Shown in pieces: positions 1 through 64,000 of a stretch of DNA of 64,000 nucleotides; positions within the stretch are counted from its first letter, which is position 1; each line of letters starts with the position of its first letter. Under the pieces are notes generated by a model. It did no database searches. It had not been told where the DNA came from and worked only from the letters and a program-made list of their open reading frames with translations. Position numbers and translations under genes: made by a program. Source of the DNA: Lachnospiraceae bacterium (lineage in GTDB: Bacteria; Bacillota; Clostridia; Lachnospirales; Lachnospiraceae); NCBI GenBank assembly GCA_017450065.1, contig JAFSYI010000083.1, forward strand, positions 1 through 64,000, in the 5' to 3' direction.

Positions 1-1
1 T

Positions 2-1081
2 CAGGTATCAAAGGCAAGTGTGGGCGGTATCGCAAAGAGCTATGCTTATACAGGTAATGAGATAACGCCTGCCGTAACCCTGACGATCGACGGAAAGGCT
101 GTACCGGCAGAGGATTACAGCGTAGCATATGAGAAGAATGTAAACGTTGGGACAGCCACCGCAGTCATCACAGGACATAACAGCTGCCAGGGAACAAAGA
201 AGGTCAGCTTCAAGATCAATCCGTATGACATGAGCACAGACAGAGGCGCCATAGTGATAAATGACGGAGAAGCGATAGAGACCGAGTATGTAAAGGGCGG
301 AGCACAGCCTAAGATATCTGTAACCTTCAATGGCAAGAAGCTCTTCGAGGGAGGCGATTACACAGTTAAGTTCAGCAATAATGATAAGGTCGCAGGTGCG
401 AGGTATGTGGACGCACCTACGGTGACCATCACGGGCAAGGGTTCGTTCAAGGGAAGCAAGGGAGTCAACTTCACAATCAGACAGCGTAAGTTCACGGAAG
501 GCAACGGACTCACCCTGCTTGCTCCGGATGTAAATGCAAACAGCAAGATAGGCTCGGCCAAGATAAAGATACTTGATTCAAACGGCAGGGAGCTTAAGGC
601 AGGAACGGACTATGAGAAGAATATAAAGTATACCGATATGTCTACCGGGAAGGAAATAAGCGCGGATACCAAGCCTGCTGCGGGAATGAGACTGAAGGTC
701 GAGGTTAAGGGAACGGGCTTATATACCTCCGATATACTTACCGGAGAGATCCGTGTGATAGACAAAACCCGGAACATAAGCAAGGCAAAGATAAAGATAG
801 CTGCGCAGAAGTACACGGGAAGAGAAGTAAAGATCACCGATAAGAGCCAGTTCACCACGGCGACAATAAAGATAGACGGACAGGAAAGAGGCCTTATACT
901 TGGCGAGGACTTCGAGATAGTGGAAGGGTCATACATAAACAATATGAACAAGGGAACGGCCAAGGTGACTATACACGGACTTGAAGGAGGAAGATATGCT
1001 CTTGGAGGCTATAAGACAGTAACCTTCAAGATAGGAACCAGATCCATAAGTGAATGGTGGAAAGGATTATTTAATAATTAA
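2..1081 (+). CDS. Ig-like repeat surface protein, C-terminal part (5' truncated by window)
   Basis: The reading frame is open to the left edge, so the true start is outside the window; the GTG at 20 is only the first start-like codon. About 360 residues are visible. They consist of about four beta-rich repeats of the type YTG-x-E-I-x-P..., G-x-DY-x-V-x(Y/F)..N, V-G-T-A...I-x-G, ending in (V/F)-x-F-x-I. They lie at roughly residues 12-75, 85-160, 165-250 and 255-345. These resemble the Ig-like/MBG-type repeats of large secreted clostridial proteins. The protein ends shortly after the last repeat (SEWWKGLF), with no LPxTG or transmembrane anchor visible. A strong terminator follows within 20 bases. 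The function of the missing N-terminal part cannot be told. Confidence 0.8.
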   Translation, partial: QVSKASVGGIAKSYAYTGNEITPAVTLTIDGKAVPAEDYSVAYEKNVNVGTATAVITGHNSCQGTKKVSFKINPYDMSTDRGAIVINDGEAIETEYVKGGAQPKISVTFNGKKLFEGGDYTVKFSNNDKVAGARYVDAPTVTITGKGSFKGSKGVNFTIRQRKFTEGNGLTLLAPDVNANSKIGSAKIKILDSNGRELKAGTDYEKNIKYTDMSTGKEISADTKPAAGMRLKVEVKGTGLYTSDILTGEIRVIDKTRNISKAKIKIAAQKYTGREVKITDKSQFTTATIKIDGQERGLILGEDFEIVEGSYINNMNKGTAKVTIHGLEGGRYALGGYKTVTFKIGTRSISEWWKGLFNN

Positions 1082-1095
1082 TAAGATAACCTGCA

Positions 1096-1133
1096 AACAG
1101 TCGGGTCAGGGACGGATTCCTGACCCGACTGTT
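1096..1133 (+). terminator. Rho-independent-type terminator hairpin after the surface protein gene
   Basis: A perfect 15-bp inverted repeat (arms 1096-1110 and 1119-1133) with an 8-nt loop starts 15 bases after the stop codon. The T tract downstream is short (ttatatt). It ends the transcript of the surface protein. Confidence 0.8.
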
Positions 1134-1159
1134 ATATTCGTGCACCTGGCGGCACACGT

Positions 1160-1189
1160 TTCTAACGGGTTCGAGTCCCATGGGTCCCG
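1160..1189 (+). other. tRNA 3'-end-like fragment (T-arm plus acceptor strand)
   Basis: The segment has a TTCGAGT T-loop (1170-1176) flanked by ggg/ccc. The 3' acceptor-like strand gggtccc (1182-1188) follows at the right distance. The T-stem has one C-A mismatch. No matching 5' acceptor, D-arm or anticodon arm is found upstream, where the terminator lies instead. It is best read as a relic of a tRNA 3' end or chance similarity, not a functional tRNA. The rest of the 200-base gap (1134-1283) shows nothing else that I recognise. Confidence 0.35.
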
Positions 1190-1283
1190 TGTCTTGCTTT
1201 TTCTGCGGCTTCCTGATACATCGGTGGGGTTTTTCTTGCAAGAACATATTAATGCGTTTAAAATGTATTAGAGAAGATTAAAT

Positions 1284-2702
1284 TTGGAAGAAGTCGGAAC
1301 GAATACATCAAAGATGAAAAATTATATCAGATTATCAACAATACTGATCATATATCTTATAATAGCATTCCCGGTCATGGCTAAAGAGAAGGTGGTCGTG
1401 GTCATTGATCCGGGGCATGGGGGTTACAGTGATGACGCATCGGCGTACGGAGCCATTTACAAGGACGAACTCTGTGAGAAGGACATAAATCTGGCTACCG
1501 CACTGACGATCAAGGAGGAGCTTGAGCAGTATAATAATGTCGAGGTATATCTGACGCGCGACACCGATGCTGTACTTACGCTTGATGAAAGAGTTGATTT
1601 TGCTTACAGAATGGGTGCGGACGTACTGATAAGCTGCCATTACAACGCATCGGAATCACATCTGTTCTACGGATCGGAGATATTTACCTCTGCCTTCGGA
1701 AGCTGTTATACGACAGGGCATGCCCTGGCAACCTGCATAATGGATCAGTGGGTGAATGACGGACAGGCTTCCAAGGGCATAAAGACCAGAATAGGTAAAA
1801 CAGGTGAGGATTATTACGGAATAATAAGACACGGGTTTGAAGTGGGTCTTCCTGTCATAATAATAGAACACGGCTATCTTGATAATCATATTGATTATGA
1901 AAGACTTGGCATGCCTGAAGACTGGGAACGTATGGGAAGACTGGATGCAACGGGTATTGCCGAGTACTACGGACTCAGCAGGGAACGCGTATGGGATAAT
2001 GTAATACCTACAGTCATTACGGAGATGCCGGATGGCAGGGTGGATCCGGATACTACGCCGCCCGGCAGCGTATCCATGAATATAATAGACTGCAATATAG
2101 AGACCAGCGAGGTTACTTATGAAATAACAGCAAGGGAATATGAAAGCAAGCTTATGTATTACGGAATAGCGCTGGGAGATCCGGAGGATGAGGATGCGGA
2201 TCCCTCGGATTATGCAGATCTTATATTATGGGAAGAAGGCTGCAATAAGGTGACGGGGACGTACAGTGTGCCGACAGGATACAGAGGTCCGATAACTGCA
2301 AGAGTATATAATAATTATGAACTGTATACCGACAGTGAAACGCAGCAGATCGATTTCGCCTCTCTGCTTGAAGAGAGGGCGGCACTGCTGGAGCAGGCTG
2401 CACAGGAAGCCCGAATGAAGGCTGAGGAAAGGAAGCAGGCGGCTGAAAGAAGGGCTGAAGCGGCACGTATAGAAGCCGAACAGAAGAAAGAGAGAGAAAA
2501 AGTAGGTGACTTTTTCTTCTTTATGGGAGGGAATGAAAAGGAAGAGACCATAGATCCGGCGACCAGGAAAAAAAGGCTGTATCTGGAGATCATAGCTCTG
2601 GTTGTCTTTATTGTGGTATTTATAAGTCTTATTATAATAAGGCACAGACGTGAGATAATAAAATATATAAGGAACATAGAAGGTAATGATCTGGACACAT
2701 AA
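1284..2702 (+). CDS. N-acetylmuramoyl-L-alanine amidase (Amidase_3), membrane-anchored
   Basis: Zinc-dependent cell-wall hydrolase expected to cleave the MurNAc-L-Ala bond outside the cell. From a TTG start, an N-terminal hydrophobic segment (about residues 14-33) serves as signal or anchor. The Amidase_3 domain covers about 35-230, with DPGHGG (His45), CEKDINL (Glu65), SCHYNAS and the catalytic IIEHGYLDN. A beta-rich segment (about 245-350) is followed by an Ala/Glu/Lys-rich coiled coil (about 360-405) and a C-terminal TM helix (about 435-457) ending in basic residues. The protein is therefore probably tethered at both ends. The start is uncertain: TTG 1284 has a weak upstream AG-rich site. 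ATG 1314 (residue 11) would give a cleaner signal peptide but has no close Shine-Dalgarno. The next gene follows after 30 bases. Confidence 0.85.
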   Translation: MEEVGTNTSKMKNYIRLSTILIIYLIIAFPVMAKEKVVVVIDPGHGGYSDDASAYGAIYKDELCEKDINLATALTIKEELEQYNNVEVYLTRDTDAVLTLDERVDFAYRMGADVLISCHYNASESHLFYGSEIFTSAFGSCYTTGHALATCIMDQWVNDGQASKGIKTRIGKTGEDYYGIIRHGFEVGLPVIIIEHGYLDNHIDYERLGMPEDWERMGRLDATGIAEYYGLSRERVWDNVIPTVITEMPDGRVDPDTTPPGSVSMNIIDCNIETSEVTYEITAREYESKLMYYGIALGDPEDEDADPSDYADLILWEEGCNKVTGTYSVPTGYRGPITARVYNNYELYTDSETQQIDFASLLEERAALLEQAAQEARMKAEERKQAAERRAEAARIEAEQKKEREKVGDFFFFMGGNEKEETIDPATRKKRLYLEIIALVVFIVVFISLIIIRHRREIIKYIRNIEGNDLDT

Positions 2703-2732
2703 AGAGAATTCATAAACGGGAGGGGGTTGCGT

Positions 2733-4334
2733 ATGAAGCTTACTTTTGTCGGAGCTGCTCATGAGGTTACGGGAAGCTGTCATTTCATCGAGAGCTCAGG
2801 AAAACATATGCTGGTTGATTACGGTATGGAGCAGGGGCTGGATACCTATGAGAATGTACCGTTGCCGGTAGATGCCGCAATGATCGATTATGTGTTTCTT
2901 ACACATGCACATATAGATCATTCGGGACTTCTGCCCTTACTGTATTCCAAGGGATTCAGGGGACAGATATTTGCGACGGAAGCCACCTGTGATCTGTGTA
3001 ACATAATGCTTCGTGACAGTGCTCATATCCAGATGTTTGAGGCAGAGTGGCATAACAGGAAGGCCAAGAGGAGCAGAGACGTAGAGGAATATGTTCCTCT
3101 GTATAACATGCAGGATGCGGACGGAGCCATCAGGTGCCTTGTGCCGTGCAAATATGGCTCGATGGTAAAGGTATGCGATGATATCAGCATACGGTTTACG
3201 GACGTGGGACATCTTCTCGGTTCGGCGGCAATAGAGGTATGGCTTAAGGAAGGCGACGTCAGTAAGAAGATCGTATTCTCAGGCGACGTCGGGAATATCA
3301 ATCAGCCTCTTATCAAGGATCCCGCGACGGTGGACGAGGCGGACTATGTGGTTATCGAGTCCACTTACGGCGACAGACTGCATGACAGAAGCCGGCCTGA
3401 TTATGTGGCGGAGCTTGCGGCGATACTTAAGAAGACCTTTGACAGAGGAGGCAATGTGGTCATCCCGTCCTTTGCCGTAGGCCGTACTCAGGAAATGCTT
3501 TATTTCCTGCGCCAGATCAAGGAAGAGGGTCTTGTGCAGGGGCATGAGGACTTCATCGTATATATGGACAGTCCGCTTGCGGTCGAGGCTACTGGCATTT
3601 TTAACAAGAACCTGTACGAATGCTTCGACGAGGAGGCAATGGAGCTTGTGAACAGGGGGATCAACCCGATAACATTCCATGGACTGTATCTGTCGATAAC
3701 CAGTGAAGAAAGTAAGGCTATCAATTTCGATGACAGACCGAAGGTAATACTGTCAGCATCGGGAATGTGCGAAGCGGGCAGGGTAAGGCATCATCTTAAG
3801 CATAATCTGTGGCGGCCGGAATGCTCCATACTGTTTGTCGGATATCAGGCCGTGGGAACGCTTGGACGCAGTATCGTGGACGGCACGAAAGAGGTAAAGC
3901 TGTTCGGTGAGACGGTGGAAGTGCGCGCCGAGATCATACAGCTTAAGGGACTGTCGGGACATGCGGATAAGGCAGGGCTTACAGCATGGATGCGGGGCTT
4001 TAAGAACGATCCGCAGAAGGTATTCATAGTACACGGTCAGGATCAGGTCTGCGATGACTTCGCCGATTATCTTAAGAAGGAGTACTCATTTGATACGTAT
4101 GCACCCTATTCGGGATCCTGCTACGACCTTGCCAATGATGAGGTTGTGAAAGCTTCCGAAGGAATACGCATCGTGGCAAAGAAAAAGCGCCAGATATCTT
4201 CCGTATTTGAACGTCTGCTGGCTGCCGGGCAGAGACTGCTTACCGTCATTCAGCATAATGAGGGCGGCGCGAACAAGGATCTTGCCAAATTCGCGGATCA
4301 GATTAATTCGCTGTGTGATAAATGGGATCGATAA
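2733..4334 (+). CDS. MBL-fold/beta-CASP RNA-processing-type metallohydrolase
   Basis: Member of the metallo-beta-lactamase-fold RNA nuclease group (beta-CASP, CPSF/YSH1-like), probably a cytoplasmic RNA-cleaving enzyme; the substrate is unknown. The zinc motif HAHIDH is at residues 58-63, DVGHLLGSA near 155, and SGDVGN and ESTYGDR follow. Then come the beta-CASP segment (PSFAVGRTQEML, SASGMCEAGRVRHH) and the C-terminal RMMBL motif GLSGHADKAGL...VHGQ. At 533 aa it has the usual length for the family. ATG 2733 is chosen because GGGAGGGGG at 2718-2726 sits 6 bases upstream; a TTG six bases earlier lies inside that site. It probably shares a transcript with the amidase upstream and thyA downstream. 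Confidence 0.88.
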   Translation: MKLTFVGAAHEVTGSCHFIESSGKHMLVDYGMEQGLDTYENVPLPVDAAMIDYVFLTHAHIDHSGLLPLLYSKGFRGQIFATEATCDLCNIMLRDSAHIQMFEAEWHNRKAKRSRDVEEYVPLYNMQDADGAIRCLVPCKYGSMVKVCDDISIRFTDVGHLLGSAAIEVWLKEGDVSKKIVFSGDVGNINQPLIKDPATVDEADYVVIESTYGDRLHDRSRPDYVAELAAILKKTFDRGGNVVIPSFAVGRTQEMLYFLRQIKEEGLVQGHEDFIVYMDSPLAVEATGIFNKNLYECFDEEAMELVNRGINPITFHGLYLSITSEESKAINFDDRPKVILSASGMCEAGRVRHHLKHNLWRPECSILFVGYQAVGTLGRSIVDGTKEVKLFGETVEVRAEIIQLKGLSGHADKAGLTAWMRGFKNDPQKVFIVHGQDQVCDDFADYLKKEYSFDTYAPYSGSCYDLANDEVVKASEGIRIVAKKKRQISSVFERLLAAGQRLLTVIQHNEGGANKDLAKFADQINSLCDKWDR

Positions 4335-4411
4335 CCGGGATACGCAAAAAGTGAGCATATGCCGGCAGATGATAATAAGAAGTAACAGAAAAATATAAAC
4401 GGAGAAGAGAA

Positions 4412-5257
4412 ATGAGCTACGCTGATAAAGTGTTTATTGATATGTGCAGGGATATTCTGGAGAATGGCTGCAGTACGGAAGGAGAGAAGGTCAGGCCAAA
4501 ATGGGAGGACGGTTCATATGCCTATACCATCAAGAGGTTCGGCGTTGTTAACAGATATGACTTAAGGAAGGAGTTCCCGGTTATTACACTCCGCAAAACC
4601 GCCATAAAGAGCGCAACGGATGAGATGCTGTGGATATGGCAGAAGAAATCAAACAGGGTTTCCGAGCTGGGTTCTCATATCTGGGATGCATGGGCTGATG
4701 AAAACGGAACGATAGGAAAGGCCTATGGCTATCAGATGGGAGTAAAGCATCAGTATAAGGAAGGTATGATGGATCAGGTAGACAGAGTCATATATGATCT
4801 TAAGAATAATCCCTTCAGCCGCCGGATAATGACGAATATGTATGTGCATCAGGATCTGCATGAAATGAGGCTTTACCCCTGTGCATACAGCATGACGTTT
4901 AATGTGACCCAGAGAAAGGGAGAGGAGAGGCTTACGTTAAATGCCGTTCTTAACCAACGGTCCCAGGACGTTCTTACGGCGAATAACTGGAACGTGGCCC
5001 AGTATGCGGTGCTCGTGCATATGCTGGCTCAGGTATGTGATATGAATGTTGGAGAGCTTATGCATGTCATTGCTGACGCCCATATCTATGACAGGCATGT
5101 TGAACTGGTTAAAGAGCTGATAGAAAGACCTGTGTATGACGCTCCCACGTTCTGGCTTAATCCTGATGTTAAGGATTTCTATGAGTTCACCAAGGATGAT
5201 GTGAAGCTTATAGATTACAAATTCGGGGAACAGATAACGATTCCGGTAGCAGTATGA
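4412..5257 (+). CDS. thyA: Thymidylate synthase
   Basis: Converts dUMP and methylene-THF to dTMP in the cytoplasm. The protein has 281 residues. The catalytic cysteine is in LYPCAYSMTF (Cys157). The phosphate-binding NPFSRR (133-138) and QRSQDV motifs are present, and a DAHIYDRHVE motif corresponds to the family's DAH-Y-NH segment. The NNWNV segment replaces the usual PFNI but keeps the Asn that recognises dUMP. The N-terminal third is divergent from the E. coli type. The ATG follows gagaagag with normal spacing. No dihydrofolate reductase gene is adjacent. A bidirectional terminator follows. Confidence 0.88.
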   Translation: MSYADKVFIDMCRDILENGCSTEGEKVRPKWEDGSYAYTIKRFGVVNRYDLRKEFPVITLRKTAIKSATDEMLWIWQKKSNRVSELGSHIWDAWADENGTIGKAYGYQMGVKHQYKEGMMDQVDRVIYDLKNNPFSRRIMTNMYVHQDLHEMRLYPCAYSMTFNVTQRKGEERLTLNAVLNQRSQDVLTANNWNVAQYAVLVHMLAQVCDMNVGELMHVIADAHIYDRHVELVKELIERPVYDAPTFWLNPDVKDFYEFTKDDVKLIDYKFGEQITIPVAV

Positions 5258-5261
5258 GGAT

Positions 5262-5310
5262 AAAAAAGAAATGGTATAGCGCATCCGCGTTATACCATTT
5301 CTTTTTATTT
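5262..5310. terminator. Bidirectional terminator between thyA and the diguanylate cyclase gene
   Basis: The arms aaaaagaaatggtata (about 5262-5278) and tataccatttcttttt (5291-5306) pair over about 16 bp around a GC-rich loop. A T-rich run follows on the + strand, and the A-run on the left arm gives a U-run for the opposite strand. It serves the convergent genes thyA (+) and the GGDEF gene (-), whose stop codon is directly adjacent. Confidence 0.9.
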
Positions 5311-6435
5311 TTAATAGATAACCCTGTTTCTTCCTTCGGATTTACCCTGATACAGCTTCGAATCCGCATGCTCTATGGTCTTCTGAAGACCAAGGCTGTC
5401 ATCATATTCTTCAAGACCGAAGGTCATCGTTACATAGAAGGTGAATTCCTTATATTTAAATGTCTTCTTTTCAATCTGGTACTTCAGCTTGTTTAGCTGT
5501 TCGTAAGCATAATCGCCATTGTTATTCTCGAATGCGAACAGGAATTCCTCACCGCCCCAGCGTGCTATCTTGCCCTTGTCTCTCATAAACTCATTGAACA
5601 GCTTACCCAGTTCACAGAGAACGTAGTCACCTGCATCATGACCGTAGGTATCGTTTATCCGTTTGAAGAAATCGATATCGCTTATCGCAAGTGAGAGTGA
5701 CCATACGTCGCTTGATTTACTCTCCTTAATGAACTCCTCAAGATGATCCATCATACCGCGCCTGTTGGTAAGCTGTGTAAGAGGATCCATGGTGGCAAGT
5801 CTTTCGAGCTTCTTATTATATTTTACAAGCTTGTGCTCGGCAGACGAGAACTTAAGGTAGTAGAAGCTTGCTATCGTAACGAAGGTCAGTGACAGGAAGA
5901 AGGTATCACATATAAGTATCATCCTTTCCTGCATCCTGCTGAACTGAACCACATTACTGTTGATCGCCATTCCCGCACCGACAACAGTGCTGTTTATCGT
6001 AAGATAGATCCATATGCTTATTACGATTACCGTAACAATAAGCGATATGATATATTTACTTGCGGGATTATCGTCCGTCTTATAACAATAAAGAAGGATC
6101 AGCGAATAAAGTGAGAACTGGAAGCCGGCCGTGGGACCGAGCGCAAAGGAATAAGCCATCATCGAGAAGATCATGGCTACCGTATAGATATACACCGTTG
6201 CGGACGACTTCTCCCAATATGTCATCCAAAGGATGAGCGAGAATATAACTACGAAAGAAAGCGACCAACGGAACAGAGGTGTCTTAAGAGAAAAAGCAAA
6301 GAAGAAGGTCAGTATTGCATTAAAAACAAAATTTATAACACAAAGAAAACGAAGCAGTACAGACAGATCATTGAGCTGATTCTCCTTCGACACATCCTTA
6401 AATAAAAGTTCTTTGATTTTGTGAATTACGGCCAT
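5311..6435 (-). CDS. Membrane GGDEF diguanylate cyclase
   Basis: Predicted c-di-GMP synthase in the cytoplasmic membrane. From ATG 6435 the protein has 374 residues. About six TM helices fill residues 25-195, a short linker follows, and the GGDEF domain covers about 210-374. The domain has DPLTQLTNRRG, the metal-binding DIDFFKRIND and the active-site GGEEF, so it should be catalytically competent. The inhibitory I-site RxxD is degenerate: Arg is present but Gly stands where Asp is expected. ATG 6435 is preferred over GTG 6480 because ggaagg (6443-6448, read on the minus strand) precedes it by 7 bases. The TM sensor resembles no family I can name, so the signal is unknown. Confidence 0.88.
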   Translation of the reverse strand: MAVIHKIKELLFKDVSKENQLNDLSVLLRFLCVINFVFNAILTFFFAFSLKTPLFRWSLSFVVIFSLILWMTYWEKSSATVYIYTVAMIFSMMAYSFALGPTAGFQFSLYSLILLYCYKTDDNPASKYIISLIVTVIVISIWIYLTINSTVVGAGMAINSNVVQFSRMQERMILICDTFFLSLTFVTIASFYYLKFSSAEHKLVKYNKKLERLATMDPLTQLTNRRGMMDHLEEFIKESKSSDVWSLSLAISDIDFFKRINDTYGHDAGDYVLCELGKLFNEFMRDKGKIARWGGEEFLFAFENNNGDYAYEQLNKLKYQIEKKTFKYKEFTFYVTMTFGLEEYDDSLGLQKTIEHADSKLYQGKSEGRNRVIY

Positions 6436-6520
6436 AACAATACCTTCCGGTTTATATAATGGCGGATACACATTGTTCACGCATTAGTGTTGCTGAATCC
6501 AATCACGCAACTCACAGTAA

Positions 6521-6549
6521 AGTATATCACATAGGGTGCGTTGTGTAAA
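6521..6549 (-). promoter_or_regulatory. Sigma-A-type promoter for the diguanylate cyclase gene
   Basis: On the minus strand TTTACA (6549-6544), 17 bases, then an extended -10 TGaTATACT (hexamer 6526-6521). It predicts a leader of roughly 80 nt before ATG 6435. Confidence 0.65.
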
Positions 6550-6610
6550 TGGAAAAGTGTTGCATTAGTTTAAAATATCGTATATATTAGTTGAATAGAT
6601 ACATATCAGC

Positions 6611-6626
6611 TATAATTTTGAAAATT
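6611..6626 (+). promoter_or_regulatory. ilvE -10 element overlapped by a CodY-box-like sequence
   Basis: TATAAT at 6611-6616 lies about 40 bases before the ilvE ATG; no convincing -35 is seen. Overlapping it, 6612-6626 matches the CodY consensus (AATTTTCWGAAAATT) at 11 of 15 positions, with a perfect GAAAATT half. ilvE is a classical CodY target in Firmicutes and codY is in this window, but four mismatches make this tentative. Confidence 0.35.
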
Positions 6627-6654
6627 TTTAATATAAATTAAGGAGATGATACGA

Positions 6655-7686
6655 ATGGAAAAGAAAAACATTGATTGGGCTAACATTGGATTCGGTTATA
6701 TTCCCACGGATGTAAGGTATGTTTCCAATTATAAGGACGGGGCATGGGATGACGGTATCCTTACTGCCGACAATACGGTGACGATCAGTGAGTGCGCCGG
6801 AGTCCTTCAGTATGCCCAGACCTGTTTTGAAGGGCTTAAGGCTTATACAACGAAGGACGGAAAGATAGTGACCTTCAGGCCTGACCTTAACGCCGAGCGT
6901 ATGATCGACACATGCAGGAGACTTGAGATGCCTGTATTTCCCAAGGAAAGATTCCTTGAGGCCGTTGACAGGGTTGTGGCAGGGAATGCAGCCTACGTAC
7001 CGCCTTACGGTTCGGGCGCGACTCTTTATTTAAGACCGTATATGTTTGCAAGTTCACCGGTCATCGGAGTTAAGCCGGCGGAGGAGTATCAGTTCAGACT
7101 CTTCGTAACTCCCGTAGGGCCTTATTTCAAGGGCGGTGCCAGGCCGATATCGATAAGAGTATGTGATTATGACAGAGCAGCTCCTCACGGAACGGGACAT
7201 ATTAAGGCGGGTCTTAACTATGCAATGAGCCTTCATGCAATAGTAGAGGCTCACGAGCAGGGATTTGATGAGAATATGTATCTTGATGCGGCAACAAGGA
7301 CCAAGGTAGAGGAGACGGGCGGTGCCAACTTCATGTTCATAACAAAGGACGGCAAGTTCGTAACTCCCAAGTCAAACAGTATACTTCCCTCCATTACAAG
7401 GCGTTCACTTATGGTAGTGGCAAAGCAGTATCTCGGACTCGAAGTTGAGGAACGCGAGGTTATGTTTGACGAGGTTAAGGATTTCGCGGAGTGCGGTCTG
7501 TGCGGAACGGCTGCGGTTATCTCTCCCGTAGGTAAGATAAACGATCACGGCAGGGAAATATGCTTCCCTTCGGGAATGGATGAGATGGGTCCTGTTACGA
7601 AGAAGCTGTATGATACCCTTACAGGTATCCAGATGGGTACGATCGAGGCACCCGAAGGATGGATAAGAGAGATTAAGGTGGACTGA
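6655..7686 (+). CDS. ilvE: Branched-chain amino acid aminotransferase
   Basis: PLP enzyme that interconverts Leu/Ile/Val and their 2-oxo acids with glutamate/2-oxoglutarate. The protein has 343 residues. QTCFEGLKAY near the N-terminus, RPYMFAS, the lysine segment GHIKAGLNYA (likely Schiff-base Lys), VEETGGANFMF and the CGTAAVISPVG phosphate-binding region are typical of the long class IV BCAT form. ATG 6655 is preferred: aggag at 6641-6645 sits 9 bases upstream, while the ATG at 6646 overlaps that site. It is followed after 15 bases by iorA, which suggests a joint role in amino-acid/2-oxo-acid metabolism. Confidence 0.93.
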   Translation: MEKKNIDWANIGFGYIPTDVRYVSNYKDGAWDDGILTADNTVTISECAGVLQYAQTCFEGLKAYTTKDGKIVTFRPDLNAERMIDTCRRLEMPVFPKERFLEAVDRVVAGNAAYVPPYGSGATLYLRPYMFASSPVIGVKPAEEYQFRLFVTPVGPYFKGGARPISIRVCDYDRAAPHGTGHIKAGLNYAMSLHAIVEAHEQGFDENMYLDAATRTKVEETGGANFMFITKDGKFVTPKSNSILPSITRRSLMVVAKQYLGLEVEEREVMFDEVKDFAECGLCGTAAVISPVGKINDHGREICFPSGMDEMGPVTKKLYDTLTGIQMGTIEAPEGWIREIKVD

Positions 7687-7701
7687 CAGGAGATAATACT
7701 G

Positions 7702-9447
7702 ATGGATGAAAAGAAGGTCATGATGCTCGGTAATGAGGCGATAGCCAGGGGAGCATATGAAGCCGGAGTGAAGGTTTCGGCGGCATATCCCGGAACACCC
7801 AGTACCGAGATAAGTGAGAACATAGTTAAATATAAGGATGAGCTTTACTGCGAATGGTCGCCCAATGAAAAGGTTGCGACAGAGGTTGCGATCGGTGCGT
7901 CGATGGCCGGCGTGCGTTCACTTGTTTCCATGAAGCATGTCGGAGTCAATGTGGCGGCAGATCCGCTGTACACGGTTTCGTATATAGGAGTAAACGGGGG
8001 ACTCGTGCTGGTGGCGGCTGACGATCCCGGAATGTACAGCTCACAGAATGAACAGGATTCAAGGATGGTGGCAAGGGCGGCTCAGGTTCCTGTCATTGAA
8101 CCGTCAGATTCGCAGGAAGCCAAGGATTTCATTAAATTCGCATATGAATTAAGCGAGAAATATGATACCCCGGTGATATTCAGGACAACGACCAGGCTTT
8201 CACATTCACAGGGACAGGTTACGCTTGAAGAAAGGCAGAACATAGAGGATAAGCCTTATGAGCGTAATATAGCGAAGAATGTCATGATGCCCGGTAATGC
8301 CAAGCTCCGTCATATTGCGGTTGAGGAGCGTGAGAAGCGGCTGATCGAGGATTCGTGCGATTTTCCCATAAACAGGGTGGAGATGAATGATACAAAGATC
8401 GGCGTTATCACAAGCGGTATACCCTATCAGTATGTTAAGGAAGCTCTGCCGGATGCATCCGTGCTTAAGCTCGGACTCGTAAATCCTCTTCCGAGGAAAC
8501 TGATCGAGGACTTCGCGTCAAAGGTGGAAACCTTATATATCGTCGAGGAACTCGATCCCCTGATCGAAACGCAGGTAAGATCGTGGGGTATCAGGGCGAT
8601 AGGAAAGGAAATATTCACAATACAGGGTGAGTACAGCGCAAATATGCTGAGGAAGGCTGTGCTGCATGAGGATCCCGATATCAGGGAGGAGGCAAAGGTA
8701 CCCGGGCGTCCGCCCATACTTTGTCCCGGCTGCCCCCACAGGAGTGCCTTTACGGTACTTAACAAGCTTAAGCTTCATGCTGCGGGTGATATAGGCTGTT
8801 ATACTCTCGGTGCCGTACCGCCGTTAGGCGTAATAGACACGACTGTCTGCATGGGATCGAGTATTTCCACTCTTCACGGTATGGAGAAAGCGAAAGGGAA
8901 GGATTATATAAAGAACTGGGTTGCCGTGATCGGTGATTCGACCTTCATGCATACCGGAGTGAATTCACTTATAAATATGGTTTACAATCAGGGAACCGGA
9001 ACGGTTATGATCCTTGATAATTCAACAACCGGAATGACCGGACATCAGGATCATGCTGCCACGGGCAAGACTCTTCAGGGTGAAGAGGTTCCTGCGATAA
9101 ACATTATGGAGCTGTGCAGGGCCATAGGTGTTAAGAATGTTTATGAGATAAATGTTTTTGATACAGAGGGTCTTGAGAAGCTTATAAAGCAGGAGATCGC
9201 CAGGGATGAAGTATCTGTCATAATAACAAAGACGCCCTGTGTGCTTCTTAACAAGACACCCATAACGCATACATGCCGGGTGGATGAAGAGAAGTGTAAA
9301 AAGTGCGGTATGTGTATGAAGCCCGGATGTCCGGCGATCACCAAACTGGCAAACGGCTTCACCAGGATCGATACCAAGATGTGCAACGGCTGCGGTCTGT
9401 GCAAGAGCCAGTGTAAATTCGGAGCGATAGAGGACGTTCCTGTTTAG
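7702..9447 (+). CDS. iorA: Indolepyruvate:ferredoxin oxidoreductase, alpha subunit
   Basis: Large subunit of the TPP-dependent enzyme that oxidatively decarboxylates aryl pyruvates (from Trp, Phe, Tyr) to acyl-CoA with ferredoxin as acceptor. The N-terminal half is the pyrimidine-binding region (AYPGTPSTEIS, SMKHVGVNVAADP). The TPP part has CPGCPHRSAF, GDIGCYTLG and GDSTFMHTGV. The C-terminus (about 525-575) carries two 4Fe-4S motifs, CKKCGMCMKPGCP and CNGCGLCKSQC. At 581 aa it is of normal length. iorB follows after 57 bases, across an imperfect inverted repeat (9450-9484). Confidence 0.93.
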   Translation: MDEKKVMMLGNEAIARGAYEAGVKVSAAYPGTPSTEISENIVKYKDELYCEWSPNEKVATEVAIGASMAGVRSLVSMKHVGVNVAADPLYTVSYIGVNGGLVLVAADDPGMYSSQNEQDSRMVARAAQVPVIEPSDSQEAKDFIKFAYELSEKYDTPVIFRTTTRLSHSQGQVTLEERQNIEDKPYERNIAKNVMMPGNAKLRHIAVEEREKRLIEDSCDFPINRVEMNDTKIGVITSGIPYQYVKEALPDASVLKLGLVNPLPRKLIEDFASKVETLYIVEELDPLIETQVRSWGIRAIGKEIFTIQGEYSANMLRKAVLHEDPDIREEAKVPGRPPILCPGCPHRSAFTVLNKLKLHAAGDIGCYTLGAVPPLGVIDTTVCMGSSISTLHGMEKAKGKDYIKNWVAVIGDSTFMHTGVNSLINMVYNQGTGTVMILDNSTTGMTGHQDHAATGKTLQGEEVPAINIMELCRAIGVKNVYEINVFDTEGLEKLIKQEIARDEVSVIITKTPCVLLNKTPITHTCRVDEEKCKKCGMCMKPGCPAITKLANGFTRIDTKMCNGCGLCKSQCKFGAIEDVPV

Positions 9448-9449
9448 AC

Positions 9450-9484
9450 TATAGTAAACGAAATAAATAAATTCGTTCACTATA
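9450..9484 (+). other. Inverted repeat between iorA and iorB
   Basis: Arms 9450-9462 and 9472-9484 pair over 13 positions with one A-C mismatch and an AT-rich 9-nt loop, just ahead of the iorB ribosome binding site. It has no T-run, so it is more likely an mRNA stability or processing hairpin than a terminator. Confidence 0.5.
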
Positions 9485-9504
9485 ATAAAAGAAAGGCAGT
9501 ATAA

Positions 9505-10074
9505 ATGGAAACCAGAAATATAATGATCGTAGGCGTGGGAGGACAGGGAACCCTTCTTACGAGCCGTATTCTTGGCGGTATCATGCTCGGAGCGGGATAT
9601 GATGTAAAGATGAGTGAGGTTCACGGAATGGCCCAGCGCGGAGGATCGGTAGTTACCTTCGTCAGATACGGAGACAGGGTGGCCGAGCCTATAGTTGAAG
9701 AAGGACAGGCTGATGTGCTCATAGCCTTTGAGCAGCTGGAAGCCATGCGTTATGCACATTTCCTTAAGAAGGACGGGGTTCTTATCGTTAATACGCAGAG
9801 GATAGATCCGATGCCTGTGGTGATAGGAGCCGCAGAGTATCCGGAAGGAATCGTTGAAGCACTCAAAAAGGATCATAAGGTTATTGACGTGGATGCAATG
9901 AGTGAGGCGGTTAAGCTTGGCAATCCCAAGGTATTTAATGTGATCGTCCTCGGGGTTGCGGCAAGACATATGGATTTTTCAAAGGAACAGTGGTTTGAAG
10001 TCATCGAGAAGACGGTAAAGCTGAAGTTCGTTGAGATGAACAAGCAGGCATTCGAAGCAGGGTATTCCATGTAA
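9505..10074 (+). CDS. iorB: Indolepyruvate:ferredoxin oxidoreductase, beta subunit
   Basis: Small (gamma-type) subunit of the same complex as iorA. The protein has 189 residues. It opens with IMIVGVGGQGTLLTSRILGG, the glycine-rich nucleotide-type motif of the POR-gamma domain, and has MSEVHGMAQRGGSV and EPIVEEGQADVLIAFE further on. The ATG follows gaaaggcag. It ends 4 bases from the convergent aminotransferase gene with no visible terminator between them, so the two transcripts probably overlap. Confidence 0.93.
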   Translation: METRNIMIVGVGGQGTLLTSRILGGIMLGAGYDVKMSEVHGMAQRGGSVVTFVRYGDRVAEPIVEEGQADVLIAFEQLEAMRYAHFLKKDGVLIVNTQRIDPMPVVIGAAEYPEGIVEALKKDHKVIDVDAMSEAVKLGNPKVFNVIVLGVAARHMDFSKEQWFEVIEKTVKLKFVEMNKQAFEAGYSM

Positions 10075-10078
10075 ATGA

Positions 10079-11176
10079 TTAAGACATAACGGAGCTTATG
10101 ACCGACAGAAGCCTGTCATTCATTTCGGGCATCATGAAGCAGACCCTGAAGAATTTGTTGTCAAGGAAGGGGAAGGTACAGCAGTTCCTTATCATCATCT
10201 TTTCCCTTATACATGCATCAAACAGTATATCGGCTGAAAGGTGCTCGTTTTCTATCTTAACAAGAACAAAGTTAGCTGAGGGCTCATATACCTTGAGCCC
10301 TTTTGTTTTTGAAAGGGCATCCGTTACACGGCGGCGTTCACTGCTTATAAGAGACTTGGTCTTCTGTATGTATTCTTCATCCGTGAACATAAGCTGACCT
10401 GCCGCTTCTGCTAGGGAATTGATCGTCCACGGATTCTTGCGTGAGTTGATCGCCTTGATCAGATCGCGGTTGCCCGTGATACCGTAGCCGAGACGCAGTC
10501 CCGGAGCTGCGAAGAACTTGGAGATACCGCGGAGTATTATTATATTGTTATAGTACTGCGTAAGCGGAATGGAATCAACTTCATCATAGTTTTCGGTAAA
10601 TTCAATGTAGGTTTCATCCACCATGACGAAGATGTCATTCTGTTTGCAGACATCGAGGATCTTCCTCATTGATCTGCGGCTTATGCAGGTTGATGTCGGG
10701 TTGTTCGGGTTGCACATTATAAGGAGATCGATACTTTCGTTAAGCTGGGATGAAAGACTCTCCGGGTCGAGAACGAAATTATCCTCCTCCTTCAGCGGGA
10801 AGTAGAGGCTCGTGCCTCCGCCGAGGGCTACCTCGCGTTCGTATTCGGAATAGGTGGGGCCGACGATCAGAGCTTTCTTCGGATGCTCTATCTGAATAAA
10901 AAGAGAGATCAGCTCCGTGGATCCGTTGCCGACTATGATGTTTTCGTACTCGCTTCCGCAGTAGGATGCGATGACCTTACGAAGAGAGGTATATTCGCGG
11001 TCGGGATAGCCTGTTATGACGTCGAGATGCTCGGAAAGAGTACTGCGCATCCTGCCCGATATTCCAAGAGGGTTTACGTTTGCGGAGAAGCTTATTATTT
11101 CTTCTTTTTTTATTCCGTAGATCTTCTCGATCTTTTCAAGATCGCTTCCGTGAAAATGGTCAGAATGCTGTAGCAT
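10079..11176 (-). CDS. Class I/II PLP aminotransferase, HisC/CobD type
   Basis: Fold-type I PLP enzyme. The opening HGSDLEKIEKIYGI...SFSANVNPLG resembles CobD (threonine-phosphate decarboxylase) more than HisC. No cobalamin or histidine genes lie next to it, so the substrate stays open. Visible features are GNGSTELI, CNPNNPTS (155-162), VDETYIEF, and SKFFAAPGLRLGYG with the PLP lysine at residue 220. The C-terminal domain has FPFLDNKFFRVCF. Start ATG 11176 has aaggag about 11 bases upstream. It is transcribed divergently from the large unknown gene that follows. Confidence 0.8.
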   Translation of the reverse strand: MLQHSDHFHGSDLEKIEKIYGIKKEEIISFSANVNPLGISGRMRSTLSEHLDVITGYPDREYTSLRKVIASYCGSEYENIIVGNGSTELISLFIQIEHPKKALIVGPTYSEYEREVALGGGTSLYFPLKEEDNFVLDPESLSSQLNESIDLLIMCNPNNPTSTCISRRSMRKILDVCKQNDIFVMVDETYIEFTENYDEVDSIPLTQYYNNIIILRGISKFFAAPGLRLGYGITGNRDLIKAINSRKNPWTINSLAEAAGQLMFTDEEYIQKTKSLISSERRRVTDALSKTKGLKVYEPSANFVLVKIENEHLSADILFDACIREKMMIRNCCTFPFLDNKFFRVCFMMPEMNDRLLSVISSVMS

Positions 11177-11191
11177 TTGTTTTTTATCTCC

Positions 11192-11221
11192 TTGTCTGAT
11201 TTATATCGGGTATGTTATACT
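11192..11221 (+). promoter_or_regulatory. Promoter of the DUF5717/DUF5716 four-gene cluster
   Basis: TTGTCT (11192-11197), 18 bases, then an extended -10 TGtTATACT (hexamer 11216-11221). Transcription would begin near 11228, giving a very short leader before the GTG at 11248. Confidence 0.5.
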
Positions 11222-11247
11222 CTAATTTGATTAAAGTCAAGTAAAGT

Positions 11248-14200
11248 GTGGTGAGGAACTTGAATGAGATAGTAGATAAACTTGTTAACGGGTTTTTCGA
11301 TTATGAAAGCGGAAAGCTCTCTTTTTCTGTGTCCAGAATTGAAGAAACGCTGGAAACGGGAGAGGTTTTCGAGGGTTCTTTTGCCATTGACAGTAATGAC
11401 GGACTCCCCGCCTCAGGCAGTATTTATACCTCCAGCATGCGGCTTGTATGCCGTATGGAAAGCTTTAATGACAGTCATGTTGAAGTGAAGTTCATGTTTG
11501 ATACGACGGGACTCGAACCGGGCGACATTGTAAAGGGAGATGTCCAGATAGTATCGGATAAGGGTGAATATTATATCCCGTTCGCATTCTCGATAGTCCG
11601 CAGTATCGTGAAGAGCTCCCTGGGAAATGTAAAGAATCTCTTTCATTTCACCAATCAGGCTCAGACGGACTGGAAGGAAGCAGTGAACCTTTTCTATTCA
11701 AAGGAATTCAGACAGATCTTTGACGGGAATGAAAGAGTTCACTTCTCCAAATACAGAGGCATGAGCAACCGTGACGGTAATGAAGAGAGCGTTGATGATT
11801 TCCTTATTTCAATAAACAAGAAACAGCCGGTTCTTTTCAGCGTGGACAAGACATATCATGAGATAACGGATATAACCGAGACCTTAAGATGTGAGCTTCC
11901 GCTGCGCAGATCGACATGGGGTTACGTGCATCTTGAGGTAAGTACGGACTGCAGCTTTATAAGGCTTGAAAAGAAAGAGCTGACAGCTGATGATTTCCAG
12001 GGTAATATAAGCCGTTTTGTCTTCTTCGTGGAAGAGGACATGCTGCATGAAGGAAAGAATTTCGGACGGCTGATCTTTAAGGGGCATCATCAGACCCTGG
12101 CGGTAACGATCGTAGCGTCAAAGAGGATGAGCAATGAGGGACTGAGGATCGAAAGACGCGAGAAACGGAACCTCACCATGCGTCTCATGCGCTGCTATAT
12201 TGCCTTCAGGACGAAGCATATTAATGTTAATACATGGGTCAGGGATTCACTTAAGATCGTTGAGAGGCTCAACGTTCTGGATGACAGGAATCCCGAGTCA
12301 AGACTGTTCCAGGCGCAGCTTCTGCTGGTTTCGCAGCGTTATAATGAAGCAAAATGGATAATAGATCATGTGGGCAACGATCTTCAGATACAGAGGAAGG
12401 AGCCCACCATATACAGCTACTACCTTTATCTGACAACGCTTTATATGCGTGATGATGCATATATAAACGAAGTCGCCGAAGAGGTTGCCAGGCTTTATGA
12501 GAAGCATCCGGATGACTACAGGATATTATGGACCCTGCTGTATCTCGATGAGGACCTTTCGGAGAATCATTCCCGAAAGATAGAGCTTATTGAAGAGCAG
12601 TATAAGAGGGGCTGCAGGAGCCCGATAATCTATGTTGAAGCGTACCAGTACTATGTTATCAATCCTGCTACCCTGAACAGGCTCGGCAGCTTCGAGGTAC
12701 AGATACTTACATGGGCCGCAAAGAACGGTCTTATGAATAATGAGCTGTGCAGGCAGATCCTGTATATATGTTCAAAGTCCAAGGAGTATAACAGGTCAGT
12801 ACTGAATCTTCTTATAAAGATATACAGGATCAATGAAGAGTCTGATGTTGTCGGAGCCATCTGTTCGATGCTTATAAAGGCCGACAGGACAGACAGGGCG
12901 TGCTTTAAGTGGTACAGTCTTGGCGTAAGCAACGAGCTTCGCATAACCAAGCTGTATGAATACTATATGCTTTCGATCCCTCTTGAGAAGGATGAGCTGC
13001 TTCCAAAGCCTGTGATCATGTATTTCGGATTCAGGAACAAGATGGATTATGTGCATATCGCGTATTTATATGCGAACATGCTCAAGCACAGATTTGAGGT
13101 AATGAGGCTGTGCGATGAATATGAGCAGAGGATGCGTGATTTTGCTCTTGAGCAGGTGCATAACGGAAGGATAAACAGGGATCTTGCATACCTGTATGAG
13201 CAGATACTTACTCCGGAGACCATCCATCCGGATATAGTAAACAGCTTCGTAAAGCTGCTGTTTTCCTATGATGTAAGAGTATCGAACCCTTCAATAAAGA
13301 AAATCTGCGTGATACAGGAAGAGTTCGAGGGAGAAGGCATCTATCCGGTGGAGAACGGCCATGCATATCCCGAGATATACAGTAACAGTTATCTGGTGTT
13401 CGGCGAGGATGAGGATGGCAGACGCATGCTCCTGCCGCTTGACAGTGTGCGGGGGCTTATAGAGGAAGGGCCGTACATACCGTATATAAAGGATTATGTC
13501 ACGGACAATCCCGGATTCAATCTGTATCTGTGCAACGGAAGAGGACACTATATAAGCGTTGATGACGATAATGTCGATGCATGCAGGAATCTCGTTGATT
13601 CGGTCGATATCAAGGAGAACTTCAAGCGTGATGTACGAATGGAGCTCCTCAGGCATTATTATGACAATAATGAGATATCCACGCTCGATGAATTCCTTCT
13701 CAGCATAGATCCCAAGGTGCTGACCGTAAAGGACAGGGCGGAGCTTCTCGGATATTTTGTTATGAGGGGAATGTATGACGAGGCTTATGAGATCATAACC
13801 ATTTACGGGGCTGAGAAGGTTCCGGTAAAGACGGTGGTCAGAATATGCTCGCATATGATAGGCAAAAAAGAAGAGCTGTATGATGTGATGCTTGTAAAGG
13901 TGGCATATCATGCATTTATAAACGGTAAATATGACGTGCTTACTCTTGAATATCTCGTTGAGCATTTCAACGGGCTTACGAAGGAGCTCAGGAATCTCTG
14001 GAAGGCGGCAAGACAGTTCGATGTCGACTGCTTTGCGCTTATGGAGAAGCTCATAATCCAGATGATCACTACGGGAACGACCATCGGAGAGAAGGAAGAG
14101 CTGTTTGAGGAATATGTTAAGAGCGGATCCAATACGAAGGTCGAACTGGCATATCTGTCATATTGTGCCTATGATTATTTCGTTAAGGACAGAATGCTTG

Positions 14201-14814
14201 ATGCAAGGGTATTTGAACATCTTGCCAAGAATTACAGGCGGGGGGAGGAGCTCAATGATGCCTGCAAGCTGGCTCTCCTTAAGCATTACACGGAAGAGAA
14301 GAAATCGATAGATCAGCGTACGGCGGATATGATCAGGGAATTCCTGAATGAATTCTCGGGAAGAAGTATTTATTTTGCATTCTTCAAGGATTATATCGGC
14401 GTGCTTAACGGACTGTCTGATTTTAAGGATAAAGTGATAATTGAATACAAGACGGCTCCCACGACAAGGGTAATGCTCCATTATATTATTGAGAACGGTG
14501 AAAACGGCGACAATTACCATACGGAAGAAATGAGGAATATGTACGGCGGTATATTCGCGAAGGATTTCATTCTTTTCTTCGGCGAGAATCTGCAGTACTA
14601 CATTTCGGAGGAAGCAGGCGGCGAGGAGTACCTGACGTTCTCCGATTCGGTATCTGTCTCCGACAATGTTGTCGAGGGCGGCGGGTCAAGGTATGCGATG
14701 ATAAATGATATGGTAGTGGCAAAGACGCTTCAGGATGATGATACCCTCATGCAGCTCATGGAGGAGTATGTAAGGGAGGAATGCTTTGCCAAACGGGCAT
14801 TCACATGCTTATAA
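11248..14814 (+). CDS. Large DUF5717-like protein (1188 aa), unknown function
   Basis: I recognise this only as one of the very large proteins of unknown function typical of Lachnospiraceae (DUF5717 from memory). No signal peptide or TM segment is visible, so it is probably cytoplasmic. Residues about 15-120 and 195-300 look like two beta-sandwich domains. From about 310 onward the protein is alpha-helical with TPR/SEL-like hairpins (for example RLFQAQLLLVSQRYNEAKW near 350). A second beta-containing insert lies near 690-790, followed by more helical repeats and a short beta-rich C-terminus. It has few cysteines and no recognisable catalytic motif, which suggests a scaffold. The start is unsure: GTG 11248, GTG 11251, or TTG 11260 just after gagga. 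It leads three more genes with gaps of 10-20 bases. Confidence 0.75.
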   Translation: MVRNLNEIVDKLVNGFFDYESGKLSFSVSRIEETLETGEVFEGSFAIDSNDGLPASGSIYTSSMRLVCRMESFNDSHVEVKFMFDTTGLEPGDIVKGDVQIVSDKGEYYIPFAFSIVRSIVKSSLGNVKNLFHFTNQAQTDWKEAVNLFYSKEFRQIFDGNERVHFSKYRGMSNRDGNEESVDDFLISINKKQPVLFSVDKTYHEITDITETLRCELPLRRSTWGYVHLEVSTDCSFIRLEKKELTADDFQGNISRFVFFVEEDMLHEGKNFGRLIFKGHHQTLAVTIVASKRMSNEGLRIERREKRNLTMRLMRCYIAFRTKHINVNTWVRDSLKIVERLNVLDDRNPESRLFQAQLLLVSQRYNEAKWIIDHVGNDLQIQRKEPTIYSYYLYLTTLYMRDDAYINEVAEEVARLYEKHPDDYRILWTLLYLDEDLSENHSRKIELIEEQYKRGCRSPIIYVEAYQYYVINPATLNRLGSFEVQILTWAAKNGLMNNELCRQILYICSKSKEYNRSVLNLLIKIYRINEESDVVGAICSMLIKADRTDRACFKWYSLGVSNELRITKLYEYYMLSIPLEKDELLPKPVIMYFGFRNKMDYVHIAYLYANMLKHRFEVMRLCDEYEQRMRDFALEQVHNGRINRDLAYLYEQILTPETIHPDIVNSFVKLLFSYDVRVSNPSIKKICVIQEEFEGEGIYPVENGHAYPEIYSNSYLVFGEDEDGRRMLLPLDSVRGLIEEGPYIPYIKDYVTDNPGFNLYLCNGRGHYISVDDDNVDACRNLVDSVDIKENFKRDVRMELLRHYYDNNEISTLDEFLLSIDPKVLTVKDRAELLGYFVMRGMYDEAYEIITIYGAEKVPVKTVVRICSHMIGKKEELYDVMLVKVAYHAFINGKYDVLTLEYLVEHFNGLTKELRNLWKAARQFDVDCFALMEKLIIQMITTGTTIGEKEELFEEYVKSGSNTKVELAYLSYCAYDYFVKDRMLDARVFEHLAKNYRRGEELNDACKLALLKHYTEEKKSIDQRTADMIREFLNEFSGRSIYFAFFKDYIGVLNGLSDFKDKVIIEYKTAPTTRVMLHYIIENGENGDNYHTEEMRNMYGGIFAKDFILFFGENLQYYISEEAGGEEYLTFSDSVSVSDNVVEGGGSRYAMINDMVVAKTLQDDDTLMQLMEEYVREECFAKRAFTCL

Positions 14815-14826
14815 GGTGGGGACTTA

Positions 14827-16239
14827 ATGGACGGTAATACAAGATATGTGATCGGATACGATCTTAATGACATACAGGTTCAGATAAGCTATTTTGAGCT
14901 AAATAAAAAGCGCAGGGGCAAGCTGGTATCAGACGGAGAGAATGAGAGACTGGGTGTGCCTACGGTTCTCTGTAAGCGGAAGAGTGTTAAACAGTGGAGC
15001 TTCGGTACGGAAGCACAGAGGCTTATAAGACGAGACGGAGAGGCTGAGGTAAATAAGCTTCTGAGCCTTGCACTGTCGGGGAGATCCATTACGATCGATG
15101 GTGAGGATTTCAACGGTATCGATCTTCTTATCCTGTTTGTGAGGAAGACACTTAAGCTTCTGTCTGTTTATGTCTCCGTGGAACAGATAGACAACTTTGT
15201 ATTTACCGTTCCAGAGCTTAACAGGGATGTTCTTTCAGTTCTTGAGAGAGTGGCTGCGGCTGTTCCGGTGGAAAGGAGCAGGATCCTGTTCCAGAGCTAC
15301 AGCGAAGCCGTATACTGTTATATGATCCACCAGCCGGAGGAACTGTGGGATCCGGAATGCGTGATATTCAATCATGACGGTAAGTCAATGACGGCTTATC
15401 ATATGCAGATGAACCACAGGACAACACCTGTCGTTGGCGTAATAGACAAGACGGTATATGACGGACTCAGCATTCCCGATATGAGTACGTATTATGACGG
15501 GGAGGATGATGAATACGGTGACGATGACGTGGATGGCAGCAGGCCTTCGGATGATGAGAAGGGGCAGGGTGGAACCGGAACACAGGAAGAGCTTCATGAC
15601 CTGAAAAATGCCAGAATGATGATCTCATCCGAAAAAGAAATAGATGCGATGGACGAGGAGCTTTACGGCATTGTGCATGATTTCCTTATCACCCGTACCA
15701 TCCGTTCGGCTTACCTTCTGGGACCCGGCTTTGACGGTGAATGGTGTAAGAAGACCATCGGATTCCTGTGTATGGGACGAAGAGTATTCCAGGGGAACAA
15801 TATGTATTCCAAGGGTGCATGCTATTACGGTATGGATAAGCTGTATCCGTCGGAGATCAATAAAAGGTATATTTTCCTGGGAGAGGATAAGCTTAAGTTC
15901 AATCTTGGCATATATATTGACAGGAAGGGTAAGGAAGAATACATTGCGCTGGCTGACGGCGGAGAGAACTGGTATGACATAAGCGCTGAGGTGGAATTCC
16001 TTCTGAAGGGCGGAAGCAAGGTCCAGCTTATAGTGACCCCGCTCGACGGCAAGGAAATAAGAGTTATGGATATCGTTCTTGACGGACTTCCGGACAGGCC
16101 GACGAAAACAACACGCCTTAAGCTCTGGGTTATGTTCTCATCGGGAAATACGCTTAAGGCAATTGTCAAGGATATGGGATTCGGTGAAATATTCCAGTCT
16201 TCGGGACTTGCGTGGGACAGGGAATTGACGATAGAATAG
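14827..16239 (+). CDS. DUF5716-like protein with divergent Hsp70/actin-type ATPase fold
   Basis: A 470-residue protein that I read as a degenerate Hsp70/actin-fold member. Signposts occur in the right order: a phosphate-1-like VIGYDLND (8-15), FVFTVPELNRD (125-134), the SYSEAVYCYM segment (157-166) in place of Hsp70's EPTAAALAYG, a phosphate-2-like VIFNHDGKSMTAY (179-191), the adenosine-motif-like AYLLGPGFDG (295-304), and YSKGACYYGM (327-336). An acidic, low-complexity loop fills 224-257. Residues 345-470 are beta-rich, in the place of a substrate-binding domain. The canonical DLGTT and DLGGGT motifs are not kept, so ATP hydrolysis is doubtful. It lies 12 bases after the 1188-aa gene. The fold call is inference; the DUF number is recalled. 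Confidence 0.7.
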   Translation: MDGNTRYVIGYDLNDIQVQISYFELNKKRRGKLVSDGENERLGVPTVLCKRKSVKQWSFGTEAQRLIRRDGEAEVNKLLSLALSGRSITIDGEDFNGIDLLILFVRKTLKLLSVYVSVEQIDNFVFTVPELNRDVLSVLERVAAAVPVERSRILFQSYSEAVYCYMIHQPEELWDPECVIFNHDGKSMTAYHMQMNHRTTPVVGVIDKTVYDGLSIPDMSTYYDGEDDEYGDDDVDGSRPSDDEKGQGGTGTQEELHDLKNARMMISSEKEIDAMDEELYGIVHDFLITRTIRSAYLLGPGFDGEWCKKTIGFLCMGRRVFQGNNMYSKGACYYGMDKLYPSEINKRYIFLGEDKLKFNLGIYIDRKGKEEYIALADGGENWYDISAEVEFLLKGGSKVQLIVTPLDGKEIRVMDIVLDGLPDRPTKTTRLKLWVMFSSGNTLKAIVKDMGFGEIFQSSGLAWDRELTIE

Positions 16240-16258
16240 CTGGTTACGGGGAGAAAGC

Positions 16259-17101
16259 ATGTCTGATCTGTTATTATGCCGGGGAGCAGCGGCGGAAAGA
16301 CCATATTATATATCGGTGCTTGGTATAAATATATATTCGATTGAGGAACTCTGTTACCTGATATCGCAGAACGCGTATACGATCGATCAGGATTTCATGG
16401 ATGAGGGGCTGTGCCGGTATATCGGCGATCAGCTTAAGCTGACGGATCTGGCAGAAACCCTTAAGGAGATCATTGACAACAAAGGCTCGCTCATAGACTT
16501 TGTCATGGCAATCCTTAAGGATGCGGGTTACTGTGATAAGGATGAGATCAGGAATATCAAACAGATAGTTATAGAGAGCGCCGGGCTAAGCCCTTCAAGA
16601 AAGCACAAGAGCAGGGGGGATAATCTGCTCAAGGCAGGGAAGCTTGTAAGAGCAATGGATGAATACAAGGTGACTCTCGGCAAGATAGACAAGGAGGCCG
16701 AGCCGGTCCTTTATGCATCGGTACTTCACAACACGGGCACGGCATACGCGAGGCTTATGCTCTATGAGAAGGCGGCCGGGAATTATCTTGAAGCGTATAA
16801 GCTGAACATGGATGATGAATCTCTTAAGATGTATCTTCTCAGCTGCAGGCTGTACATGGACAGGATGGATTACGACAGACTTCTGCTCAAATACGGCTAT
16901 CCGGCAGAGATCGCCCAAAAGGTAGAGAAGCTGATGGCAACAAGGGAGGATTACAGGCGTTCGGACAATAAATATGCAAAGGATTTAAATGAGCTTAAGC
17001 AGCTTAAAGAGGACGGGATGATCAGCCGGTATTACGAAACGGTGGATGAGACCATCGAGGCATGGAAGTGGGATTACAGGATGGACATGATGCCGCACTA
17101 G
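16259..17101 (+). CDS. TPR-repeat protein of the four-gene cluster, unknown function
   Basis: A 280-residue soluble protein with no named homologue that I recognise. Residues 1-110 form an alpha/beta region beginning YYISVLGINIYSIEELCYLI. Residues about 115-200 contain TPR-like helices (GDNLLKAGKLVRAMDEYKV, LHNTGTAYARLMLYEKAAGN). The C-terminal 80 residues are charged and helical. The ATG at 16259 has ggagaaag upstream and lies 19 bases from the Hsp70-like gene. The TPRs make it a plausible adaptor to the Hsp70-like protein. Confidence 0.75.
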   Translation: MSDLLLCRGAAAERPYYISVLGINIYSIEELCYLISQNAYTIDQDFMDEGLCRYIGDQLKLTDLAETLKEIIDNKGSLIDFVMAILKDAGYCDKDEIRNIKQIVIESAGLSPSRKHKSRGDNLLKAGKLVRAMDEYKVTLGKIDKEAEPVLYASVLHNTGTAYARLMLYEKAAGNYLEAYKLNMDDESLKMYLLSCRLYMDRMDYDRLLLKYGYPAEIAQKVEKLMATREDYRRSDNKYAKDLNELKQLKEDGMISRYYETVDETIEAWKWDYRMDMMPH

Positions 17102-17111
17102 GAGCACTGCT

Positions 17112-18371
17112 ATGGGTTTGATAGATCTTATTAAGGAAAAACTGGGCTTCGATGATGAAGAAGATGATGACGAACTTGATTTCGGCATAGGCGTGTATGA
17201 TGATGAGGACGATGAGGATGAAGATGCCGAACATCTGACTGACAGGCTTAAGCATATGCCGGTAAGACGGGCGGATATCAACATTCTTGATTACCGGGAG
17301 AGAGAGCTGTTCGTAAGAGACCGCTGTGAGCAGATGAAAGCTGCCGCAGATGACATGGCGGGACAGAGACAGGAGTATGAAAGGATAACCCAGCAGCTTG
17401 CGGATATTGATGAGGTATGTTCACTTTCGCTTACCAGATTCAGCGAGCTTAAAAGACTGGCTAAACGAATAGAGAAGATACAGGAAGACGAAAAGAAATA
17501 CGAAAGACCCCTCAGCAAGATAACGGAATCCCAATACCGTGACATGGAACGCAGGGAGAAGGAAATCCCTGACGTGATAAAGAAGATGCAGGCTGAGGAG
17601 AACCACCAGATGTCCATAAAGAGGGATCTTAATCTCCTTGAGGGCGAGAAGGGGGCGCTTGCTTTCCAGCGAAGGGAAGAGAAACGAAGGGCTTCGAACG
17701 CAAAAGCGCTTGCTTTTATCTGTACTCTGGTATCGGTCATGGCCGTTGCGCTTCTTTTTATCCTTCATACCACTCTTAAATTCGATGTGCGGATGGGATA
17801 TTATATAGTACTTGCATTCTTCTGTATGTCGCTGACGGGCGTGTGCGTATCGTTCAAGAATGCCCAGGACTCGCAGGTAAGTACCGAGAAGAAGATAAAC
17901 AGGGCGATAACGCTTCAGAACAGTGTTAAGATAAAATATGTTAACGCCACGAATCTTATTGATTTCTACTATACGAAATATAATGTGAACAATTCATACG
18001 AGCTGTCTTATATGTGGGAGAAATATCTGGAAGAAAAGGCTGCCAGGAACCATTCGGAAGAGGTGGCTGCCAAGATGGAGAACGCCCGCAGAGAGCTGAT
18101 GAAGGAGCTTAACAACTACCGTCTGAATGATGCGTCGATATTTGTATACAGGACAGAGCTGCTGACGGACGACGAGGTAATGCAGAGCGTCAGACGCAAG
18201 ATGATAATCCAGCGCAAGAAGCTTAAACAGGGAATGGATCTGAATAATTACAGTATGGATATGTGCAGGGAGCAGATCGAAGCCATTGTGCATGAATATC
18301 CCAGATTCGCCGGTGAGATTATGGCAATAGTCAGACAGTATGAATCTCTTGATAAAACAGAAGAAACATGA
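17112..18371 (+). CDS. Two-TM coiled-coil protein of the four-gene cluster, unknown function
   Basis: A 419-residue protein. The first 45 residues are extremely acidic (runs of Asp/Glu at 14-23 and 30-42). Residues about 60-190 are a long charged coiled coil. Two adjacent hydrophobic helices follow (about 197-218 and 227-247), then a second helical, charged cytoplasmic region to the end. The topology suggests both ends inside the cell with a short hairpin in the membrane. It would be the membrane anchor of the cluster. It starts 10 bases after the TPR gene and ends 5 bases from the convergent PilZ gene. I cannot assign a family. Confidence 0.75.
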   Translation: MGLIDLIKEKLGFDDEEDDDELDFGIGVYDDEDDEDEDAEHLTDRLKHMPVRRADINILDYRERELFVRDRCEQMKAAADDMAGQRQEYERITQQLADIDEVCSLSLTRFSELKRLAKRIEKIQEDEKKYERPLSKITESQYRDMERREKEIPDVIKKMQAEENHQMSIKRDLNLLEGEKGALAFQRREEKRRASNAKALAFICTLVSVMAVALLFILHTTLKFDVRMGYYIVLAFFCMSLTGVCVSFKNAQDSQVSTEKKINRAITLQNSVKIKYVNATNLIDFYYTKYNVNNSYELSYMWEKYLEEKAARNHSEEVAAKMENARRELMKELNNYRLNDASIFVYRTELLTDDEVMQSVRRKMIIQRKKLKQGMDLNNYSMDMCREQIEAIVHEYPRFAGEIMAIVRQYESLDKTEET

Positions 18372-18376
18372 TAGTA

Positions 18377-18742
18377 TCATTCATTGGCTGCAGTATGGTT
18401 CATGCGTGCTTCGTAATCATCGAGCATCTTGGACACGCGGGGTGAAATGGAAGTGAATTCGCAGCCGTACTGATAGCGGTTCCCCGGCAGAGCCTGACTG
18501 CGGATTATCCGCAGATCGGTTATTATCTGCGGAAGATCCCTGCTGAGCTCAATGTTGGATATAAAGCAGCTGCCGACCGGAAGTACGGCTTCACAGATAA
18601 AGCCCAGTCCTCTTGCGGAAATATCGGTAACCTCAATGGGAGAGGATATGTCAACTACATCAAGGCTGTTTTCGGTATACAGATCGGATACTGAGAGCGC
18701 TATATTGACCGGTATCCTTTTTTCTTTACGCTTTTCATTCAT
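18377..18742 (-). CDS. PilZ-domain c-di-GMP receptor
   Basis: A single PilZ domain of 121 residues. The N-terminal RKEKR (5-9) fits the RxxxR ligand motif, and DISARG fits D/NxSxxG, so c-di-GMP binding is expected. No extra domain is present. It is convergent with the four-gene cluster, and its start region faces purB. A role in relaying c-di-GMP, perhaps to the flagellar motor or the cell surface, is inference. Confidence 0.88.
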   Translation of the reverse strand: MNEKRKEKRIPVNIALSVSDLYTENSLDVVDISSPIEVTDISARGLGFICEAVLPVGSCFISNIELSRDLPQIITDLRIIRSQALPGNRYQYGCEFTSISPRVSKMLDDYEARMNHTAANE

Positions 18743-18815
18743 TGACGTTCACCTCATAAACAGTGACGGTTTGGATTGTATATCATTATTGTAACTATAA
18801 AGAAAGGAAAATGCA

Positions 18816-20246
18816 ATGACAAACAGATATGTCAGTCCGTTGTCGGAAAGATACGCAAGTGAGGAGATGCAGTATATCTTTTCACCCGATATGAAATTCA
18901 GAACATGGAGGAGACTGTGGATAGCCCTTGCGGAAACAGAGAAAGAGCTGGGCCTTAATATAACACAGGAGCAGATAGATGAGCTTAAGGCTCACGCCGA
19001 TGACATTAATTATGATGTCGCGAAGAAGCGTGAGAAGGAGGTAAGGCATGACGTAATGAGCCATGTGTATGCTTACGGCGAACAGTGCCCCAAAGCAAAG
19101 GGTATCATACATCTTGGAGCCACTTCCTGTTATGTGGGTGACAACACGGATATAATCGTTATGACGGAGGCGCTTAAGCTTGTAAGAAAGAAGCTTATAA
19201 ATGTTATATATGAGCTTTCGGGCTTTGCGGATAAGTATAAGTCGCTGCCCACGCTTGCTTTTACACATTTCCAGCCTGCACAGCCTACGACCGTGGGTAA
19301 GAGAGCCACGTTGTGGATGAATGAGTTCATGCTCGATCTCGAGGAGCTTGATTTCGTGCTTTCAACGATGAAGCTGCTCGGATCGAAGGGAACCACGGGA
19401 ACACAGGCAAGCTTTCTCGAGCTTTTTGACGGAGATCAGGAGAAGATAGATAAGATAGATCCGATGATAGCCGGGAAGATGGGCTTTAAGGAGTGCTATC
19501 CCGTATCAGGGCAGACATATTCGCGTAAGGTGGACACAAGGGTGGCCAATGTGCTTGCCGGTATCGCTGCCAGCGCTCATAAGTTTTCCAATGACATAAG
19601 ACTGCTGCAGCATCTTAAGGAGGTGGAAGAACCCTTCGAAAAGAGCCAGATAGGTTCATCGGCGATGGCTTATAAGCGTAATCCGATGAGAAGCGAGAGA
19701 ATAGCATCCCTGAGCCGTTACGTTATGATCGATGCGCTTAATCCCGCGATAACCTCTGCTACCCAGTGGTTTGAGAGAACGCTTGACGACTCGGCGAATA
19801 AGAGACTTTCAATACCGGAAGCCTTCCTTGCAACGGACGGTGTGCTGGATCTGTGTCTCAATGTTGTGGATGGGCTTGTTGTCAATGACAAGGTTATAGA
19901 TAAGCATCTTCGCAGTGAGCTTCCGTTCATGGCAACGGAGAATATCATGATGGATGCTGTAAAGGCAGGCGGTGACAGACAGGAGCTCCATGAGCTGATA
20001 AGGGAACTGTCCATGAAGGCTGCAAAGAATGTTAAGCAGAACGGCGGCGAAAACAATCTGTTAAAGCTTATTGCGGATGAGCCGGAGTTCAATATGACCT
20101 TAAATGAGCTTAACAAAACCATGGATCCCGCAAGATATGTGGGACGCGCACCGCAGCAGGTGGACGCTTATCTTAAGAATGTGATTCAGCCGATGCTTGA
20201 CGGGAACAAAGACGTGCTCGGAATGCATGCGGATATTAATGTATAG
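18816..20246 (+). CDS. purB: Adenylosuccinate lyase
   Basis: Purine biosynthesis enzyme acting on SAICAR and adenylosuccinate. The protein has 476 residues. RYASEEMQYIFS at the N-terminus, GATSCYVGDNTD, HFQPAQPTTVGKR and the fumarase/lyase signature SSAMAYKRNPMRSE (catalytic loop) are present. ATG 18816 follows aaagaaagg. purA is next, 43 bases downstream, so the two AMP-forming steps are paired. Confidence 0.95.
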   Translation: MTNRYVSPLSERYASEEMQYIFSPDMKFRTWRRLWIALAETEKELGLNITQEQIDELKAHADDINYDVAKKREKEVRHDVMSHVYAYGEQCPKAKGIIHLGATSCYVGDNTDIIVMTEALKLVRKKLINVIYELSGFADKYKSLPTLAFTHFQPAQPTTVGKRATLWMNEFMLDLEELDFVLSTMKLLGSKGTTGTQASFLELFDGDQEKIDKIDPMIAGKMGFKECYPVSGQTYSRKVDTRVANVLAGIAASAHKFSNDIRLLQHLKEVEEPFEKSQIGSSAMAYKRNPMRSERIASLSRYVMIDALNPAITSATQWFERTLDDSANKRLSIPEAFLATDGVLDLCLNVVDGLVVNDKVIDKHLRSELPFMATENIMMDAVKAGGDRQELHELIRELSMKAAKNVKQNGGENNLLKLIADEPEFNMTLNELNKTMDPARYVGRAPQQVDAYLKNVIQPMLDGNKDVLGMHADINV

Positions 20247-20289
20247 TAAAGGGCTGATTATTTAAACCGGAAGGACAGGAGGAACTGAG

Positions 20290-21567
20290 ATGGTAAAAGC
20301 AATAGTAGGAGCCAATTGGGGTGATGAAGGTAAGGGCAAGATGACGGATATGCTGGCTCAGGAGGCGGATATAGTCGTACGCTTTCAGGGCGGCGCCAAT
20401 GCGGGACATACAATAGTAAACAAGTACGGGAAGTTCGCGCTGCATACTTTACCATCAGGCGTATTTAATGAAAATGTTACAAGCATTATCGGTAACGGCG
20501 TTGCACTGAACATCCCGATCCTGTTTAATGAGATAAAGGATATCATGTCAAAGGGTGTTCCGGAGCCGAAGCTGCTTATTTCGAACAGGGCGCAGATGGT
20601 TATGCCGTACCACATTGATTTTGATACATATGAGGAAGCGAGACTTGCAGGTAAATCCTTCGGCTCGACCAAGTCGGGTATAGCACCGTTCTATTCGGAC
20701 AAATATGCCAAGATAGGCTTCCAGGTAAGCGAGCTGTTTGATGATGAGGCTGTGCTCAGGGAGAAGATCGGGAGAGTATGTGAGATCAAGAATGTAATGC
20801 TTGAGGATCTTTATCATAAGCCGAAGCTTGACGAGAATAAGCTGTATGAGACAATGATGGAATATAAGAAGATGGTGGAGCCGTATGTATGCGATACATC
20901 ACTGTATCTGTGGAACGCGATTCAGGAGGGCAGGAATATCCTCCTTGAGGGTCAGCTTGGTTCCCTTAAAGACCCTGATCACGGAATCTATCCCATGGTT
21001 ACATCATCATCCACTCTTGCGGCATACGGAGCAATAGGCGCAGGACTTCCTCCGTATGAGATAAAGCAGATAATCACCGTGTGCAAGGCCTATTCATCGG
21101 CTGTGGGAGCAGGAGCATTCGTGTCCGAGATATTCGGTGAAGAAGCGGAAGAATTAAGAAACCGCGGCGGTGACGGAGGCGAATACGGTGCCACAACAGG
21201 CCGCCCGAGACGTATGGGATGGTTTGACTGTGTGGCAAGTAAATACGGCTGCCGCATTCAGGGAACTACCGATGTGGCATTTACGGTTCTGGATGTACTG
21301 GGTTATCTGGATGAGATCCCGGTATGTACGGGCTATGAGATAGACGGCAGGGTTACTACGGATTTCCCCGTGACATCACTTCTTGAAAAGGCTAAGCCGG
21401 TACTTGAAGTCCTTCCCGGATGGAAATGCGACATAAGGGGAATAAAGAAGTATGAGGATCTTCCCGGGAACTGCCGTAAGTATATAGAGTTTATCGAGGA
21501 AAAGATCGGATTCCCGATCACCATGATAAGCAACGGTCCTTCGAGGGACGATATAATCTACAGATAA
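20290..21567 (+). CDS. purA: Adenylosuccinate synthetase
   Basis: GTP-dependent ligation of IMP and aspartate. The protein has 425 residues, normal length. The N-terminal P-loop is GANWGDEGKGK, followed by RFQGGANAGHT, the LLEGQLGSLKDPDHG region, the GATTGRPRRMGWFDC region and the C-terminal GPSRDD. ATG 20290 follows aaggacaggaggaac. Together with purB it forms a two-gene AMP unit. Confidence 0.95.
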   Translation: MVKAIVGANWGDEGKGKMTDMLAQEADIVVRFQGGANAGHTIVNKYGKFALHTLPSGVFNENVTSIIGNGVALNIPILFNEIKDIMSKGVPEPKLLISNRAQMVMPYHIDFDTYEEARLAGKSFGSTKSGIAPFYSDKYAKIGFQVSELFDDEAVLREKIGRVCEIKNVMLEDLYHKPKLDENKLYETMMEYKKMVEPYVCDTSLYLWNAIQEGRNILLEGQLGSLKDPDHGIYPMVTSSSTLAAYGAIGAGLPPYEIKQIITVCKAYSSAVGAGAFVSEIFGEEAEELRNRGGDGGEYGATTGRPRRMGWFDCVASKYGCRIQGTTDVAFTVLDVLGYLDEIPVCTGYEIDGRVTTDFPVTSLLEKAKPVLEVLPGWKCDIRGIKKYEDLPGNCRKYIEFIEEKIGFPITMISNGPSRDDIIYR

Positions 21568-21642
21568 TGGTTTACATAAATCAAACATCATTTTCTGCCG
21601 GCTTATGTTTAAAGGGTACGGCGGATGGAATGATCAGGTATA

Positions 21643-22764
21643 GTGCAGATGTTGCTTAGAGCGCTGAATGATATATGGATAGCTCTGCGGAAGTTCGATG
21701 AGCAGGCTTTGGGCTTTACCTGCAGAGCTGTTATTGTATATACATTTATCATACTGGCAGTCAATCTTATACAGAGGCTGCGTGGAAAGAAGTACCAGAA
21801 GATATGGCAGATGGCATTGTCCATCTGTCTCTTTGGCGTTCTGTGTGTTTATATGTCTTATCTCGTGGGGCTGACCCTGTCGGGAAGAGAGCCGGGGAGC
21901 AGGACCAATAAGATCAATCTTGAAATACTCGGAACATGGCGTTCGGACGGTACGTTGTCACAGCATGCCGCGGAGAATGTCCTGCTTTTTATCCCGTTCG
22001 GCATACTGGTCCCGCTTACAACAAGGTTCTTTAAGAAATGGTGGAACCTGATCCTTATAGCCTTTATCTCCAGTATGCTTATCGAGATGACACAGCTTAT
22101 AACGGGTAGAGGTTATTTCGAGATCGATGACATACTTCTTAACACGGGCGGTGCGATCCTTGGCTATATCGTATTCTGGGCAATATATCACAGTTACATA
22201 GCATTTAAGCATGAATCACAGCTGCCTTTAAGCCGTAATGAGCAGAGGCTTAACAGGATAACGCTGTTCATAATCCAGCTGCTTCCCGTTATACTGATGA
22301 TAATGCTCATATTCGGATTCGGAAGCGAGAATGCGGATAATTCGGGAGCTCTGAGTGCATTTGTCACCGAGAAGCTTCTGTATGTTGTAAATAAGCTGAT
22401 GCGGTTCGGATGGACGGCAGAGAAGATCCAGAAATCGGTTCCGGTGTATGAAGGCTTTGTCAGGAAGGGCGCTCATTTTGCCGAGTTCGGAGTGCTTACG
22501 ATGTTTACCTTTGTGTTCTTATACTGCAGGAGGCTCAGGAATATATTTTCTTTCATTCTGTCATTTCTGCTGGCGCTGGTGCTGTCTGTGGCTGATGAGA
22601 TCAACCAGGGATATGTTGATGGCAGGAACAGGTCTTTTAAGGATGTCGGTATAGACTGTCTCGGCTCTCTGACCGTGCTTTTTATTATCTTTGTGATCCT
22701 TGTCCTTATAAGATTCTATAATGCTCACAGCAAGGTGAAGCAGGGACTTGAAATGTTTAAGTAA
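21643..22764 (+). CDS. VanZ-family membrane protein with two VanZ domains
   Basis: A 373-residue polytopic membrane protein. The first VanZ-like unit (about residues 75-190) has [17 protein letters not shown], the [20 protein letters not shown] segment and a GG..LGY ending. The second (about 265-360) has [12 protein letters not shown], the [22 protein letters not shown] segment and CLGSL. Single-domain VanZ proteins are the common form. VanZ confers low-level teicoplanin resistance in enterococci; most homologues have no proven role. The start is GTG 21643, or ATG 21649 two codons later, which suits the weak caggt site slightly better. It lies between purA and lepA. Confidence 0.8.
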
Positions 22765-22784
22765 AGGATTTAACCGGAGGGAAT

Positions 22785-24602
22785 ATGTCAAATACAGAAC
22801 AGAGCAGAATAAGGAATTTCTGTATAATAGCTCATATAGATCATGGCAAATCAACGCTTGCGGATCGTATTATAGAGAGTACCGGACTGCTTACAAGCCG
22901 TGAGATGCAGGCACAGGTGCTTGATAACATGGATCTTGAAAGGGAACGCGGGATAACGATCAAATCCCAGGCGGTCCGGACTGTATACAGAGCAAAAAAC
23001 GGAGAAGAGTACATATTTAACCTGATAGATACGCCGGGACATGTCGATTTCAACTATGAGGTTTCGAGAAGCCTGGCTGCATGTGACGGCGCGATACTGG
23101 TGGTGGATGCGGCTCAGGGAATAGAGGCTCAGACACTTGCGAATGTATATCTTGCCCTTGATCATGATCTGGATGTTTTCCCGGTGATCAATAAGATAGA
23201 TCTTCCGAGCGCGGAGCCTGAGAGAGTGGTTAATGAGATCGAGGACGTTATAGGGATCGAGGCTCAGGATGCCCCCAGGATCTCGGCGAAGAACGGCATC
23301 GGAATTGACGAGGTGCTCGAACAGATAGTAAGCAAGATACCGGCGCCCGTGGGAGATGCCGGGAAGCCGTTAAAGGCGCTTATCTTTGATTCACTGTATG
23401 ATTCATATAAGGGTGCCATTGCTTTCGTGAGACTGATGGACGGGACTGTAAGTAAGGGAACGCCCATTAAGATGATGGCGACCGGCGCGACGGCTGAGGT
23501 GGTCGAGGTCGGTTATTTCGGCGCAGGCCAGTTCATACCCTGTGATGAGCTGTCTGCCGGCATGGTAGGCTATATCACAGCCAGCATCAAGAATGTGAGG
23601 GATACGGCGGTCGGTGATACGATAACCAATGCGGAGAAGCCCTGTGATGAAGCGCTTCCGGGATATAAGAAGGTACTGTCGATGGTATACTGCGGCATGT
23701 ATCCGGCTGACGGAGCCAGGTATCCGGATTTAAGGGACGCGCTTGAAAAGCTGCAGCTTAATGACGCATCGCTCAATTATGAACCCGAGACCTCGGTGGC
23801 ACTGGGCTTCGGCTTCAGATGCGGATTCCTGGGGCTCCTTCATCTTGAGGTGGTACAGGAGAGGCTTGAGAGGGAGTATAACCTGGATCTTGTGACAACA
23901 GCCCCCAGCGTTATATATAAGGTGCATAAGACGGACGGAGAGGTTATAGACCTTACCAATCCCACGAACCTTCCGGATCCTTCGGAGATAGATTATATGG
24001 AGGAGCCGATCGTGGACGCCGAGATCATGGTGACCAGGGAATATGTCGGGCCGATAATGGAATTGTGCCAGGAGAGACGCGGTAAGTATATAAGCATGGA
24101 ATACATGGAGGAAACACGTGCTCTGCTTAAGTATGAGCTTCCTCTGAATGAGATAATATATGATTTCTTCGATGCGTTAAAATCACGTTCAAGGGGTTAT
24201 GCTTCCTTCGATTATGAGATGAAGGGATATGAGAAATCGGATCTTGTGAAGCTGGACATCCTTATTAACAAGGAAGAGGTTGATGCCTTAAGCTTTATCG
24301 TACATGCAGAGAGCGCTTACGAGAGGGGCAGGCGTATGTGCGAGAGGCTTAAGGAGGAGATACCGAGGCATCTGTTCGAAATTCCCATACAGGCAGCCAT
24401 AGGAAGCAAGATAATCGCACGTGAGACCGTAAAAGCAATGCGTAAGGATGTATTGGCCAAATGCTACGGTGGTGATATCACACGAAAGAAGAAGCTGCTT
24501 GAGAAGCAGAAGGAAGGAAAGAAGAGGATGCGCCAGATAGGAAACGTGGAGGTGCCGCAGAAGGCATTTATGAGCGTACTTAAGCTGGATGAAGACAAGT
24601 AG
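22785..24602 (+). CDS. lepA: Elongation factor 4 (LepA), ribosomal back-translocase
   Basis: Translational GTPase of 605 residues, family-typical length. The G motifs are [24 protein letters not shown] and NKIDLP. The EF-G-like domains follow, with [14 protein letters not shown]. The LepA-specific C-terminal domain ends in the basic region with [23 protein letters not shown] 22785 follows ggaggg. In many Firmicutes hemW is the next gene; here hemW is found 11 kb downstream. Confidence 0.96.
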
Positions 24603-24629
24603 TTGGGATGAACCCGGAACTAACGGGGT

Positions 24630-25931
24630 ATGGCAGACTTTATAATGGATAAGGGAAACAGATCGGTATATAAAGCGGCGGCTGTGGTTGCCGGAAACGG
24701 CATAGGAAGCGGAGTGATGGCGATACCTTATTATGTCCTGCATGCAGGGACTTTCGGGGGTATGGCAGCTTTTGCTGCGGCTTATATCGTAAGTATGCTT
24801 ATGCATTTCATGATAGCAACGATGGTGCTCCGTACGATGGGCGCAGATGAAGAACATTCGGGAAAGGCTGACATACTGGATATATTTAACAGGTATCTGT
24901 TTAAAGGCAGAGCGGGAATGATACTCCGCTTTGCCTTTTTTGCGCTTCTTGTGGTTGTGCTTACGGCTAATCTGTCGGCATATATTTCGGGAGCAGCACA
25001 GATATTTACACAGCTGCTTCCGGTAAACGGGACTGCGGTTAAGGTCATATTCTTCGTGGCTGCCGCGTTTGTCATTCTGGCAGGACTGGGAGCTGTTTGT
25101 ACAACGGAAGCCGTGACCGTATCCGTTATGGTGGTGATACTGCTGCTTATGCTGGTCTTTTCGGTACTTCACATAAGGGAGTCGGCAGAGCTTCCCCTGT
25201 ACGGAGGCTTCAAGGAATGGGCAGCGGCATACAGCATGATAATGTTTTCGTTTTCGGCGATCTTTGCCGTACCGCAGGTTGTTGAGTATATGACCGGGGA
25301 AGCTAAGCTGCCGGGGAAACATGAAAGGGATAAAGAAAATAGCATAACGAAGTATAGGCCGGAAAGGGAAGAAGAGGCAGGGCAGGCAGAAAAGAAAGAA
25401 AAGACAGGAACGGGAGAACAGAAAAAACAGATAAGGCGTTCCATATGGCTGGGACTCCTTATTAATCTCATTATTTCGGCTACGGTGGCAGTCTGTACGA
25501 TAGTAACATCAAAAGAGGTGACTGATATTGCGATCGTAGGCTGGGCCGATGCGGTCGGGGGTACGATAAGAGTACTGGGTTCTGTGTTTATAGTATTTGC
25601 CATGCTTACTTCCTTCTGGTCCATAGGACTGGCATCGGCTGATATAGTAGCCGGCCAGACTCATATAAAAAGAGAGCTGTCTTTTGTTATTGCCACTGTT
25701 CCCGCACTGATAATGACGCTTATTCTCAGTAATACGTTTGCAGAATATCTTAAGCTTGTTGGCGGAGCCGTTGCTGTCATCATTGCCCTGATGGCCGTTC
25801 CGTCATACCTCCTGTGCATGAGGGATCAGACTGCGGAAGAGAGAATAGAAGGGTATGGAGAAAAGGCTGTGGCTGTATTTGTGTTTATAATGTATATTAT
25901 CATGGCTGCAGGTTCGTTTATAAGTGTTTAG
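24630..25931 (+). CDS. Amino-acid permease, aromatic/HAAAP (APC superfamily) type
   Basis: A 433-residue membrane protein with about 11 TM helices. TM1 has VAGNGIGSGVMAIPYYVL, the unwound-helix glycine motif of Trp/Tyr permeases (HAAAP) and related APC transporters. A long hydrophilic, Lys/Glu-rich loop (about residues 228-270) splits the TM bundle after helix 6 and looks like an extension specific to this protein. The substrate, perhaps an aromatic amino acid, is inference. The ATG has no strong Shine-Dalgarno. It sits directly upstream of the radical SAM cluster, 24 bases away. Confidence 0.7.
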   Translation: MADFIMDKGNRSVYKAAAVVAGNGIGSGVMAIPYYVLHAGTFGGMAAFAAAYIVSMLMHFMIATMVLRTMGADEEHSGKADILDIFNRYLFKGRAGMILRFAFFALLVVVLTANLSAYISGAAQIFTQLLPVNGTAVKVIFFVAAAFVILAGLGAVCTTEAVTVSVMVVILLLMLVFSVLHIRESAELPLYGGFKEWAAAYSMIMFSFSAIFAVPQVVEYMTGEAKLPGKHERDKENSITKYRPEREEEAGQAEKKEKTGTGEQKKQIRRSIWLGLLINLIISATVAVCTIVTSKEVTDIAIVGWADAVGGTIRVLGSVFIVFAMLTSFWSIGLASADIVAGQTHIKRELSFVIATVPALIMTLILSNTFAEYLKLVGGAVAVIIALMAVPSYLLCMRDQTAEERIEGYGEKAVAVFVFIMYIIMAAGSFISV

Positions 25932-25955
25932 AATAGTGATATAAGGAGTGGATAT

Positions 25956-27299
25956 ATGAAGGTGGCGCTGCTTGCTCCTGCGGGAGCCATGCACAGATAT
26001 AACGGAATGTTTCATAAAAACCTGCATTATGCTCCGATAACGCTGGCGCTGCTTGCCGCCCTTATTCCGGAAGAACTTAATGCAGAGCCTGTAATATATG
26101 ATGAGACGGCGGAAGCCATACCGCTCGATCTGGAGGCGGATGTAATATGTATTACATGTATTACAGGTACTGCCAACCGGAGCTACAGGTTCGCGGACTA
26201 TTTCCGTAACCGTGGGATCACAGTCATAATAGGAGGAGTGCATCCTACGGTCATGCCCGAAGAGGCCAGGACTCATGCGGACTGTGTCATGGTGGGGCTC
26301 GGGGATGAGACCTTCCCGCAGGCGATGCGGGATTTCGCATGCGGAGAGCTTAAGGAGTTCTATTACGGTCATTCCTGTGTGGATATTTCGGGGCGTCCGA
26401 TACCGCGTAAGGATCTGCTTAAAAAGGACAGATATATAACGCTTAATACGGTCGAATGTGTCAGGGGATGCAATCTTTCCTGTTCATTCTGCGCCTATCC
26501 AACGGCCTTTGGGACGCGTGTGATAACAAGACCGGTAGAGGACGTGATCGCCGAGATAAAGACCTTCAGGGGCAAGTTCGTGATCTTCCCTGATGTTAAT
26601 CTTATAGCTGATGTTAAATACGCGAAGGAGCTGTTCAGTGCAATGATCCCGCTTAAGAAGTGGTGGTTCGGCCTTACGACGACAGCGATAGGACATAATG
26701 ACGAGCTGCTTGATATATTCAGAAGGAGCGGCTGCAAGGGGCTGCTGCTTGGCTTCGAATCCGTAAATCAGGAAACACAGAAGGATATAAACAAGGGCGT
26801 TAATTCGGTTAATGAGTATGAGTGGCTGATGGAGAAGCTGCATGATAATCAGATCCTTGTCATGGGATGCTTTGCCTTCGGAAGCGATGAGGATAGTAAG
26901 GATGTCTTCATACGGACTGCAAAGCTGTGCCTTGAGGCTAAGATAGATCTTCCGAGGTTCTCAATAATAACGCCGTTCCCGGGGACGCCTTTCTATAAGG
27001 AATTAAGTGAACAGGACCGGATCACAGAAACGGACTGGGCTCTTTATGACGTTGAGCACGTTGTATATAAACCGAAGAATATGACTAAGCAGGAGCTCCT
27101 TGATGGTATAGACGAGGCGTGGCAGCTGTGTTATTCGTGGAAGGCTATTTTTAAAAGGTTTGATTTCAGACGTATCAAAAGATGGTTCTTCATATATCTT
27201 ATAACCAATATCGGGTACAGGAAGTACGCGAAGAATTTCAATAAATATGACGAGGCTGTTATGACGGACAACTCAGACATACCGGGAGTGCCTGTATGA
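25956..27299 (+). CDS. B12-binding-domain radical SAM protein 1 of 4
   Basis: A 447-residue protein of the BchE/COG1032 type. Residues 1-140 form a Rossmann-like cobalamin-binding domain with IIGGVHPTVMPEEA. The radical SAM core follows, with the cluster cysteines C172, C176, C179 in GCNLSCSFC. GCKGLLLGFESVN is the late core strand, PFPGTPFYKEL comes after it, and the tail is basic and hydrophobic (RRIKRWFFIYLITNIGYR). The substrate is unknown. It is the most divergent of the four tandem copies. ATG 25956 follows aaggagtgg. It overlaps the next gene by 4 bases (ATGA), so the two are translationally coupled. Confidence 0.85.
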   Translation: MKVALLAPAGAMHRYNGMFHKNLHYAPITLALLAALIPEELNAEPVIYDETAEAIPLDLEADVICITCITGTANRSYRFADYFRNRGITVIIGGVHPTVMPEEARTHADCVMVGLGDETFPQAMRDFACGELKEFYYGHSCVDISGRPIPRKDLLKKDRYITLNTVECVRGCNLSCSFCAYPTAFGTRVITRPVEDVIAEIKTFRGKFVIFPDVNLIADVKYAKELFSAMIPLKKWWFGLTTTAIGHNDELLDIFRRSGCKGLLLGFESVNQETQKDINKGVNSVNEYEWLMEKLHDNQILVMGCFAFGSDEDSKDVFIRTAKLCLEAKIDLPRFSIITPFPGTPFYKELSEQDRITETDWALYDVEHVVYKPKNMTKQELLDGIDEAWQLCYSWKAIFKRFDFRRIKRWFFIYLITNIGYRKYAKNFNKYDEAVMTDNSDIPGVPV

Positions 27300-28804
27300 G
27301 GATAGCGTTCATAAAGGTAAACATGATGTACAGCAAGGGGAAGGATGCGCTTAAACCCCTTGTTTTTCCTATTGTTGAGGCTCTGACGCCTGCCGACTGG
27401 GAAATAGTTTTCTATGATGAGCGGATAGAAACGCTCCCTGATGATATTGATGCAGACATTATCGCGTTTTCGGTAGAGACCTTTGCGGCAAGGCATGCCT
27501 ATGAGCTGGCGGACAGATACAGAAAAAAAGGAGTCAGATCGTATGTAAAGGAACCGGAAAACAGTGAGGAAAACGGGCGCGTAAACGGACAGTTACATGG
27601 GGAGTATGAGGAAGCGGGCGGCGGGAGAATGCCGAGGATCGTGATGGGAGGCTTCCATGCTTCCGCAATGCCCGAAGAGATACTGGAGCATGCAGATACC
27701 GTGCTTGTGGGAGATGCAGAGGATACATGGCCTTTGTATCTTAGGGATGTTAAGAACGGATGCGAAAAGAGAAGGTATGATTCGGATAATAAGTGTCCGG
27801 TCGCATATGTAAACAACAACGCAGGGTGTTTTGCGGGCAAGAAGTATTTAAAGCTCGGAATGATACAGGCGTCTCGCGGATGCAGGTTCAACTGTGATTT
27901 CTGCTCGATAAAGAGCCTGTATCCGTCGGGAGTAAGGCAGAAGGACATAGAAGATGTCGTGAGGGAGATAAGGGACTCGCATGAGAGGCTGTTATTCTTT
28001 ATCGACGATAACCTCTTTGTAAATGAGAAAACGGTAAGGGAACTGTTTGAGGCGGTCCGCCCTCTTAAGAAAAGATGGGCATGCCAGATAAGCATGGATA
28101 TAGCCTTCAATGATGAACTGCTTAAGCTGATGCATGATGCCGGATGTATAATGGTTCTCATTGGCTTCGAATCCCTGGATGAACGCAATCTTAAGATCAT
28201 GCATAAGAGTGCCAACATACAGGTGATGCATTCGGGAGTGAATGAAAAGACTGCCGGGAGACCGGAAAAAGATAACATAGATGACAGAAGATATAAAGAA
28301 AATGAACTTAAATATGAGGCTGCCATAAATAATATTTATAAGCACGGGATCATGATATATGCTATGTTCGTTCTGGGATATGATCACGATACGGCAGGAT
28401 CGATAGAAAGGACCTATGAATTCGCTATGAGGAATAACCTCGCTGTGGCCAACTTTAATCCGCTTATGATCCTGCCGGGAACGGAACTGTTTAAACGCAT
28501 GAGCGCTGAGAGACAGCTAAGATATGAAAAATGGTGGCTTGATCCGGGATACAGATACGGTGATGCGATGTTTTATCCGAGATCGATGAGCTGTGAGGAG
28601 CTTACGGAGGGCTGTAAAAGAGCAAGATATGATTTTAACAGCTTCCGAAATATAATGAAGCGTCTTACGGGAGCCGGGGTCAATCACCGGAGCCTCTTTA
28701 ATACGGTTGTATTTCTGCTGGTCAACCTGATCTCACGTACAGAGATACACCGCAAACAGGGTACGGAACTGGGCGGAAACAGAACGGAGAAACGTTACCA
28801 TTAG
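27296..28804 (+). CDS. B12-binding-domain radical SAM protein 2 of 4
   Basis: A 502-residue paralogue of its neighbours. The N-terminal cobalamin-binding-type domain is interrupted by a hydrophilic insert (about residues 82-108) before IVMGGFHASAMPEE. The radical SAM cysteines are C196, C200, C203 in GCRFNCDFC. LFFIDDNLFV and IMVLIGFESLD mark the core. A second low-complexity insert lies near 305-335. The C-terminus holds a hydrophobic stretch (LFNTVVFLLVNLI) and a basic end. The inserts explain the extra length compared with 440-465 aa in the sister genes. A 77-base gap without visible signals separates it from the next copy. Confidence 0.85.
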   Translation: MRIAFIKVNMMYSKGKDALKPLVFPIVEALTPADWEIVFYDERIETLPDDIDADIIAFSVETFAARHAYELADRYRKKGVRSYVKEPENSEENGRVNGQLHGEYEEAGGGRMPRIVMGGFHASAMPEEILEHADTVLVGDAEDTWPLYLRDVKNGCEKRRYDSDNKCPVAYVNNNAGCFAGKKYLKLGMIQASRGCRFNCDFCSIKSLYPSGVRQKDIEDVVREIRDSHERLLFFIDDNLFVNEKTVRELFEAVRPLKKRWACQISMDIAFNDELLKLMHDAGCIMVLIGFESLDERNLKIMHKSANIQVMHSGVNEKTAGRPEKDNIDDRRYKENELKYEAAINNIYKHGIMIYAMFVLGYDHDTAGSIERTYEFAMRNNLAVANFNPLMILPGTELFKRMSAERQLRYEKWWLDPGYRYGDAMFYPRSMSCEELTEGCKRARYDFNSFRNIMKRLTGAGVNHRSLFNTVVFLLVNLISRTEIHRKQGTELGGNRTEKRYH

Positions 28805-28881
28805 GCAGACAGAACTTGCCTGAAGTACGGAATGCCGTAATACGAGGCGGATAAGACCTGATAAGTGCAGAAAGTCAGAAC

Positions 28882-30279
28882 ATGGAGCGAATGAAGATAA
28901 TACTTATAAAACCGAATATAGGGAGGCGGGAGCACAGCCTGTATGTGGATAACGCCAGCATGGAACCTCTTCAGCTCGGGATCCTGGCTGCGCTTACACC
29001 GGATGATATGGAAGTCGTCATGTATGATGACAGGCTGGAGCCGATCCCTTATAATGAGCCGGCGGATCTGGTCGCGATAACTGTTGAAACCTTCACGGCA
29101 AGACGTTCATACGAGATTGCCGATGAATACAGAAGACATGGTGTGAAGGTACTGATGGGAGGTATGCATGTTAAGCTTCTTCCTGAGGAGGTTAAGGAAC
29201 ATGCGGATTCCATAATGACGGGAGATGCTGAGGATAAATGGGCCGAAATGACGGATGATCTGCGTGAGGGGACTCTTAAAGAGGTATATGAATGCGCACC
29301 CGTATGTGTTCCGCAGAAGGGAGTGATAACAAGACGCGACATATATAAGGGAAAGAAGTATATGCCGATATCGCTGCTTCAGTTCTCCAGGGGCTGCAGA
29401 TACAGCTGTAAATACTGCGCAAGCAGCGTGTATTTTGAGAGAAGACATTTTACAAGAGATATAGATGAGGTGATAGAGGAGATACGTTCTCAGAAAAGAA
29501 AGCTTCTGTTTTTTGTGGATGACAATATAGTGGCGGATAAGGAGAGGGCAAAGGAGCTGTTTCGGGCGCTGATACCTCTTAAGATTTACTGGGTCAGCCA
29601 GGGAAGCCTGGATATGCTTGATGACGATGAGCTTATGAGACTTATGGTAAAGAGCGGGTGTCTGGGACTGGTTATCGGCTTTGAATCCATTAAGCCCGAG
29701 AGCCTTGATTATATGCATAAGGGCGTTAATAAGAAGTTCGCGGACGATCATTATGCTGAGGCTGTAGAGAAGCTGAGACATTACGGGCTTCAGACCTGGG
29801 CGGCATTTACGATAGGGCATGATACGGATACGCTTGAATCGATAGAGGCAACCTACAGGTTCGCAAGGAAGAATAAGTTCACCTTTGCTGCTTACAATAT
29901 CCTCATGCCGTATCCCGGAACGGAGCTGTATGAGCAGTTAAGATCGGAGGGGCGGCTTCTGTATGACGGGAAATGGTGGCTGCACGAAGAGTACAGGTTC
30001 AATTATACCGCTTTTATTCCGAAAAATATGACTCCGGATGAACTGACCGAGGCCGGATTTGAGTGCAGAAGAAGATTTAACAGTGCCGGTTCCATAATCT
30101 ACAGACTCTTCGAGCCAAGGACCAATCTCCGTAATCCTGTACGGTTCTTCACATATATAGCGTATAATCCCGTGTTTAAGAAGGAAGTGTTTGAAAAGCA
30201 GGGCATGACGTTTGGATGTAAGGAGAAGGACAGGACAGATGAGAAGGCCTTGCCGGAGAATATAGAAGATAAAGAATGA
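28882..30279 (+). CDS. B12-binding-domain radical SAM protein 3 of 4
   Basis: A 465-residue paralogue. The cobalamin-binding-type domain has MYDDRLEPIPY and VLMGGMHVKLLPEE. The cluster cysteines are C172, C176, C179 in GCRYSCKYC. LFFVDDNIVAD, LGLVIGFESIK and PYPGTELYEQL are typical of the family core and its C-terminal DUF4070-like part. The C-terminal region contains RFFTYIAYNPVFKKEV. It is closest in pattern to copies 2 and 4. The first ATG of the frame is kept (ATG 28882); a second in-frame ATG four codons later is an equal candidate. Confidence 0.85.
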   Translation: MERMKIILIKPNIGRREHSLYVDNASMEPLQLGILAALTPDDMEVVMYDDRLEPIPYNEPADLVAITVETFTARRSYEIADEYRRHGVKVLMGGMHVKLLPEEVKEHADSIMTGDAEDKWAEMTDDLREGTLKEVYECAPVCVPQKGVITRRDIYKGKKYMPISLLQFSRGCRYSCKYCASSVYFERRHFTRDIDEVIEEIRSQKRKLLFFVDDNIVADKERAKELFRALIPLKIYWVSQGSLDMLDDDELMRLMVKSGCLGLVIGFESIKPESLDYMHKGVNKKFADDHYAEAVEKLRHYGLQTWAAFTIGHDTDTLESIEATYRFARKNKFTFAAYNILMPYPGTELYEQLRSEGRLLYDGKWWLHEEYRFNYTAFIPKNMTPDELTEAGFECRRRFNSAGSIIYRLFEPRTNLRNPVRFFTYIAYNPVFKKEVFEKQGMTFGCKEKDRTDEKALPENIEDKE

Positions 30280-30298
30280 TCTGATAAGGAGCGTACTG

Positions 30299-31627
30299 AT
30301 GAAGGTTACGTTTATACTTCCTGCGATCGGAAGGAAGAAGGGCGACAAATATCTTAAATCATGGCTGATGGAACCGCTGACAATTGCGGTTATGAATACT
30401 CTGCTGCCGGAGGATGTGGAGAGGGAGTTCTATGACGACAGGATAGAAAGTATCGACTATGATACGGATACGGATATCGTGATGATAACCGTGGAAACCT
30501 ATACAGCCAAAAGAGCCTATCATATTGCAGGTGAGTTCAGGAAGCGCGGCAGGAAGGTGGTGATGGGCGGATATCACGTTACGCTGATGCCGGATGAAGC
30601 GGAGGAATACTGTGATGCCATAATGATAAATAACTGTGGCGATCAGATGAGAGAGCTCATAGATGATGTGAGGTCAGGGACTCTTAAGAGAAGGTATACA
30701 GGTAAGCCCTGTATAGACTATAAGCTTGCCGACCGGTCCATATATGCGGATAAACAGAGAAAATATCTTCCGGTATCTTTGGTGGAGACGGGACGCGGCT
30801 GCTATCATAACTGCGGGTTCTGTTCCATAGCGAAGTATTACGGCTCGAAATACATACACAGGGCGACAGAGGATATCATCGCAGAGATGAAGTCCTGCAG
30901 GCATAAGCTCTTCTTTCTTGTTGATGACAGTATATTTTCGGATAAGAGCTTTGCAAGGGAACTGTTTACGGAAATAAAGAAGCTTAAGGTGACGTGGACT
31001 ACACAGATAACCCTTGATATAGCAAGAGATGACGAGACACTTAAGCTTATGCGGGAGAGCGGGTGTTCGATGGTGCTTATTGGCTTTGAATCCATCGATC
31101 AGGGTAATCTGAAACAGATGAACAAGGAATGGACACAGCACCTCGGAGAAAGGGATGAGCTTATTGAGAAGATACATGCTGCGGGAATAAGCATTTATGC
31201 ATCATTTGTTTTCGGCTTTGATGACGATACCGAGGAGAGCTTTATGAATACTCTGAGGTTTTCAAGGAAACATGAATTCTTTGTTATAGCCTTCAATCAT
31301 CTGTTGACCTTCCCAAATACGGAAACATATAACCGGTTTAAGGAAGAGAACAGACTCATCTGTGATAAATGGTGGCTGCAGGAGGGATATACCTTCGGAA
31401 CGATATCGTTCGTACCCAAACTGGTTACCGCAGATGAACTCAGCGGACTGTGCAGGAAGTACAAGAAGGAATTCTTCCGCTTCGGTTCAATCTTTAAGAG
31501 AGGGATGGTCTGCTTTAAAAGGACGAAGAATCCGCTCATCAATTTCGCCTACTGGTTCATAAACATACTGTTCCATTTTGAAGTGGATAAACGTATCGGA
31601 ATCCCTGTCGGGGAAAATATGGACTGA
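30299..31627 (+). CDS. B12-binding-domain radical SAM protein 4 of 4
   Basis: A 442-residue paralogue with the same order of parts: EFYDDRIESIDYD and VVMGGYHVTLMPDE in the cobalamin-binding-type domain, then the cluster cysteines C168, C172, C175 in GCYHNCGFC. LFFLVDDSIFSD and MVLIGFESID lie in the core, and TFPNTETYNRF after it. The tail is hydrophobic/aromatic (NPLINFAYWFINILFHFEV). ATG 30299 lies 19 bases after copy 3, behind ataaggag. A GNAT-like gene follows 52 bases downstream. Confidence 0.85.
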   Translation: MKVTFILPAIGRKKGDKYLKSWLMEPLTIAVMNTLLPEDVEREFYDDRIESIDYDTDTDIVMITVETYTAKRAYHIAGEFRKRGRKVVMGGYHVTLMPDEAEEYCDAIMINNCGDQMRELIDDVRSGTLKRRYTGKPCIDYKLADRSIYADKQRKYLPVSLVETGRGCYHNCGFCSIAKYYGSKYIHRATEDIIAEMKSCRHKLFFLVDDSIFSDKSFARELFTEIKKLKVTWTTQITLDIARDDETLKLMRESGCSMVLIGFESIDQGNLKQMNKEWTQHLGERDELIEKIHAAGISIYASFVFGFDDDTEESFMNTLRFSRKHEFFVIAFNHLLTFPNTETYNRFKEENRLICDKWWLQEGYTFGTISFVPKLVTADELSGLCRKYKKEFFRFGSIFKRGMVCFKRTKNPLINFAYWFINILFHFEVDKRIGIPVGENMD

Positions 31628-31679
31628 TACTGTATATTACCGGCAGAGCCATAGGGCGTCAGGCGAATGGATTCAAAAC

Positions 31680-32846
31680 ATGGATACAAATATGTATACA
31701 AAGAGGGATATAAAGACGGATATAAAGGCAGCAGTGGTTGGAGGAACAAAAAACGATACAGATGAGGGAACCTGCAATGGATTCGGATATGCGGAACCGG
31801 GAGACGGAGCGGAAATCCTTGAGATAATGGAGTCGGATATAACGCCGGGCGGACTGAAGCTTCTGTACACGAGAAGGGATGATCCCTGCGAATCGTTTCT
31901 AAGGGAGAGCGGGGAAGCCAGGGTCGGCGTTATCAGGGCAGAGGGAAGGATAGAAGCGACCATAGCTGCGGTTCCGAGACGGATGTATGTAGGCGGCAGG
32001 GAGACAAGAGTATGCTATGTCACCAATATGAAGCGGCGTAAAGACTCCGGCGCATATATCAACTGGCATGAGATGTTTAAGGAAATGTGCGATGCGGTTG
32101 ACTGCGAATACTATTACTGCTCCCTGCTTGATGATAATGACAGCGTTCAGACGATGCTTCATAAGAAAAGAAGACATATGCCTTATTCGATACCGATATG
32201 CGGATACAGGACTTATATCATCAGCCCGGAGGCCGGCACCCGGCATCCGGATATGCGTAAAGACCTTGAATGCGTGAGAGGGAAGGCGGAGGATGAGGAG
32301 GATATCACAGCATTCCTTACACGTAACGGAAGACACAGGGACCTGTTTCCGGTGATTGACAGACTGTCCGATGCCGGTGAGCTTAAGGCAGAGGATTTCT
32401 TCCTGCTTAAGCGTAACGGAAAGCTGGCGGCAGCCGGCGCATTATGGGACAGGGGAAGTATTAAACAGTATATAGTCAAGGAATGCCACGGAATATATGC
32501 GCTTCTGAGATTTATGAATCCGGTACTGCCACACCTTGGCTATATCCGCATACCCGGAGACAACGAAATGGCTCCGATAGCCTATATTTCCTTCCTGCTT
32601 GCCGATGATGATGACGAGGAGCTGTACAGAACGCTTCTTGCATATATCTGTTCACAGGCACGCAGGGATTATTCGATGCTTGTTATAGGTGCCGATGATA
32701 TGAATCCCAAACGGCATATGCTTGACAGACTTAAATCGGTTTCATTTAAAACACAGATAAACGAGGTCATTATGACAGGTATAAACGGTAAGGAGTGTAC
32801 AGAGCATGGATGGAGTAATATTGAGGTTGAATGCGCTCTTCTGTAG
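31680..32846 (+). CDS. GNAT-like acyltransferase following the radical SAM genes
   Basis: About 388 residues. The region after residue 45 reads as a GNAT-type fold: ILEIMESDITPGG, then VGVIRAEGRIEATIAAVPRRM and the RVCYVTNMKRRKDSG segment that would bind acyl-CoA. A second, weaker GNAT-like half lies at about 240-380 (FLLKRNGKLAAAGALWDRG). This gives a tandem-GNAT layout as in some amino-acyl/peptidyl acyltransferases. The start is uncertain. The frame is open from a TTG at 31578 that would overlap the previous gene, but ATG 31680 is the first plausible start. The acyl donor and acceptor are unknown. Position and strand suggest it works with the four radical SAM proteins. Confidence 0.65.
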   Translation: MDTNMYTKRDIKTDIKAAVVGGTKNDTDEGTCNGFGYAEPGDGAEILEIMESDITPGGLKLLYTRRDDPCESFLRESGEARVGVIRAEGRIEATIAAVPRRMYVGGRETRVCYVTNMKRRKDSGAYINWHEMFKEMCDAVDCEYYYCSLLDDNDSVQTMLHKKRRHMPYSIPICGYRTYIISPEAGTRHPDMRKDLECVRGKAEDEEDITAFLTRNGRHRDLFPVIDRLSDAGELKAEDFFLLKRNGKLAAAGALWDRGSIKQYIVKECHGIYALLRFMNPVLPHLGYIRIPGDNEMAPIAYISFLLADDDDEELYRTLLAYICSQARRDYSMLVIGADDMNPKRHMLDRLKSVSFKTQINEVIMTGINGKECTEHGWSNIEVECALL

Positions 32847-32932
32847 GAACTCTGTTAAAGACATGCTTTACGTTTATGATAAAAGCGGGCAGTCGTGCCG
32901 GGGCTTTGACCTATAGTTTCGTAAATTTATTC

Positions 32933-32965
32933 AAGACATATGGGTGATTTGGTGGTATAATACCA
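32933..32965 (+). promoter_or_regulatory. ZIP transporter promoter with palindrome over the -10
   Basis: AAGACA (32933-32938), 17 bases, TATAAT (32956-32961). The -10 sits inside a perfect 13-base palindrome with central A, TGGTAT-A-ATACCA (32953-32965), a suitable place for a repressor such as a metalloregulator. Promoter call fair; operator call speculative. Confidence 0.45.
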
Positions 32966-33013
32966 TACGTGTTAGCGCATTTTACACTGTATGATTCCGG
33001 GAACATATAAGGC

Positions 33014-33805
33014 ATGATAAATATGGATCTTAATATCTTAATGGGAATAACGATCCCTTTTCTTGGGACAGCACTCGGTTCGGGCTGCGTTTTCTTTATG
33101 AAAAAGCAGCTTGGAGACATGGTGAGAAGGGCACTGACCGGATTCGCCGCCGGAGTAATGGTGGCTGCTTCGATATGGAGCCTGATAATCCCGGCGATGG
33201 AACAGTCGGAGCCGCTCGGAAAGCTGTCGTTTATGCCGGCCGGCATAGGGTTCTGGCTGGGAATGCTTTTTCTTTTGATGCTGGATACGGTGATACCTCA
33301 TCTGCATATGAATTCCGATAAGGCAGAGGGACCGAAATCAACGCTCAAAAGGACGACGATGATGGTCCTTGCGGTAACGCTTCACAATATTCCTGAAGGA
33401 ATGGCTGTCGGGGTGGTATACGCAGGATTTATTTCCGACAATACAATGATAACCGCAGGCGGAGCACTGGCTCTGGCACTGGGAATTGCAATCCAGAATT
33501 TCCCCGAGGGAGCGATCATATCCATGCCTCTGTGCGCGGAGGGTAAGAGTAAGGTAAGGGCATTTGCGGATGGGGTTCTGTCCGGAGCCGTGGAGCCGGT
33601 AGCTTCGGTGATCACGATAATGGCGGCAGGATTTATCGTGCCGGCAATGCCGTATCTTCTGAGCTTTGCGGCAGGAGCGATGATGTATGTGGTAGTGGAA
33701 GAGCTGATACCCGAGATGTCCGAGGGTGAGCACTCCAATATCGGAGTTATCATGTTTGCGGCAGGGTTCACCCTTATGATGGCGCTGGATGTTGCGCTTG
33801 GGTGA
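33014..33805 (+). CDS. ZIP-family divalent metal transporter (GufA type)
   Basis: A 263-residue membrane protein with about eight TM helices, probably importing zinc or related metals. TM4 carries HNIPEG and TM5 carries QNFPEGA, the binuclear metal-site motifs of bacterial ZIPs. EELIPE near residue 230 is also typical. HLHMNSDKAEG is a short His-containing loop between TM3 and TM4. The ATG at 33014 has a weak site (ataagg); ATG 33023 is possible. It is convergent with the small gene and polymerase on the other strand, without a clear terminator between. Confidence 0.88.
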   Translation: MINMDLNILMGITIPFLGTALGSGCVFFMKKQLGDMVRRALTGFAAGVMVAASIWSLIIPAMEQSEPLGKLSFMPAGIGFWLGMLFLLMLDTVIPHLHMNSDKAEGPKSTLKRTTMMVLAVTLHNIPEGMAVGVVYAGFISDNTMITAGGALALALGIAIQNFPEGAIISMPLCAEGKSKVRAFADGVLSGAVEPVASVITIMAAGFIVPAMPYLLSFAAGAMMYVVVEELIPEMSEGEHSNIGVIMFAAGFTLMMALDVALG

Positions 33806-33855
33806 AGCGGAAGGGAAGAAATCAATATGGAGAAGCATAATTAAGGCTTAAGAAC

Positions 33856-34068
33856 TCAGGGTGCTTCGATAAATGTCTCGCCCTGCTCGGATGCGGCAAT
33901 GGATTCGATCCTTCCTACAGCAGTCTCGTCAATGGCATCATCAAGTCCTGTAAGAGCTGCAAAAGGAGAGAACTGTGCAGCACGGTTAGCCCGTGACATT
34001 TGCGGATGCGTCTTTGAAACATGGTGTGGAAGATTAATGATATCAGAGTATTTCCCCGGATCGTTCAT
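33856..34068 (-). CDS. Small conserved protein encoded with the Y-family polymerase (YolD-like)
   Basis: A 70-residue protein whose core, [20 protein letters not shown] followed by [13 protein letters not shown], is a pattern I know from small proteins encoded directly after UmuC/DinB-like polymerases in Firmicutes (YolD-like group). It begins 2 bases after the polymerase stop codon, so the two share a transcript and probably SOS control. The function is not established; a polymerase accessory role is inferred from its position. Confidence 0.75.
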
Positions 34069-34070
34069 GA

Positions 34071-35600
34071 CTATGCCCTGTGACCTCCTATCTGGCTGTT
34101 ACGTTCTCTTGTCATGGCTCCGTCGATAAAGTTGGTTCCCTTGAGTATCGCGTTCTTGCCATATTTATTCTTGATATCAATAAGAGCATGCTGAATGCTC
34201 TTTTCTTTTTTCAGACGTTCTTCTTCCCTTTGCTCCTGTTCGATCAGGGTATTGTAGTCGGTGAACAGATCAAGCTGTTCATATCTGGACCGTTCCGAAG
34301 CTTCCCGTTCACTTATCACATTGTTAGCGGTCACATTAATCCGTCTTATAAGAAGGCTTCCGTCAATTATACGGTCGTAAAGCTCCATCACGGCTTCAAG
34401 GATATCCTGAGTGGAGGATGAATATTTCTTAAGATTGACGGTGCCGTGGGCATGTTTTGGTACCTCGCGTCCGTAATAATCGATGTGCACATCACCCGAA
34501 TACCTTTTGGCTCTTGCGGGATCCTTTAAGTTCTCGATATCATACCCGATGGTCAGAACTATCTGATCTGTCATAAGTGCCTTGCTTACAAGCTCAAGGA
34601 CCAGAACATCAGCCATTTCCCAGACGATAAGCCGCCCTTTTTCGGCCGTATAGGGTTCCTTTAACACCTGGCCGTGCCCGAGGGAGTTCGTTTCAGGCTT
34701 ATAAGCCTTGATATCGGAAATAAGGCAGGGCTCATAACCCCAGGCATGGTCTATAAGGAGCTCCGCATTTACACCGAAAAGCCTGTAAAGCAGCTCCTCG
34801 TTATGATATTCGCCGGCTCCTCCCACAGAGCAGGCAGCCACGTCGCCCATCGTATATATTCCGTTCTGCTCAAGCTTACGGGCAATGCCTTTGCCCACCC
34901 GCCAGAAATCTGTTAAAGGCCTGTGGTCCCACAGCTGTCTGCGGTAGCTCTGCTCATCAAGCTCGGCTATCCTTACGCCGTCCCTGTCAGCAGGAACGTG
35001 CTTGGCAACAATATCCATGGCGATCTTGCAAAGATACAGATTGGTTCCTATTCCGGCGGTTGCGGTTATTCCCGTTTCGGTAAGCACTTCCCTTATCATG
35101 GTGACTGCGAGCTCATGCGGCGTCATTCCATAGATCTTAAGATACCCGGTGACATCCATAAATACCTCATCGACTGAATATACATGGATATCTTCGGGTG
35201 CGATATACTTAAGATATATGTTATATATCTTCGTGCTTACCTCCATATACCGTGACATTCTGGGCCTGGCCGCTATATATGACAGCCTGAGCGAAGGATC
35301 GGAGGCAAGTAAGAGCGAGTCGTCCGAGCTTCCTGAGAAGGTATGGTCGCCAAGTCTTTTAAGCCGTTGTTCGTTAATCTTCTTAACCGCACTTACAACT
35401 TCAAAAAGCCTTGCGCGTCCCGGGATCCCGTAAGCCTTAAGGGAGGGTGAGACAGCAAGACAGATAGTCTTCTCGGTTCTGCTGACATCTGCAACCACAA
35501 GGTTCGTGGTCAGCGGATCGCGTCCTAAGTCCGCGCATTCGACAGAGGCATAGAAGGATTTAAGATCGATTGCTATATAGTAACGTCCGGAATCATTCAT
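34071..35600 (-). CDS. Y-family DNA polymerase (UmuC/DinB-like)
   Basis: Error-prone translesion polymerase of 509 residues. The catalytic acidic residues are Asp12 ([12 protein letters not shown]) and the Asp-Glu pair near 143-144 ([10 protein letters not shown]). The thumb/finger region has [16 protein letters not shown] (helix-hairpin-helix), and the little-finger domain covers about 350-450. The C-terminal 60 residues are charged and lack a clear clamp-binding motif by eye. Together with the small downstream gene it forms an SOS-type cassette under a LexA-like box. The ATG at 35600 lies only 6 bases after the -10 hexamer, so the message may be leaderless. Confidence 0.9.
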
Positions 35601-35606
35601 AAGATG

Positions 35607-35635
35607 ATTATATTTAATCGAACGGATGTTTTCAA
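35607..35635 (-). promoter_or_regulatory. Polymerase promoter with LexA/SOS box in the spacer
   Basis: On the minus strand TTGAAA (35635-35630), 17 bases, TATAAT (35612-35607). The Gram-positive LexA box consensus CGAACRNRYGTTYC is matched at 35619-35632 by CGAACGGATGTTTT (13 of 14 positions), inside the spacer and touching the -35. Bound LexA would block RNA polymerase directly. Confidence 0.75.
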
Positions 35636-35696
35636 GTGGTATGTTTAAATCTTATATAAATGTGTTTTTGTCTGATGAAGCACTAATGAAGCATGT

Positions 35697-35704
35697 GTTA
35701 TAAT
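35697..35704 (+). promoter_or_regulatory. Extended -10 promoter for hemW
   Basis: TGtTATAAT (TG at 35696-35697, hexamer 35699-35704) lies 20 bases before the hemW ATG, with no good -35. A ribosome site aggagag follows it at about 35713. Confidence 0.5.
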
Positions 35705-35724
35705 ATGATCACAGGAGAGATTAA

Positions 35725-36999
35725 ATGAAACCACTTGGAATATATATACACATACCTTTCTGCGTCAGGAAATGCGGATATTGTGACTTCCTGTCCATGC
35801 CCGCAGGGCCGGATATGCATGGCAGATATACTGAAGCGCTGCTTAGGGAGATAAACGGCTGTGAAGGGAAGTTCCGTTTTGACGCGGGAGAGTATGATGT
35901 AAGGACAGTCTATATCGGGGGTGGAACACCGAGCGTTATAGATCCTAAGCATATCAAAAGGATTATCAGGTCACTGGAGAAGGTATTCGGTTTCGGACAG
36001 ATAAACGAAAAAGGAAACCTGAACGGAGACAGGAATGGGAGCAGGCCGGAATATCCTGAAAAAGATATAGAGGTGACGATAGAAGTAAATCCCGGGACCG
36101 TTACCCGGGAAAAGCTTGCTGTATACAGGCAGTCCGGAATAAACAGGCTCAGCATCGGACTTCAGTCAGTCGATGACAGGGAGCTTAAGGCACTTGGGCG
36201 TATACACAGCTACAGTGATTTCGAAAGGACTTACTATGCTGCGAGAGAGGCAGGCTTTGAAAATATAAATGTGGATATCATGACCGCGATACCGTACCAG
36301 ACCATGGAATCCCTGGAAAAAACCATAGATACGCTTGCTGGACTGGATACGCCGCCCGAACATATATCGGCATACAGTCTTATACTCGAAGAGGGAACGC
36401 CGTTCTATGAGAAATATGCGGAAAAGTCCGGTGATGAGACAGAAAACGAAAATGAAGGGGACAGGATAAGACTGCCCGGAGAAGATGAGGAGAGGGCAAT
36501 GTATCACTTCGCAGTGGAGCACCTTGCGAAATACGGTTACTCAAGATATGAGATATCCAATTTCGCAAGACCGGGTCATGAAAGCAGGCATAATACTTCT
36601 TATTGGACCGGAACGGATTATCTTGGTCTTGGCGCAGGTGCATCTTCGCTTATAAACAATGTCAGGTTCAGGAATGAAGCGGAAACGGAAGGATATATGT
36701 GCGATCCGGCTACGACAGACAGGTTCAGTGAGGAGGTAAGGCTTGGCAGATCAGACAGGATCGCAGAATTCATGTTCTTAGGGCTGAGGATGAGCAGGGG
36801 AATATCAGAGGATGAATTCCTGAGCAGATTCGGGATTACAGTGGATGGCTGCTTCGGGAGCGTGCTCACAAAGCTTATACGGGACGGGCTTATTAAACGT
36901 AACGAAGGGAATATAAGCCTGACCGAAGACGGAGTGGATTACGGAAATTACGTATTTTCACGTTTCCTTGAGCCTGCCACGGATGACCGGTCTGCCTGA
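35725..36999 (+). CDS. hemW: HemW-type radical SAM protein (coproporphyrinogen oxidase-like)
   Basis: A 424-residue radical SAM protein. The cysteines 13, 17 and 20 in PFCVRKCGYCDF bind the 4Fe-4S cluster. YIGGGTPS, VEVNPG-like TIEVNPGTVT, RLSIGLQS and the HemN C-terminal domain follow. HemW acts as a heme chaperone rather than as a true oxidase. It is somewhat longer than usual because of two hydrophilic inserts (about residues 98-112 and 225-250). Start ATG 35725 follows aggagag. Its usual Firmicute neighbour lepA is 11 kb upstream. Confidence 0.9.
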   Translation: MKPLGIYIHIPFCVRKCGYCDFLSMPAGPDMHGRYTEALLREINGCEGKFRFDAGEYDVRTVYIGGGTPSVIDPKHIKRIIRSLEKVFGFGQINEKGNLNGDRNGSRPEYPEKDIEVTIEVNPGTVTREKLAVYRQSGINRLSIGLQSVDDRELKALGRIHSYSDFERTYYAAREAGFENINVDIMTAIPYQTMESLEKTIDTLAGLDTPPEHISAYSLILEEGTPFYEKYAEKSGDETENENEGDRIRLPGEDEERAMYHFAVEHLAKYGYSRYEISNFARPGHESRHNTSYWTGTDYLGLGAGASSLINNVRFRNEAETEGYMCDPATTDRFSEEVRLGRSDRIAEFMFLGLRMSRGISEDEFLSRFGITVDGCFGSVLTKLIRDGLIKRNEGNISLTEDGVDYGNYVFSRFLEPATDDRSA

Positions 37000-37068
37000 C
37001 TTTATGTGCCTTAAGATATAACATCCCCGTTCATCCTGTGAATTCCGGCTGTTAACGTAGGAAAAAGG

Positions 37069-37097
37069 TTGTTAATATATCTCAAATCATTTATAAT
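37069..37097 (+). promoter_or_regulatory. Promoter for the GGDEF/EAL gene
   Basis: TTGTTA (37069-37074), 17 bases, TATAAT (37092-37097), followed by a good ribosome site (gtgggggtg, about 37122-37130) before ATG 37136. Confidence 0.75.
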
Positions 37098-37135
37098 CTA
37101 ATTATCCATGTACTGACAAAAGTGGGGGTGCAGCC

Positions 37136-40100
37136 ATGAATAAACTCAACGCAAATCTGTTCCAGAACGCAATGGATCTTAACGACATCATAGTCTTTGA
37201 ATATGATCTCAAAAGAGACGTCATTAATTTTTCCGATAATATAGATAAATATATACCCCAGTCACACAATATAGCATCATTTGTTGCCAATATCAGCGTA
37301 AGAGGCAAGATCCACAGTGATGACATAAGAAAAGCCATATCCTTCTTCACGCTGCCGCCCGAGGACGGAAAGGTCAAGATGGAATATATAAGGTTCCTTG
37401 GTTTTTCCGGAGATTTTTTCTGGTATCAGTTAAAGGGAAGGTTCAGGAACCGGGATGAGTATGAGCTTAACGATAATGTGCTGTACGGGACCATGACATA
37501 TATAGATGATGAGCAGAAACGCGGCAGTGAGGAGCTTGAAAAGAACAAGGATAACCTTACGCATGTTTTCAACGGTGAAGCCTTCAACAGATTAGTGGAT
37601 GAATATCTTCCCACCATGAACAGTGAGGCCATTCCCAACCTTATGCTCGTGGATATAGATGATTACGATGAATGGAAGGAACGCAACACATCCGTCAGCG
37701 CGGACGGGGTGCTGGTTGAGATAGCGAGGATACTTAAGAGGGCGTTCAGGGGATCGGATATAATAGGCCGTGTCGGGAATGACCGGTTCGCCATATTCAT
37801 GAAGGGAATAAGAAATACTTCCATCCTTGAGGAGAGAGCGGCATATGTGAGCCAGACCGTCAGGGACGTATGGAGCGAGCTTGACAGCGTGGTCACCGTG
37901 TCCCTTGGAATTGCGATCATGAACCGTGAAGATGCAAGCGCGCAGTTACTGGGTGAAAGGGCGCTCAGGGCGCTTCAGGATGCAAAGAGAAACGGCAAGG
38001 ATAATTATGTGCTCTATAATGAAAAGATGGAGCGTATCGAACAGGATATAAACCCGATACTTACCACTAAGGAGATGGAGCTTGTTTCCAATATCCTGGA
38101 TCCCATGTGCAGCTGGGCTTATGCAGTTGATGAGAATTATCACGTGCTTTACAGAAACGAGATGCTGGGAGAAAGACTTAACTGTGAGACCGGAGGCCTC
38201 TGTTATGTCCAGAATAAGGGCTATACCGAGCCCTGTCAGGACTGCCCGATAAAACAGATGGGAAACGGTGTGTCCTTATACGATTCGGAGATCTATTCAA
38301 CATCAATGCGCTGTACGGTACAGTCCAGGACAACGCGCATAAGCTTAAGAAACGGAAAGAGCATCTTCCTCATAGCTTCCGTAAAAGAGAATATAAAGAA
38401 GCAGGAGGAGGAAATAAGTGAGAGCAGGATCAGGGTTCAGAATGCAGTGATATCAATGCAGGATATCATATGGGATGTCGATCTTGAGAAGAACAGCTGT
38501 ATAAGGATAAAAGAAGAGAACATAAAGAGCGTCATGGATAAGAGGATAAAGAATTACCAGATGCTCAGGGAATATTTTGCCGAGAATGTAATTTTTTCTG
38601 CGGATAAGGGGACTTTTACGGAGATCACCGATCCCAAATACCTAAGGCAGGAAAGGCTTCTCGGAGATTCGTTTTTGTGCCGTGAGGTGAGGCTTCTCAA
38701 TGTTGAGAATGAATATGAATGGTATAACGTTTATGCGGTCATGCAGGATGAGAACATCCAGCGTGTGCTTATAATTTTCCTTAACGTCAATGAATATATA
38801 AAGCACAGGCTTGAGAACATGGAGACAAAGGTCAAATACGAGATCATGAAGCAGAAGAGTGAAATTCTTAAGGATATGGCTCTTTCCAACGAACGCCATG
38901 AGAATGTAAACGAAATGACCGGAATCCTGGTGTATGAGTATTACGTTGCCGACAGCAGCTATTACTTATGTCCCATGTTTGATGAGATATTCAATATTGA
39001 CAAGAAAGCACTGACGGATGAATGGTCTGTTGTAAACATGCTCACGCCTTACGAGGATGATGAAGAGGATTTCGCGTCATTTATCGAGGAAGTAAAGAGA
39101 TCAAAGCAGACGGTTAAGACAACTGTCAGGCTGTATAACAGGAACAATGTGGCCATATGGTATACGATAATAATCCAGCCTCTTCACGGACTTAACAATA
39201 AGCCGGTAAGGTATCTGGCAACATTCCAGAACGTGGATGCCGAAATGAAGATAAAGGCGGAGATGGAATACAGGGCTGACTTTGATTCGGTTACGGATCT
39301 GTATAAGCCGGATACGTTCTACAAGAAGGTGGAACAGTATGTTCATCTTAACGAAGACAGGAATATGGCGATCCTGTCCGTTGATATTGATAAGTTCAGG
39401 CTTATAAATGACAGATACGGTATTGATGTCGGAAACAAATGTCTTAAGGTCATGGCCGACCAGATCAAGGACATACTACCGAAGACTCTGTATGCCTGCA
39501 GATACCAGGCCGATATGTTCAACATTATCTTAAGCTACGACGGTGAGCAGGAGATCCTTAATTTCATGACAAGGCTGAGCGAGCGTATGAGGAATCATAA
39601 GGATCTGCCCACGCAGATCTCTCTGCTGTACGGTATTTACAAGATCGTAGACACCAACATTCCTGCCAGGCTTATGTGTGACAGGGCACGGGCGGTCAAG
39701 AAGCAGATAAAAGGTACGGCACTCAGTAATTACGCAGTATATGATGATGTTATAAGGCTTAAGATGCGCGAACAGGCGGAGATCGAGAATGAGATGGAGA
39801 AGGCTCTTCTTAATCATGAATTCGAGATGTTCCTCCAGCCTCAGATCAATATCAAAACCGGAAAGATATGCGGAGCCGAGGCTCTTGTAAGATGGAGACA
39901 TCCGGTTAAGGGAATACTGGTACCGGCGCATTTCCTTTCGCTGTTTGAGGACAACGGATTTATTACAAAGCTTGATATTTTCATGTGGGAAGAGGCGTGC
40001 CGATATATCGTGGATCTCCAGGCAAGAGGTATAATGCTTCCCATCTCGGTTAACGTTTCAAGAAGGCACATCGGGGAAACGGATATAGTGGATATGCTGA

Positions 40101-40543
40101 CAGATCTGGTGAAAAAATACGGATTCGAGACCAGATACCTTGAGGTGGAGATAACGGAAAACCTCTTCATGGAGGATGTTACGGAGCTGTTTTCGGATAT
40201 GGGAGAACTTAAGAAGAGAGGCTTTAAGATCCTTATGGATGATTTCGGTTCGGGTTATTCGTCTCTCAACATGCTCCGTACGGCTCCAATAGATACCATG
40301 AAGATCGACAGATTCTTCCTTGATGAGATAATGTCGACGGAAAGAGGCAAGATCATAGTGGAATCCTCAGTACGAATGGCCAAAATGATAGGCCTCGAGG
40401 TTATCGCAGAGGGTGTGGAGACTAAGGAACAGCTTGATTTCCTGGATTCGATCGACTGCGATATAGCTCAGGGGTATTATTACTCAAGACCGATACCGAT
40501 ACCTCAGTTCGAGAGCTTCCTTGAAGATTATTATGCAGGATGA
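37136..40543 (+). CDS. Multi-PAS GGDEF/EAL protein, predicted c-di-GMP phosphodiesterase
   Basis: A 1135-residue cytoplasmic signalling protein without TM segments. The order is PAS-like (1-130), degenerate GGDEF (about 140-300; GNDRF in place of GGDEF), a PAS-like unit with a Cys cluster (about 315-420), two further PAS-like units (about 430-720), degenerate GGDEF (about 730-870; YQADM), and EAL (about 885-1130). The EAL domain keeps the catalytic residues: EALVRW, NVSRRH, EITENLF, DDFGSGYSSL, KIDRFF, EGVET and QGYYYSRP. It should therefore degrade c-di-GMP, with both GGDEF domains acting as regulators. The gene has its own promoter and terminator. Confidence 0.88.
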   Translation: MNKLNANLFQNAMDLNDIIVFEYDLKRDVINFSDNIDKYIPQSHNIASFVANISVRGKIHSDDIRKAISFFTLPPEDGKVKMEYIRFLGFSGDFFWYQLKGRFRNRDEYELNDNVLYGTMTYIDDEQKRGSEELEKNKDNLTHVFNGEAFNRLVDEYLPTMNSEAIPNLMLVDIDDYDEWKERNTSVSADGVLVEIARILKRAFRGSDIIGRVGNDRFAIFMKGIRNTSILEERAAYVSQTVRDVWSELDSVVTVSLGIAIMNREDASAQLLGERALRALQDAKRNGKDNYVLYNEKMERIEQDINPILTTKEMELVSNILDPMCSWAYAVDENYHVLYRNEMLGERLNCETGGLCYVQNKGYTEPCQDCPIKQMGNGVSLYDSEIYSTSMRCTVQSRTTRISLRNGKSIFLIASVKENIKKQEEEISESRIRVQNAVISMQDIIWDVDLEKNSCIRIKEENIKSVMDKRIKNYQMLREYFAENVIFSADKGTFTEITDPKYLRQERLLGDSFLCREVRLLNVENEYEWYNVYAVMQDENIQRVLIIFLNVNEYIKHRLENMETKVKYEIMKQKSEILKDMALSNERHENVNEMTGILVYEYYVADSSYYLCPMFDEIFNIDKKALTDEWSVVNMLTPYEDDEEDFASFIEEVKRSKQTVKTTVRLYNRNNVAIWYTIIIQPLHGLNNKPVRYLATFQNVDAEMKIKAEMEYRADFDSVTDLYKPDTFYKKVEQYVHLNEDRNMAILSVDIDKFRLINDRYGIDVGNKCLKVMADQIKDILPKTLYACRYQADMFNIILSYDGEQEILNFMTRLSERMRNHKDLPTQISLLYGIYKIVDTNIPARLMCDRARAVKKQIKGTALSNYAVYDDVIRLKMREQAEIENEMEKALLNHEFEMFLQPQINIKTGKICGAEALVRWRHPVKGILVPAHFLSLFEDNGFITKLDIFMWEEACRYIVDLQARGIMLPISVNVSRRHIGETDIVDMLTDLVKKYGFETRYLEVEITENLFMEDVTELFSDMGELKKRGFKILMDDFGSGYSSLNMLRTAPIDTMKIDRFFLDEIMSTERGKIIVESSVRMAKMIGLEVIAEGVETKEQLDFLDSIDCDIAQGYYYSRPIPIPQFESFLEDYYAG

Positions 40544-40558
40544 CCGGGGTTTGGAACC

Positions 40559-40593
40559 AAAGGGACGAAAGCTTATTTCGTCCCTTTACTTTT
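40559..40593 (+). terminator. Rho-independent terminator after the GGDEF/EAL gene
   Basis: Perfect 12-bp stem (arms 40559-40570 and 40576-40587), 5-nt loop, then ACTTTTT. It lies 16 bases after the stop codon. Confidence 0.92.
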
Positions 40594-40723
40594 TCCGGTA
40601 TTTATAATATAATCTCAGAGCACATATAATTCACAGGATTGAACGGAAGAAGAGACTCATGCACAGGGAGAGTCAAACGGAACGTTCATGTCTTTGTATT
40701 TAATTCCCACCTGGTAAATTAAC

Positions 40724-40739
40724 GTAACCGGACGGTTAC
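40724..40739 (+). promoter_or_regulatory. Palindrome upstream of the comM-like gene
   Basis: GTAACCG-GA-CGGTTAC is a perfect 7-bp inverted repeat with a 2-base centre, about 45 bases before the comM-like start. It could be an operator. The spacing is too tight for a stable RNA hairpin. The rest of the gap shows isolated TATAAT hexamers (40603, 40625) without -35 partners. Confidence 0.4.
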
Positions 40740-40784
40740 ACGGACTATGAAAATCTCAGATGATGAGAAGAATATGGAGGAATG

Positions 40785-42305
40785 ATGCTTAGCAGCGTAT
40801 TGTCATTCGGCATCCACGGGATAGAAGGCTTCTGTGTTAAGGTGGAGGCTGACATTTCCGATGGTATGCCTATGTTTGAGCTTGTCGGTTATTTATCCGG
40901 TGAGGTCAGGGAAGCAAGAGAGAGGGTCAGGACGGCGTTAAAGAACAAGGGCTTTACATTCCCGGTTAAACGTATTACCGTTAATCTTTCGCCGGGAAAT
41001 ATAAGAAAACAGGGAACCGGATATGATCTGCCCATGGCAGTTGCGATACTGTCTGCCATGGGAGAGGTCAGGGAGGAAATCCCACGTGATACCATCATAC
41101 TGGGCGAGCTTATGTTAAACGGGGATGTGACCGGAATAAACGGTATACTGCCTATGGTCATAAAGGCAAGGAGCATGGGGATAAGAAGATGCATAATACC
41201 CTATGAAAACCGGGAAGAGGGAGCGATGGCCGATGATGTGGATATTATAGGGGTTCACGATATAAGGGAGATCGTTGAATACCTTAACGGAGAGCTTGAT
41301 GTAAAACCATGCGGGAGTATAAGTACCGAAACGGGGAACGGGATATCATATGGCGGCTGTGACCTTAAATATGTGAAGGGCCAGAAGGTTGCGAGAAGGG
41401 GACTGGAGATAGCGGCAGGTGGAATGCATAACATGCTGATGGTCGGGGCGCCCGGAGCCGGTAAATCAATGCTGGCCAAATGCATCCCGACGATCCTTCC
41501 GCCTCTTACCAAGGAGGAGGCACTTGAGGTCCTCAGTATATACTCTGTTGCCGGTCTGCTCAAAAGCTCGGGGCGCCTTATGAGAGAAAGACCTTTTGTA
41601 AGCCCGCATCATACGGTGACGGATGTGGCAATGACCGGAGGAGGAGTGTATCCGAGACCGGGTAATATATCACTGGCACACCGCGGTGTTCTGTTCCTGG
41701 ATGAGATGGCTGAATTCTCAAGATACACCCTGGAGGTGCTGCGTCAGCCGCTTGAGGACAGGAGCATCACCGTTGCGAGAAATCAGGGAACCTATGTATT
41801 TCCGGCCGATTTCATGCTTGTCGGGGCAATGAATCCGTGTCCGTGCGGAGCATATCCGGATCTGAGCAGATGTACCTGCACGGTCCCTCAAAGGAAACGG
41901 TATCTTAACAGGCTCAGCAGACCGCTTCTTGACAGAATGGATATATGCGTTGATGTTGAGAGGCTGTCCTATGAGTGCATGATGGACGAGAAGCTCTCGG
42001 AAGCGTCCGGGGATGTAAGGAAAAGGGTTATTGCAGCTCATGAACGGCAGAGGATGAGGTTTGAGGGGAGCGGGATCCTGTTTAATTCCCAGATGGGAGC
42101 GGAAGAAACCGGGAGATTCTGCAGATTGCCGGATGATGTAAGGGAATGGTTTTCGGATGCTCTGGAACGTTTGGATATATCGGCCAGATCATATAACAAG
42201 ATACTAAAGGTGGCAAGAACAATAGCCGATATTGCGGGCGCGGATGATATAGAAAAGGAACATCTGAGCGAAGCCATGTTTCTGAATAATTCATATATAA
42301 TATAG
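40785..42305 (+). CDS. comM: YifB/ComM family Mg-chelatase-like AAA+ ATPase
   Basis: AAA+ protein of 507 residues. ComM acts as a branch-migration helicase in natural transformation in Gram-negative bacteria; the Firmicute role is less certain. The N-terminal ChlI-like domain covers 1-190. Walker A is GAPGAGKS near 220, Walker B LFLDEMAEF near 301, and the Cys-rich NPCPCGAYPD...CTC near 350 is typical of YifB. Of the two adjacent ATGs (40782, 40785), the second leaves better spacing from ggagg. The dprA gene follows 13 bases later, a common pairing. Confidence 0.88.
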   Translation: MLSSVLSFGIHGIEGFCVKVEADISDGMPMFELVGYLSGEVREARERVRTALKNKGFTFPVKRITVNLSPGNIRKQGTGYDLPMAVAILSAMGEVREEIPRDTIILGELMLNGDVTGINGILPMVIKARSMGIRRCIIPYENREEGAMADDVDIIGVHDIREIVEYLNGELDVKPCGSISTETGNGISYGGCDLKYVKGQKVARRGLEIAAGGMHNMLMVGAPGAGKSMLAKCIPTILPPLTKEEALEVLSIYSVAGLLKSSGRLMRERPFVSPHHTVTDVAMTGGGVYPRPGNISLAHRGVLFLDEMAEFSRYTLEVLRQPLEDRSITVARNQGTYVFPADFMLVGAMNPCPCGAYPDLSRCTCTVPQRKRYLNRLSRPLLDRMDICVDVERLSYECMMDEKLSEASGDVRKRVIAAHERQRMRFEGSGILFNSQMGAEETGRFCRLPDDVREWFSDALERLDISARSYNKILKVARTIADIAGADDIEKEHLSEAMFLNNSYII

Positions 42306-42318
42306 AAGGAGAACACTT

Positions 42319-43431
42319 ATGGATGATACCGAACAGATAAAATATGACTACTGGTGGGCGGGCATGGACAGAGCCTGTCCGGGAAGCGTCAGGAAGACAG
42401 CACTGTCCGCGGGCGGGACTAAAAGACTGTATGAGATGGACCGTGAGGAGCTTATCACTATAGAAGGGATAAGTGAAAAATATGCGGAGGACATAATAAG
42501 AAAGAGACAGAACTGGGATATTGATGCGGAATATGAGAAGCTGCTTGGAATGGATATCGGATTTATACCGTATTATGACGACCGGTATCCCAGGCGGCTT
42601 AAGAGGACACAGGGGTATCCCTTCGGCCTTTTCTGTATGGGAAGTCTCCCGGAGGATGACGTATACTGTGTTGCCGTTATCGGCGCGAGGAACTGCTCGG
42701 AATACGGAAGGATGATGGCAAGACGCTTATCTTCGGATCTTGCGGGATACGGCGTGGCGATCGTCAGCGGAATGGCCTACGGGATTGACGGAATATCACA
42801 GGAGGCGGCGCTTAATGCAGGGGGAAGGAGCTATGCTGTGCTGGGATGCGGGGTCAACACCTGCTATCCCGCATCAAACAGGGTGCTGTATGAAAGATTA
42901 AAGGAGAATGGAGGAGTATTGTCCGAATACGGGATATATACCAGACCGTCGGCAAGACTGTTTCCTCCAAGAAACAGGATAATAAGCGGTCTTGCGGATA
43001 TCCTGCTGGTAGTAGAGGCAAGGGAGAAGAGCGGAACGATGATAACCGTGGACATGGCGCTTGAACAGGGAAGGGAGGTTACGGTTGTCCCGGGACGGAT
43101 AACGGATCCCTTAAGCACGGGCTGCAATAAGCTTATAAAGCAGGGAGCCATGCCTGTGCTAAGTGCGGAAGACATAATGTACATGCTCGATGAATCATTT
43201 GACAACAACAGGAAAACGAGAAAGCGGCCGGAGGTTAAGCTTGAGAAGAACGAAAAGAGGGTTTACGAGCTTCTTGAACCTTATGCAAGGAGTATTGGCG
43301 ATATTTCCGAAGCTTCAGGTCTTGAACTTAAGGATGTTATCTGCTCTCTTGTAGAGCTTGGCATCAAGGGTCTGGCCGCTGAAACGGGCAAAGGATATTA
43401 TGTCCGTACGAGGGACTGTTCAGCCGTATGA
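42319..43431 (+). CDS. dprA: DNA-processing protein DprA
   Basis: Rossmann-fold single-stranded DNA-binding protein that loads RecA on incoming DNA during transformation. The protein has 370 residues. A helix-hairpin-helix region (YEMDREELITIEGIS) lies at the N-terminus. The DprA domain has GARNCSEYG near 122, SGMAYGIDG, FPPRNRIISGL and KSGTMITVDMALEQGR. A winged-helix domain closes the C-terminus (about 305-365). It sits between comM and topA, matching the Bacillus smf-topA order. Confidence 0.93.
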   Translation: MDDTEQIKYDYWWAGMDRACPGSVRKTALSAGGTKRLYEMDREELITIEGISEKYAEDIIRKRQNWDIDAEYEKLLGMDIGFIPYYDDRYPRRLKRTQGYPFGLFCMGSLPEDDVYCVAVIGARNCSEYGRMMARRLSSDLAGYGVAIVSGMAYGIDGISQEAALNAGGRSYAVLGCGVNTCYPASNRVLYERLKENGGVLSEYGIYTRPSARLFPPRNRIISGLADILLVVEAREKSGTMITVDMALEQGREVTVVPGRITDPLSTGCNKLIKQGAMPVLSAEDIMYMLDESFDNNRKTRKRPEVKLEKNEKRVYELLEPYARSIGDISEASGLELKDVICSLVELGIKGLAAETGKGYYVRTRDCSAV

Positions 43432-43561
43432 GAACCTGTATTGCGGGGGATGAAACCGGTACCGGACATCAGGAAAACGGAGAGAGGACGGAAAGAGGGT
43501 TGAGATTTTTATCTTGAAATTCAATTTCTTTTATGATATGGTAGGGCTTGTTTAATGTCAT

Positions 43562-43584
43562 GACCGGCCCGGGACTTACCGGTC
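43562..43584 (+). other. Short inverted repeat in the topA leader
   Basis: GACCGG and CCGGTC arms flank an 11-nt GC-rich loop about 45 bases before topA. The 200-base dprA-topA gap also holds a 13-base palindrome, GAAATT-C-AATTTC (about 43516-43528). No clear promoter is seen. Confidence 0.35.
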
Positions 43585-43630
43585 AGACAGATGAAGAAAT
43601 ACTGGATAAGCTTTAGCATGAGGAAGAAAT

Positions 43631-45703
43631 ATGAGTAAGAATCTTGTTATAGTCGAGTCGCCGGCTAAGGTTAAGACGATCAAAAAGTTTCTGGGATCCA
43701 ATTATGAGGTAATGGCCAGCAACGGCCACGTGAGAGATCTGCCAAAGAGCAGTCTGGGCGTGGATGTGGAACATGATTATGAACCCAGGTATATAACGAT
43801 CAGAGGAAAGGGTGACCTGGTTGCCTCGCTTAAGAAGGAAGTGAAGAAGGCGGATAAGATCTATCTTGCAACCGACCCTGACCGTGAGGGAGAAGCCATA
43901 TCGTGGCATCTTATTTATGCACTGAAGCTTGAGAATAAGAAGGTGTACAGAATAACCTTTAATGAGATCACCAAATCCGCGGTTAAGGAGTCTCTGAAAA
44001 ACGCAAGAAGCATTGATATGAATCTTGTTGATGCGCAGCAGGCGAGACGTATACTTGACAGAATGGTCGGGTACAGGATATCGCCGCTTCTGTGGGCCAA
44101 GGTTAAGAGAGGCTTAAGTGCCGGAAGAGTACAGTCCGTCGCGCTCAGGATAATCTGTGAGCGGGAGGACGAGATAAATGCGTTTATTCCGCGTGAATAC
44201 TGGACGCTTGGCGTTAATCTTACCCCTGAGGGGATGAAGAAACCTTTCGCAGCTCATTATACCGGAAGCAGTGAAAAGGCCGGGGAGATATCTTCGAAGA
44301 AAGAGCTTGATTCCGTAATAGAGGATATTAAGAACGAAACCTTTAAAATAACCGAAATTAAAAAGGGAGAGAGGATAAGGAAGCAGCCGCTTCCGTTTAC
44401 AACCTCAACGTTACAGCAGGAGGCCAGCAAGGTCCTGAACTTCTCCACGCAGAAGACCATGAGATTGGCACAGCAGCTGTATGAGGGAATCGACATAAAG
44501 GGAAACGGAACGGTCGGCGTAATAACCTATCTCAGAACCGATTCAACCCGTGTCGCGGACGAAGCGGCAGCAGGCGCCAGGGAATATATAAAAGAAAAAT
44601 ACGGTGAAGCATATGCAGGTGAGCAGACAGCCGGCGGAAAGACCGGGAAGAAGATACAGGATGCTCATGAAGCAATAAGACCGACGGATATCAACAGGAC
44701 TCCCGAAGTACTTAAGGAATCACTTACAAGAGACCAGTACAGACTGTATACGCTTATCTGGAAACGTTTTGCGGCAAGCATGATGCAGCCTGCAAGATAT
44801 GAAACCAGGGCAGTGGTCATTGAGTCGGGCGGTCACAGGTTCAGGTCTTCCGCTTCAAAGCCTGTCTTTGACGGATTCATGTGCGTATACACGCAGGATG
44901 ATGACAAAGAGGCGTCAGAGGACAGGTTACCTGAGGAAATAAGCAAGGATTCGGTACTGACGCTTGCAGATATTGATGAAAAGCAGCATTTTACGCAGCC
45001 ACCTGCCCATTATACCGAGGCTACGCTTGTAAGGGCAATGGAAGAGCTGGGTATCGGACGTCCTTCGACCTATGCACCGACGATAACAACCATCCTTGCG
45101 AGAAGATATGTTATAAAAGAGGGCAGGAATCTTTTCGTGACAGAGCTTGGCGAAGTGGTGAACCGTATGATGGTTGAGGCTTTTCCGAGTATAGTGGATA
45201 AGGATTTTACGGCTAATCTGGAAATGCTTCTTGATAATGTTGAAGAAGGAACCGTAGACTGGAAAACGATTATCAGGAATTTCTATCCCGATCTTGATGA
45301 GGCTGTGGTGGAAGCCGAGAAGGAGCTTCAGAAGGTAGAGATAAGGGATGAGGTCACAGACGAGATATGTGATGTGTGCGGAAGGAACATGGTGCTGAAA
45401 TACGGGCCGCACGGTAAGTTCCTTGCCTGTCCGGGATTCCCGGAGTGCAGGAACACCAAGCCTTATCTTGAGAAGATCGGTATCAAATGTCCCAAATGCG
45501 GTAAAGATATTGTTGTCAGAAAGACCAAAAAGGGCAGAAGATTCTATGGGTGTGAGGACGGGCAGAACTGCGAGTTTATGTCATGGCAGCGTCCGTCGGC
45601 TGTTAAATGCAGCAAGTGCGGCGGCATGACGGTTGAAAAAGGATCGAGGCTTCAGTGTATAGATCCGGAATGCGGAAACATTATGGATAAGCCAAAGGCT
45701 TAA
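43631..45703 (+). CDS. topA: DNA topoisomerase I
   Basis: Type IA topoisomerase that relaxes negative supercoils. The protein has 690 residues. The Toprim domain has IVESPAKVKTIKKFLG and TDPDREGEAISWH. The catalytic tyrosine is Tyr300 in GVITYLRTDST. The C-terminus (from about 580) carries three zinc-ribbon units (CDVCG...CPGFPEC, CPKCG...CEDGQNC, CSKCG...CIDPEC). ATG 43631 follows gaggaagaa. It precedes codY, as in Bacillus, but without the trmFO-xerC-clpQY genes in between. Confidence 0.96.
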   Translation: MSKNLVIVESPAKVKTIKKFLGSNYEVMASNGHVRDLPKSSLGVDVEHDYEPRYITIRGKGDLVASLKKEVKKADKIYLATDPDREGEAISWHLIYALKLENKKVYRITFNEITKSAVKESLKNARSIDMNLVDAQQARRILDRMVGYRISPLLWAKVKRGLSAGRVQSVALRIICEREDEINAFIPREYWTLGVNLTPEGMKKPFAAHYTGSSEKAGEISSKKELDSVIEDIKNETFKITEIKKGERIRKQPLPFTTSTLQQEASKVLNFSTQKTMRLAQQLYEGIDIKGNGTVGVITYLRTDSTRVADEAAAGAREYIKEKYGEAYAGEQTAGGKTGKKIQDAHEAIRPTDINRTPEVLKESLTRDQYRLYTLIWKRFAASMMQPARYETRAVVIESGGHRFRSSASKPVFDGFMCVYTQDDDKEASEDRLPEEISKDSVLTLADIDEKQHFTQPPAHYTEATLVRAMEELGIGRPSTYAPTITTILARRYVIKEGRNLFVTELGEVVNRMMVEAFPSIVDKDFTANLEMLLDNVEEGTVDWKTIIRNFYPDLDEAVVEAEKELQKVEIRDEVTDEICDVCGRNMVLKYGPHGKFLACPGFPECRNTKPYLEKIGIKCPKCGKDIVVRKTKKGRRFYGCEDGQNCEFMSWQRPSAVKCSKCGGMTVEKGSRLQCIDPECGNIMDKPKA

Positions 45704-45748
45704 AGCTGTATATGAATGTGAGTTCTGAATAGTTCACGCACGAGAACA

Positions 45749-45763
45749 AATAGTTAGAAAATT
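45749..45763 (+). promoter_or_regulatory. CodY-box-like sequence upstream of codY
   Basis: The 15-mer matches AATTTTCWGAAAATT at 12 of 15 positions, with a perfect right half (AGAAAATT). It lies about 140 bases before codY, in keeping with autoregulation. Confidence 0.4.
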
Positions 45764-45786
45764 GTAAAAAAAATAAAAAATATTCT

Positions 45787-45827
45787 ACAAACAGGCGCGA
45801 TAAAGATTGATTATCACGCCTGCTTGT
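45787..45827 (+). terminator. Hairpin after topA, possible terminator
   Basis: Arms 45787-45803 and 45811-45827 pair over 17 positions with two mismatches around a 7-nt loop. The T tract is weak (gttatgattta). It may end the topA transcript or sit in the codY leader. Confidence 0.5.
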
Positions 45828-45842
45828 GTTATGATTTATATG

Positions 45843-45860
45843 TTGTAAAAGTTGTTACAA
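45843..45860 (+). promoter_or_regulatory. Inverted repeat TTGTAA-N6-TTACAA before codY
   Basis: A perfect 6+6 inverted repeat centred about 50 bases before the codY ATG, overlapping a possible TACAAT -10. It is a possible operator; no protein can be named. Confidence 0.35.
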
Positions 45861-45900
45861 TAATTGTGACTATTTCGAAAATGATTTCCGGAGGTATCGG

Positions 45901-46680
45901 ATGAGTAGTGTTCAGTTATTAGATAAAACAAGAATGATTCAGAAGCTTCTGCACAACAACAGCTCCAGCAAGGTTGTGTTCAATGATATCTGCGATGTGC
46001 TTAAGGATATACTCGAGTCAAACGTACTGGTCATCAGCAAAAAAGGGAAGATCCTCGGTACCGGCGCGAGAGAGGATATAGGAGAGATAGACGGCCTGCT
46101 GAAATATGAGGTGGGCGGTATCATAGATCATATGCTTAATGAGCGTCTCCTGGGGGTTCTTTCAACAAAAGAGGATGTGAATCTTGAAACACTAGGCTTT
46201 GAGGTGTCTGAGAGCAATAAATACCAGGCTATCGTTACTCCTATCGATATTGCCGGAGAACGTCTCGGAACATTATTTATCTATAAGGTTAAGGAACAGT
46301 ACACTATTGACGATATAATATTGTGTGAGTATGGTTCTACTGTGGTGGGACTCGAGATGCTAAGAGCGGTCAATGAAGAGAGTGCGGAGGAGAACAGGAA
46401 GCTCCAGGTAGTCAAGTCGGCGATCGGAACTCTCAGCTTTTCGGAGATGGAGGCCATAATCCACATATTTGATGAGCTTGACGGAAATGAGGGCATTCTG
46501 GTTGCAAGCAAGATAGCCGACAGGGTTGGGATAACACGTTCGGTCATCGTTAACGCGCTTCGCAAATTCGAGAGTGCGGGAGTTATTGAGTCAAGATCAT
46601 CGGGAATGAAGGGTACCTATATTAAGGTGCTTAATCCGGTCATCTTTGATGAAATAGAGGAACTGAAACGTAAAAAATAG
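45901..46680 (+). CDS. codY: Global transcriptional repressor CodY
   Basis: GTP- and branched-chain-amino-acid-sensing repressor of stationary-phase, transport, biosynthetic and often motility genes. The protein has 259 residues, normal length. The N-terminal GAF domain (LLDKTRMIQKLLHN to about 155) binds Ile/Val/Leu. The C-terminal winged HTH has ASKIADRVGITRSVIVNALR followed by the AGVIESRSSGMKGTYI wing. ATG 45901 follows ccggaggt. It has its own terminator and is followed by the flagellar operon, as in Bacillus subtilis. Confidence 0.95.
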   Translation: MSSVQLLDKTRMIQKLLHNNSSSKVVFNDICDVLKDILESNVLVISKKGKILGTGAREDIGEIDGLLKYEVGGIIDHMLNERLLGVLSTKEDVNLETLGFEVSESNKYQAIVTPIDIAGERLGTLFIYKVKEQYTIDDIILCEYGSTVVGLEMLRAVNEESAEENRKLQVVKSAIGTLSFSEMEAIIHIFDELDGNEGILVASKIADRVGITRSVIVNALRKFESAGVIESRSSGMKGTYIKVLNPVIFDEIEELKRKK

Positions 46681-46716
46681 AATAAGCCACACCCGATAAA
46701 CGGAGTTGCAGGGATT

Positions 46717-46759
46717 ACAAACGGATTTGCAGGTCAGGCAGGTCCGTTTGTTCTTTTTT
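46717..46759 (+). terminator. Rho-independent terminator after codY
   Basis: Nine-bp stem ACAAACGGA/TCCGTTTGT (46717-46725 and 46743-46751) directly followed by TCTTTTTT. It separates codY from the flagellar operon. Confidence 0.88.
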
Positions 46760-46822
46760 ACAGGTATTTTGATCCGTGGCCGGAGGTTTATACCATATGT
46801 TGTGTGTTTTTGAAAAATATCC

Positions 46823-46850
46823 TTGTGTTTTTAACGATTTTTATTATAAT
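46823..46850 (+). promoter_or_regulatory. Promoter of the flagellar (fla) operon
   Basis: TTGTGT (46823-46828), 16 bases, TATAAT (46845-46850), 22 bases before the flgB ATG. It is a sigma-A type element; no SigD-type TAAA/GCCGATAT pair is seen. Confidence 0.6.
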
Positions 46851-46872
46851 AGAGAAGGGTAGGTGAGTATAA

Positions 46873-47274
46873 ATGATAAATTCAAATGTCTATAGCTATA
46901 TCAACGTCCTCTCGAAGGCCGCTGATGCTTCATGGCTTCGTAATGATGCCATATCGAACAATATCGCTAACGTAGATACCCCTAATTATAAAAGACAGGA
47001 TGTATCGTTTGAGACCGAGCTTAAACATGCGCTCAGGTCTTCAAAGTATATAAGCCTTGACAAAAAGGTTGATGCACTTAATTCGGATGGCAGACTGTCA
47101 CATATAGACCCGAGGACTTATCTTGATCACAGTGCTTTCTCATACAGGCTTGACGGGAATAATGTCGATATAGATACGGAGAATGTGGAGCTTGCGTCGA
47201 ATCAGATCAAGTATAACGGTCTGATCCAGAGCATAGATCAGGAGTTTAAGAATCTCAAGTCTGTTATAAAGTAA
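46873..47274 (+). CDS. flgB: Flagellar basal-body rod protein FlgB
   Basis: Proximal rod protein exported by the flagellar type III system. The protein has 133 residues. The N-terminus has RNDAISNNIANVDTPNYKRQ, the rod/hook signature. The C-terminal helix region (ENVELASNQIKYNGLIQSI) matches the family. The ATG follows gggtaggtgag. It is the first gene of a long operon in Bacillus order. Confidence 0.94.
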   Translation: MINSNVYSYINVLSKAADASWLRNDAISNNIANVDTPNYKRQDVSFETELKHALRSSKYISLDKKVDALNSDGRLSHIDPRTYLDHSAFSYRLDGNNVDIDTENVELASNQIKYNGLIQSIDQEFKNLKSVIK

Positions 47275-47310
47275 AGAATAAACAGACAGCGGGCTGAAAG
47301 GAGGGTTCTT

Positions 47311-47760
47311 ATGAGCGTTTTTAAATCATTCGGTGTAAATGCATCGGGTATGACGGCCGAGCGTTACAGGATGGATATAATATCCCAGAACGTGGCCAAT
47401 GCAAATACAACAAGAACGGAAGACGGTACACCGTATAAAAGAAAGATAGTGACTTTTCATGAAAAGACCACGGACCCCACATCCTTTGGGACTATCTTTG
47501 CAAAGAGCAGGGGAATGGATGTCGGGGACGGTGTCAGGGTCAGTCATATATACGAGGATAATCTCTCGGAAATGAAGAGAGTGTATGATCCTTCGCATCC
47601 CGATGCCGATGATGCGGGATATGTATGGTATCCGAATGTTGATATCGTTACCGAAATGACGAACATGATCGATGCAACCAGGGCTTATGAGGCCAATGCA
47701 ACAGCTTTTACGTCATCAAAATCAATGGCCATGAAGGGACTGAATATCGGCCAGAGCTGA
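47311..47760 (+). CDS. flgC: Flagellar basal-body rod protein FlgC
   Basis: Proximal rod protein of 149 residues. The N-terminal ASGMTAERYRMDIISQNVAN and the later PYKRK are typical. The C-terminus has NVDIVTEMTNMIDATRAYEA, the conserved coiled-coil end of rod proteins. The ATG has aaaggagggt upstream. Confidence 0.94.
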   Translation: MSVFKSFGVNASGMTAERYRMDIISQNVANANTTRTEDGTPYKRKIVTFHEKTTDPTSFGTIFAKSRGMDVGDGVRVSHIYEDNLSEMKRVYDPSHPDADDAGYVWYPNVDIVTEMTNMIDATRAYEANATAFTSSKSMAMKGLNIGQS

Positions 47761-47851
47761 CAGCCTTAAGGGCTTGAAGGGCACAGGCATGAGAGAGGAC
47801 CGCACAGGCCGTAACGGAAGATGTTCAGCTTAAAACGGGGAGGGAACGGAC

Positions 47852-48166
47852 ATGGATATCACTTCATTATTAAATGTTAATTCGGGAGCTGTCGCAGCTG
47901 CGGCAGGCAGGGCTTCGACCAGGACGCCTCAGACGGAGCAGAGCTTTGAATCACTGTTCCGATCTGCTCTCAGCAATATAAATGAGACCAACGATCTTCT
48001 GAACAAGTCAGAGGAGGAGGAGATTAAGTTCGCCCTTGGCATATCGGAGAACACACATGATCTTGCGATAGCGGCCGCCAAGGCATCAACCGCTCTTTCA
48101 TATACGGTTGCGCTGAGGGATAAATTCATAGATGCGTATAAAGAAATAATGCAGATACAGATCTGA
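47852..48166 (+). CDS. fliE: Flagellar hook-basal body protein FliE
   Basis: Small adaptor between the MS ring and the rod, 104 residues. The core SFESLFRSALSNINETNDL and the C-terminal ALSYTVALRDKFIDAYKEIM are diagnostic. The ATG follows ggggaggga. The 91 bases between flgC and fliE show no signals. Confidence 0.92.
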   Translation: MDITSLLNVNSGAVAAAAGRASTRTPQTEQSFESLFRSALSNINETNDLLNKSEEEEIKFALGISENTHDLAIAAAKASTALSYTVALRDKFIDAYKEIMQIQI

Positions 48167-48178
48167 CATAAACCTGCC

Positions 48179-48203
48179 GTAAATGCCCGGAAACGGCATT
48201 TAC
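48179..48203 (+). other. Hairpin between fliE and fliF
   Basis: Perfect 9-bp stem GTAAATGCC/GGCATTTAC with a 7-nt loop and no T-run. It probably tunes message stability or expression between rod and MS-ring genes rather than ending transcription. Confidence 0.5.
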
Positions 48204-48286
48204 CATTAAACGGATCTGTCAGTTCGGTTATTCCGCAGGGCATGAGCGGGAAGCTTTACGGAAAGTGTTAAGGGGGAGATGATAGA

Positions 48287-49900
48287 ATGATTGACAGATT
48301 GAGAGAGATACCACAGAGGATACTCGAGTGGTGGAATAAGTTCACAACAAAACAGAAGACAATAATAATAAGCGTTGCGGCCGGAGTGGTTGTAGCGCTT
48401 GCTGTGCTTGCGACGGTACTTACGAGACCGGTGTATGAAACGCTCATAACCTGTGAATCCACGAAGCAGGCTTCGGAGATCATAAGCCTTCTGGAAGGGG
48501 ACGGGATACCGTACAGAGTAACAGATGACGGACTTATCATATCGGTGCTCAAGGAAAATATCGCTTCCGCGACGCTGCTGCTTGGCGCGAACAGTATTCC
48601 TGCGGACAGCTACAGCCTGGACGCTGCGCTTGGCGGCGGTTTTTCGGCAACGGAGTCCGATAAGCAGAAAACCTACAAGCTGTATCAGGAGGGGCACCTT
48701 GAGGACATAATGGAAGCCCAGTCTGCGGTAAAGAAGGCTTATGTAACTCTTTCGATCCCCGATAATGACGGAACCCTTCTCGCGAAGGAAGAGGAATCGT
48801 ATGCAAGCGTTGTTCTTGAACTCGAAGAGGAGCTCGGCGCGGGAGTGGCAGAGAATTTTGCCAAGAATATAGCTACGGCCCTTGGAAATAAAACAACCGA
48901 CAACATTACCATTCTGGATTCACAGGGTAAGCTCCTGTTTTCGGGAGCCGATGCGGCGGCCGACGGGACCGGCTCCATAAACACGTCCAATCAGATTGCC
49001 CTGAAGGCAGAGGCAGAGAGGCTTGTAAAACAGGAAGTGACCAATCTGTTCCTCGGATCTATATTTGAGGATGTAAAGGTTGCGACCAATCTGGTATTTG
49101 ATTTTTCATCCACAAACGAGACAGAGCATACATATACGCAGGCTGATGAAAACGGCACAAATGTGATCTCACATGAGAATACCTATGAGGCGGAAGGTAC
49201 GGGCGGAGTAGCCGGAGTACCCGGAACCGATACCAACCAGGAGAATACCACCTATGTAATGGAGAACGGTGCGAATTCCAATTACAGTGTGGCGGAGGAA
49301 GCCAGGGATTATCTGCCCAGTGAAAAGATAACCGATAAATCAACACCCGGCGGCTCGATAAAATATGACGAGTCATCGATCGCGGTAACGGCATCACACT
49401 ATGTTATTTATAAGGAAAGCGATCTTAAGCAGAGCGGAGCGCTCGACGGGATAAGCTTCGATGAGTTCATAGCCGCAAACAGCGATATGGTACCGAGGGA
49501 AGTGGACGATACATACATCACTCATATATCACAGGCTACCGGTATCCCGGCGGGCAGGATATCCATAATAGCTTATGATGTGCCTATCTTCCAGGCTGAT
49601 GAAGGTACACAGATGACTGCTTCCGATATTGCACAGATAGCGCTGATCGTCATAATACTGGCACTTCTGGCCGTAGTAGTGTTTACAAGCCTGAGACGGG
49701 AGAAGCCGGTCATCGAACAGGAGGAAGAGCTTTCGGTTGAGGATCTTCTTGAAACGACACAGGAACAGCAGCCGATGCTTGAGGATATAGAGCTTGACAA
49801 TAAATCCGAGGTCAGGCTTCTGGTTGAGAAATTTGTTGATGAGAATCCGGATGCGGCGGCAGCATTGCTGCGTAACTGGCTGACCGGAGATTGGGGGTAA
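48287..49900 (+). CDS. fliF: Flagellar MS-ring protein FliF
   Basis: Forms the MS ring in the membrane. The protein has 537 residues. TM1 lies at about 24-44 (IIISVAAGVVVALAVLATVL). The periplasmic ring-building motifs follow (RPVYETLIT, ESDKQKTYKLYQEGHLEDIM). A low-complexity Thr/Glu/Asn-rich loop lies at about 280-350. TM2 is near 447-467, and the short C-terminal tail that binds FliG is acidic (EDIELDNKSEVRLLVEKFV). The ATG follows gggggagatg. Confidence 0.95.
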   Translation: MIDRLREIPQRILEWWNKFTTKQKTIIISVAAGVVVALAVLATVLTRPVYETLITCESTKQASEIISLLEGDGIPYRVTDDGLIISVLKENIASATLLLGANSIPADSYSLDAALGGGFSATESDKQKTYKLYQEGHLEDIMEAQSAVKKAYVTLSIPDNDGTLLAKEEESYASVVLELEEELGAGVAENFAKNIATALGNKTTDNITILDSQGKLLFSGADAAADGTGSINTSNQIALKAEAERLVKQEVTNLFLGSIFEDVKVATNLVFDFSSTNETEHTYTQADENGTNVISHENTYEAEGTGGVAGVPGTDTNQENTTYVMENGANSNYSVAEEARDYLPSEKITDKSTPGGSIKYDESSIAVTASHYVIYKESDLKQSGALDGISFDEFIAANSDMVPREVDDTYITHISQATGIPAGRISIIAYDVPIFQADEGTQMTASDIAQIALIVIILALLAVVVFTSLRREKPVIEQEEELSVEDLLETTQEQQPMLEDIELDNKSEVRLLVEKFVDENPDAAAALLRNWLTGDWG

Positions 49901-49902
49901 TC

Positions 49903-50922
49903 ATGGCGGCGGCATCATATGATGAGGAGCTGTCGGGAGTACAGAAGGGAGCCATACTTCTTATAGCACTTGGGCCCGAACGCTCGGCGGAAATATTCAA
50001 ATACCTCAAGGAAGAGGAAATAGAGGACCTTACCCTTGAAATAGCCAATACAAGAAGCGTAACACCAGCGGTAAAGGAACAGGTACTGGAGGAATTCTAT
50101 CAGGTATGTCTTGCCCAGCAGTATATTGCCGAGGGAGGTATCGGTTATGCGAAGGAGCTCCTGGAGAAAGCTCTCGGTGAAGAGAAGGCCATGGATGTTA
50201 TCGGCAAGCTTACCGCTTCACTCCAGGTTAAGCCCTTTGAGTTCATCAGGAAAACGGAGGCATCACAGCTTCTTAACTTTATACAGGATGAACATCCGCA
50301 GACCATTGCTCTTATACTGTCCTATCTGAGTGCTTCGCAGGCGGCAATGATAGTGGGAGCGCTTCCGCCCGAGCGGCAGGCTGATGTCGCCAAGCGTATT
50401 GCGCTTATGGACAGAACCTCGCCTGATGTTGTCAAGGAGGTTGAACGTATATTGGAGACTAAGCTTGCATCACTCGTGAATCAGGATTATACGGTTATCG
50501 GCGGTGTCGATTCCGTTGTTGAAATTCTCAATACGGTTGACAGAAGTACAGAGAAGCATATCATGGAGACTCTCGAGATCGACGAGCCCGAACTTGCGGA
50601 AGAGATCAGGAAGAAAATGTTCGTATTTGAGGATATCCTTCTTCTTGATGACCGTGCAATACAGAGAGTTCTCAGGGATGTTGATAACGGAGACCTTGCC
50701 ATAGCGCTTAAGAGTGCGAATGAAGAGGTTCAGAATGCTATCTTCAATAACCTGAGTAAACGTCTTGCGGTAATGATCAGGGAAGACATGGAATTTATGG
50801 GACCTGTGCGTATGAAGGATGTTGAAGAAGCACAGCAGAAGATAGTTAATGTTATCAGAAGACTTGAGGATTCGGCAGAGATCGTTATATCGCGAGGCGG
50901 AGGTGATGAGATAGTTGTCTAA
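49903..50922 (+). CDS. fliG: Flagellar motor switch protein FliG
   Basis: Rotor protein of the C-ring that interacts with FliF, FliM and the MotA stator. The protein has 339 residues from ATG 49903, preceded by gggggt; the in-frame TTG at 49891 would overlap fliF. Armadillo-like domains carry EHPQTIALILSYL and DRTSPDVVKEVERILE. The C-terminal torque helix is present (VFEDILLLDDRAIQRVLRDV). It overlaps fliH by 8 bases. Confidence 0.95.
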   Translation: MAAASYDEELSGVQKGAILLIALGPERSAEIFKYLKEEEIEDLTLEIANTRSVTPAVKEQVLEEFYQVCLAQQYIAEGGIGYAKELLEKALGEEKAMDVIGKLTASLQVKPFEFIRKTEASQLLNFIQDEHPQTIALILSYLSASQAAMIVGALPPERQADVAKRIALMDRTSPDVVKEVERILETKLASLVNQDYTVIGGVDSVVEILNTVDRSTEKHIMETLEIDEPELAEEIRKKMFVFEDILLLDDRAIQRVLRDVDNGDLAIALKSANEEVQNAIFNNLSKRLAVMIREDMEFMGPVRMKDVEEAQQKIVNVIRRLEDSAEIVISRGGGDEIVV

Positions 50923-51823
50923 TCTTTTGAAGTCTAATTATGTTGTCAAGAAAGAAGAAAAGAGGGTTATTGATTCCAATGAACTCATTGCATCGAGACT
51001 TCAGCAGTTAAACGAACTGTCCGTTCAGGTGCCGGATTATGATGACGGGGACGAGGAGGAGTTCTCGGGCTTCAAGGCCGGACTTAATGCAGAACAGCTG
51101 GATATGCTTCTTGGCGACAATACGGTAGGACATCCGGAGAGAGTGGAATACTCAGATGAATCCGAAGGTGATTACCCCGAAGATGAGGATAACCGGAATT
51201 ATCCGTCTGACGAAGGGGTTTCTTTGGTGACTCAGGATGACCCCGGAGAGTTCATTGAAGCCGCACGCGAAGAAGCGGGAAGGATACTGGAGGCGGCAAA
51301 TCAAGAGGCTGAATCCATTAAAGCCGCCGCATCGGAGCAGGGCTACTCCGAGGGATATCAAAAGGGTAATGCGGAAGGAATAAAAATAGTATCGGAAAAG
51401 GAGCGGGAGCTTAAGGCAAGGGAGGAACAGCTTCAGGAGGAATATGAAAAGAAGCTTGAGGAAATGGAACCGCTGCTTGTCGATGCCATAACCGATATAT
51501 TTGAACATATTTTTCATGTTTCGCTTTCATCAAACAGGGAGATCATGCTTAATCTCCTGCATGATACCGTCAGAAACATTGAGGGAGGCAAGAACTTTAT
51601 AATCCACGTGTCCAAGGCGGATTACGAGTATATAAATGACAGGAAGGACCAGCTGACCGAGGGCCTCGGAAGTACGGATACGATAGAGGTTATTGAGGAC
51701 CTTACGCTCAGACAGTCGGAATGCTTTATTGAGTCGGAGGGCGGCATTTATGACTGCGGTATCGGAACGGAGCTGGAACTTCTGAAGAAGGAGCTTATGC
51801 TTTTATCCTATCAAAAAAGTTAG
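50915..51823 (+). CDS. fliH: Flagellar export ATPase regulator FliH
   Basis: Binds and controls the FliI ATPase. The protein has 302 residues. The N-terminal 100 residues are acidic and poorly conserved. An Ala/Glu/Gln-rich coiled coil (about 105-185; AREEAGRILEAANQEAESIK) and a C-terminal V-ATPase-E-like domain follow. The start is TTG 50915: a very strong GGAGGTGAT (50899-50907) sits 7 bases upstream inside fliG, and the overlap points to translational coupling. Confidence 0.85.
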   Translation: MSNLLKSNYVVKKEEKRVIDSNELIASRLQQLNELSVQVPDYDDGDEEEFSGFKAGLNAEQLDMLLGDNTVGHPERVEYSDESEGDYPEDEDNRNYPSDEGVSLVTQDDPGEFIEAAREEAGRILEAANQEAESIKAAASEQGYSEGYQKGNAEGIKIVSEKERELKAREEQLQEEYEKKLEEMEPLLVDAITDIFEHIFHVSLSSNREIMLNLLHDTVRNIEGGKNFIIHVSKADYEYINDRKDQLTEGLGSTDTIEVIEDLTLRQSECFIESEGGIYDCGIGTELELLKKELMLLSYQKS

Positions 51824-51848
51824 CATCTTCGTCTGACGGAGGAAAAGC

Positions 51849-53156
51849 ATGGTTGATTTAAATCTTTCAAAATATCTCAGACTCAGAGAAAAAGTCTTTT
51901 ACAAAAGACTCGGCAAGGTGGTAAACGTTGTCGGTCTTACCATAGAATCACTGGGTCCCGATGCAAGCCTGAACGATCTGTGTAAGATAACCATCAGCGA
52001 AGAAGACGATAAGTTCGTCCTTGCAGAGGTCGTCGGCTTCAGGGATAACAGAACACTTCTTATGCCCTGCGATACGACCGACGGTATAGGCTTCGGATGT
52101 ATCGTGGAGAATCTCGGCTATCCTCTTTCGGTAAGCGTGGGAGAGGAGATGCTTGGGCAGTGCCTTGACGGACTGGGCCGGCCTACCAACGGAACAACGG
52201 TAAAGACGGCTGTCAGATATCCGGTAGAGGCCATGCCGCCGGATCCCATGGACAGAAAGATAATAGATACACCCCTTCCGCTCGGCGTAAAGGCAGTGGA
52301 TGGGATAATGACGATCGGGAAGGGACAGCGTATAGGCATATTCGCCGGTTCCGGAGTAGGCAAGAGTACGCTCCTGGGAATGTTTGCCAGAAATACCAAG
52401 GCGGATATAAATGTTATCGCCCTGATAGGGGAGCGTGGCAGGGAGGTACGTGAATTCATAGAGAGGGATATGGGTGAGGAAGGCATGAAGCGTTCCATCG
52501 TTGTTGTCTCAACATCCGACAAGCCTGCCCTTATGCGTAAAAAGGCTGCCCTGACGGCAACGGCTATCGCTGAATATTTCAGGGATCAGGGGAAGGATGT
52601 CCTGCTGATGATGGATTCACTTACACGATTCTCGCAGGCACAGCGTGAAATAGGCCTCGCGAGCGGAGAACCCCCGGTAACAAGAGGGTACCCGCCGAGT
52701 GTTTACGCCGAAATGCCCAAGCTCCTTGAAAGAGCGGGAAATTCGGATAAGGGATCCATAACAGGGCTGTATACGGTTCTTGTAGACGGTGATGATTTCA
52801 ATGAACCGATAACAGATACGGCAAGAGGAATCCTGGACGGACATATAATGCTTAACAGAAAGCTCGCCCATAAGAACCACTATCCCGCAATAGACATACT
52901 GCAGAGCATTTCAAGGTGTATGAGCCAGATAGCTTCAAAGGAGCATAAGGCTATGGCAGGAAAGCTCAAAAATGTACTGGCCACCTATAACGAGGCGGAA
53001 GACCTTATTAATATCGGGGCATATAAATCGGGAGCCAATCCCAGCATTGATTATGCGATAGAGAAGATAAACAGTGTAAACGAGTATCTGTGCCAGGATG
53101 TTGATACCAAGTACTCTTTTGATGATGAGATTAAGTTATTATCGGAGATTTTCTAA
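51849..53156 (+). CDS. fliI: Flagellum-specific ATP synthase/export ATPase FliI
   Basis: F1-like ATPase of the flagellar type III export apparatus, 435 residues. Walker A is GIFAGSGVGKST, then IGERGREVREFI, Walker B LLMMDSLTRF, and GYPPSVYAEMPKLLERAG. The C-terminus ends in FDDEIKLLSEIF. The ATG follows acggaggaaaagc. The next gene starts directly after the stop codon. Confidence 0.95.
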   Translation: MVDLNLSKYLRLREKVFYKRLGKVVNVVGLTIESLGPDASLNDLCKITISEEDDKFVLAEVVGFRDNRTLLMPCDTTDGIGFGCIVENLGYPLSVSVGEEMLGQCLDGLGRPTNGTTVKTAVRYPVEAMPPDPMDRKIIDTPLPLGVKAVDGIMTIGKGQRIGIFAGSGVGKSTLLGMFARNTKADINVIALIGERGREVREFIERDMGEEGMKRSIVVVSTSDKPALMRKKAALTATAIAEYFRDQGKDVLLMMDSLTRFSQAQREIGLASGEPPVTRGYPPSVYAEMPKLLERAGNSDKGSITGLYTVLVDGDDFNEPITDTARGILDGHIMLNRKLAHKNHYPAIDILQSISRCMSQIASKEHKAMAGKLKNVLATYNEAEDLINIGAYKSGANPSIDYAIEKINSVNEYLCQDVDTKYSFDDEIKLLSEIF

Positions 53157-53594
53157 ATGGCTAAGTTTTTCTACAAAATGCAGAATATACTGGATATAAA
53201 GGAAAAGCTTGAAACGCAGGCCAGGAATGAGTATGCGGTCGCGAATTCCGTCCTTGCCGAAGAGGAGGAGAAGCTTGAAAGGCTGGAGGTACGGAGGCAG
53301 CAGTATGAAGCCAGGCTTAAGGAGCTGTACACCGGCATGCTTGATATGAAGGAAATAGCATATGTGTCAGAGGCTGTTGAAATGATGAAATACTATAAGC
53401 AGCAGCAGGAAAATAACGTTAAAAAGGCAAGGAAACAGGTAGATATCGCAAGGGACAGACTGCAGGAAGCAATGCAGGAGAGGAAGACACACGAAAAGCT
53501 GAAGGAGAACGCTTTTGAGCAGTTCAAAACAGATGTCGCAACGGCGGAAAGCAAGGAAGTGGATGAGCTTACGAGCTACAGGTTCGGTTCATAA
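53157..53594 (+). CDS. fliJ: Flagellar export chaperone/stalk protein FliJ
   Basis: Coiled-coil stalk protein of the export ATPase, 145 residues, almost wholly helical and charged (LEERRQQYEARLKEL-type heptads). The start FFYKMQNILDIKEKLETQA is typical of clostridial FliJ. ATG 53157 abuts the fliI stop, so translation is coupled. Confidence 0.9.
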   Translation: MAKFFYKMQNILDIKEKLETQARNEYAVANSVLAEEEEKLERLEVRRQQYEARLKELYTGMLDMKEIAYVSEAVEMMKYYKQQQENNVKKARKQVDIARDRLQEAMQERKTHEKLKENAFEQFKTDVATAESKEVDELTSYRFGS

Positions 53595-53632
53595 CGAACA
53601 GACCGTAAGGGATACAGACAGGGGAGACAATA

Positions 53633-54508
53633 ATGGCAGATGAGGTAGTTGTAGCCGATCAGGAAGAATCGGAAAAAGAAAGAAAAAAAAGAGAAAACAA
53701 AGAGCTTAAGGAAGCAAAGAAAAGAGCAAAGGAAGGCGGATTTGACGCACGTGTAACGGATAACGGGACCATGTATCTTGATGCGGAAGACGACGAGGAT
53801 GAGGGATCATTGTCAATGGCTCTCATTACTTTTTTTATTGTCATCATATGGCTCGCGATACTGTGCCTGCTCATCAAGCTTGATGTGGGCGGCTTCGGTT
53901 CCGGCATACTGGCACCGGTACTGCAGAATGTCCCGGTCATCAATAAAGTCCTTCCGGCAAAGGATGTATATGTCGAGGAGGAGCGTGAATTCAGGGATCT
54001 GAATTCGGCAATGGCAGAGATCGAGAGACTGAGAGCCGAGAATGAGGAGCTTAAGGCAGCCCGGGAAGCCAAACCGGCTGTAGACAATTCCGAAGAGATA
54101 GCATCGCTCAAGGAAGAGATAAAGAGGCTACAGACATTTGAAAATTCCCAGATAGAGTTCCAGAAGCTTAAGACTGAATTCTATGAAGAGGTTGTTTTCG
54201 CGGATGAGGCTCCGGATATATCCAATTACAGGACCTATTATGAGAGCATAGATCCCGAAAATGCGGCATATCTGTATAAACAGGTGGTCCAGCAGATGGC
54301 GGAGGATCAGGAAATCTCGGATTATGTCAAGGCATATACTGAAATGAAGCCCAAGAGCGCTGCCAAGGTGTTTGAGGAGATGAAGGGTAATCTGGACCTT
54401 GTGGCAAGGATACTGAAGGCAATGGATGCAAGCAGCAGGGCAAAGATACTTAATGTAATGGATCCCGAGATCGCTTCGAGACTGACGAAAATGATGGATC
54501 CTGAGTAA
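53633..54508 (+). CDS. MotE-like flagellar protein (YlxF position)
   Basis: A 291-residue protein with a Lys/Glu-rich N-terminus, one TM helix (about 61-85, LITFFIVIIWLAILCLLIKL), a coiled coil (about 120-175) and a C-terminal helical domain. The last part has MKPKSAAKVFEEMKGNLDLV, and ILNVMDPEIASRLT closes it. This matches MotE/YlxF proteins, thought to stabilise the stator or assist export. Position between fliJ and fliK fits. The ATG follows aggggagac. Confidence 0.82.
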   Translation: MADEVVVADQEESEKERKKRENKELKEAKKRAKEGGFDARVTDNGTMYLDAEDDEDEGSLSMALITFFIVIIWLAILCLLIKLDVGGFGSGILAPVLQNVPVINKVLPAKDVYVEEEREFRDLNSAMAEIERLRAENEELKAAREAKPAVDNSEEIASLKEEIKRLQTFENSQIEFQKLKTEFYEEVVFADEAPDISNYRTYYESIDPENAAYLYKQVVQQMAEDQEISDYVKAYTEMKPKSAAKVFEEMKGNLDLVARILKAMDASSRAKILNVMDPEIASRLTKMMDPE

Positions 54509-54622
54509 AATGCCGCAAAAATCAAATCGGGCTAATTATTTTGACGGAACCGGCCGATATACCTTATGGCAGGTTTGTGACTGTCTAAAAGCAGCGGGAG
54601 CTGTTAAAGAAAGGAGGAGAAT

Positions 54623-56011
54623 ATGGGAACGACGAAGATATCAGATGTTACGTCATTCTTCAATATGGCACCCGGGGGAGTGGATATGCCGGGTAAGGCA
54701 GAAGCAGGCAGGGATCTGTTCGCACAGGCAATGTCAGACGCTGCCGGAAAAGGCGCAGGCAATACAGCTGCGGGAACGGAAAGCCGCACGTTTAAGCAGA
54801 TCGCTCCCGGCGATATTGCAAAACAGATAAAGAAAACGGATACGGCAAAGGCAAAGGCTCCCGAAGAGACACCAAAGGATGATGTTAATACTGCCGGAGC
54901 CGGTAAAAGTGACGGGAAAGCAAAGGCCGTAAAGAAGGCAGAAGGTATAGCCGATAAGGTAAAAGATGCTGTTAAGGATGAGCTTTCGGTAGACGACAGT
55001 CAGCTCGAAGAGGCCATGTCGGCCCTTGGGTTAACGGCAGCGGATCTTTTGGATCCGGACAACATAAAAAGCCTTATGCTTGAGCTTTCGGGTGAACAGG
55101 ATCCGATGGTTCTTATTACAAACGAGGGACTGCTTAACAGTATCGGAAATGTGACCGGACTTTTGGAAAACTCGCTGGGTGAACTTGCGGACGAACTGGG
55201 GATCACGGATGAACAGCTTGCCGGGCTCTTAAATGACATTGAGGATTTCGGTGCGGGATCGGAGGCTGCTATAGGCACAGCTGATGAGAATGCGCTACCG
55301 GGAAACGCGGTAAAGATGGGACCGGATGCACCCCTTACTGGCTCTGAAGAAACGGCCGGTACGGGTGACGGAAGTCTTGCGGCTCAGGCTTCGATACAGC
55401 GCAAGGAGGCTTCCCAGTCAAAGGATGGTCAGGCGGAAAGCGGAATGCAGAATGCAATGCAGCCTCAGGAAATGCAGCAGCCCGCGGTTAATGAAGCGGC
55501 TGTTCCCGAGACTGAATACAGAAGCGTTTATGCTGACAGGGAAGAAATACTCAGACAGGTTACCGATAATATAAGGTTAAATATAAACGGTGACACTACG
55601 ACCATGGAGCTTCAGCTTCATCCTGCAAGCCTGGGTACCGTAAACCTTCAGATTGCCTCAAATAACGGAGTTATAACGGCAAACCTCCAGGTTCAGAACG
55701 AGACGGTTAAATCAGCACTGGAAGCACAGCTGGTACAGCTCCTTGAAACCTTCGAAGAACAGGGTCAGAAGGTTGAGGCCATCGAGGTGACCGTAGCCGG
55801 TTATGACCTTGACAGAGGCCCGGATCAGGGAACCGGTTCGCAGGATGGCGAAAGAAAAGAGAACGATACGCCGATTATAGGACGAACTGCAAGAAGACGT
55901 ATCAACTTAAATGATCTGAATGAAGACGACATTGAAGAAATGACGGAAGAAGAACAGCTGGCAGCCGAAATGATGGCCATGAACGGCGGAAATGTAGATT
56001 ACATGGCATAA
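54623..56011 (+). CDS. fliK: Flagellar hook-length control protein FliK
   Basis: Measures hook length and switches export specificity. The protein has 462 residues. The long N-terminal part is low-complexity (Ala/Lys/Asp/Gly-rich). The C-terminal Flg_hook domain (about 300-410) has LQLHPASLGTVNLQIASNNG and VKSALEAQLVQLLETF. The ATG follows gaaaggagg. The 114 bases before it show no gene. Confidence 0.9.
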   Translation: MGTTKISDVTSFFNMAPGGVDMPGKAEAGRDLFAQAMSDAAGKGAGNTAAGTESRTFKQIAPGDIAKQIKKTDTAKAKAPEETPKDDVNTAGAGKSDGKAKAVKKAEGIADKVKDAVKDELSVDDSQLEEAMSALGLTAADLLDPDNIKSLMLELSGEQDPMVLITNEGLLNSIGNVTGLLENSLGELADELGITDEQLAGLLNDIEDFGAGSEAAIGTADENALPGNAVKMGPDAPLTGSEETAGTGDGSLAAQASIQRKEASQSKDGQAESGMQNAMQPQEMQQPAVNEAAVPETEYRSVYADREEILRQVTDNIRLNINGDTTTMELQLHPASLGTVNLQIASNNGVITANLQVQNETVKSALEAQLVQLLETFEEQGQKVEAIEVTVAGYDLDRGPDQGTGSQDGERKENDTPIIGRTARRRINLNDLNEDDIEEMTEEEQLAAEMMAMNGGNVDYMA

Positions 56012-56048
56012 CGGCGTGGTCTGTATTAAGGGAAAGGAGGTAATGGAG

Positions 56049-56759
56049 ATGTCATTGACAGCACCGGTAGTAAATGGTGAGCTGGTCCAGTCGGAGTCAA
56101 GAGTGGGAACCAAGAAGACTATCAGCGAGAAGACTTCGGAGCAGGCAAGCGCAATGGACAAGGATGCGTTTCTCCAGCTGCTTGTGGCTCAGATGAAGTA
56201 TCAGGATCCCATGGAACCTACTTCGAATACCGAGTATATTTCGCAGTATGCACAGTTCTCGGAGCTGGAGGCTATGAATAATCTGTCATCCAATATGGAT
56301 CTGCAGAGAGCGACAAGCCTTGTCGGCAAGGAGGTAATAGTTAAATCAACAGGCGCATCCGGAGATCCCGTATATGTTCAGGGTAAGGTTGATTTCGTAT
56401 CACAGGAAGGAAGCAAGGCATTCCTTAATATAAACGGACAGAAGTACGGAATAGAGACCCTCGATTCTGTAGTGGATGAGAATTACAGTAATGCGCTTAA
56501 TCTGGCAAACGATTTTAAAAACAGTGTCAACAAGCTTCCGGCCATAAACAGCCTGACAACGGATTTCAAGGATGTTGTTCAGAATCTTACGGATGTGTAT
56601 AACGATATGTCCCCGTATCAGAAAAACTATCTCGACAGCAACAGCGTAAGCAGATATAAGCAGTACGCAGAGAGAATGGCACAGCTTCTTAATACCGAAA
56701 AGGAGCAGGAGGAAGCACTTGCCGCCGAGGAATCTGAAAAGAAGACCGGAGAAGTATAA
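56049..56759 (+). CDS. flgD: Flagellar hook-capping protein FlgD
   Basis: Scaffold for hook assembly. From ATG 56049 the protein has 236 residues. The core MDKDAFLQLLVAQMKYQDPM and PTSNTEYISQYAQFSELEAM is diagnostic. VGKEVIVK follows. The C-terminal part is replaced by a short charged tail, as in many clostridial forms. ATG 56049 is 8 bases after ggagg (56036-56040); earlier in-frame starts lie on or before that site. Confidence 0.92.
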   Translation: MSLTAPVVNGELVQSESRVGTKKTISEKTSEQASAMDKDAFLQLLVAQMKYQDPMEPTSNTEYISQYAQFSELEAMNNLSSNMDLQRATSLVGKEVIVKSTGASGDPVYVQGKVDFVSQEGSKAFLNINGQKYGIETLDSVVDENYSNALNLANDFKNSVNKLPAINSLTTDFKDVVQNLTDVYNDMSPYQKNYLDSNSVSRYKQYAERMAQLLNTEKEQEEALAAEESEKKTGEV

Positions 56760-56795
56760 GAAGGGGGATACCTATTAAAGCGAGGAGGAATACCG

Positions 56796-57170
56796 ATGAA
56801 GATAATGAACGGACAATTCCCTTCCATTGAACAGGTAACGGATACTTATTTAAAACAACAGGGGAAACGGACGGAAAACAGCGGGACTGAGCCGAAGGAT
56901 TTCGACGAGGTGCTGAACAGCCTAAAGTTTTCAAAGCATGCTGCATACAGGCTGCAGGACAGAAACATAGAGCTGTCTGACAGTCAGATAGACAGGCTGA
57001 ACGCAGGGATGCAGAAAGCAAACGAGAAGGGAATCAATGAATCGCTGGTACTGATGGATCAAATGGCTTTTATAGTTAATGTTAAGAACAGCACGGTCAT
57101 AACCGCACTCAATGAGAACGAGGTTAAGGAGAATGTGTTTACAAATATTGACGGAGCCGTAATAGTATAA
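56796..57170 (+). CDS. Flagellar operon protein, TIGR02530-type
   Basis: A 124-residue cytoplasmic protein found between flgD and flgE in clostridial flagellar operons (TIGR02530 from memory). It has FSKHAAYRLQDRNIELSD, QIDRLNAGMQKANEKG and DQMAFIVNVKNSTVITAL. The role is unproven; an export or hook-assembly chaperone is inferred. The ATG follows cgaggagga. Confidence 0.85.
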   Translation: MKIMNGQFPSIEQVTDTYLKQQGKRTENSGTEPKDFDEVLNSLKFSKHAAYRLQDRNIELSDSQIDRLNAGMQKANEKGINESLVLMDQMAFIVNVKNSTVITALNENEVKENVFTNIDGAVIV

Positions 57171-57244
57171 AGCCGGACCTTAGGGAGGCTTGCATATCCC
57201 CGAATGACAGAAGGGATAATCAACAGTAAAGGAGGTCATTAATT

Positions 57245-58657
57245 ATGATGAGATCACTTTTTTCCGGTGTTGCAGGTCTTAGGACACACCAGAATAAGAT
57301 GGATGTAATTGGTAACAATATTGCCAACGTTAATACGGTTGCATATAAATCAAGCAATGTGACTTTTCAGGAGCTTATGTACCAGACTTCGAGCAGTGCT
57401 TCGGGTGCGAATGAAAAGACCGGACGAGCGGGTATCAATGCCAAGCAGGTCGGCCTCGGCGTAAGTACGGGTGCGATAAATACGAGTATTACAACATCCG
57501 GTGCATCACAGTCGACAGGTAACCCGTTCGATATTCAGATAACCGGAAACAATTTCTTTATCGTTAACGACGGTTCGCAGAATTATTTCACAAGAGCCGG
57601 TTCGTTCTACGTTGACGGCAACGGAAATCTGGCAATGACCAGTAACGGCTTCAATGTAATGGGATGGCAGGAGGATCCGGGAAATCCGGGTACGATAAAG
57701 GTTGATACCGTTTCAAAGCTTAAGGTAATGTCACCTGAAAATATGACATCCGAGCCTGAACAGACAACGGAAGCATATATCACCGGTATCATTGACAAGA
57801 ACTCGACAGCGCTTTCTTCCTCGAGCGGACAGATAATGAACATCTCGTTCTATGACGAGCAGGGTTATTCATATGTTGCCAAGTTCTCGTTATATAATTA
57901 TCAGGGCTCGGGAGATACCAAGACAACATATCAGGATGGTATTTACAGGCTTCAGCTTACTGATATCATAGCATCCACGACAAATAAATCCATAGTTCCG
58001 GAAGGCGGGAGCATAGCAGATTATGGTTCGATAGCCGGAGGAGAGAACATTTATCTTACCTACGATACCGAGACCGGTGTATACAAGGGCTATTCAACGG
58101 GAGACACACCTCCCAATTCAAATGAATACGCCAATGATTCTGAGGCAAAGCCGGCTCTGTCGGTTAATCTCGACAGCATGACAAAGGATATCAACATAGC
58201 TCTTGATACATCAACCATGTATGACAATAACGGTACATCTACCGTATACGGCACATCGGGTAATTACGACGGTAATTACGCCGGCCGTAAGGTGGGAGAC
58301 ATGTCGGGAGTGGCTGTACAGGCGGACGGTAAGATCTATGCTACCTACGATAACGGTACAACAAAGCTGCTCGGCCAGATAGCATCGGCTGCTTTCTCGA
58401 ATCCCTCGGGTCTTGAGAAGGTGGGAGAGAACCTTTACCAGACGACCATGAACTCGGGTCAGTTCGACGGAATAGGTAAGGATATCACCGCAGACGGTGC
58501 GGGTTCATTCAAGACAGGTGTTCTGGAAATGTCCAACGTTGATCTTTCGGCGGAGTTTACGGAGATGATAACCACACAGAGAGGATTCCAGGCGAACAGC
58601 CGTATCATTACCGTCTCGGATACCATGCTTGAGGAACTTACAAATCTTAAGAGATAA
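57245..58657 (+). CDS. flgE: Flagellar hook protein FlgE
   Basis: Hook subunit of 470 residues. The N-terminus MRSLFSGVAGLRTHQNKMDV then IGNNIANVNTVAYKSS is the rod/hook signature. The middle is a Ser/Thr/Asn-rich variable region. The C-terminus ends GVLEMSNVDLSAEFTEMITT, then QRGFQANSRII and a helix. Two adjacent ATGs (57245, 57248) follow aaaggaggtc; the first is kept. The flbD/swrD gene that often follows is absent. Confidence 0.94.
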   Translation: MMRSLFSGVAGLRTHQNKMDVIGNNIANVNTVAYKSSNVTFQELMYQTSSSASGANEKTGRAGINAKQVGLGVSTGAINTSITTSGASQSTGNPFDIQITGNNFFIVNDGSQNYFTRAGSFYVDGNGNLAMTSNGFNVMGWQEDPGNPGTIKVDTVSKLKVMSPENMTSEPEQTTEAYITGIIDKNSTALSSSSGQIMNISFYDEQGYSYVAKFSLYNYQGSGDTKTTYQDGIYRLQLTDIIASTTNKSIVPEGGSIADYGSIAGGENIYLTYDTETGVYKGYSTGDTPPNSNEYANDSEAKPALSVNLDSMTKDINIALDTSTMYDNNGTSTVYGTSGNYDGNYAGRKVGDMSGVAVQADGKIYATYDNGTTKLLGQIASAAFSNPSGLEKVGENLYQTTMNSGQFDGIGKDITADGAGSFKTGVLEMSNVDLSAEFTEMITTQRGFQANSRIITVSDTMLEELTNLKR

Positions 58658-58672
58658 TAAGTGAGATCACAG

Positions 58673-58701
58673 CGGCGGCAGGGGCTTCGCTCCTGCCGCC
58701 G
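58673..58701 (+). terminator. Strong GC hairpin after flgE (possible partial terminator)
   Basis: A 13-bp, almost wholly G-C stem (arms 58673-58685 and 58689-58701) with a TTC loop. The T-run after it is weak (acgtttgaattg). It may attenuate transcription into motA, which has its own promoter 60 bases on. Confidence 0.65.
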
Positions 58702-58734
58702 ACGTTTGAATTGTCACAATTTTTACAATTTGCA

Positions 58735-58763
58735 TAGACAAATTAAAAAAAATTTAGTAAAAT
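58735..58763 (+). promoter_or_regulatory. Internal promoter before motA
   Basis: TAGACA (58735-58740), 17 bases, TAAAAT (58758-58763). With the hairpin upstream it would let motAB-fliLMY-cheY be expressed apart from the rod and hook genes. Confidence 0.55.
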
Positions 58764-58805
58764 CTTGTACAAGGGATTATTATATTTGGCAGGCAGGTGG
58801 GAGTA

Positions 58806-59603
58806 TTGGATATTGCTACTATAATCGGTCTGGTAGCCGGTTTTGTATTTATGATCATATCGATCGGACTCGGAGCTGACGGTTTCGCGGGCATCGTATA
58901 CTTTTTGGATGCGCCGAGCGCGATGATCACCTTCGGAGGGGCTGCAGCCACCATGTTTTCGGGATACAGTATCGCCGATTTCATGTCCGGGCTTAAGAGC
59001 ATCAAGATTGCATTCAAGGTTCCTGCACTTGATTCGGGAGCCGTAATACAGAAGATAATCGATCTTTCCAACGTGGCACGTAAGGAAGGATTACTTTCAT
59101 TGGAAGAGGCAGCGGGAGAGCTTGACGACGCATTTATGCAGAAGGGGATCATGCTTATCGTAGACGGTACCGATCCCGAGCTTGTAAGAGGTATCATGGA
59201 GACGGAGCTTGTAAGCATAGACGGGCGCCACAGGGGAAATATAGGATTCTGGGATAACCTGGGAGGCATGGGTCCCGCCTGGGGAATGATCGGAACCCTG
59301 ATAGGACTTGTTATGATGCTTTATCATATGGATGACGTAAGTACGCTGGGTCCCAACATGGCTGTGGCTCTGCTTACGACGTTCTACGGTTCCGTTCTTG
59401 CGAACTGGCTGTGCACGCCTGTGGCCAATAAGCTTAAGGCAATAAACGAAGGGGAAATGCATGTGAAAGAGATTATGGTGGAAGGTCTTCTCTCAATACA
59501 GGCGGGAGAAAATCCGCGCGTAATAGAAGAGAAGCTTAAGTCATTCCTGTCTCCGGATGCAAGGGGTAACCTGGGTTCCGGCGGTGAAGGAGGCGACGAG
59601 TAA
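58806..59603 (+). CDS. motA: Flagellar motor stator protein MotA
   Basis: Four-TM proton-channel stator subunit, about 265 residues. GGAAATMFSGYSIADFMSG, the cytoplasmic AGELDDAFMQKG region, and the TM3-TM4 segment MGPAWGMIGTLIGLVMMLYH and PNMAVALLTTFYGSVLANWL are typical. TTG 58806 gives the usual MDIATIIGLV start, with ggtgggag just upstream. GTG 58797 is the longer choice. It overlaps motB by one base. Confidence 0.93.
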   Translation: MDIATIIGLVAGFVFMIISIGLGADGFAGIVYFLDAPSAMITFGGAAATMFSGYSIADFMSGLKSIKIAFKVPALDSGAVIQKIIDLSNVARKEGLLSLEEAAGELDDAFMQKGIMLIVDGTDPELVRGIMETELVSIDGRHRGNIGFWDNLGGMGPAWGMIGTLIGLVMMLYHMDDVSTLGPNMAVALLTTFYGSVLANWLCTPVANKLKAINEGEMHVKEIMVEGLLSIQAGENPRVIEEKLKSFLSPDARGNLGSGGEGGDE

Positions 59604-60400
59604 TGGCCAAACGTAAAGCCGAAGAGCCGCCGAAAGGCGCGCCGGCGTGGCAATCGACCTTTGCGGATCTTATGAACCTGCTTCTGTGCTTTTTCGTTAT
59701 GCTGTTTGCCATGTCGGATATTGACAAGCAGAAGTTCGAACTTATAGCAGCTTCATTTACCCAGAGCTTCAGTGTATTTTCAGGAGGAGCACAGGCGATC
59801 GGTGACGGACTGCTCATATCAAACGGAGTAAGCCAGCTGAACGAACTGGACGAATATATGACAACAATGGGTAAGTCGGCAGACCAGACCACTGAAGAGA
59901 AGGATAAGATCGAAGAGGTCAAGGAGGAGCAGCTCAAGGAATCCGAGAACTTAAGTGAACTTATAGAAGAAGCCTTAAAGGAACAGAATATGGAAGGCAT
60001 GGTGGATGTGGACTTCACATCCCAGTATGTTTCCCTGACGTTGAACGGAGCGCTCCTGTTTGATTCCGGAAGCGCTGATATAAAGACGGATTCACTGCCG
60101 ATACTTGATAAGATCGGTGTCATATTAAAGAAATACGGGAAAAGCATAATTGAGATAGAGGGACATACGGACAATGTCCCGATCCATACCAGCAGGTTTG
60201 CTGACAATAATGAGCTGTCGAGCGCAAGAGCTCTGTCAGTGTTTAAATATCTTATTGAAACTGCGGATCTGGATCCTGCGATGGTGAAGCACTCGGGACG
60301 CGGTGAATATGTTCCGATAGCAGATAATTCCACAGAGGTAGGACGCGCGAAGAACAGACGTGTCGAGATAAAGATATACCATACGCTGAGTACATACTAG
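59603..60400 (+). CDS. motB: Flagellar motor stator protein MotB
   Basis: Peptidoglycan-anchored stator subunit, 265 residues. One TM helix (about 19-40) contains the proton-binding Asp in FADLMNLLLCFFVMLF. The C-terminal OmpA-like domain has IEIEGHTDNVPI, LSSARALSVFKYL and GRAKNRRVEI. A charged linker lies between. The ATG overlaps the motA stop; aaggagg is 9 bases upstream. Confidence 0.94.
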   Translation: MAKRKAEEPPKGAPAWQSTFADLMNLLLCFFVMLFAMSDIDKQKFELIAASFTQSFSVFSGGAQAIGDGLLISNGVSQLNELDEYMTTMGKSADQTTEEKDKIEEVKEEQLKESENLSELIEEALKEQNMEGMVDVDFTSQYVSLTLNGALLFDSGSADIKTDSLPILDKIGVILKKYGKSIIEIEGHTDNVPIHTSRFADNNELSSARALSVFKYLIETADLDPAMVKHSGRGEYVPIADNSTEVGRAKNRRVEIKIYHTLSTY

Positions 60401-60419
60401 GAAATGGAGTGCTGTTATT

Positions 60420-60935
60420 ATGAAGAAGAATCTGTTGTCTGTTATCATACTTGCTCTGCTTATTGTTAATATCGCTCTTACCGGTGTGATGATGTTCTCT
60501 ACAATAAGCGCAAACAAGAAGACCGTTGCTCTGGTGGATCAGATAGCTTCGATCCTTAACATGGAGGTCAAAGCACCGCTCAATGCAGAAATAGGCAAGG
60601 AAGTATCTATTCTTGATACGGACACATATAATATAGCCGATGAAATGGTCATTACCCTGAAAAAGGGTGAGGACGGAGCAGAGCATTACGCGATCGTATC
60701 GATATCAATGTCGATGGATAAGACCAATGAAAAGTATGCGGAATTACAGCCTCTGGTTGCTGCCAACGAAAGTAAGATAAAGAGCGTGATAAATGACACG
60801 TTCGGAAAGTACACAAAGGAGGAGGCCTCCGCAAACCAGAAAGCAATAGCTGACGAGATACTTACGCAGATACAGACAATGTTTGATTCAACGTTTATTT
60901 ACGAGGTCTATTACAGGGATATCAAGTTCCAGTAA
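60420..60935 (+). CDS. fliL: Flagellar basal-body-associated protein FliL
   Basis: Single-TM protein of 171 residues that supports the stator. The TM lies at about 6-24 (LLSVIILALLIVNIALTGVM). The periplasmic domain has YAIVSISMSMDKT and SVINDTFGKYT, and ends FIYEVYYRDIKFQ, the FliL C-terminal pattern. The ATG follows ggaaatggagtgc. Confidence 0.88.
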   Translation: MKKNLLSVIILALLIVNIALTGVMMFSTISANKKTVALVDQIASILNMEVKAPLNAEIGKEVSILDTDTYNIADEMVITLKKGEDGAEHYAIVSISMSMDKTNEKYAELQPLVAANESKIKSVINDTFGKYTKEEASANQKAIADEILTQIQTMFDSTFIYEVYYRDIKFQ

Positions 60936-60970
60936 GACCCGTTCCACCATAAAAGAGTGAGGTGAGCTTA

Positions 60971-61951
60971 ATGGGTGAGGTACTATCACAAAATGAGATA
61001 GACAGTCTGCTTCAAGCGTTAAGCTCGGGTGAACTGGATGCCGATGATATCAGTGCCGCCGATGAGCGAACTACAAAGAATTACGATTTCAGGCGTCCGG
61101 CCAAGTTCTCCAAAGAGCACCTGAGGACGCTGGAGATAATTTTCGAACACTACGGAAGACTGTTAAGTACCAACCTGCCTGTATATTTAAGAAAGAATAT
61201 CCAGGTCGCGGTTGTTAACTCGGAAGCATGTACCTTCTCGGAGTTTTCCACCGCTTTGGCGAATCCCGTACTGCTTGGCATAGTAAGCTTTGCACCGCTT
61301 AGCGGAAGTATCATGGTGGAGCTTCAGTCAAATCTTGGATTTGCGATGGTAGACAGGATGCTCGGAGGCCCCGGAAATCCGCTGGAGAAAACAAGGGACT
61401 TTTCGGAAATAGAGAGAACCATAGTAGATAAGATGATGGCAGTCTGTGTATCTTTGTTACGTGAACCGTGGAAGAACGTTATGGAGATAACACCGATACT
61501 TGAGAGGGTGGAAACGAATCCGCAGTTTGCGCAGATCATTGCACCCAGTGAAATGATAGCCATCGTAACACTTAACATAAAGATCGGGGATATCGAGGGT
61601 CTGATGAACATTTGTCTCCCGTATTTTACTTTGGAATCCGTTATGGATAAGCTGAACACCAAATACTGGTTCGCATCCATGCAGGAGACAGATGACGAGG
61701 ATTATCAGGAATACATAGAGGCGATAATCAGAAAGGTCAGCATGCCCATAAAAGCTGTGTTGGGGAAAAGCAGCATTACGGTAAGCGACTTTGTGAATTT
61801 ACAGTGTGGTGATATAATTAAGCTGGGGTCTAAGGTGGACAACGAGATGGATGTTTATGTTGGAAACCTTAAAAAATTCAGGGCTTTGCCCGGAACCGCC
61901 AAGGATGCTTATGCAGTGCGGGTAACTCAGGTAATGAGAGAGGAGGAGTAG
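60971..61951 (+). CDS. fliM: Flagellar motor switch protein FliM
   Basis: C-ring switch protein that receives CheY-P. From ATG 60971 the protein has 326 residues. The N-terminal LSQNEIDSLLQAL is the CheY-P-binding helix. The CheC-like middle has FEHYGRLLSTNLPVYLRK, and the SpoA domain is C-terminal (PIKAVLGKSSITVSDFVNLQ). ATG 60971 is preferred because gaggtgag lies 5 bases upstream; a GTG three codons earlier overlaps that site. Confidence 0.94.
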   Translation: MGEVLSQNEIDSLLQALSSGELDADDISAADERTTKNYDFRRPAKFSKEHLRTLEIIFEHYGRLLSTNLPVYLRKNIQVAVVNSEACTFSEFSTALANPVLLGIVSFAPLSGSIMVELQSNLGFAMVDRMLGGPGNPLEKTRDFSEIERTIVDKMMAVCVSLLREPWKNVMEITPILERVETNPQFAQIIAPSEMIAIVTLNIKIGDIEGLMNICLPYFTLESVMDKLNTKYWFASMQETDDEDYQEYIEAIIRKVSMPIKAVLGKSSITVSDFVNLQCGDIIKLGSKVDNEMDVYVGNLKKFRALPGTAKDAYAVRVTQVMREEE

Positions 61952-61955
61952 CGGA

Positions 61956-63275
61956 ATGGATGGTATGCTGTCGCAGGATGAGATAAACGCCCTGCTGAGT
62001 GGCATGATGGATGGCGGAGATACAGGCGGCGGAGATTCCGCACCTGCACCGGAGCCGGAACCCGCTGCGAGCATGTCGTCTGCTACGCCTGATGAGAGCC
62101 TGCTTACAGATGCGGAGAAGGATGCGGTGGGCGAGGTTGCCAACATTAGTATGGGTACCTCGGCGACAACGCTGTATTCACTGGTTAACCGGAAGGTTAA
62201 TATCACTACACCGGTGGTAACGCTGGCTACATGGAACCAGATAATAGATGACTATGAACGTCCCTGCGTGTTTATAAAGATAAAATACACCGTGGGACTG
62301 GAAGGTACCAACATACTGGTACTTAAAGAAGATGATGTTAAGATAATCACCGATCTTATGATGGGCGGCGACGGTTCCAACACTGAAGGAGAGCTTGGAG
62401 AACTGCATCTGAGCGCTATTTCGGAGGCGATGAACCAGATGATGGGTTCGGCAGCCACATCGCTCTCATCAATGCTCGGAAAGATGATAGATATAAGTCC
62501 TCCGGAGGCAAGCCTTGTAGAGCTTGGATCGGTAGATCCCACAGATGATGTTTCAGCCTTCCTTCAGGACACATTTGTCAAGATCACTTTCAGAATGCAG
62601 ATCGGTGATCTGATAGACAGTAAGATAATGCAGCTGTATCCTGTGGAATTCGCAAAGGATCTGTACAGCTACTTTATGGAGAGTCAGGAACCCGAACCTG
62701 CTCCTCCGCCGCCACCGGCACCGGCACCTGCACCGATGCCGGCACCATCTCCAACGATGTCCGCACCTTCAATGGATATGGGAATGACGCAGGGAATGGG
62801 CATGGGAATGGGTATGCCGGATATGTCCATGGGAATGGGTGCTCAGGCCGGAATGGGTATGGGCAGTATGCCCGGAATGGGAATGCCCCAGGGCATGGGA
62901 ATGGGTGGAATGCCGGGAATGGGTATGTCACCCGGAATGGGCATGGGAATGGGCATGCAGCCACAGATGGGCATGCCAAACATAAACATCCAGCCCGCAT
63001 CATTCCAGCCGTTTTCGGCGGATATAAATGCTATGCAGAGCCAGGAGAACATTGAGCTTATAAAGGATGTTCCTCTTGAAGTAACTGTAGAGCTTGGCCG
63101 GACCCAAAAGTCCATAAGCGATATTCTGGACTTTGCGCCCGGCACCATAATAGAGCTTGACAAGATCGCCGGTGAGCCTGTTGATGTATTGGTAAACGGC
63201 AAGCTGGTAGCCAAGGGCGAAGTAGTAGTTATCGAAGAAAACTTTGGTGTCAGAGTAACTGAAATAATAAACTAA
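61956..63275 (+). CDS. fliY: Motor switch phosphatase FliY (FliN-type)
   Basis: A 439-residue protein that combines a CheY-P-binding helix (MLSQDEINALLSG), a CheC/CheX-type phosphatase domain (about 45-235, with AISEAMNQMMGSAATSLS) and a C-terminal FliN SpoA domain (about 355-439, DVPLEVTVELGRTQ). Between them, a Pro-rich linker (about 245-265) leads into an unusual 80-residue Met/Gly repeat (about 265-343). FliY dephosphorylates CheY-P in Bacillus. The ATG follows gaggaggag. Confidence 0.93.
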   Translation: MDGMLSQDEINALLSGMMDGGDTGGGDSAPAPEPEPAASMSSATPDESLLTDAEKDAVGEVANISMGTSATTLYSLVNRKVNITTPVVTLATWNQIIDDYERPCVFIKIKYTVGLEGTNILVLKEDDVKIITDLMMGGDGSNTEGELGELHLSAISEAMNQMMGSAATSLSSMLGKMIDISPPEASLVELGSVDPTDDVSAFLQDTFVKITFRMQIGDLIDSKIMQLYPVEFAKDLYSYFMESQEPEPAPPPPPAPAPAPMPAPSPTMSAPSMDMGMTQGMGMGMGMPDMSMGMGAQAGMGMGSMPGMGMPQGMGMGGMPGMGMSPGMGMGMGMQPQMGMPNINIQPASFQPFSADINAMQSQENIELIKDVPLEVTVELGRTQKSISDILDFAPGTIIELDKIAGEPVDVLVNGKLVAKGEVVVIEENFGVRVTEIIN

Positions 63276-63293
63276 AGGTTAGGAGAAAAGAAA

Positions 63294-63656
63294 ATGGCAA
63301 AGAATATTTTAATCAGTGATGACGCGGCGTTCATGAGAATGATGATCAAGGACATTCTTACAAAGAACGGGTACAATGTTGTCGGTGAGGCTGAGAACGG
63401 AGCCCGTGCTGTTGAGAAGTATAACGAGCTTAAGCCGGATCTCGTGCTTATGGATATCACCATGCCGGAAATGGACGGAATACAGGCGCTTAAGAAGATA
63501 AAGGAGAATGATCCGAGCGCTCTTGTTATCATGTGTTCGGCAATGGGACAGCAGGCAATGGTTATCGAATCCATCCAGGCCGGAGCAAAGGATTTCATCG
63601 TTAAGCCCTTCCAGGCAGATCGTGTTATCGAGGCTGTTAAAAAGGTCGTAGGTTAA
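63294..63656 (+). CDS. cheY: Chemotaxis response regulator CheY
   Basis: Single receiver domain of 120 residues. The acidic pocket is Asp9/Asp10, the phosphoacceptor is Asp54 in LVLMDITMPEMDG, the Ser is in VIMCSAMG, and the Lys is in DFIVKPF. The position between fliY and fliO is that of cheY in the Bacillus operon. The ATG follows taggagaaaag. Confidence 0.95.
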   Translation: MAKNILISDDAAFMRMMIKDILTKNGYNVVGEAENGARAVEKYNELKPDLVLMDITMPEMDGIQALKKIKENDPSALVIMCSAMGQQAMVIESIQAGAKDFIVKPFQADRVIEAVKKVVG

Positions 63657-64000
63657 ATGCTCTCAGCTGTTCTGATATCCGGCGGGGTGGAGAGTGCGGC
63701 ACAGTTTCTTACGGTTCTTGTGCTTTTTATTGTTGTGCTTGCTCTTACTTACTTTACCACAAAATTTGTGGGGAACTATCAGAAGATGCAGGGATTCGGT
63801 AAAAACATAGAGGCTATAGAGACCTACAGGATTACCGGCAACAAGTTTCTGCAGATAGTCAGAGTGGGCAGGAAGTATTATCTGCTGTCCATAGGTAAGG
63901 ATGAGGTAAACAGCATTGCCGAGCTGTCAGAGGAGGAACTGGATCTTAATACAGATACGCCTGCGGTAAATGATCGTTTTAAGAATATGTTTGAGATTGC
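63657..64000 (+). CDS. fliO: Flagellar biosynthesis protein FliO, 3' truncated by window
   Basis: The ATG directly abuts the cheY stop codon, and the frame stays open to the right edge (114 codons). The start MLSAVLISGGVESAAQFLTV leads into a single TM helix (about 15-37). YFTTKFVGNYQKMQGFGKN, the ITGNKFLQIVRVGRKYYLLS part and KDEVNSIAEL follow, the FliO/FliZ pattern of type III export assembly factors. Not closed at 64000. Confidence 0.88.
   Translation, partial: MLSAVLISGGVESAAQFLTVLVLFIVVLALTYFTTKFVGNYQKMQGFGKNIEAIETYRITGNKFLQIVRVGRKYYLLSIGKDEVNSIAELSEEELDLNTDTPAVNDRFKNMFEI

Follow-up and report, generated by a model that had tools for sequence, protein, structure and literature searches.

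What is it that four closely spaced genes, designated here as A, B, C, and D, accomplish for a Lachnospiraceae bacterium, and do they accomplish it together? These genes lie within a 64,000-nucleotide stretch of forward strand (assembly GCA_017450065.1, contig JAFSYI010000083.1, positions 1 to 64,000), the whole of which is what we mean by 'the window', and which belongs to a genome of 3.2 Mb that is 88% complete. The answer developed below, to which we give about an even chance, is that the cluster is what remains, in pared-down form, of a chaperone machine with several Hsp70s, and that it makes an ATP-independent, pseudo-Hsp70 scaffold.

The locus

An earlier note on this DNA had described four closely spaced, plus-strand genes. 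These are confirmed as open reading frames, all on the plus strand, with successive intergenic gaps of 12, 19, and 10 bases. The features of the locus are as follows.

10079-11176, upstream and divergent: aminotransferase gene (best NCBIfam match CobD, 283.3 bits versus a cut-off of 290.55)
11192..11221, plus strand: putative promoter of the extended -10 type, TTGTCT-18-TATACT, matching 9 of 12 consensus bases and with a TG ahead of the -10
11248..14814, plus strand: gene A, DUF5717_N plus DUF5717, 1188 aa with a GTG start (open reading frame and Pfam)
14827..16239, plus strand: gene B, DUF5716, a pseudo-Hsp70 and orthologue of H2 (see below), 470 aa (Pfam, tree, structural model, and residue counts)
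16259..17101, plus strand: gene C, TPR protein, 280 aa (weak TPR match and orthologues)
17112..18371, plus strand: gene D, acidic, with a two-helix membrane hairpin, optional, 419 aa (hydrophobic segments and locus scans)
18377-18742, downstream and convergent: PilZ gene

The extended -10 promoter that had been claimed is present as a site, lying in the stretch that separates A from the divergently oriented aminotransferase gene. Promoter-like sites occur regionally at about the chance rate, however, with 30 found over positions 8000-22000 versus 24.1 (sd 5.0) expected. The promoter is plausible, that is, but credible only through its location within a gap between divergent genes.

Distribution and linkage within the family

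DUF5717_N was found in 94 of 196 genomes sampled from the order and in five of 398 sampled from the phylum, with all five of the latter from the window's own family. Among 150 genomes of that family, one per genus, A (as DUF5717_N) is present in 147, mostly as a single match per genome, and B (as DUF5716_C) in 145. Among the good genomes these counts are 123/125 and 122/125, respectively, with two good genomes, G614 and G675, holding neither gene.

Linkage was followed at 73 family loci, one per genus and with room around A, as scanned in all six frames with profiles. These consist of 13 loci plus a further 60 that were hand-picked down the ranking of A matches for their roomy contigs rather than drawn at random. 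A and B are found in all 73, C in 72, and D in 29, and wherever C is found the order is A-B-C on one strand. The DUF5717-DUF5716 adjacency which the earlier note gave for other Lachnospiraceae holds across the family. As for linkage outside of close relatives, the lack of which that note would have counted against its reading, it extends far beyond such relatives: it is kept across genera of the family, and the same genes are clustered in other families as well.

The D profile had no match in 44 of the 73 loci. In none of those 44, nor in one locus of family f8, does a following protein carry D's two central hydrophobic segments. Judged by eye from their first residues, the genes following C in the D-less loci look instead like valS, purB, a gene for a solute-binding protein, and others, with three of them named by Pfam. 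With D in only 29 loci versus 72 for C, A-B-C therefore is the core unit and D is optional.

That other genes often replace D after C, and that some distant loci lack members, is what would be seen were these four unrelated genes that share only a transcript. This possibility we view as very improbable indeed, as the A-B-C order persists in 72 of 73 genera despite protein identities to the window of only about 21-38% (as determined for 13 loci), as B and C can be joined within single frames (below), and given the clustering of the same genes in other families.

Sporulation and motility genes vary within the family; A hardly varies. A sporulation-only role was rejected, the SpoIVA ATPase (PF09547) being present in 42 of 60 family genomes, with all 18 lacking it carrying A (the window genome, at 88% complete, is one of these 18). 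A motility role was rejected as well, with flagellin present in 34 of 60 family genomes and A in 25 of the 26 lacking flagellin.

The larger cluster beyond the window's family

Elsewhere in the order, orthologues of A, B, C, and sometimes D reside within a larger cluster, whose fullest order is A1-A2-H1-GrpE fusion-H2-H3-H4-C-D.

A1: about 400 aa, the N-terminal part of A
A2: about 900 aa, the remainder of A; a single gene with A1 in a few clusters, e.g., L047
H1: Hsp70, about 558 aa
GrpE fusion: about 280-660 aa, with GrpE C-terminal in those members that have a Pfam match
H2: DUF5716, a pseudo-Hsp70
H3: Hsp70, about 546 aa
H4: fusion of an Hsp70 with a von Willebrand A (VWA) domain, about 690-720 aa
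C: TPR protein, about 390 aa
D: orthologues with the same hairpin as in the window

H1, H3, and H4 have intact nucleotide-site and catalytic residues, with H1 and H3 extending just 115-121 residues or so beyond the ATPase domain. PDB matches to the GrpE fusion are to GrpE at its C-terminus and to apolipophorin or designed helix bundles over the remainder.

Alignment of H1 against named genomes yields, within the best 80 of 134 matches, at least 51 loci at 56-100% identity, beyond which identity is at most 33%. Titles of these loci include Defluviitalea phaphyphila, Petrocella sp., Vallitaleaceae, Candidatus Epulonipiscium, Defluviitaleaceae, Eubacteriaceae, and one 'Turicibacter', with Defluviitalea and Petrocella belonging to the order Lachnospirales by NCBI taxonomy. 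The remaining H1 loci, among the matches listed, are unclassified Clostridia or Firmicutes, and the H1 loci are mostly MAGs.

Of these loci, 29 have at least 4.2 kb upstream and at least 9 kb downstream. Among the matches listed, 18 of the 29 hold A2, the GrpE fusion, H2, H3, H4, and C. The other 11 are partial at the cut-off used: H1 alone in three (L086, L090, L099); H1, GrpE fusion, and H2 without A in another three (L082, L083, L085); without H3, H4, and C in two (L081, L094); without C in two (L106, L113); and without both H2 and C in one (L114). The larger cluster therefore is not indivisible. D orthologues (E 1e-30 to 1e-37) end seven of the at least 51 H1 loci, following C in four and, in the three where C went undetected, following H4.

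Among 398 genomes sampled from the phylum, no convincing match was obtained with a profile of the H4 tail, and so this Hsp70/GrpE/VWA machine looks to be specific to the order. Two of those 398 genomes did give H4-tail matches of 75-76 bits, on frames of 1650 and 1832 aa, but these were rejected as other VWA proteins.

Hsp70, GrpE, vWA, and TPR parts together are the grammar of NTPase-chaperone conflict systems, and Hsp70 arrays outside of the order bear nuclease, PIN, kinase-like, and dynamin domains. The cluster thus might instead be a conflict (defense) system or a remnant of one, possibly still sensing infection. Kaur et al. (2020; PMC7159879) describe GAP1-N2 neighborhoods of some firmicutes and actinobacteria which contain HSP70, GrpE, a second HSP70 lacking the peptide-binding domain, and TPR proteins, with vWA proteins occurring in other themes of these systems. 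We nonetheless consider such a defensive identity to be unlikely. Pfam scans, which took in A-D of the window, the clusters at L067 and L045, and some further proteins, found no GAP1, GTPase, or effector domains. PADLOC has no match for A-D, its only matches being weak ones to PDC-M61B, for the Hsp70-VWA protein of L135 as well as for H1, H3, and H4. The spread of A across 147 of the 150 genera and of B across 145, with A mostly at one match per genome, is unlike the patchiness of a defense system. A common origin of H4 with two Hsp70-VWA proteins from outside the order, of Peribacillus and Ureibacillus, was tried by constraining these to one clade, which was rejected (p-AU 7e-47) in a tree that includes one very long row.

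Gene B as a pseudo-Hsp70

On the reading of the cluster as a reduced chaperone machine, B is the central piece. It matches DUF5716_C at 2e-91, and the window's B, taken alone, has no Pfam Hsp70 match at E 0.1. H2 of L067 matches both PF00012 (2e-16) and DUF5716_C (2e-25). In the tree B nests inside of H2, with H3 as sister and with support for B plus H2 of 100/100.

The model of B, the alignment for which included 36 H2 and five true Hsp70 (H3) sequences, displays a two-lobed ATPase-domain fold (approximately 14839-15879, with a low-confidence insert at 15418-15627), followed by a substrate-binding beta domain (approximately 15898-16230) and no lid. As modeled, B would have the fold of a lidless Hsp70.

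There are seven nucleotide-site residues which we take to be those of phosphate loops 1 and 2 along with the catalytic Lys and Glu. Window B keeps just one of these seven and no B or H2 row retains more than two, while the catalytic Lys is found in 0 of 74 B rows and 0 of 48 H2 rows of the alignment. B descends from an Hsp70 paralogue, H2, whose catalytic residues were already gone. The degenerate Hsp70 that the earlier note saw in B is borne out by the model, the tree, and the lost residues alike.

Probable loss of the catalytic members

Across the 73 family loci, profiles of H1, H3, H4, and the GrpE fusion gave a single match, of 30 bits. In 60 whole genomes of the family the H1 profile reached at most 208 bits, with its best matches on DnaK-type frames of 584-660 aa and others on shorter, partial frames, versus the 851-1116 bits at which complete H1 genes score with a separate, similar H1 profile. 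The H4 tail was found in 0 of these 60 genomes at E 1e-10, in a search run without a positive control. The GrpE-fusion profile gave five matches in the 60, all of 26-38 bits and to the GrpE end only, on frames of 206-245 aa, i.e., ordinary GrpE. For H3, absence pertains to the 73 loci. Because B lies within H2, whereas H1, H3, and H4 each form a distinct clade of greater age, the simplest reading is one of loss, that is, that catalytic Hsp70s and the GrpE fusion probably have disappeared from the locus in the window's family.

Gene A

A is DUF5717 across its full length (PF18984 at 2e-289, PF18983 at 1e-104), corresponds in most other families to the separate genes A1 (about 400 aa) and A2 (about 900 aa), and, like B, has no NCBIfam match. 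Its parts, all on the plus strand and all from the AF2 model, are as follows.

11314..11631, plus strand: residues 23-128, PapD/ASH/MSP-like beta-sandwich
11836..12123, plus strand: residues 197-292, second beta-sandwich
12226..13260, plus strand: residues 327-671, TPR-like helical solenoid, first half
13264..13455, plus strand: residues 673-736, beta insert within the solenoid
13477..14427, plus strand: residues 744-1060, helical solenoid, second half
14431..14655, plus strand: residues 1062-1136, C-terminal beta-sandwich (model plus conservation)

The two beta-sandwiches and helical repeats of the earlier note are recovered in this model, with the sandwiches N-terminal, and to them the model adds the beta insert and, at the C-terminus, another beta-sandwich, which had gone unlisted. 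It is in this C-terminal sandwich (1062-1136) that most of the positions of A which are invariant across families fall. Mean pLDDT is 83.7 and pTM is 0.46, and because of the latter the placement of domains relative to each other is unsure. Designed TPR/PPR proteins match a profile of A and its distant relatives (best 8.5e-24). Foldseek matches to A are to ASH/MSP/PapD domains and to TPR-type solenoids, with the VIA-align list being filled by, and so bearing chiefly on, the first beta-sandwich. Kinship of A as a whole with a known multi-domain protein was rejected, with Foldseek TM by query of at most 0.16.

Genes C and D

C has a Pfam TPR match that is sub-threshold only (0.013), the window's C displaying one weak TPR, while its orthologue in L067, of about 390 aa, has several clear TPRs. 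Best NCBIfam matches of both C and D are far under cut-off, and D has only sub-threshold Pfam matches, with no accepted family. In five of the 73 family loci (L163, L169, L179, L198, L209), B and C are fused as a single open frame of 690-727 aa that holds both domains. The joining of two genes into one frame is a classical hint of joint action.

The two transmembrane segments that were ascribed to D from sequence alone are evident as hydrophobic segments at residues 200-218 and 230-248 (approximately 17709-17765 and 17799-17855). Homology of D with another membrane coiled coil, c8, was not accepted (hhalign probability 1.9%, E 0.025). D, alone among the four in being a membrane protein, went undetected at 44 of the 73 loci, and so membrane tethering cannot be general, which weakens the earlier placement of the whole 'at the membrane'.

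The hairpin of D is one of three reasons to contemplate a cytoskeletal or envelope-assembly complex, i.e., with B an actin-like filament anchored by A and D. The others are the actin/Hsp70 ATPase-domain fold of the B model and the resemblance of A's first beta-sandwich to ASH/MSP/PapD domains, some of which are structural. B nonetheless keeps, in its model, the Hsp70 substrate-binding beta domain, is of Hsp70 descent, and lacks nucleotide-site residues, while D is dispensable. An ATP-driven actin-like filament is unlikely particularly because both B and its ancestor, H2, are without ATP-binding and ATP-hydrolyzing residues. An assembly of this sort therefore is quite unlikely, and with it goes the earlier note's 'cytoskeletal'.

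A proposed mechanism

What is favored instead, the descendant of a chaperone machine, can be set out as follows. In the window's family A1 and A2 make up a single gene, the locus no longer holds the three catalytic Hsp70s or the GrpE fusion, and the near-universal core that is left consists of A together with B as pseudo-Hsp70 and C as TPR protein. B, predicted to be unable to cycle ATP, may serve as a fixed, Hsp70-shaped adaptor which C and the solenoid of A would hold, with the PapD/ASH-like beta-sandwiches of A perhaps binding a client or target and with D, where present, presumably anchoring the complex to the membrane. The resulting complex could, independently of ATP, be a holdase or a scaffold for assembly, or might pass clients to housekeeping DnaK, in a mode that can be likened to that by which Ssz1 supports Hsp70 and J-protein partners.

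Gene order, orthology, loss of catalytic residues, the single B-C frames, the Hsp70 fold of the B model, and the lack of H1, H4 tail, and GrpE fusion in the family genomes sampled are all computed observations. Our inferences are the existence of a single A-B-C complex, its binding partner, and its location. The parts in any case could make up a chaperone platform, i.e., sandwiches capable of client binding, TPR-like solenoids, a non-cycling Hsp70 shape, and an occasional membrane hairpin. With the same genes set, in sister families, beside true Hsp70s and a GrpE fusion, the chaperone-like scaffold of the earlier note is strengthened even as its cytoskeleton is not.

A related but distinct possibility is that of a ribosome- or translocon-linked co-chaperone, that is, a bacterial counterpart to the ribosome-associated complex (RAC) that would feed housekeeping DnaK. 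DnaK gets the same Z as Ssz1, which makes the match not specific to Ssz1, and Pfam scans found no J-domain in the proteins covered (A-D of the window, the clusters at L067 and L045, plus some more). We give such a co-chaperone a low probability.

A broader claim has perhaps an equal chance of being right or wrong, namely that across the whole family there operates, as a core housekeeping function, a chaperone machine minus its ATP-hydrolyzing Hsp70s and GrpE fusion, with pseudo-Hsp70 and A-C scaffold kept. If true, this would be the first bacterial complex that is centered on a pseudo-Hsp70, and one derived from an undescribed multi-Hsp70/GrpE/VWA machine of Lachnospirales. Two Pfam families without an assigned function, near-universal in one large bacterial family, would gain an origin and a testable role. 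The progression, from a full machine whose H2 had died earlier to one whose engine is lost but whose dead Hsp70 is kept, would be a natural experiment on ATP-free Hsp70 function, and these hard-to-study anaerobes would gain a concrete chaperone candidate among their family-wide core genes. No paper about the cluster, or about DUF5717 or DUF5716 function, was found by title in open-licence PubMed Central full text, with the sole paper listed for DUF5717/DUF5716 concerning curcuma and cancer.

Comparison with known systems

A and B are plain members of Pfam DUF5717 (PF18984, PF18983) and DUF5716_C (PF18980), respectively, the descriptions of which give no function and mention neither Hsp70 nor an Hsp70/GrpE/VWA cluster. 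With Hsp70 proper (PF00012; DnaK, HscA), B shares descent and, as modeled, fold, but unlike these it has neither lid nor catalytic residues.

Ssz1 of the eukaryotic RAC is an atypical Hsp70 that serves as partner and adaptor, as is proposed for B. The RAC includes a J-protein, however, whereas no J-domain was found in the cluster proteins scanned here, B comes from a bacterial paralogue, and a link with ribosomes is hypothetical.

GAP1-N2 conflict systems, as described in PMC7159879, have in common with the larger cluster HSP70 along with a second variant of it, as well as GrpE and parts of the vWA, TPR, and beta-sandwich kinds. Unlike those systems, the cluster is without GAP1, GTPase, or effector among the proteins scanned and is near-universal in its family. 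GAP1-N2 systems are the nearest described neighborhoods to the one considered here.

Genes flanking the cluster

The DUF5717 gene (A) and the two-TM coiled-coil gene (D) are each bordered in the window by a gene of opposite orientation, as follows:

10079-11176, divergent from A and adjoining it: CobD/HisC-like aminotransferase gene
18377-18742, convergent on D, with 5 bases between: PilZ gene
18816-21567: purB and purA, the two genes after the PilZ gene, named by eye

Such a divergent aminotransferase gene adjoins A in 29 of the 73 loci of the window's family, and also in 17 of the 51 H1-bearing loci of named genomes (L071-L121), H1 being an Hsp70 of the fuller cluster. The pairing is seen in several families of the order, and may be viewed as ancestral synteny or instead as reflecting a shared promoter. 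A few further genera, too, have purine genes 3' of the cluster.

A membrane protein before A1

5' of A1, i.e., the separate gene matching the N-terminal part of A, several distant loci carry a membrane protein (c8), whose matches are weak and of coiled-coil type. Further loci have it as well as these:

L048, 5770-7155: c8 membrane protein
L052, 4683-5975: c8 membrane protein
L055, 13828-15150: c8 membrane protein

This protein, whose homology with D is not supported, perhaps is a second kind of membrane anchor.

Partial clusters

Among MAGs titled Defluviitaleaceae, L086, L090, and L099 retain H1 alone, while L082, L083, and L085 retain H1, a GrpE fusion, and the pseudo-Hsp70 H2, with A not found in the flank of any of the six; these partial sets are read as other routes of reduction or dispersal. 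The Hsp70-VWA gene H4 lies in two frames in L045 (1340-3384), from either sequencing error or real decay.

Hsp70 arrays elsewhere

The gene row of Peribacillus kribbensis (L135, 164-21282) looks like a multi-Hsp70 conflict-type system. It comprises several Hsp70-like genes and an Hsp70-VWA fusion, together with genes for a TPR protein, a pair of GTPases of the dynamin family, and a protein with a colicin-DNase/WHH domain. Hsp70 arrays are seen also in Ureibacillus xyleni (L142, 3367-12028), including an Hsp70 protein, weakly kinase-like, and an Hsp70-VWA fusion, and in a Desulfobacterales MAG (L124, 415-10511), including a PIN-Hsp70 fusion. By tree, several Hsp70s of these latter two group pairwise with those of P. 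kribbensis, and H4 is not sister to the Hsp70-VWA proteins of these outside arrays.
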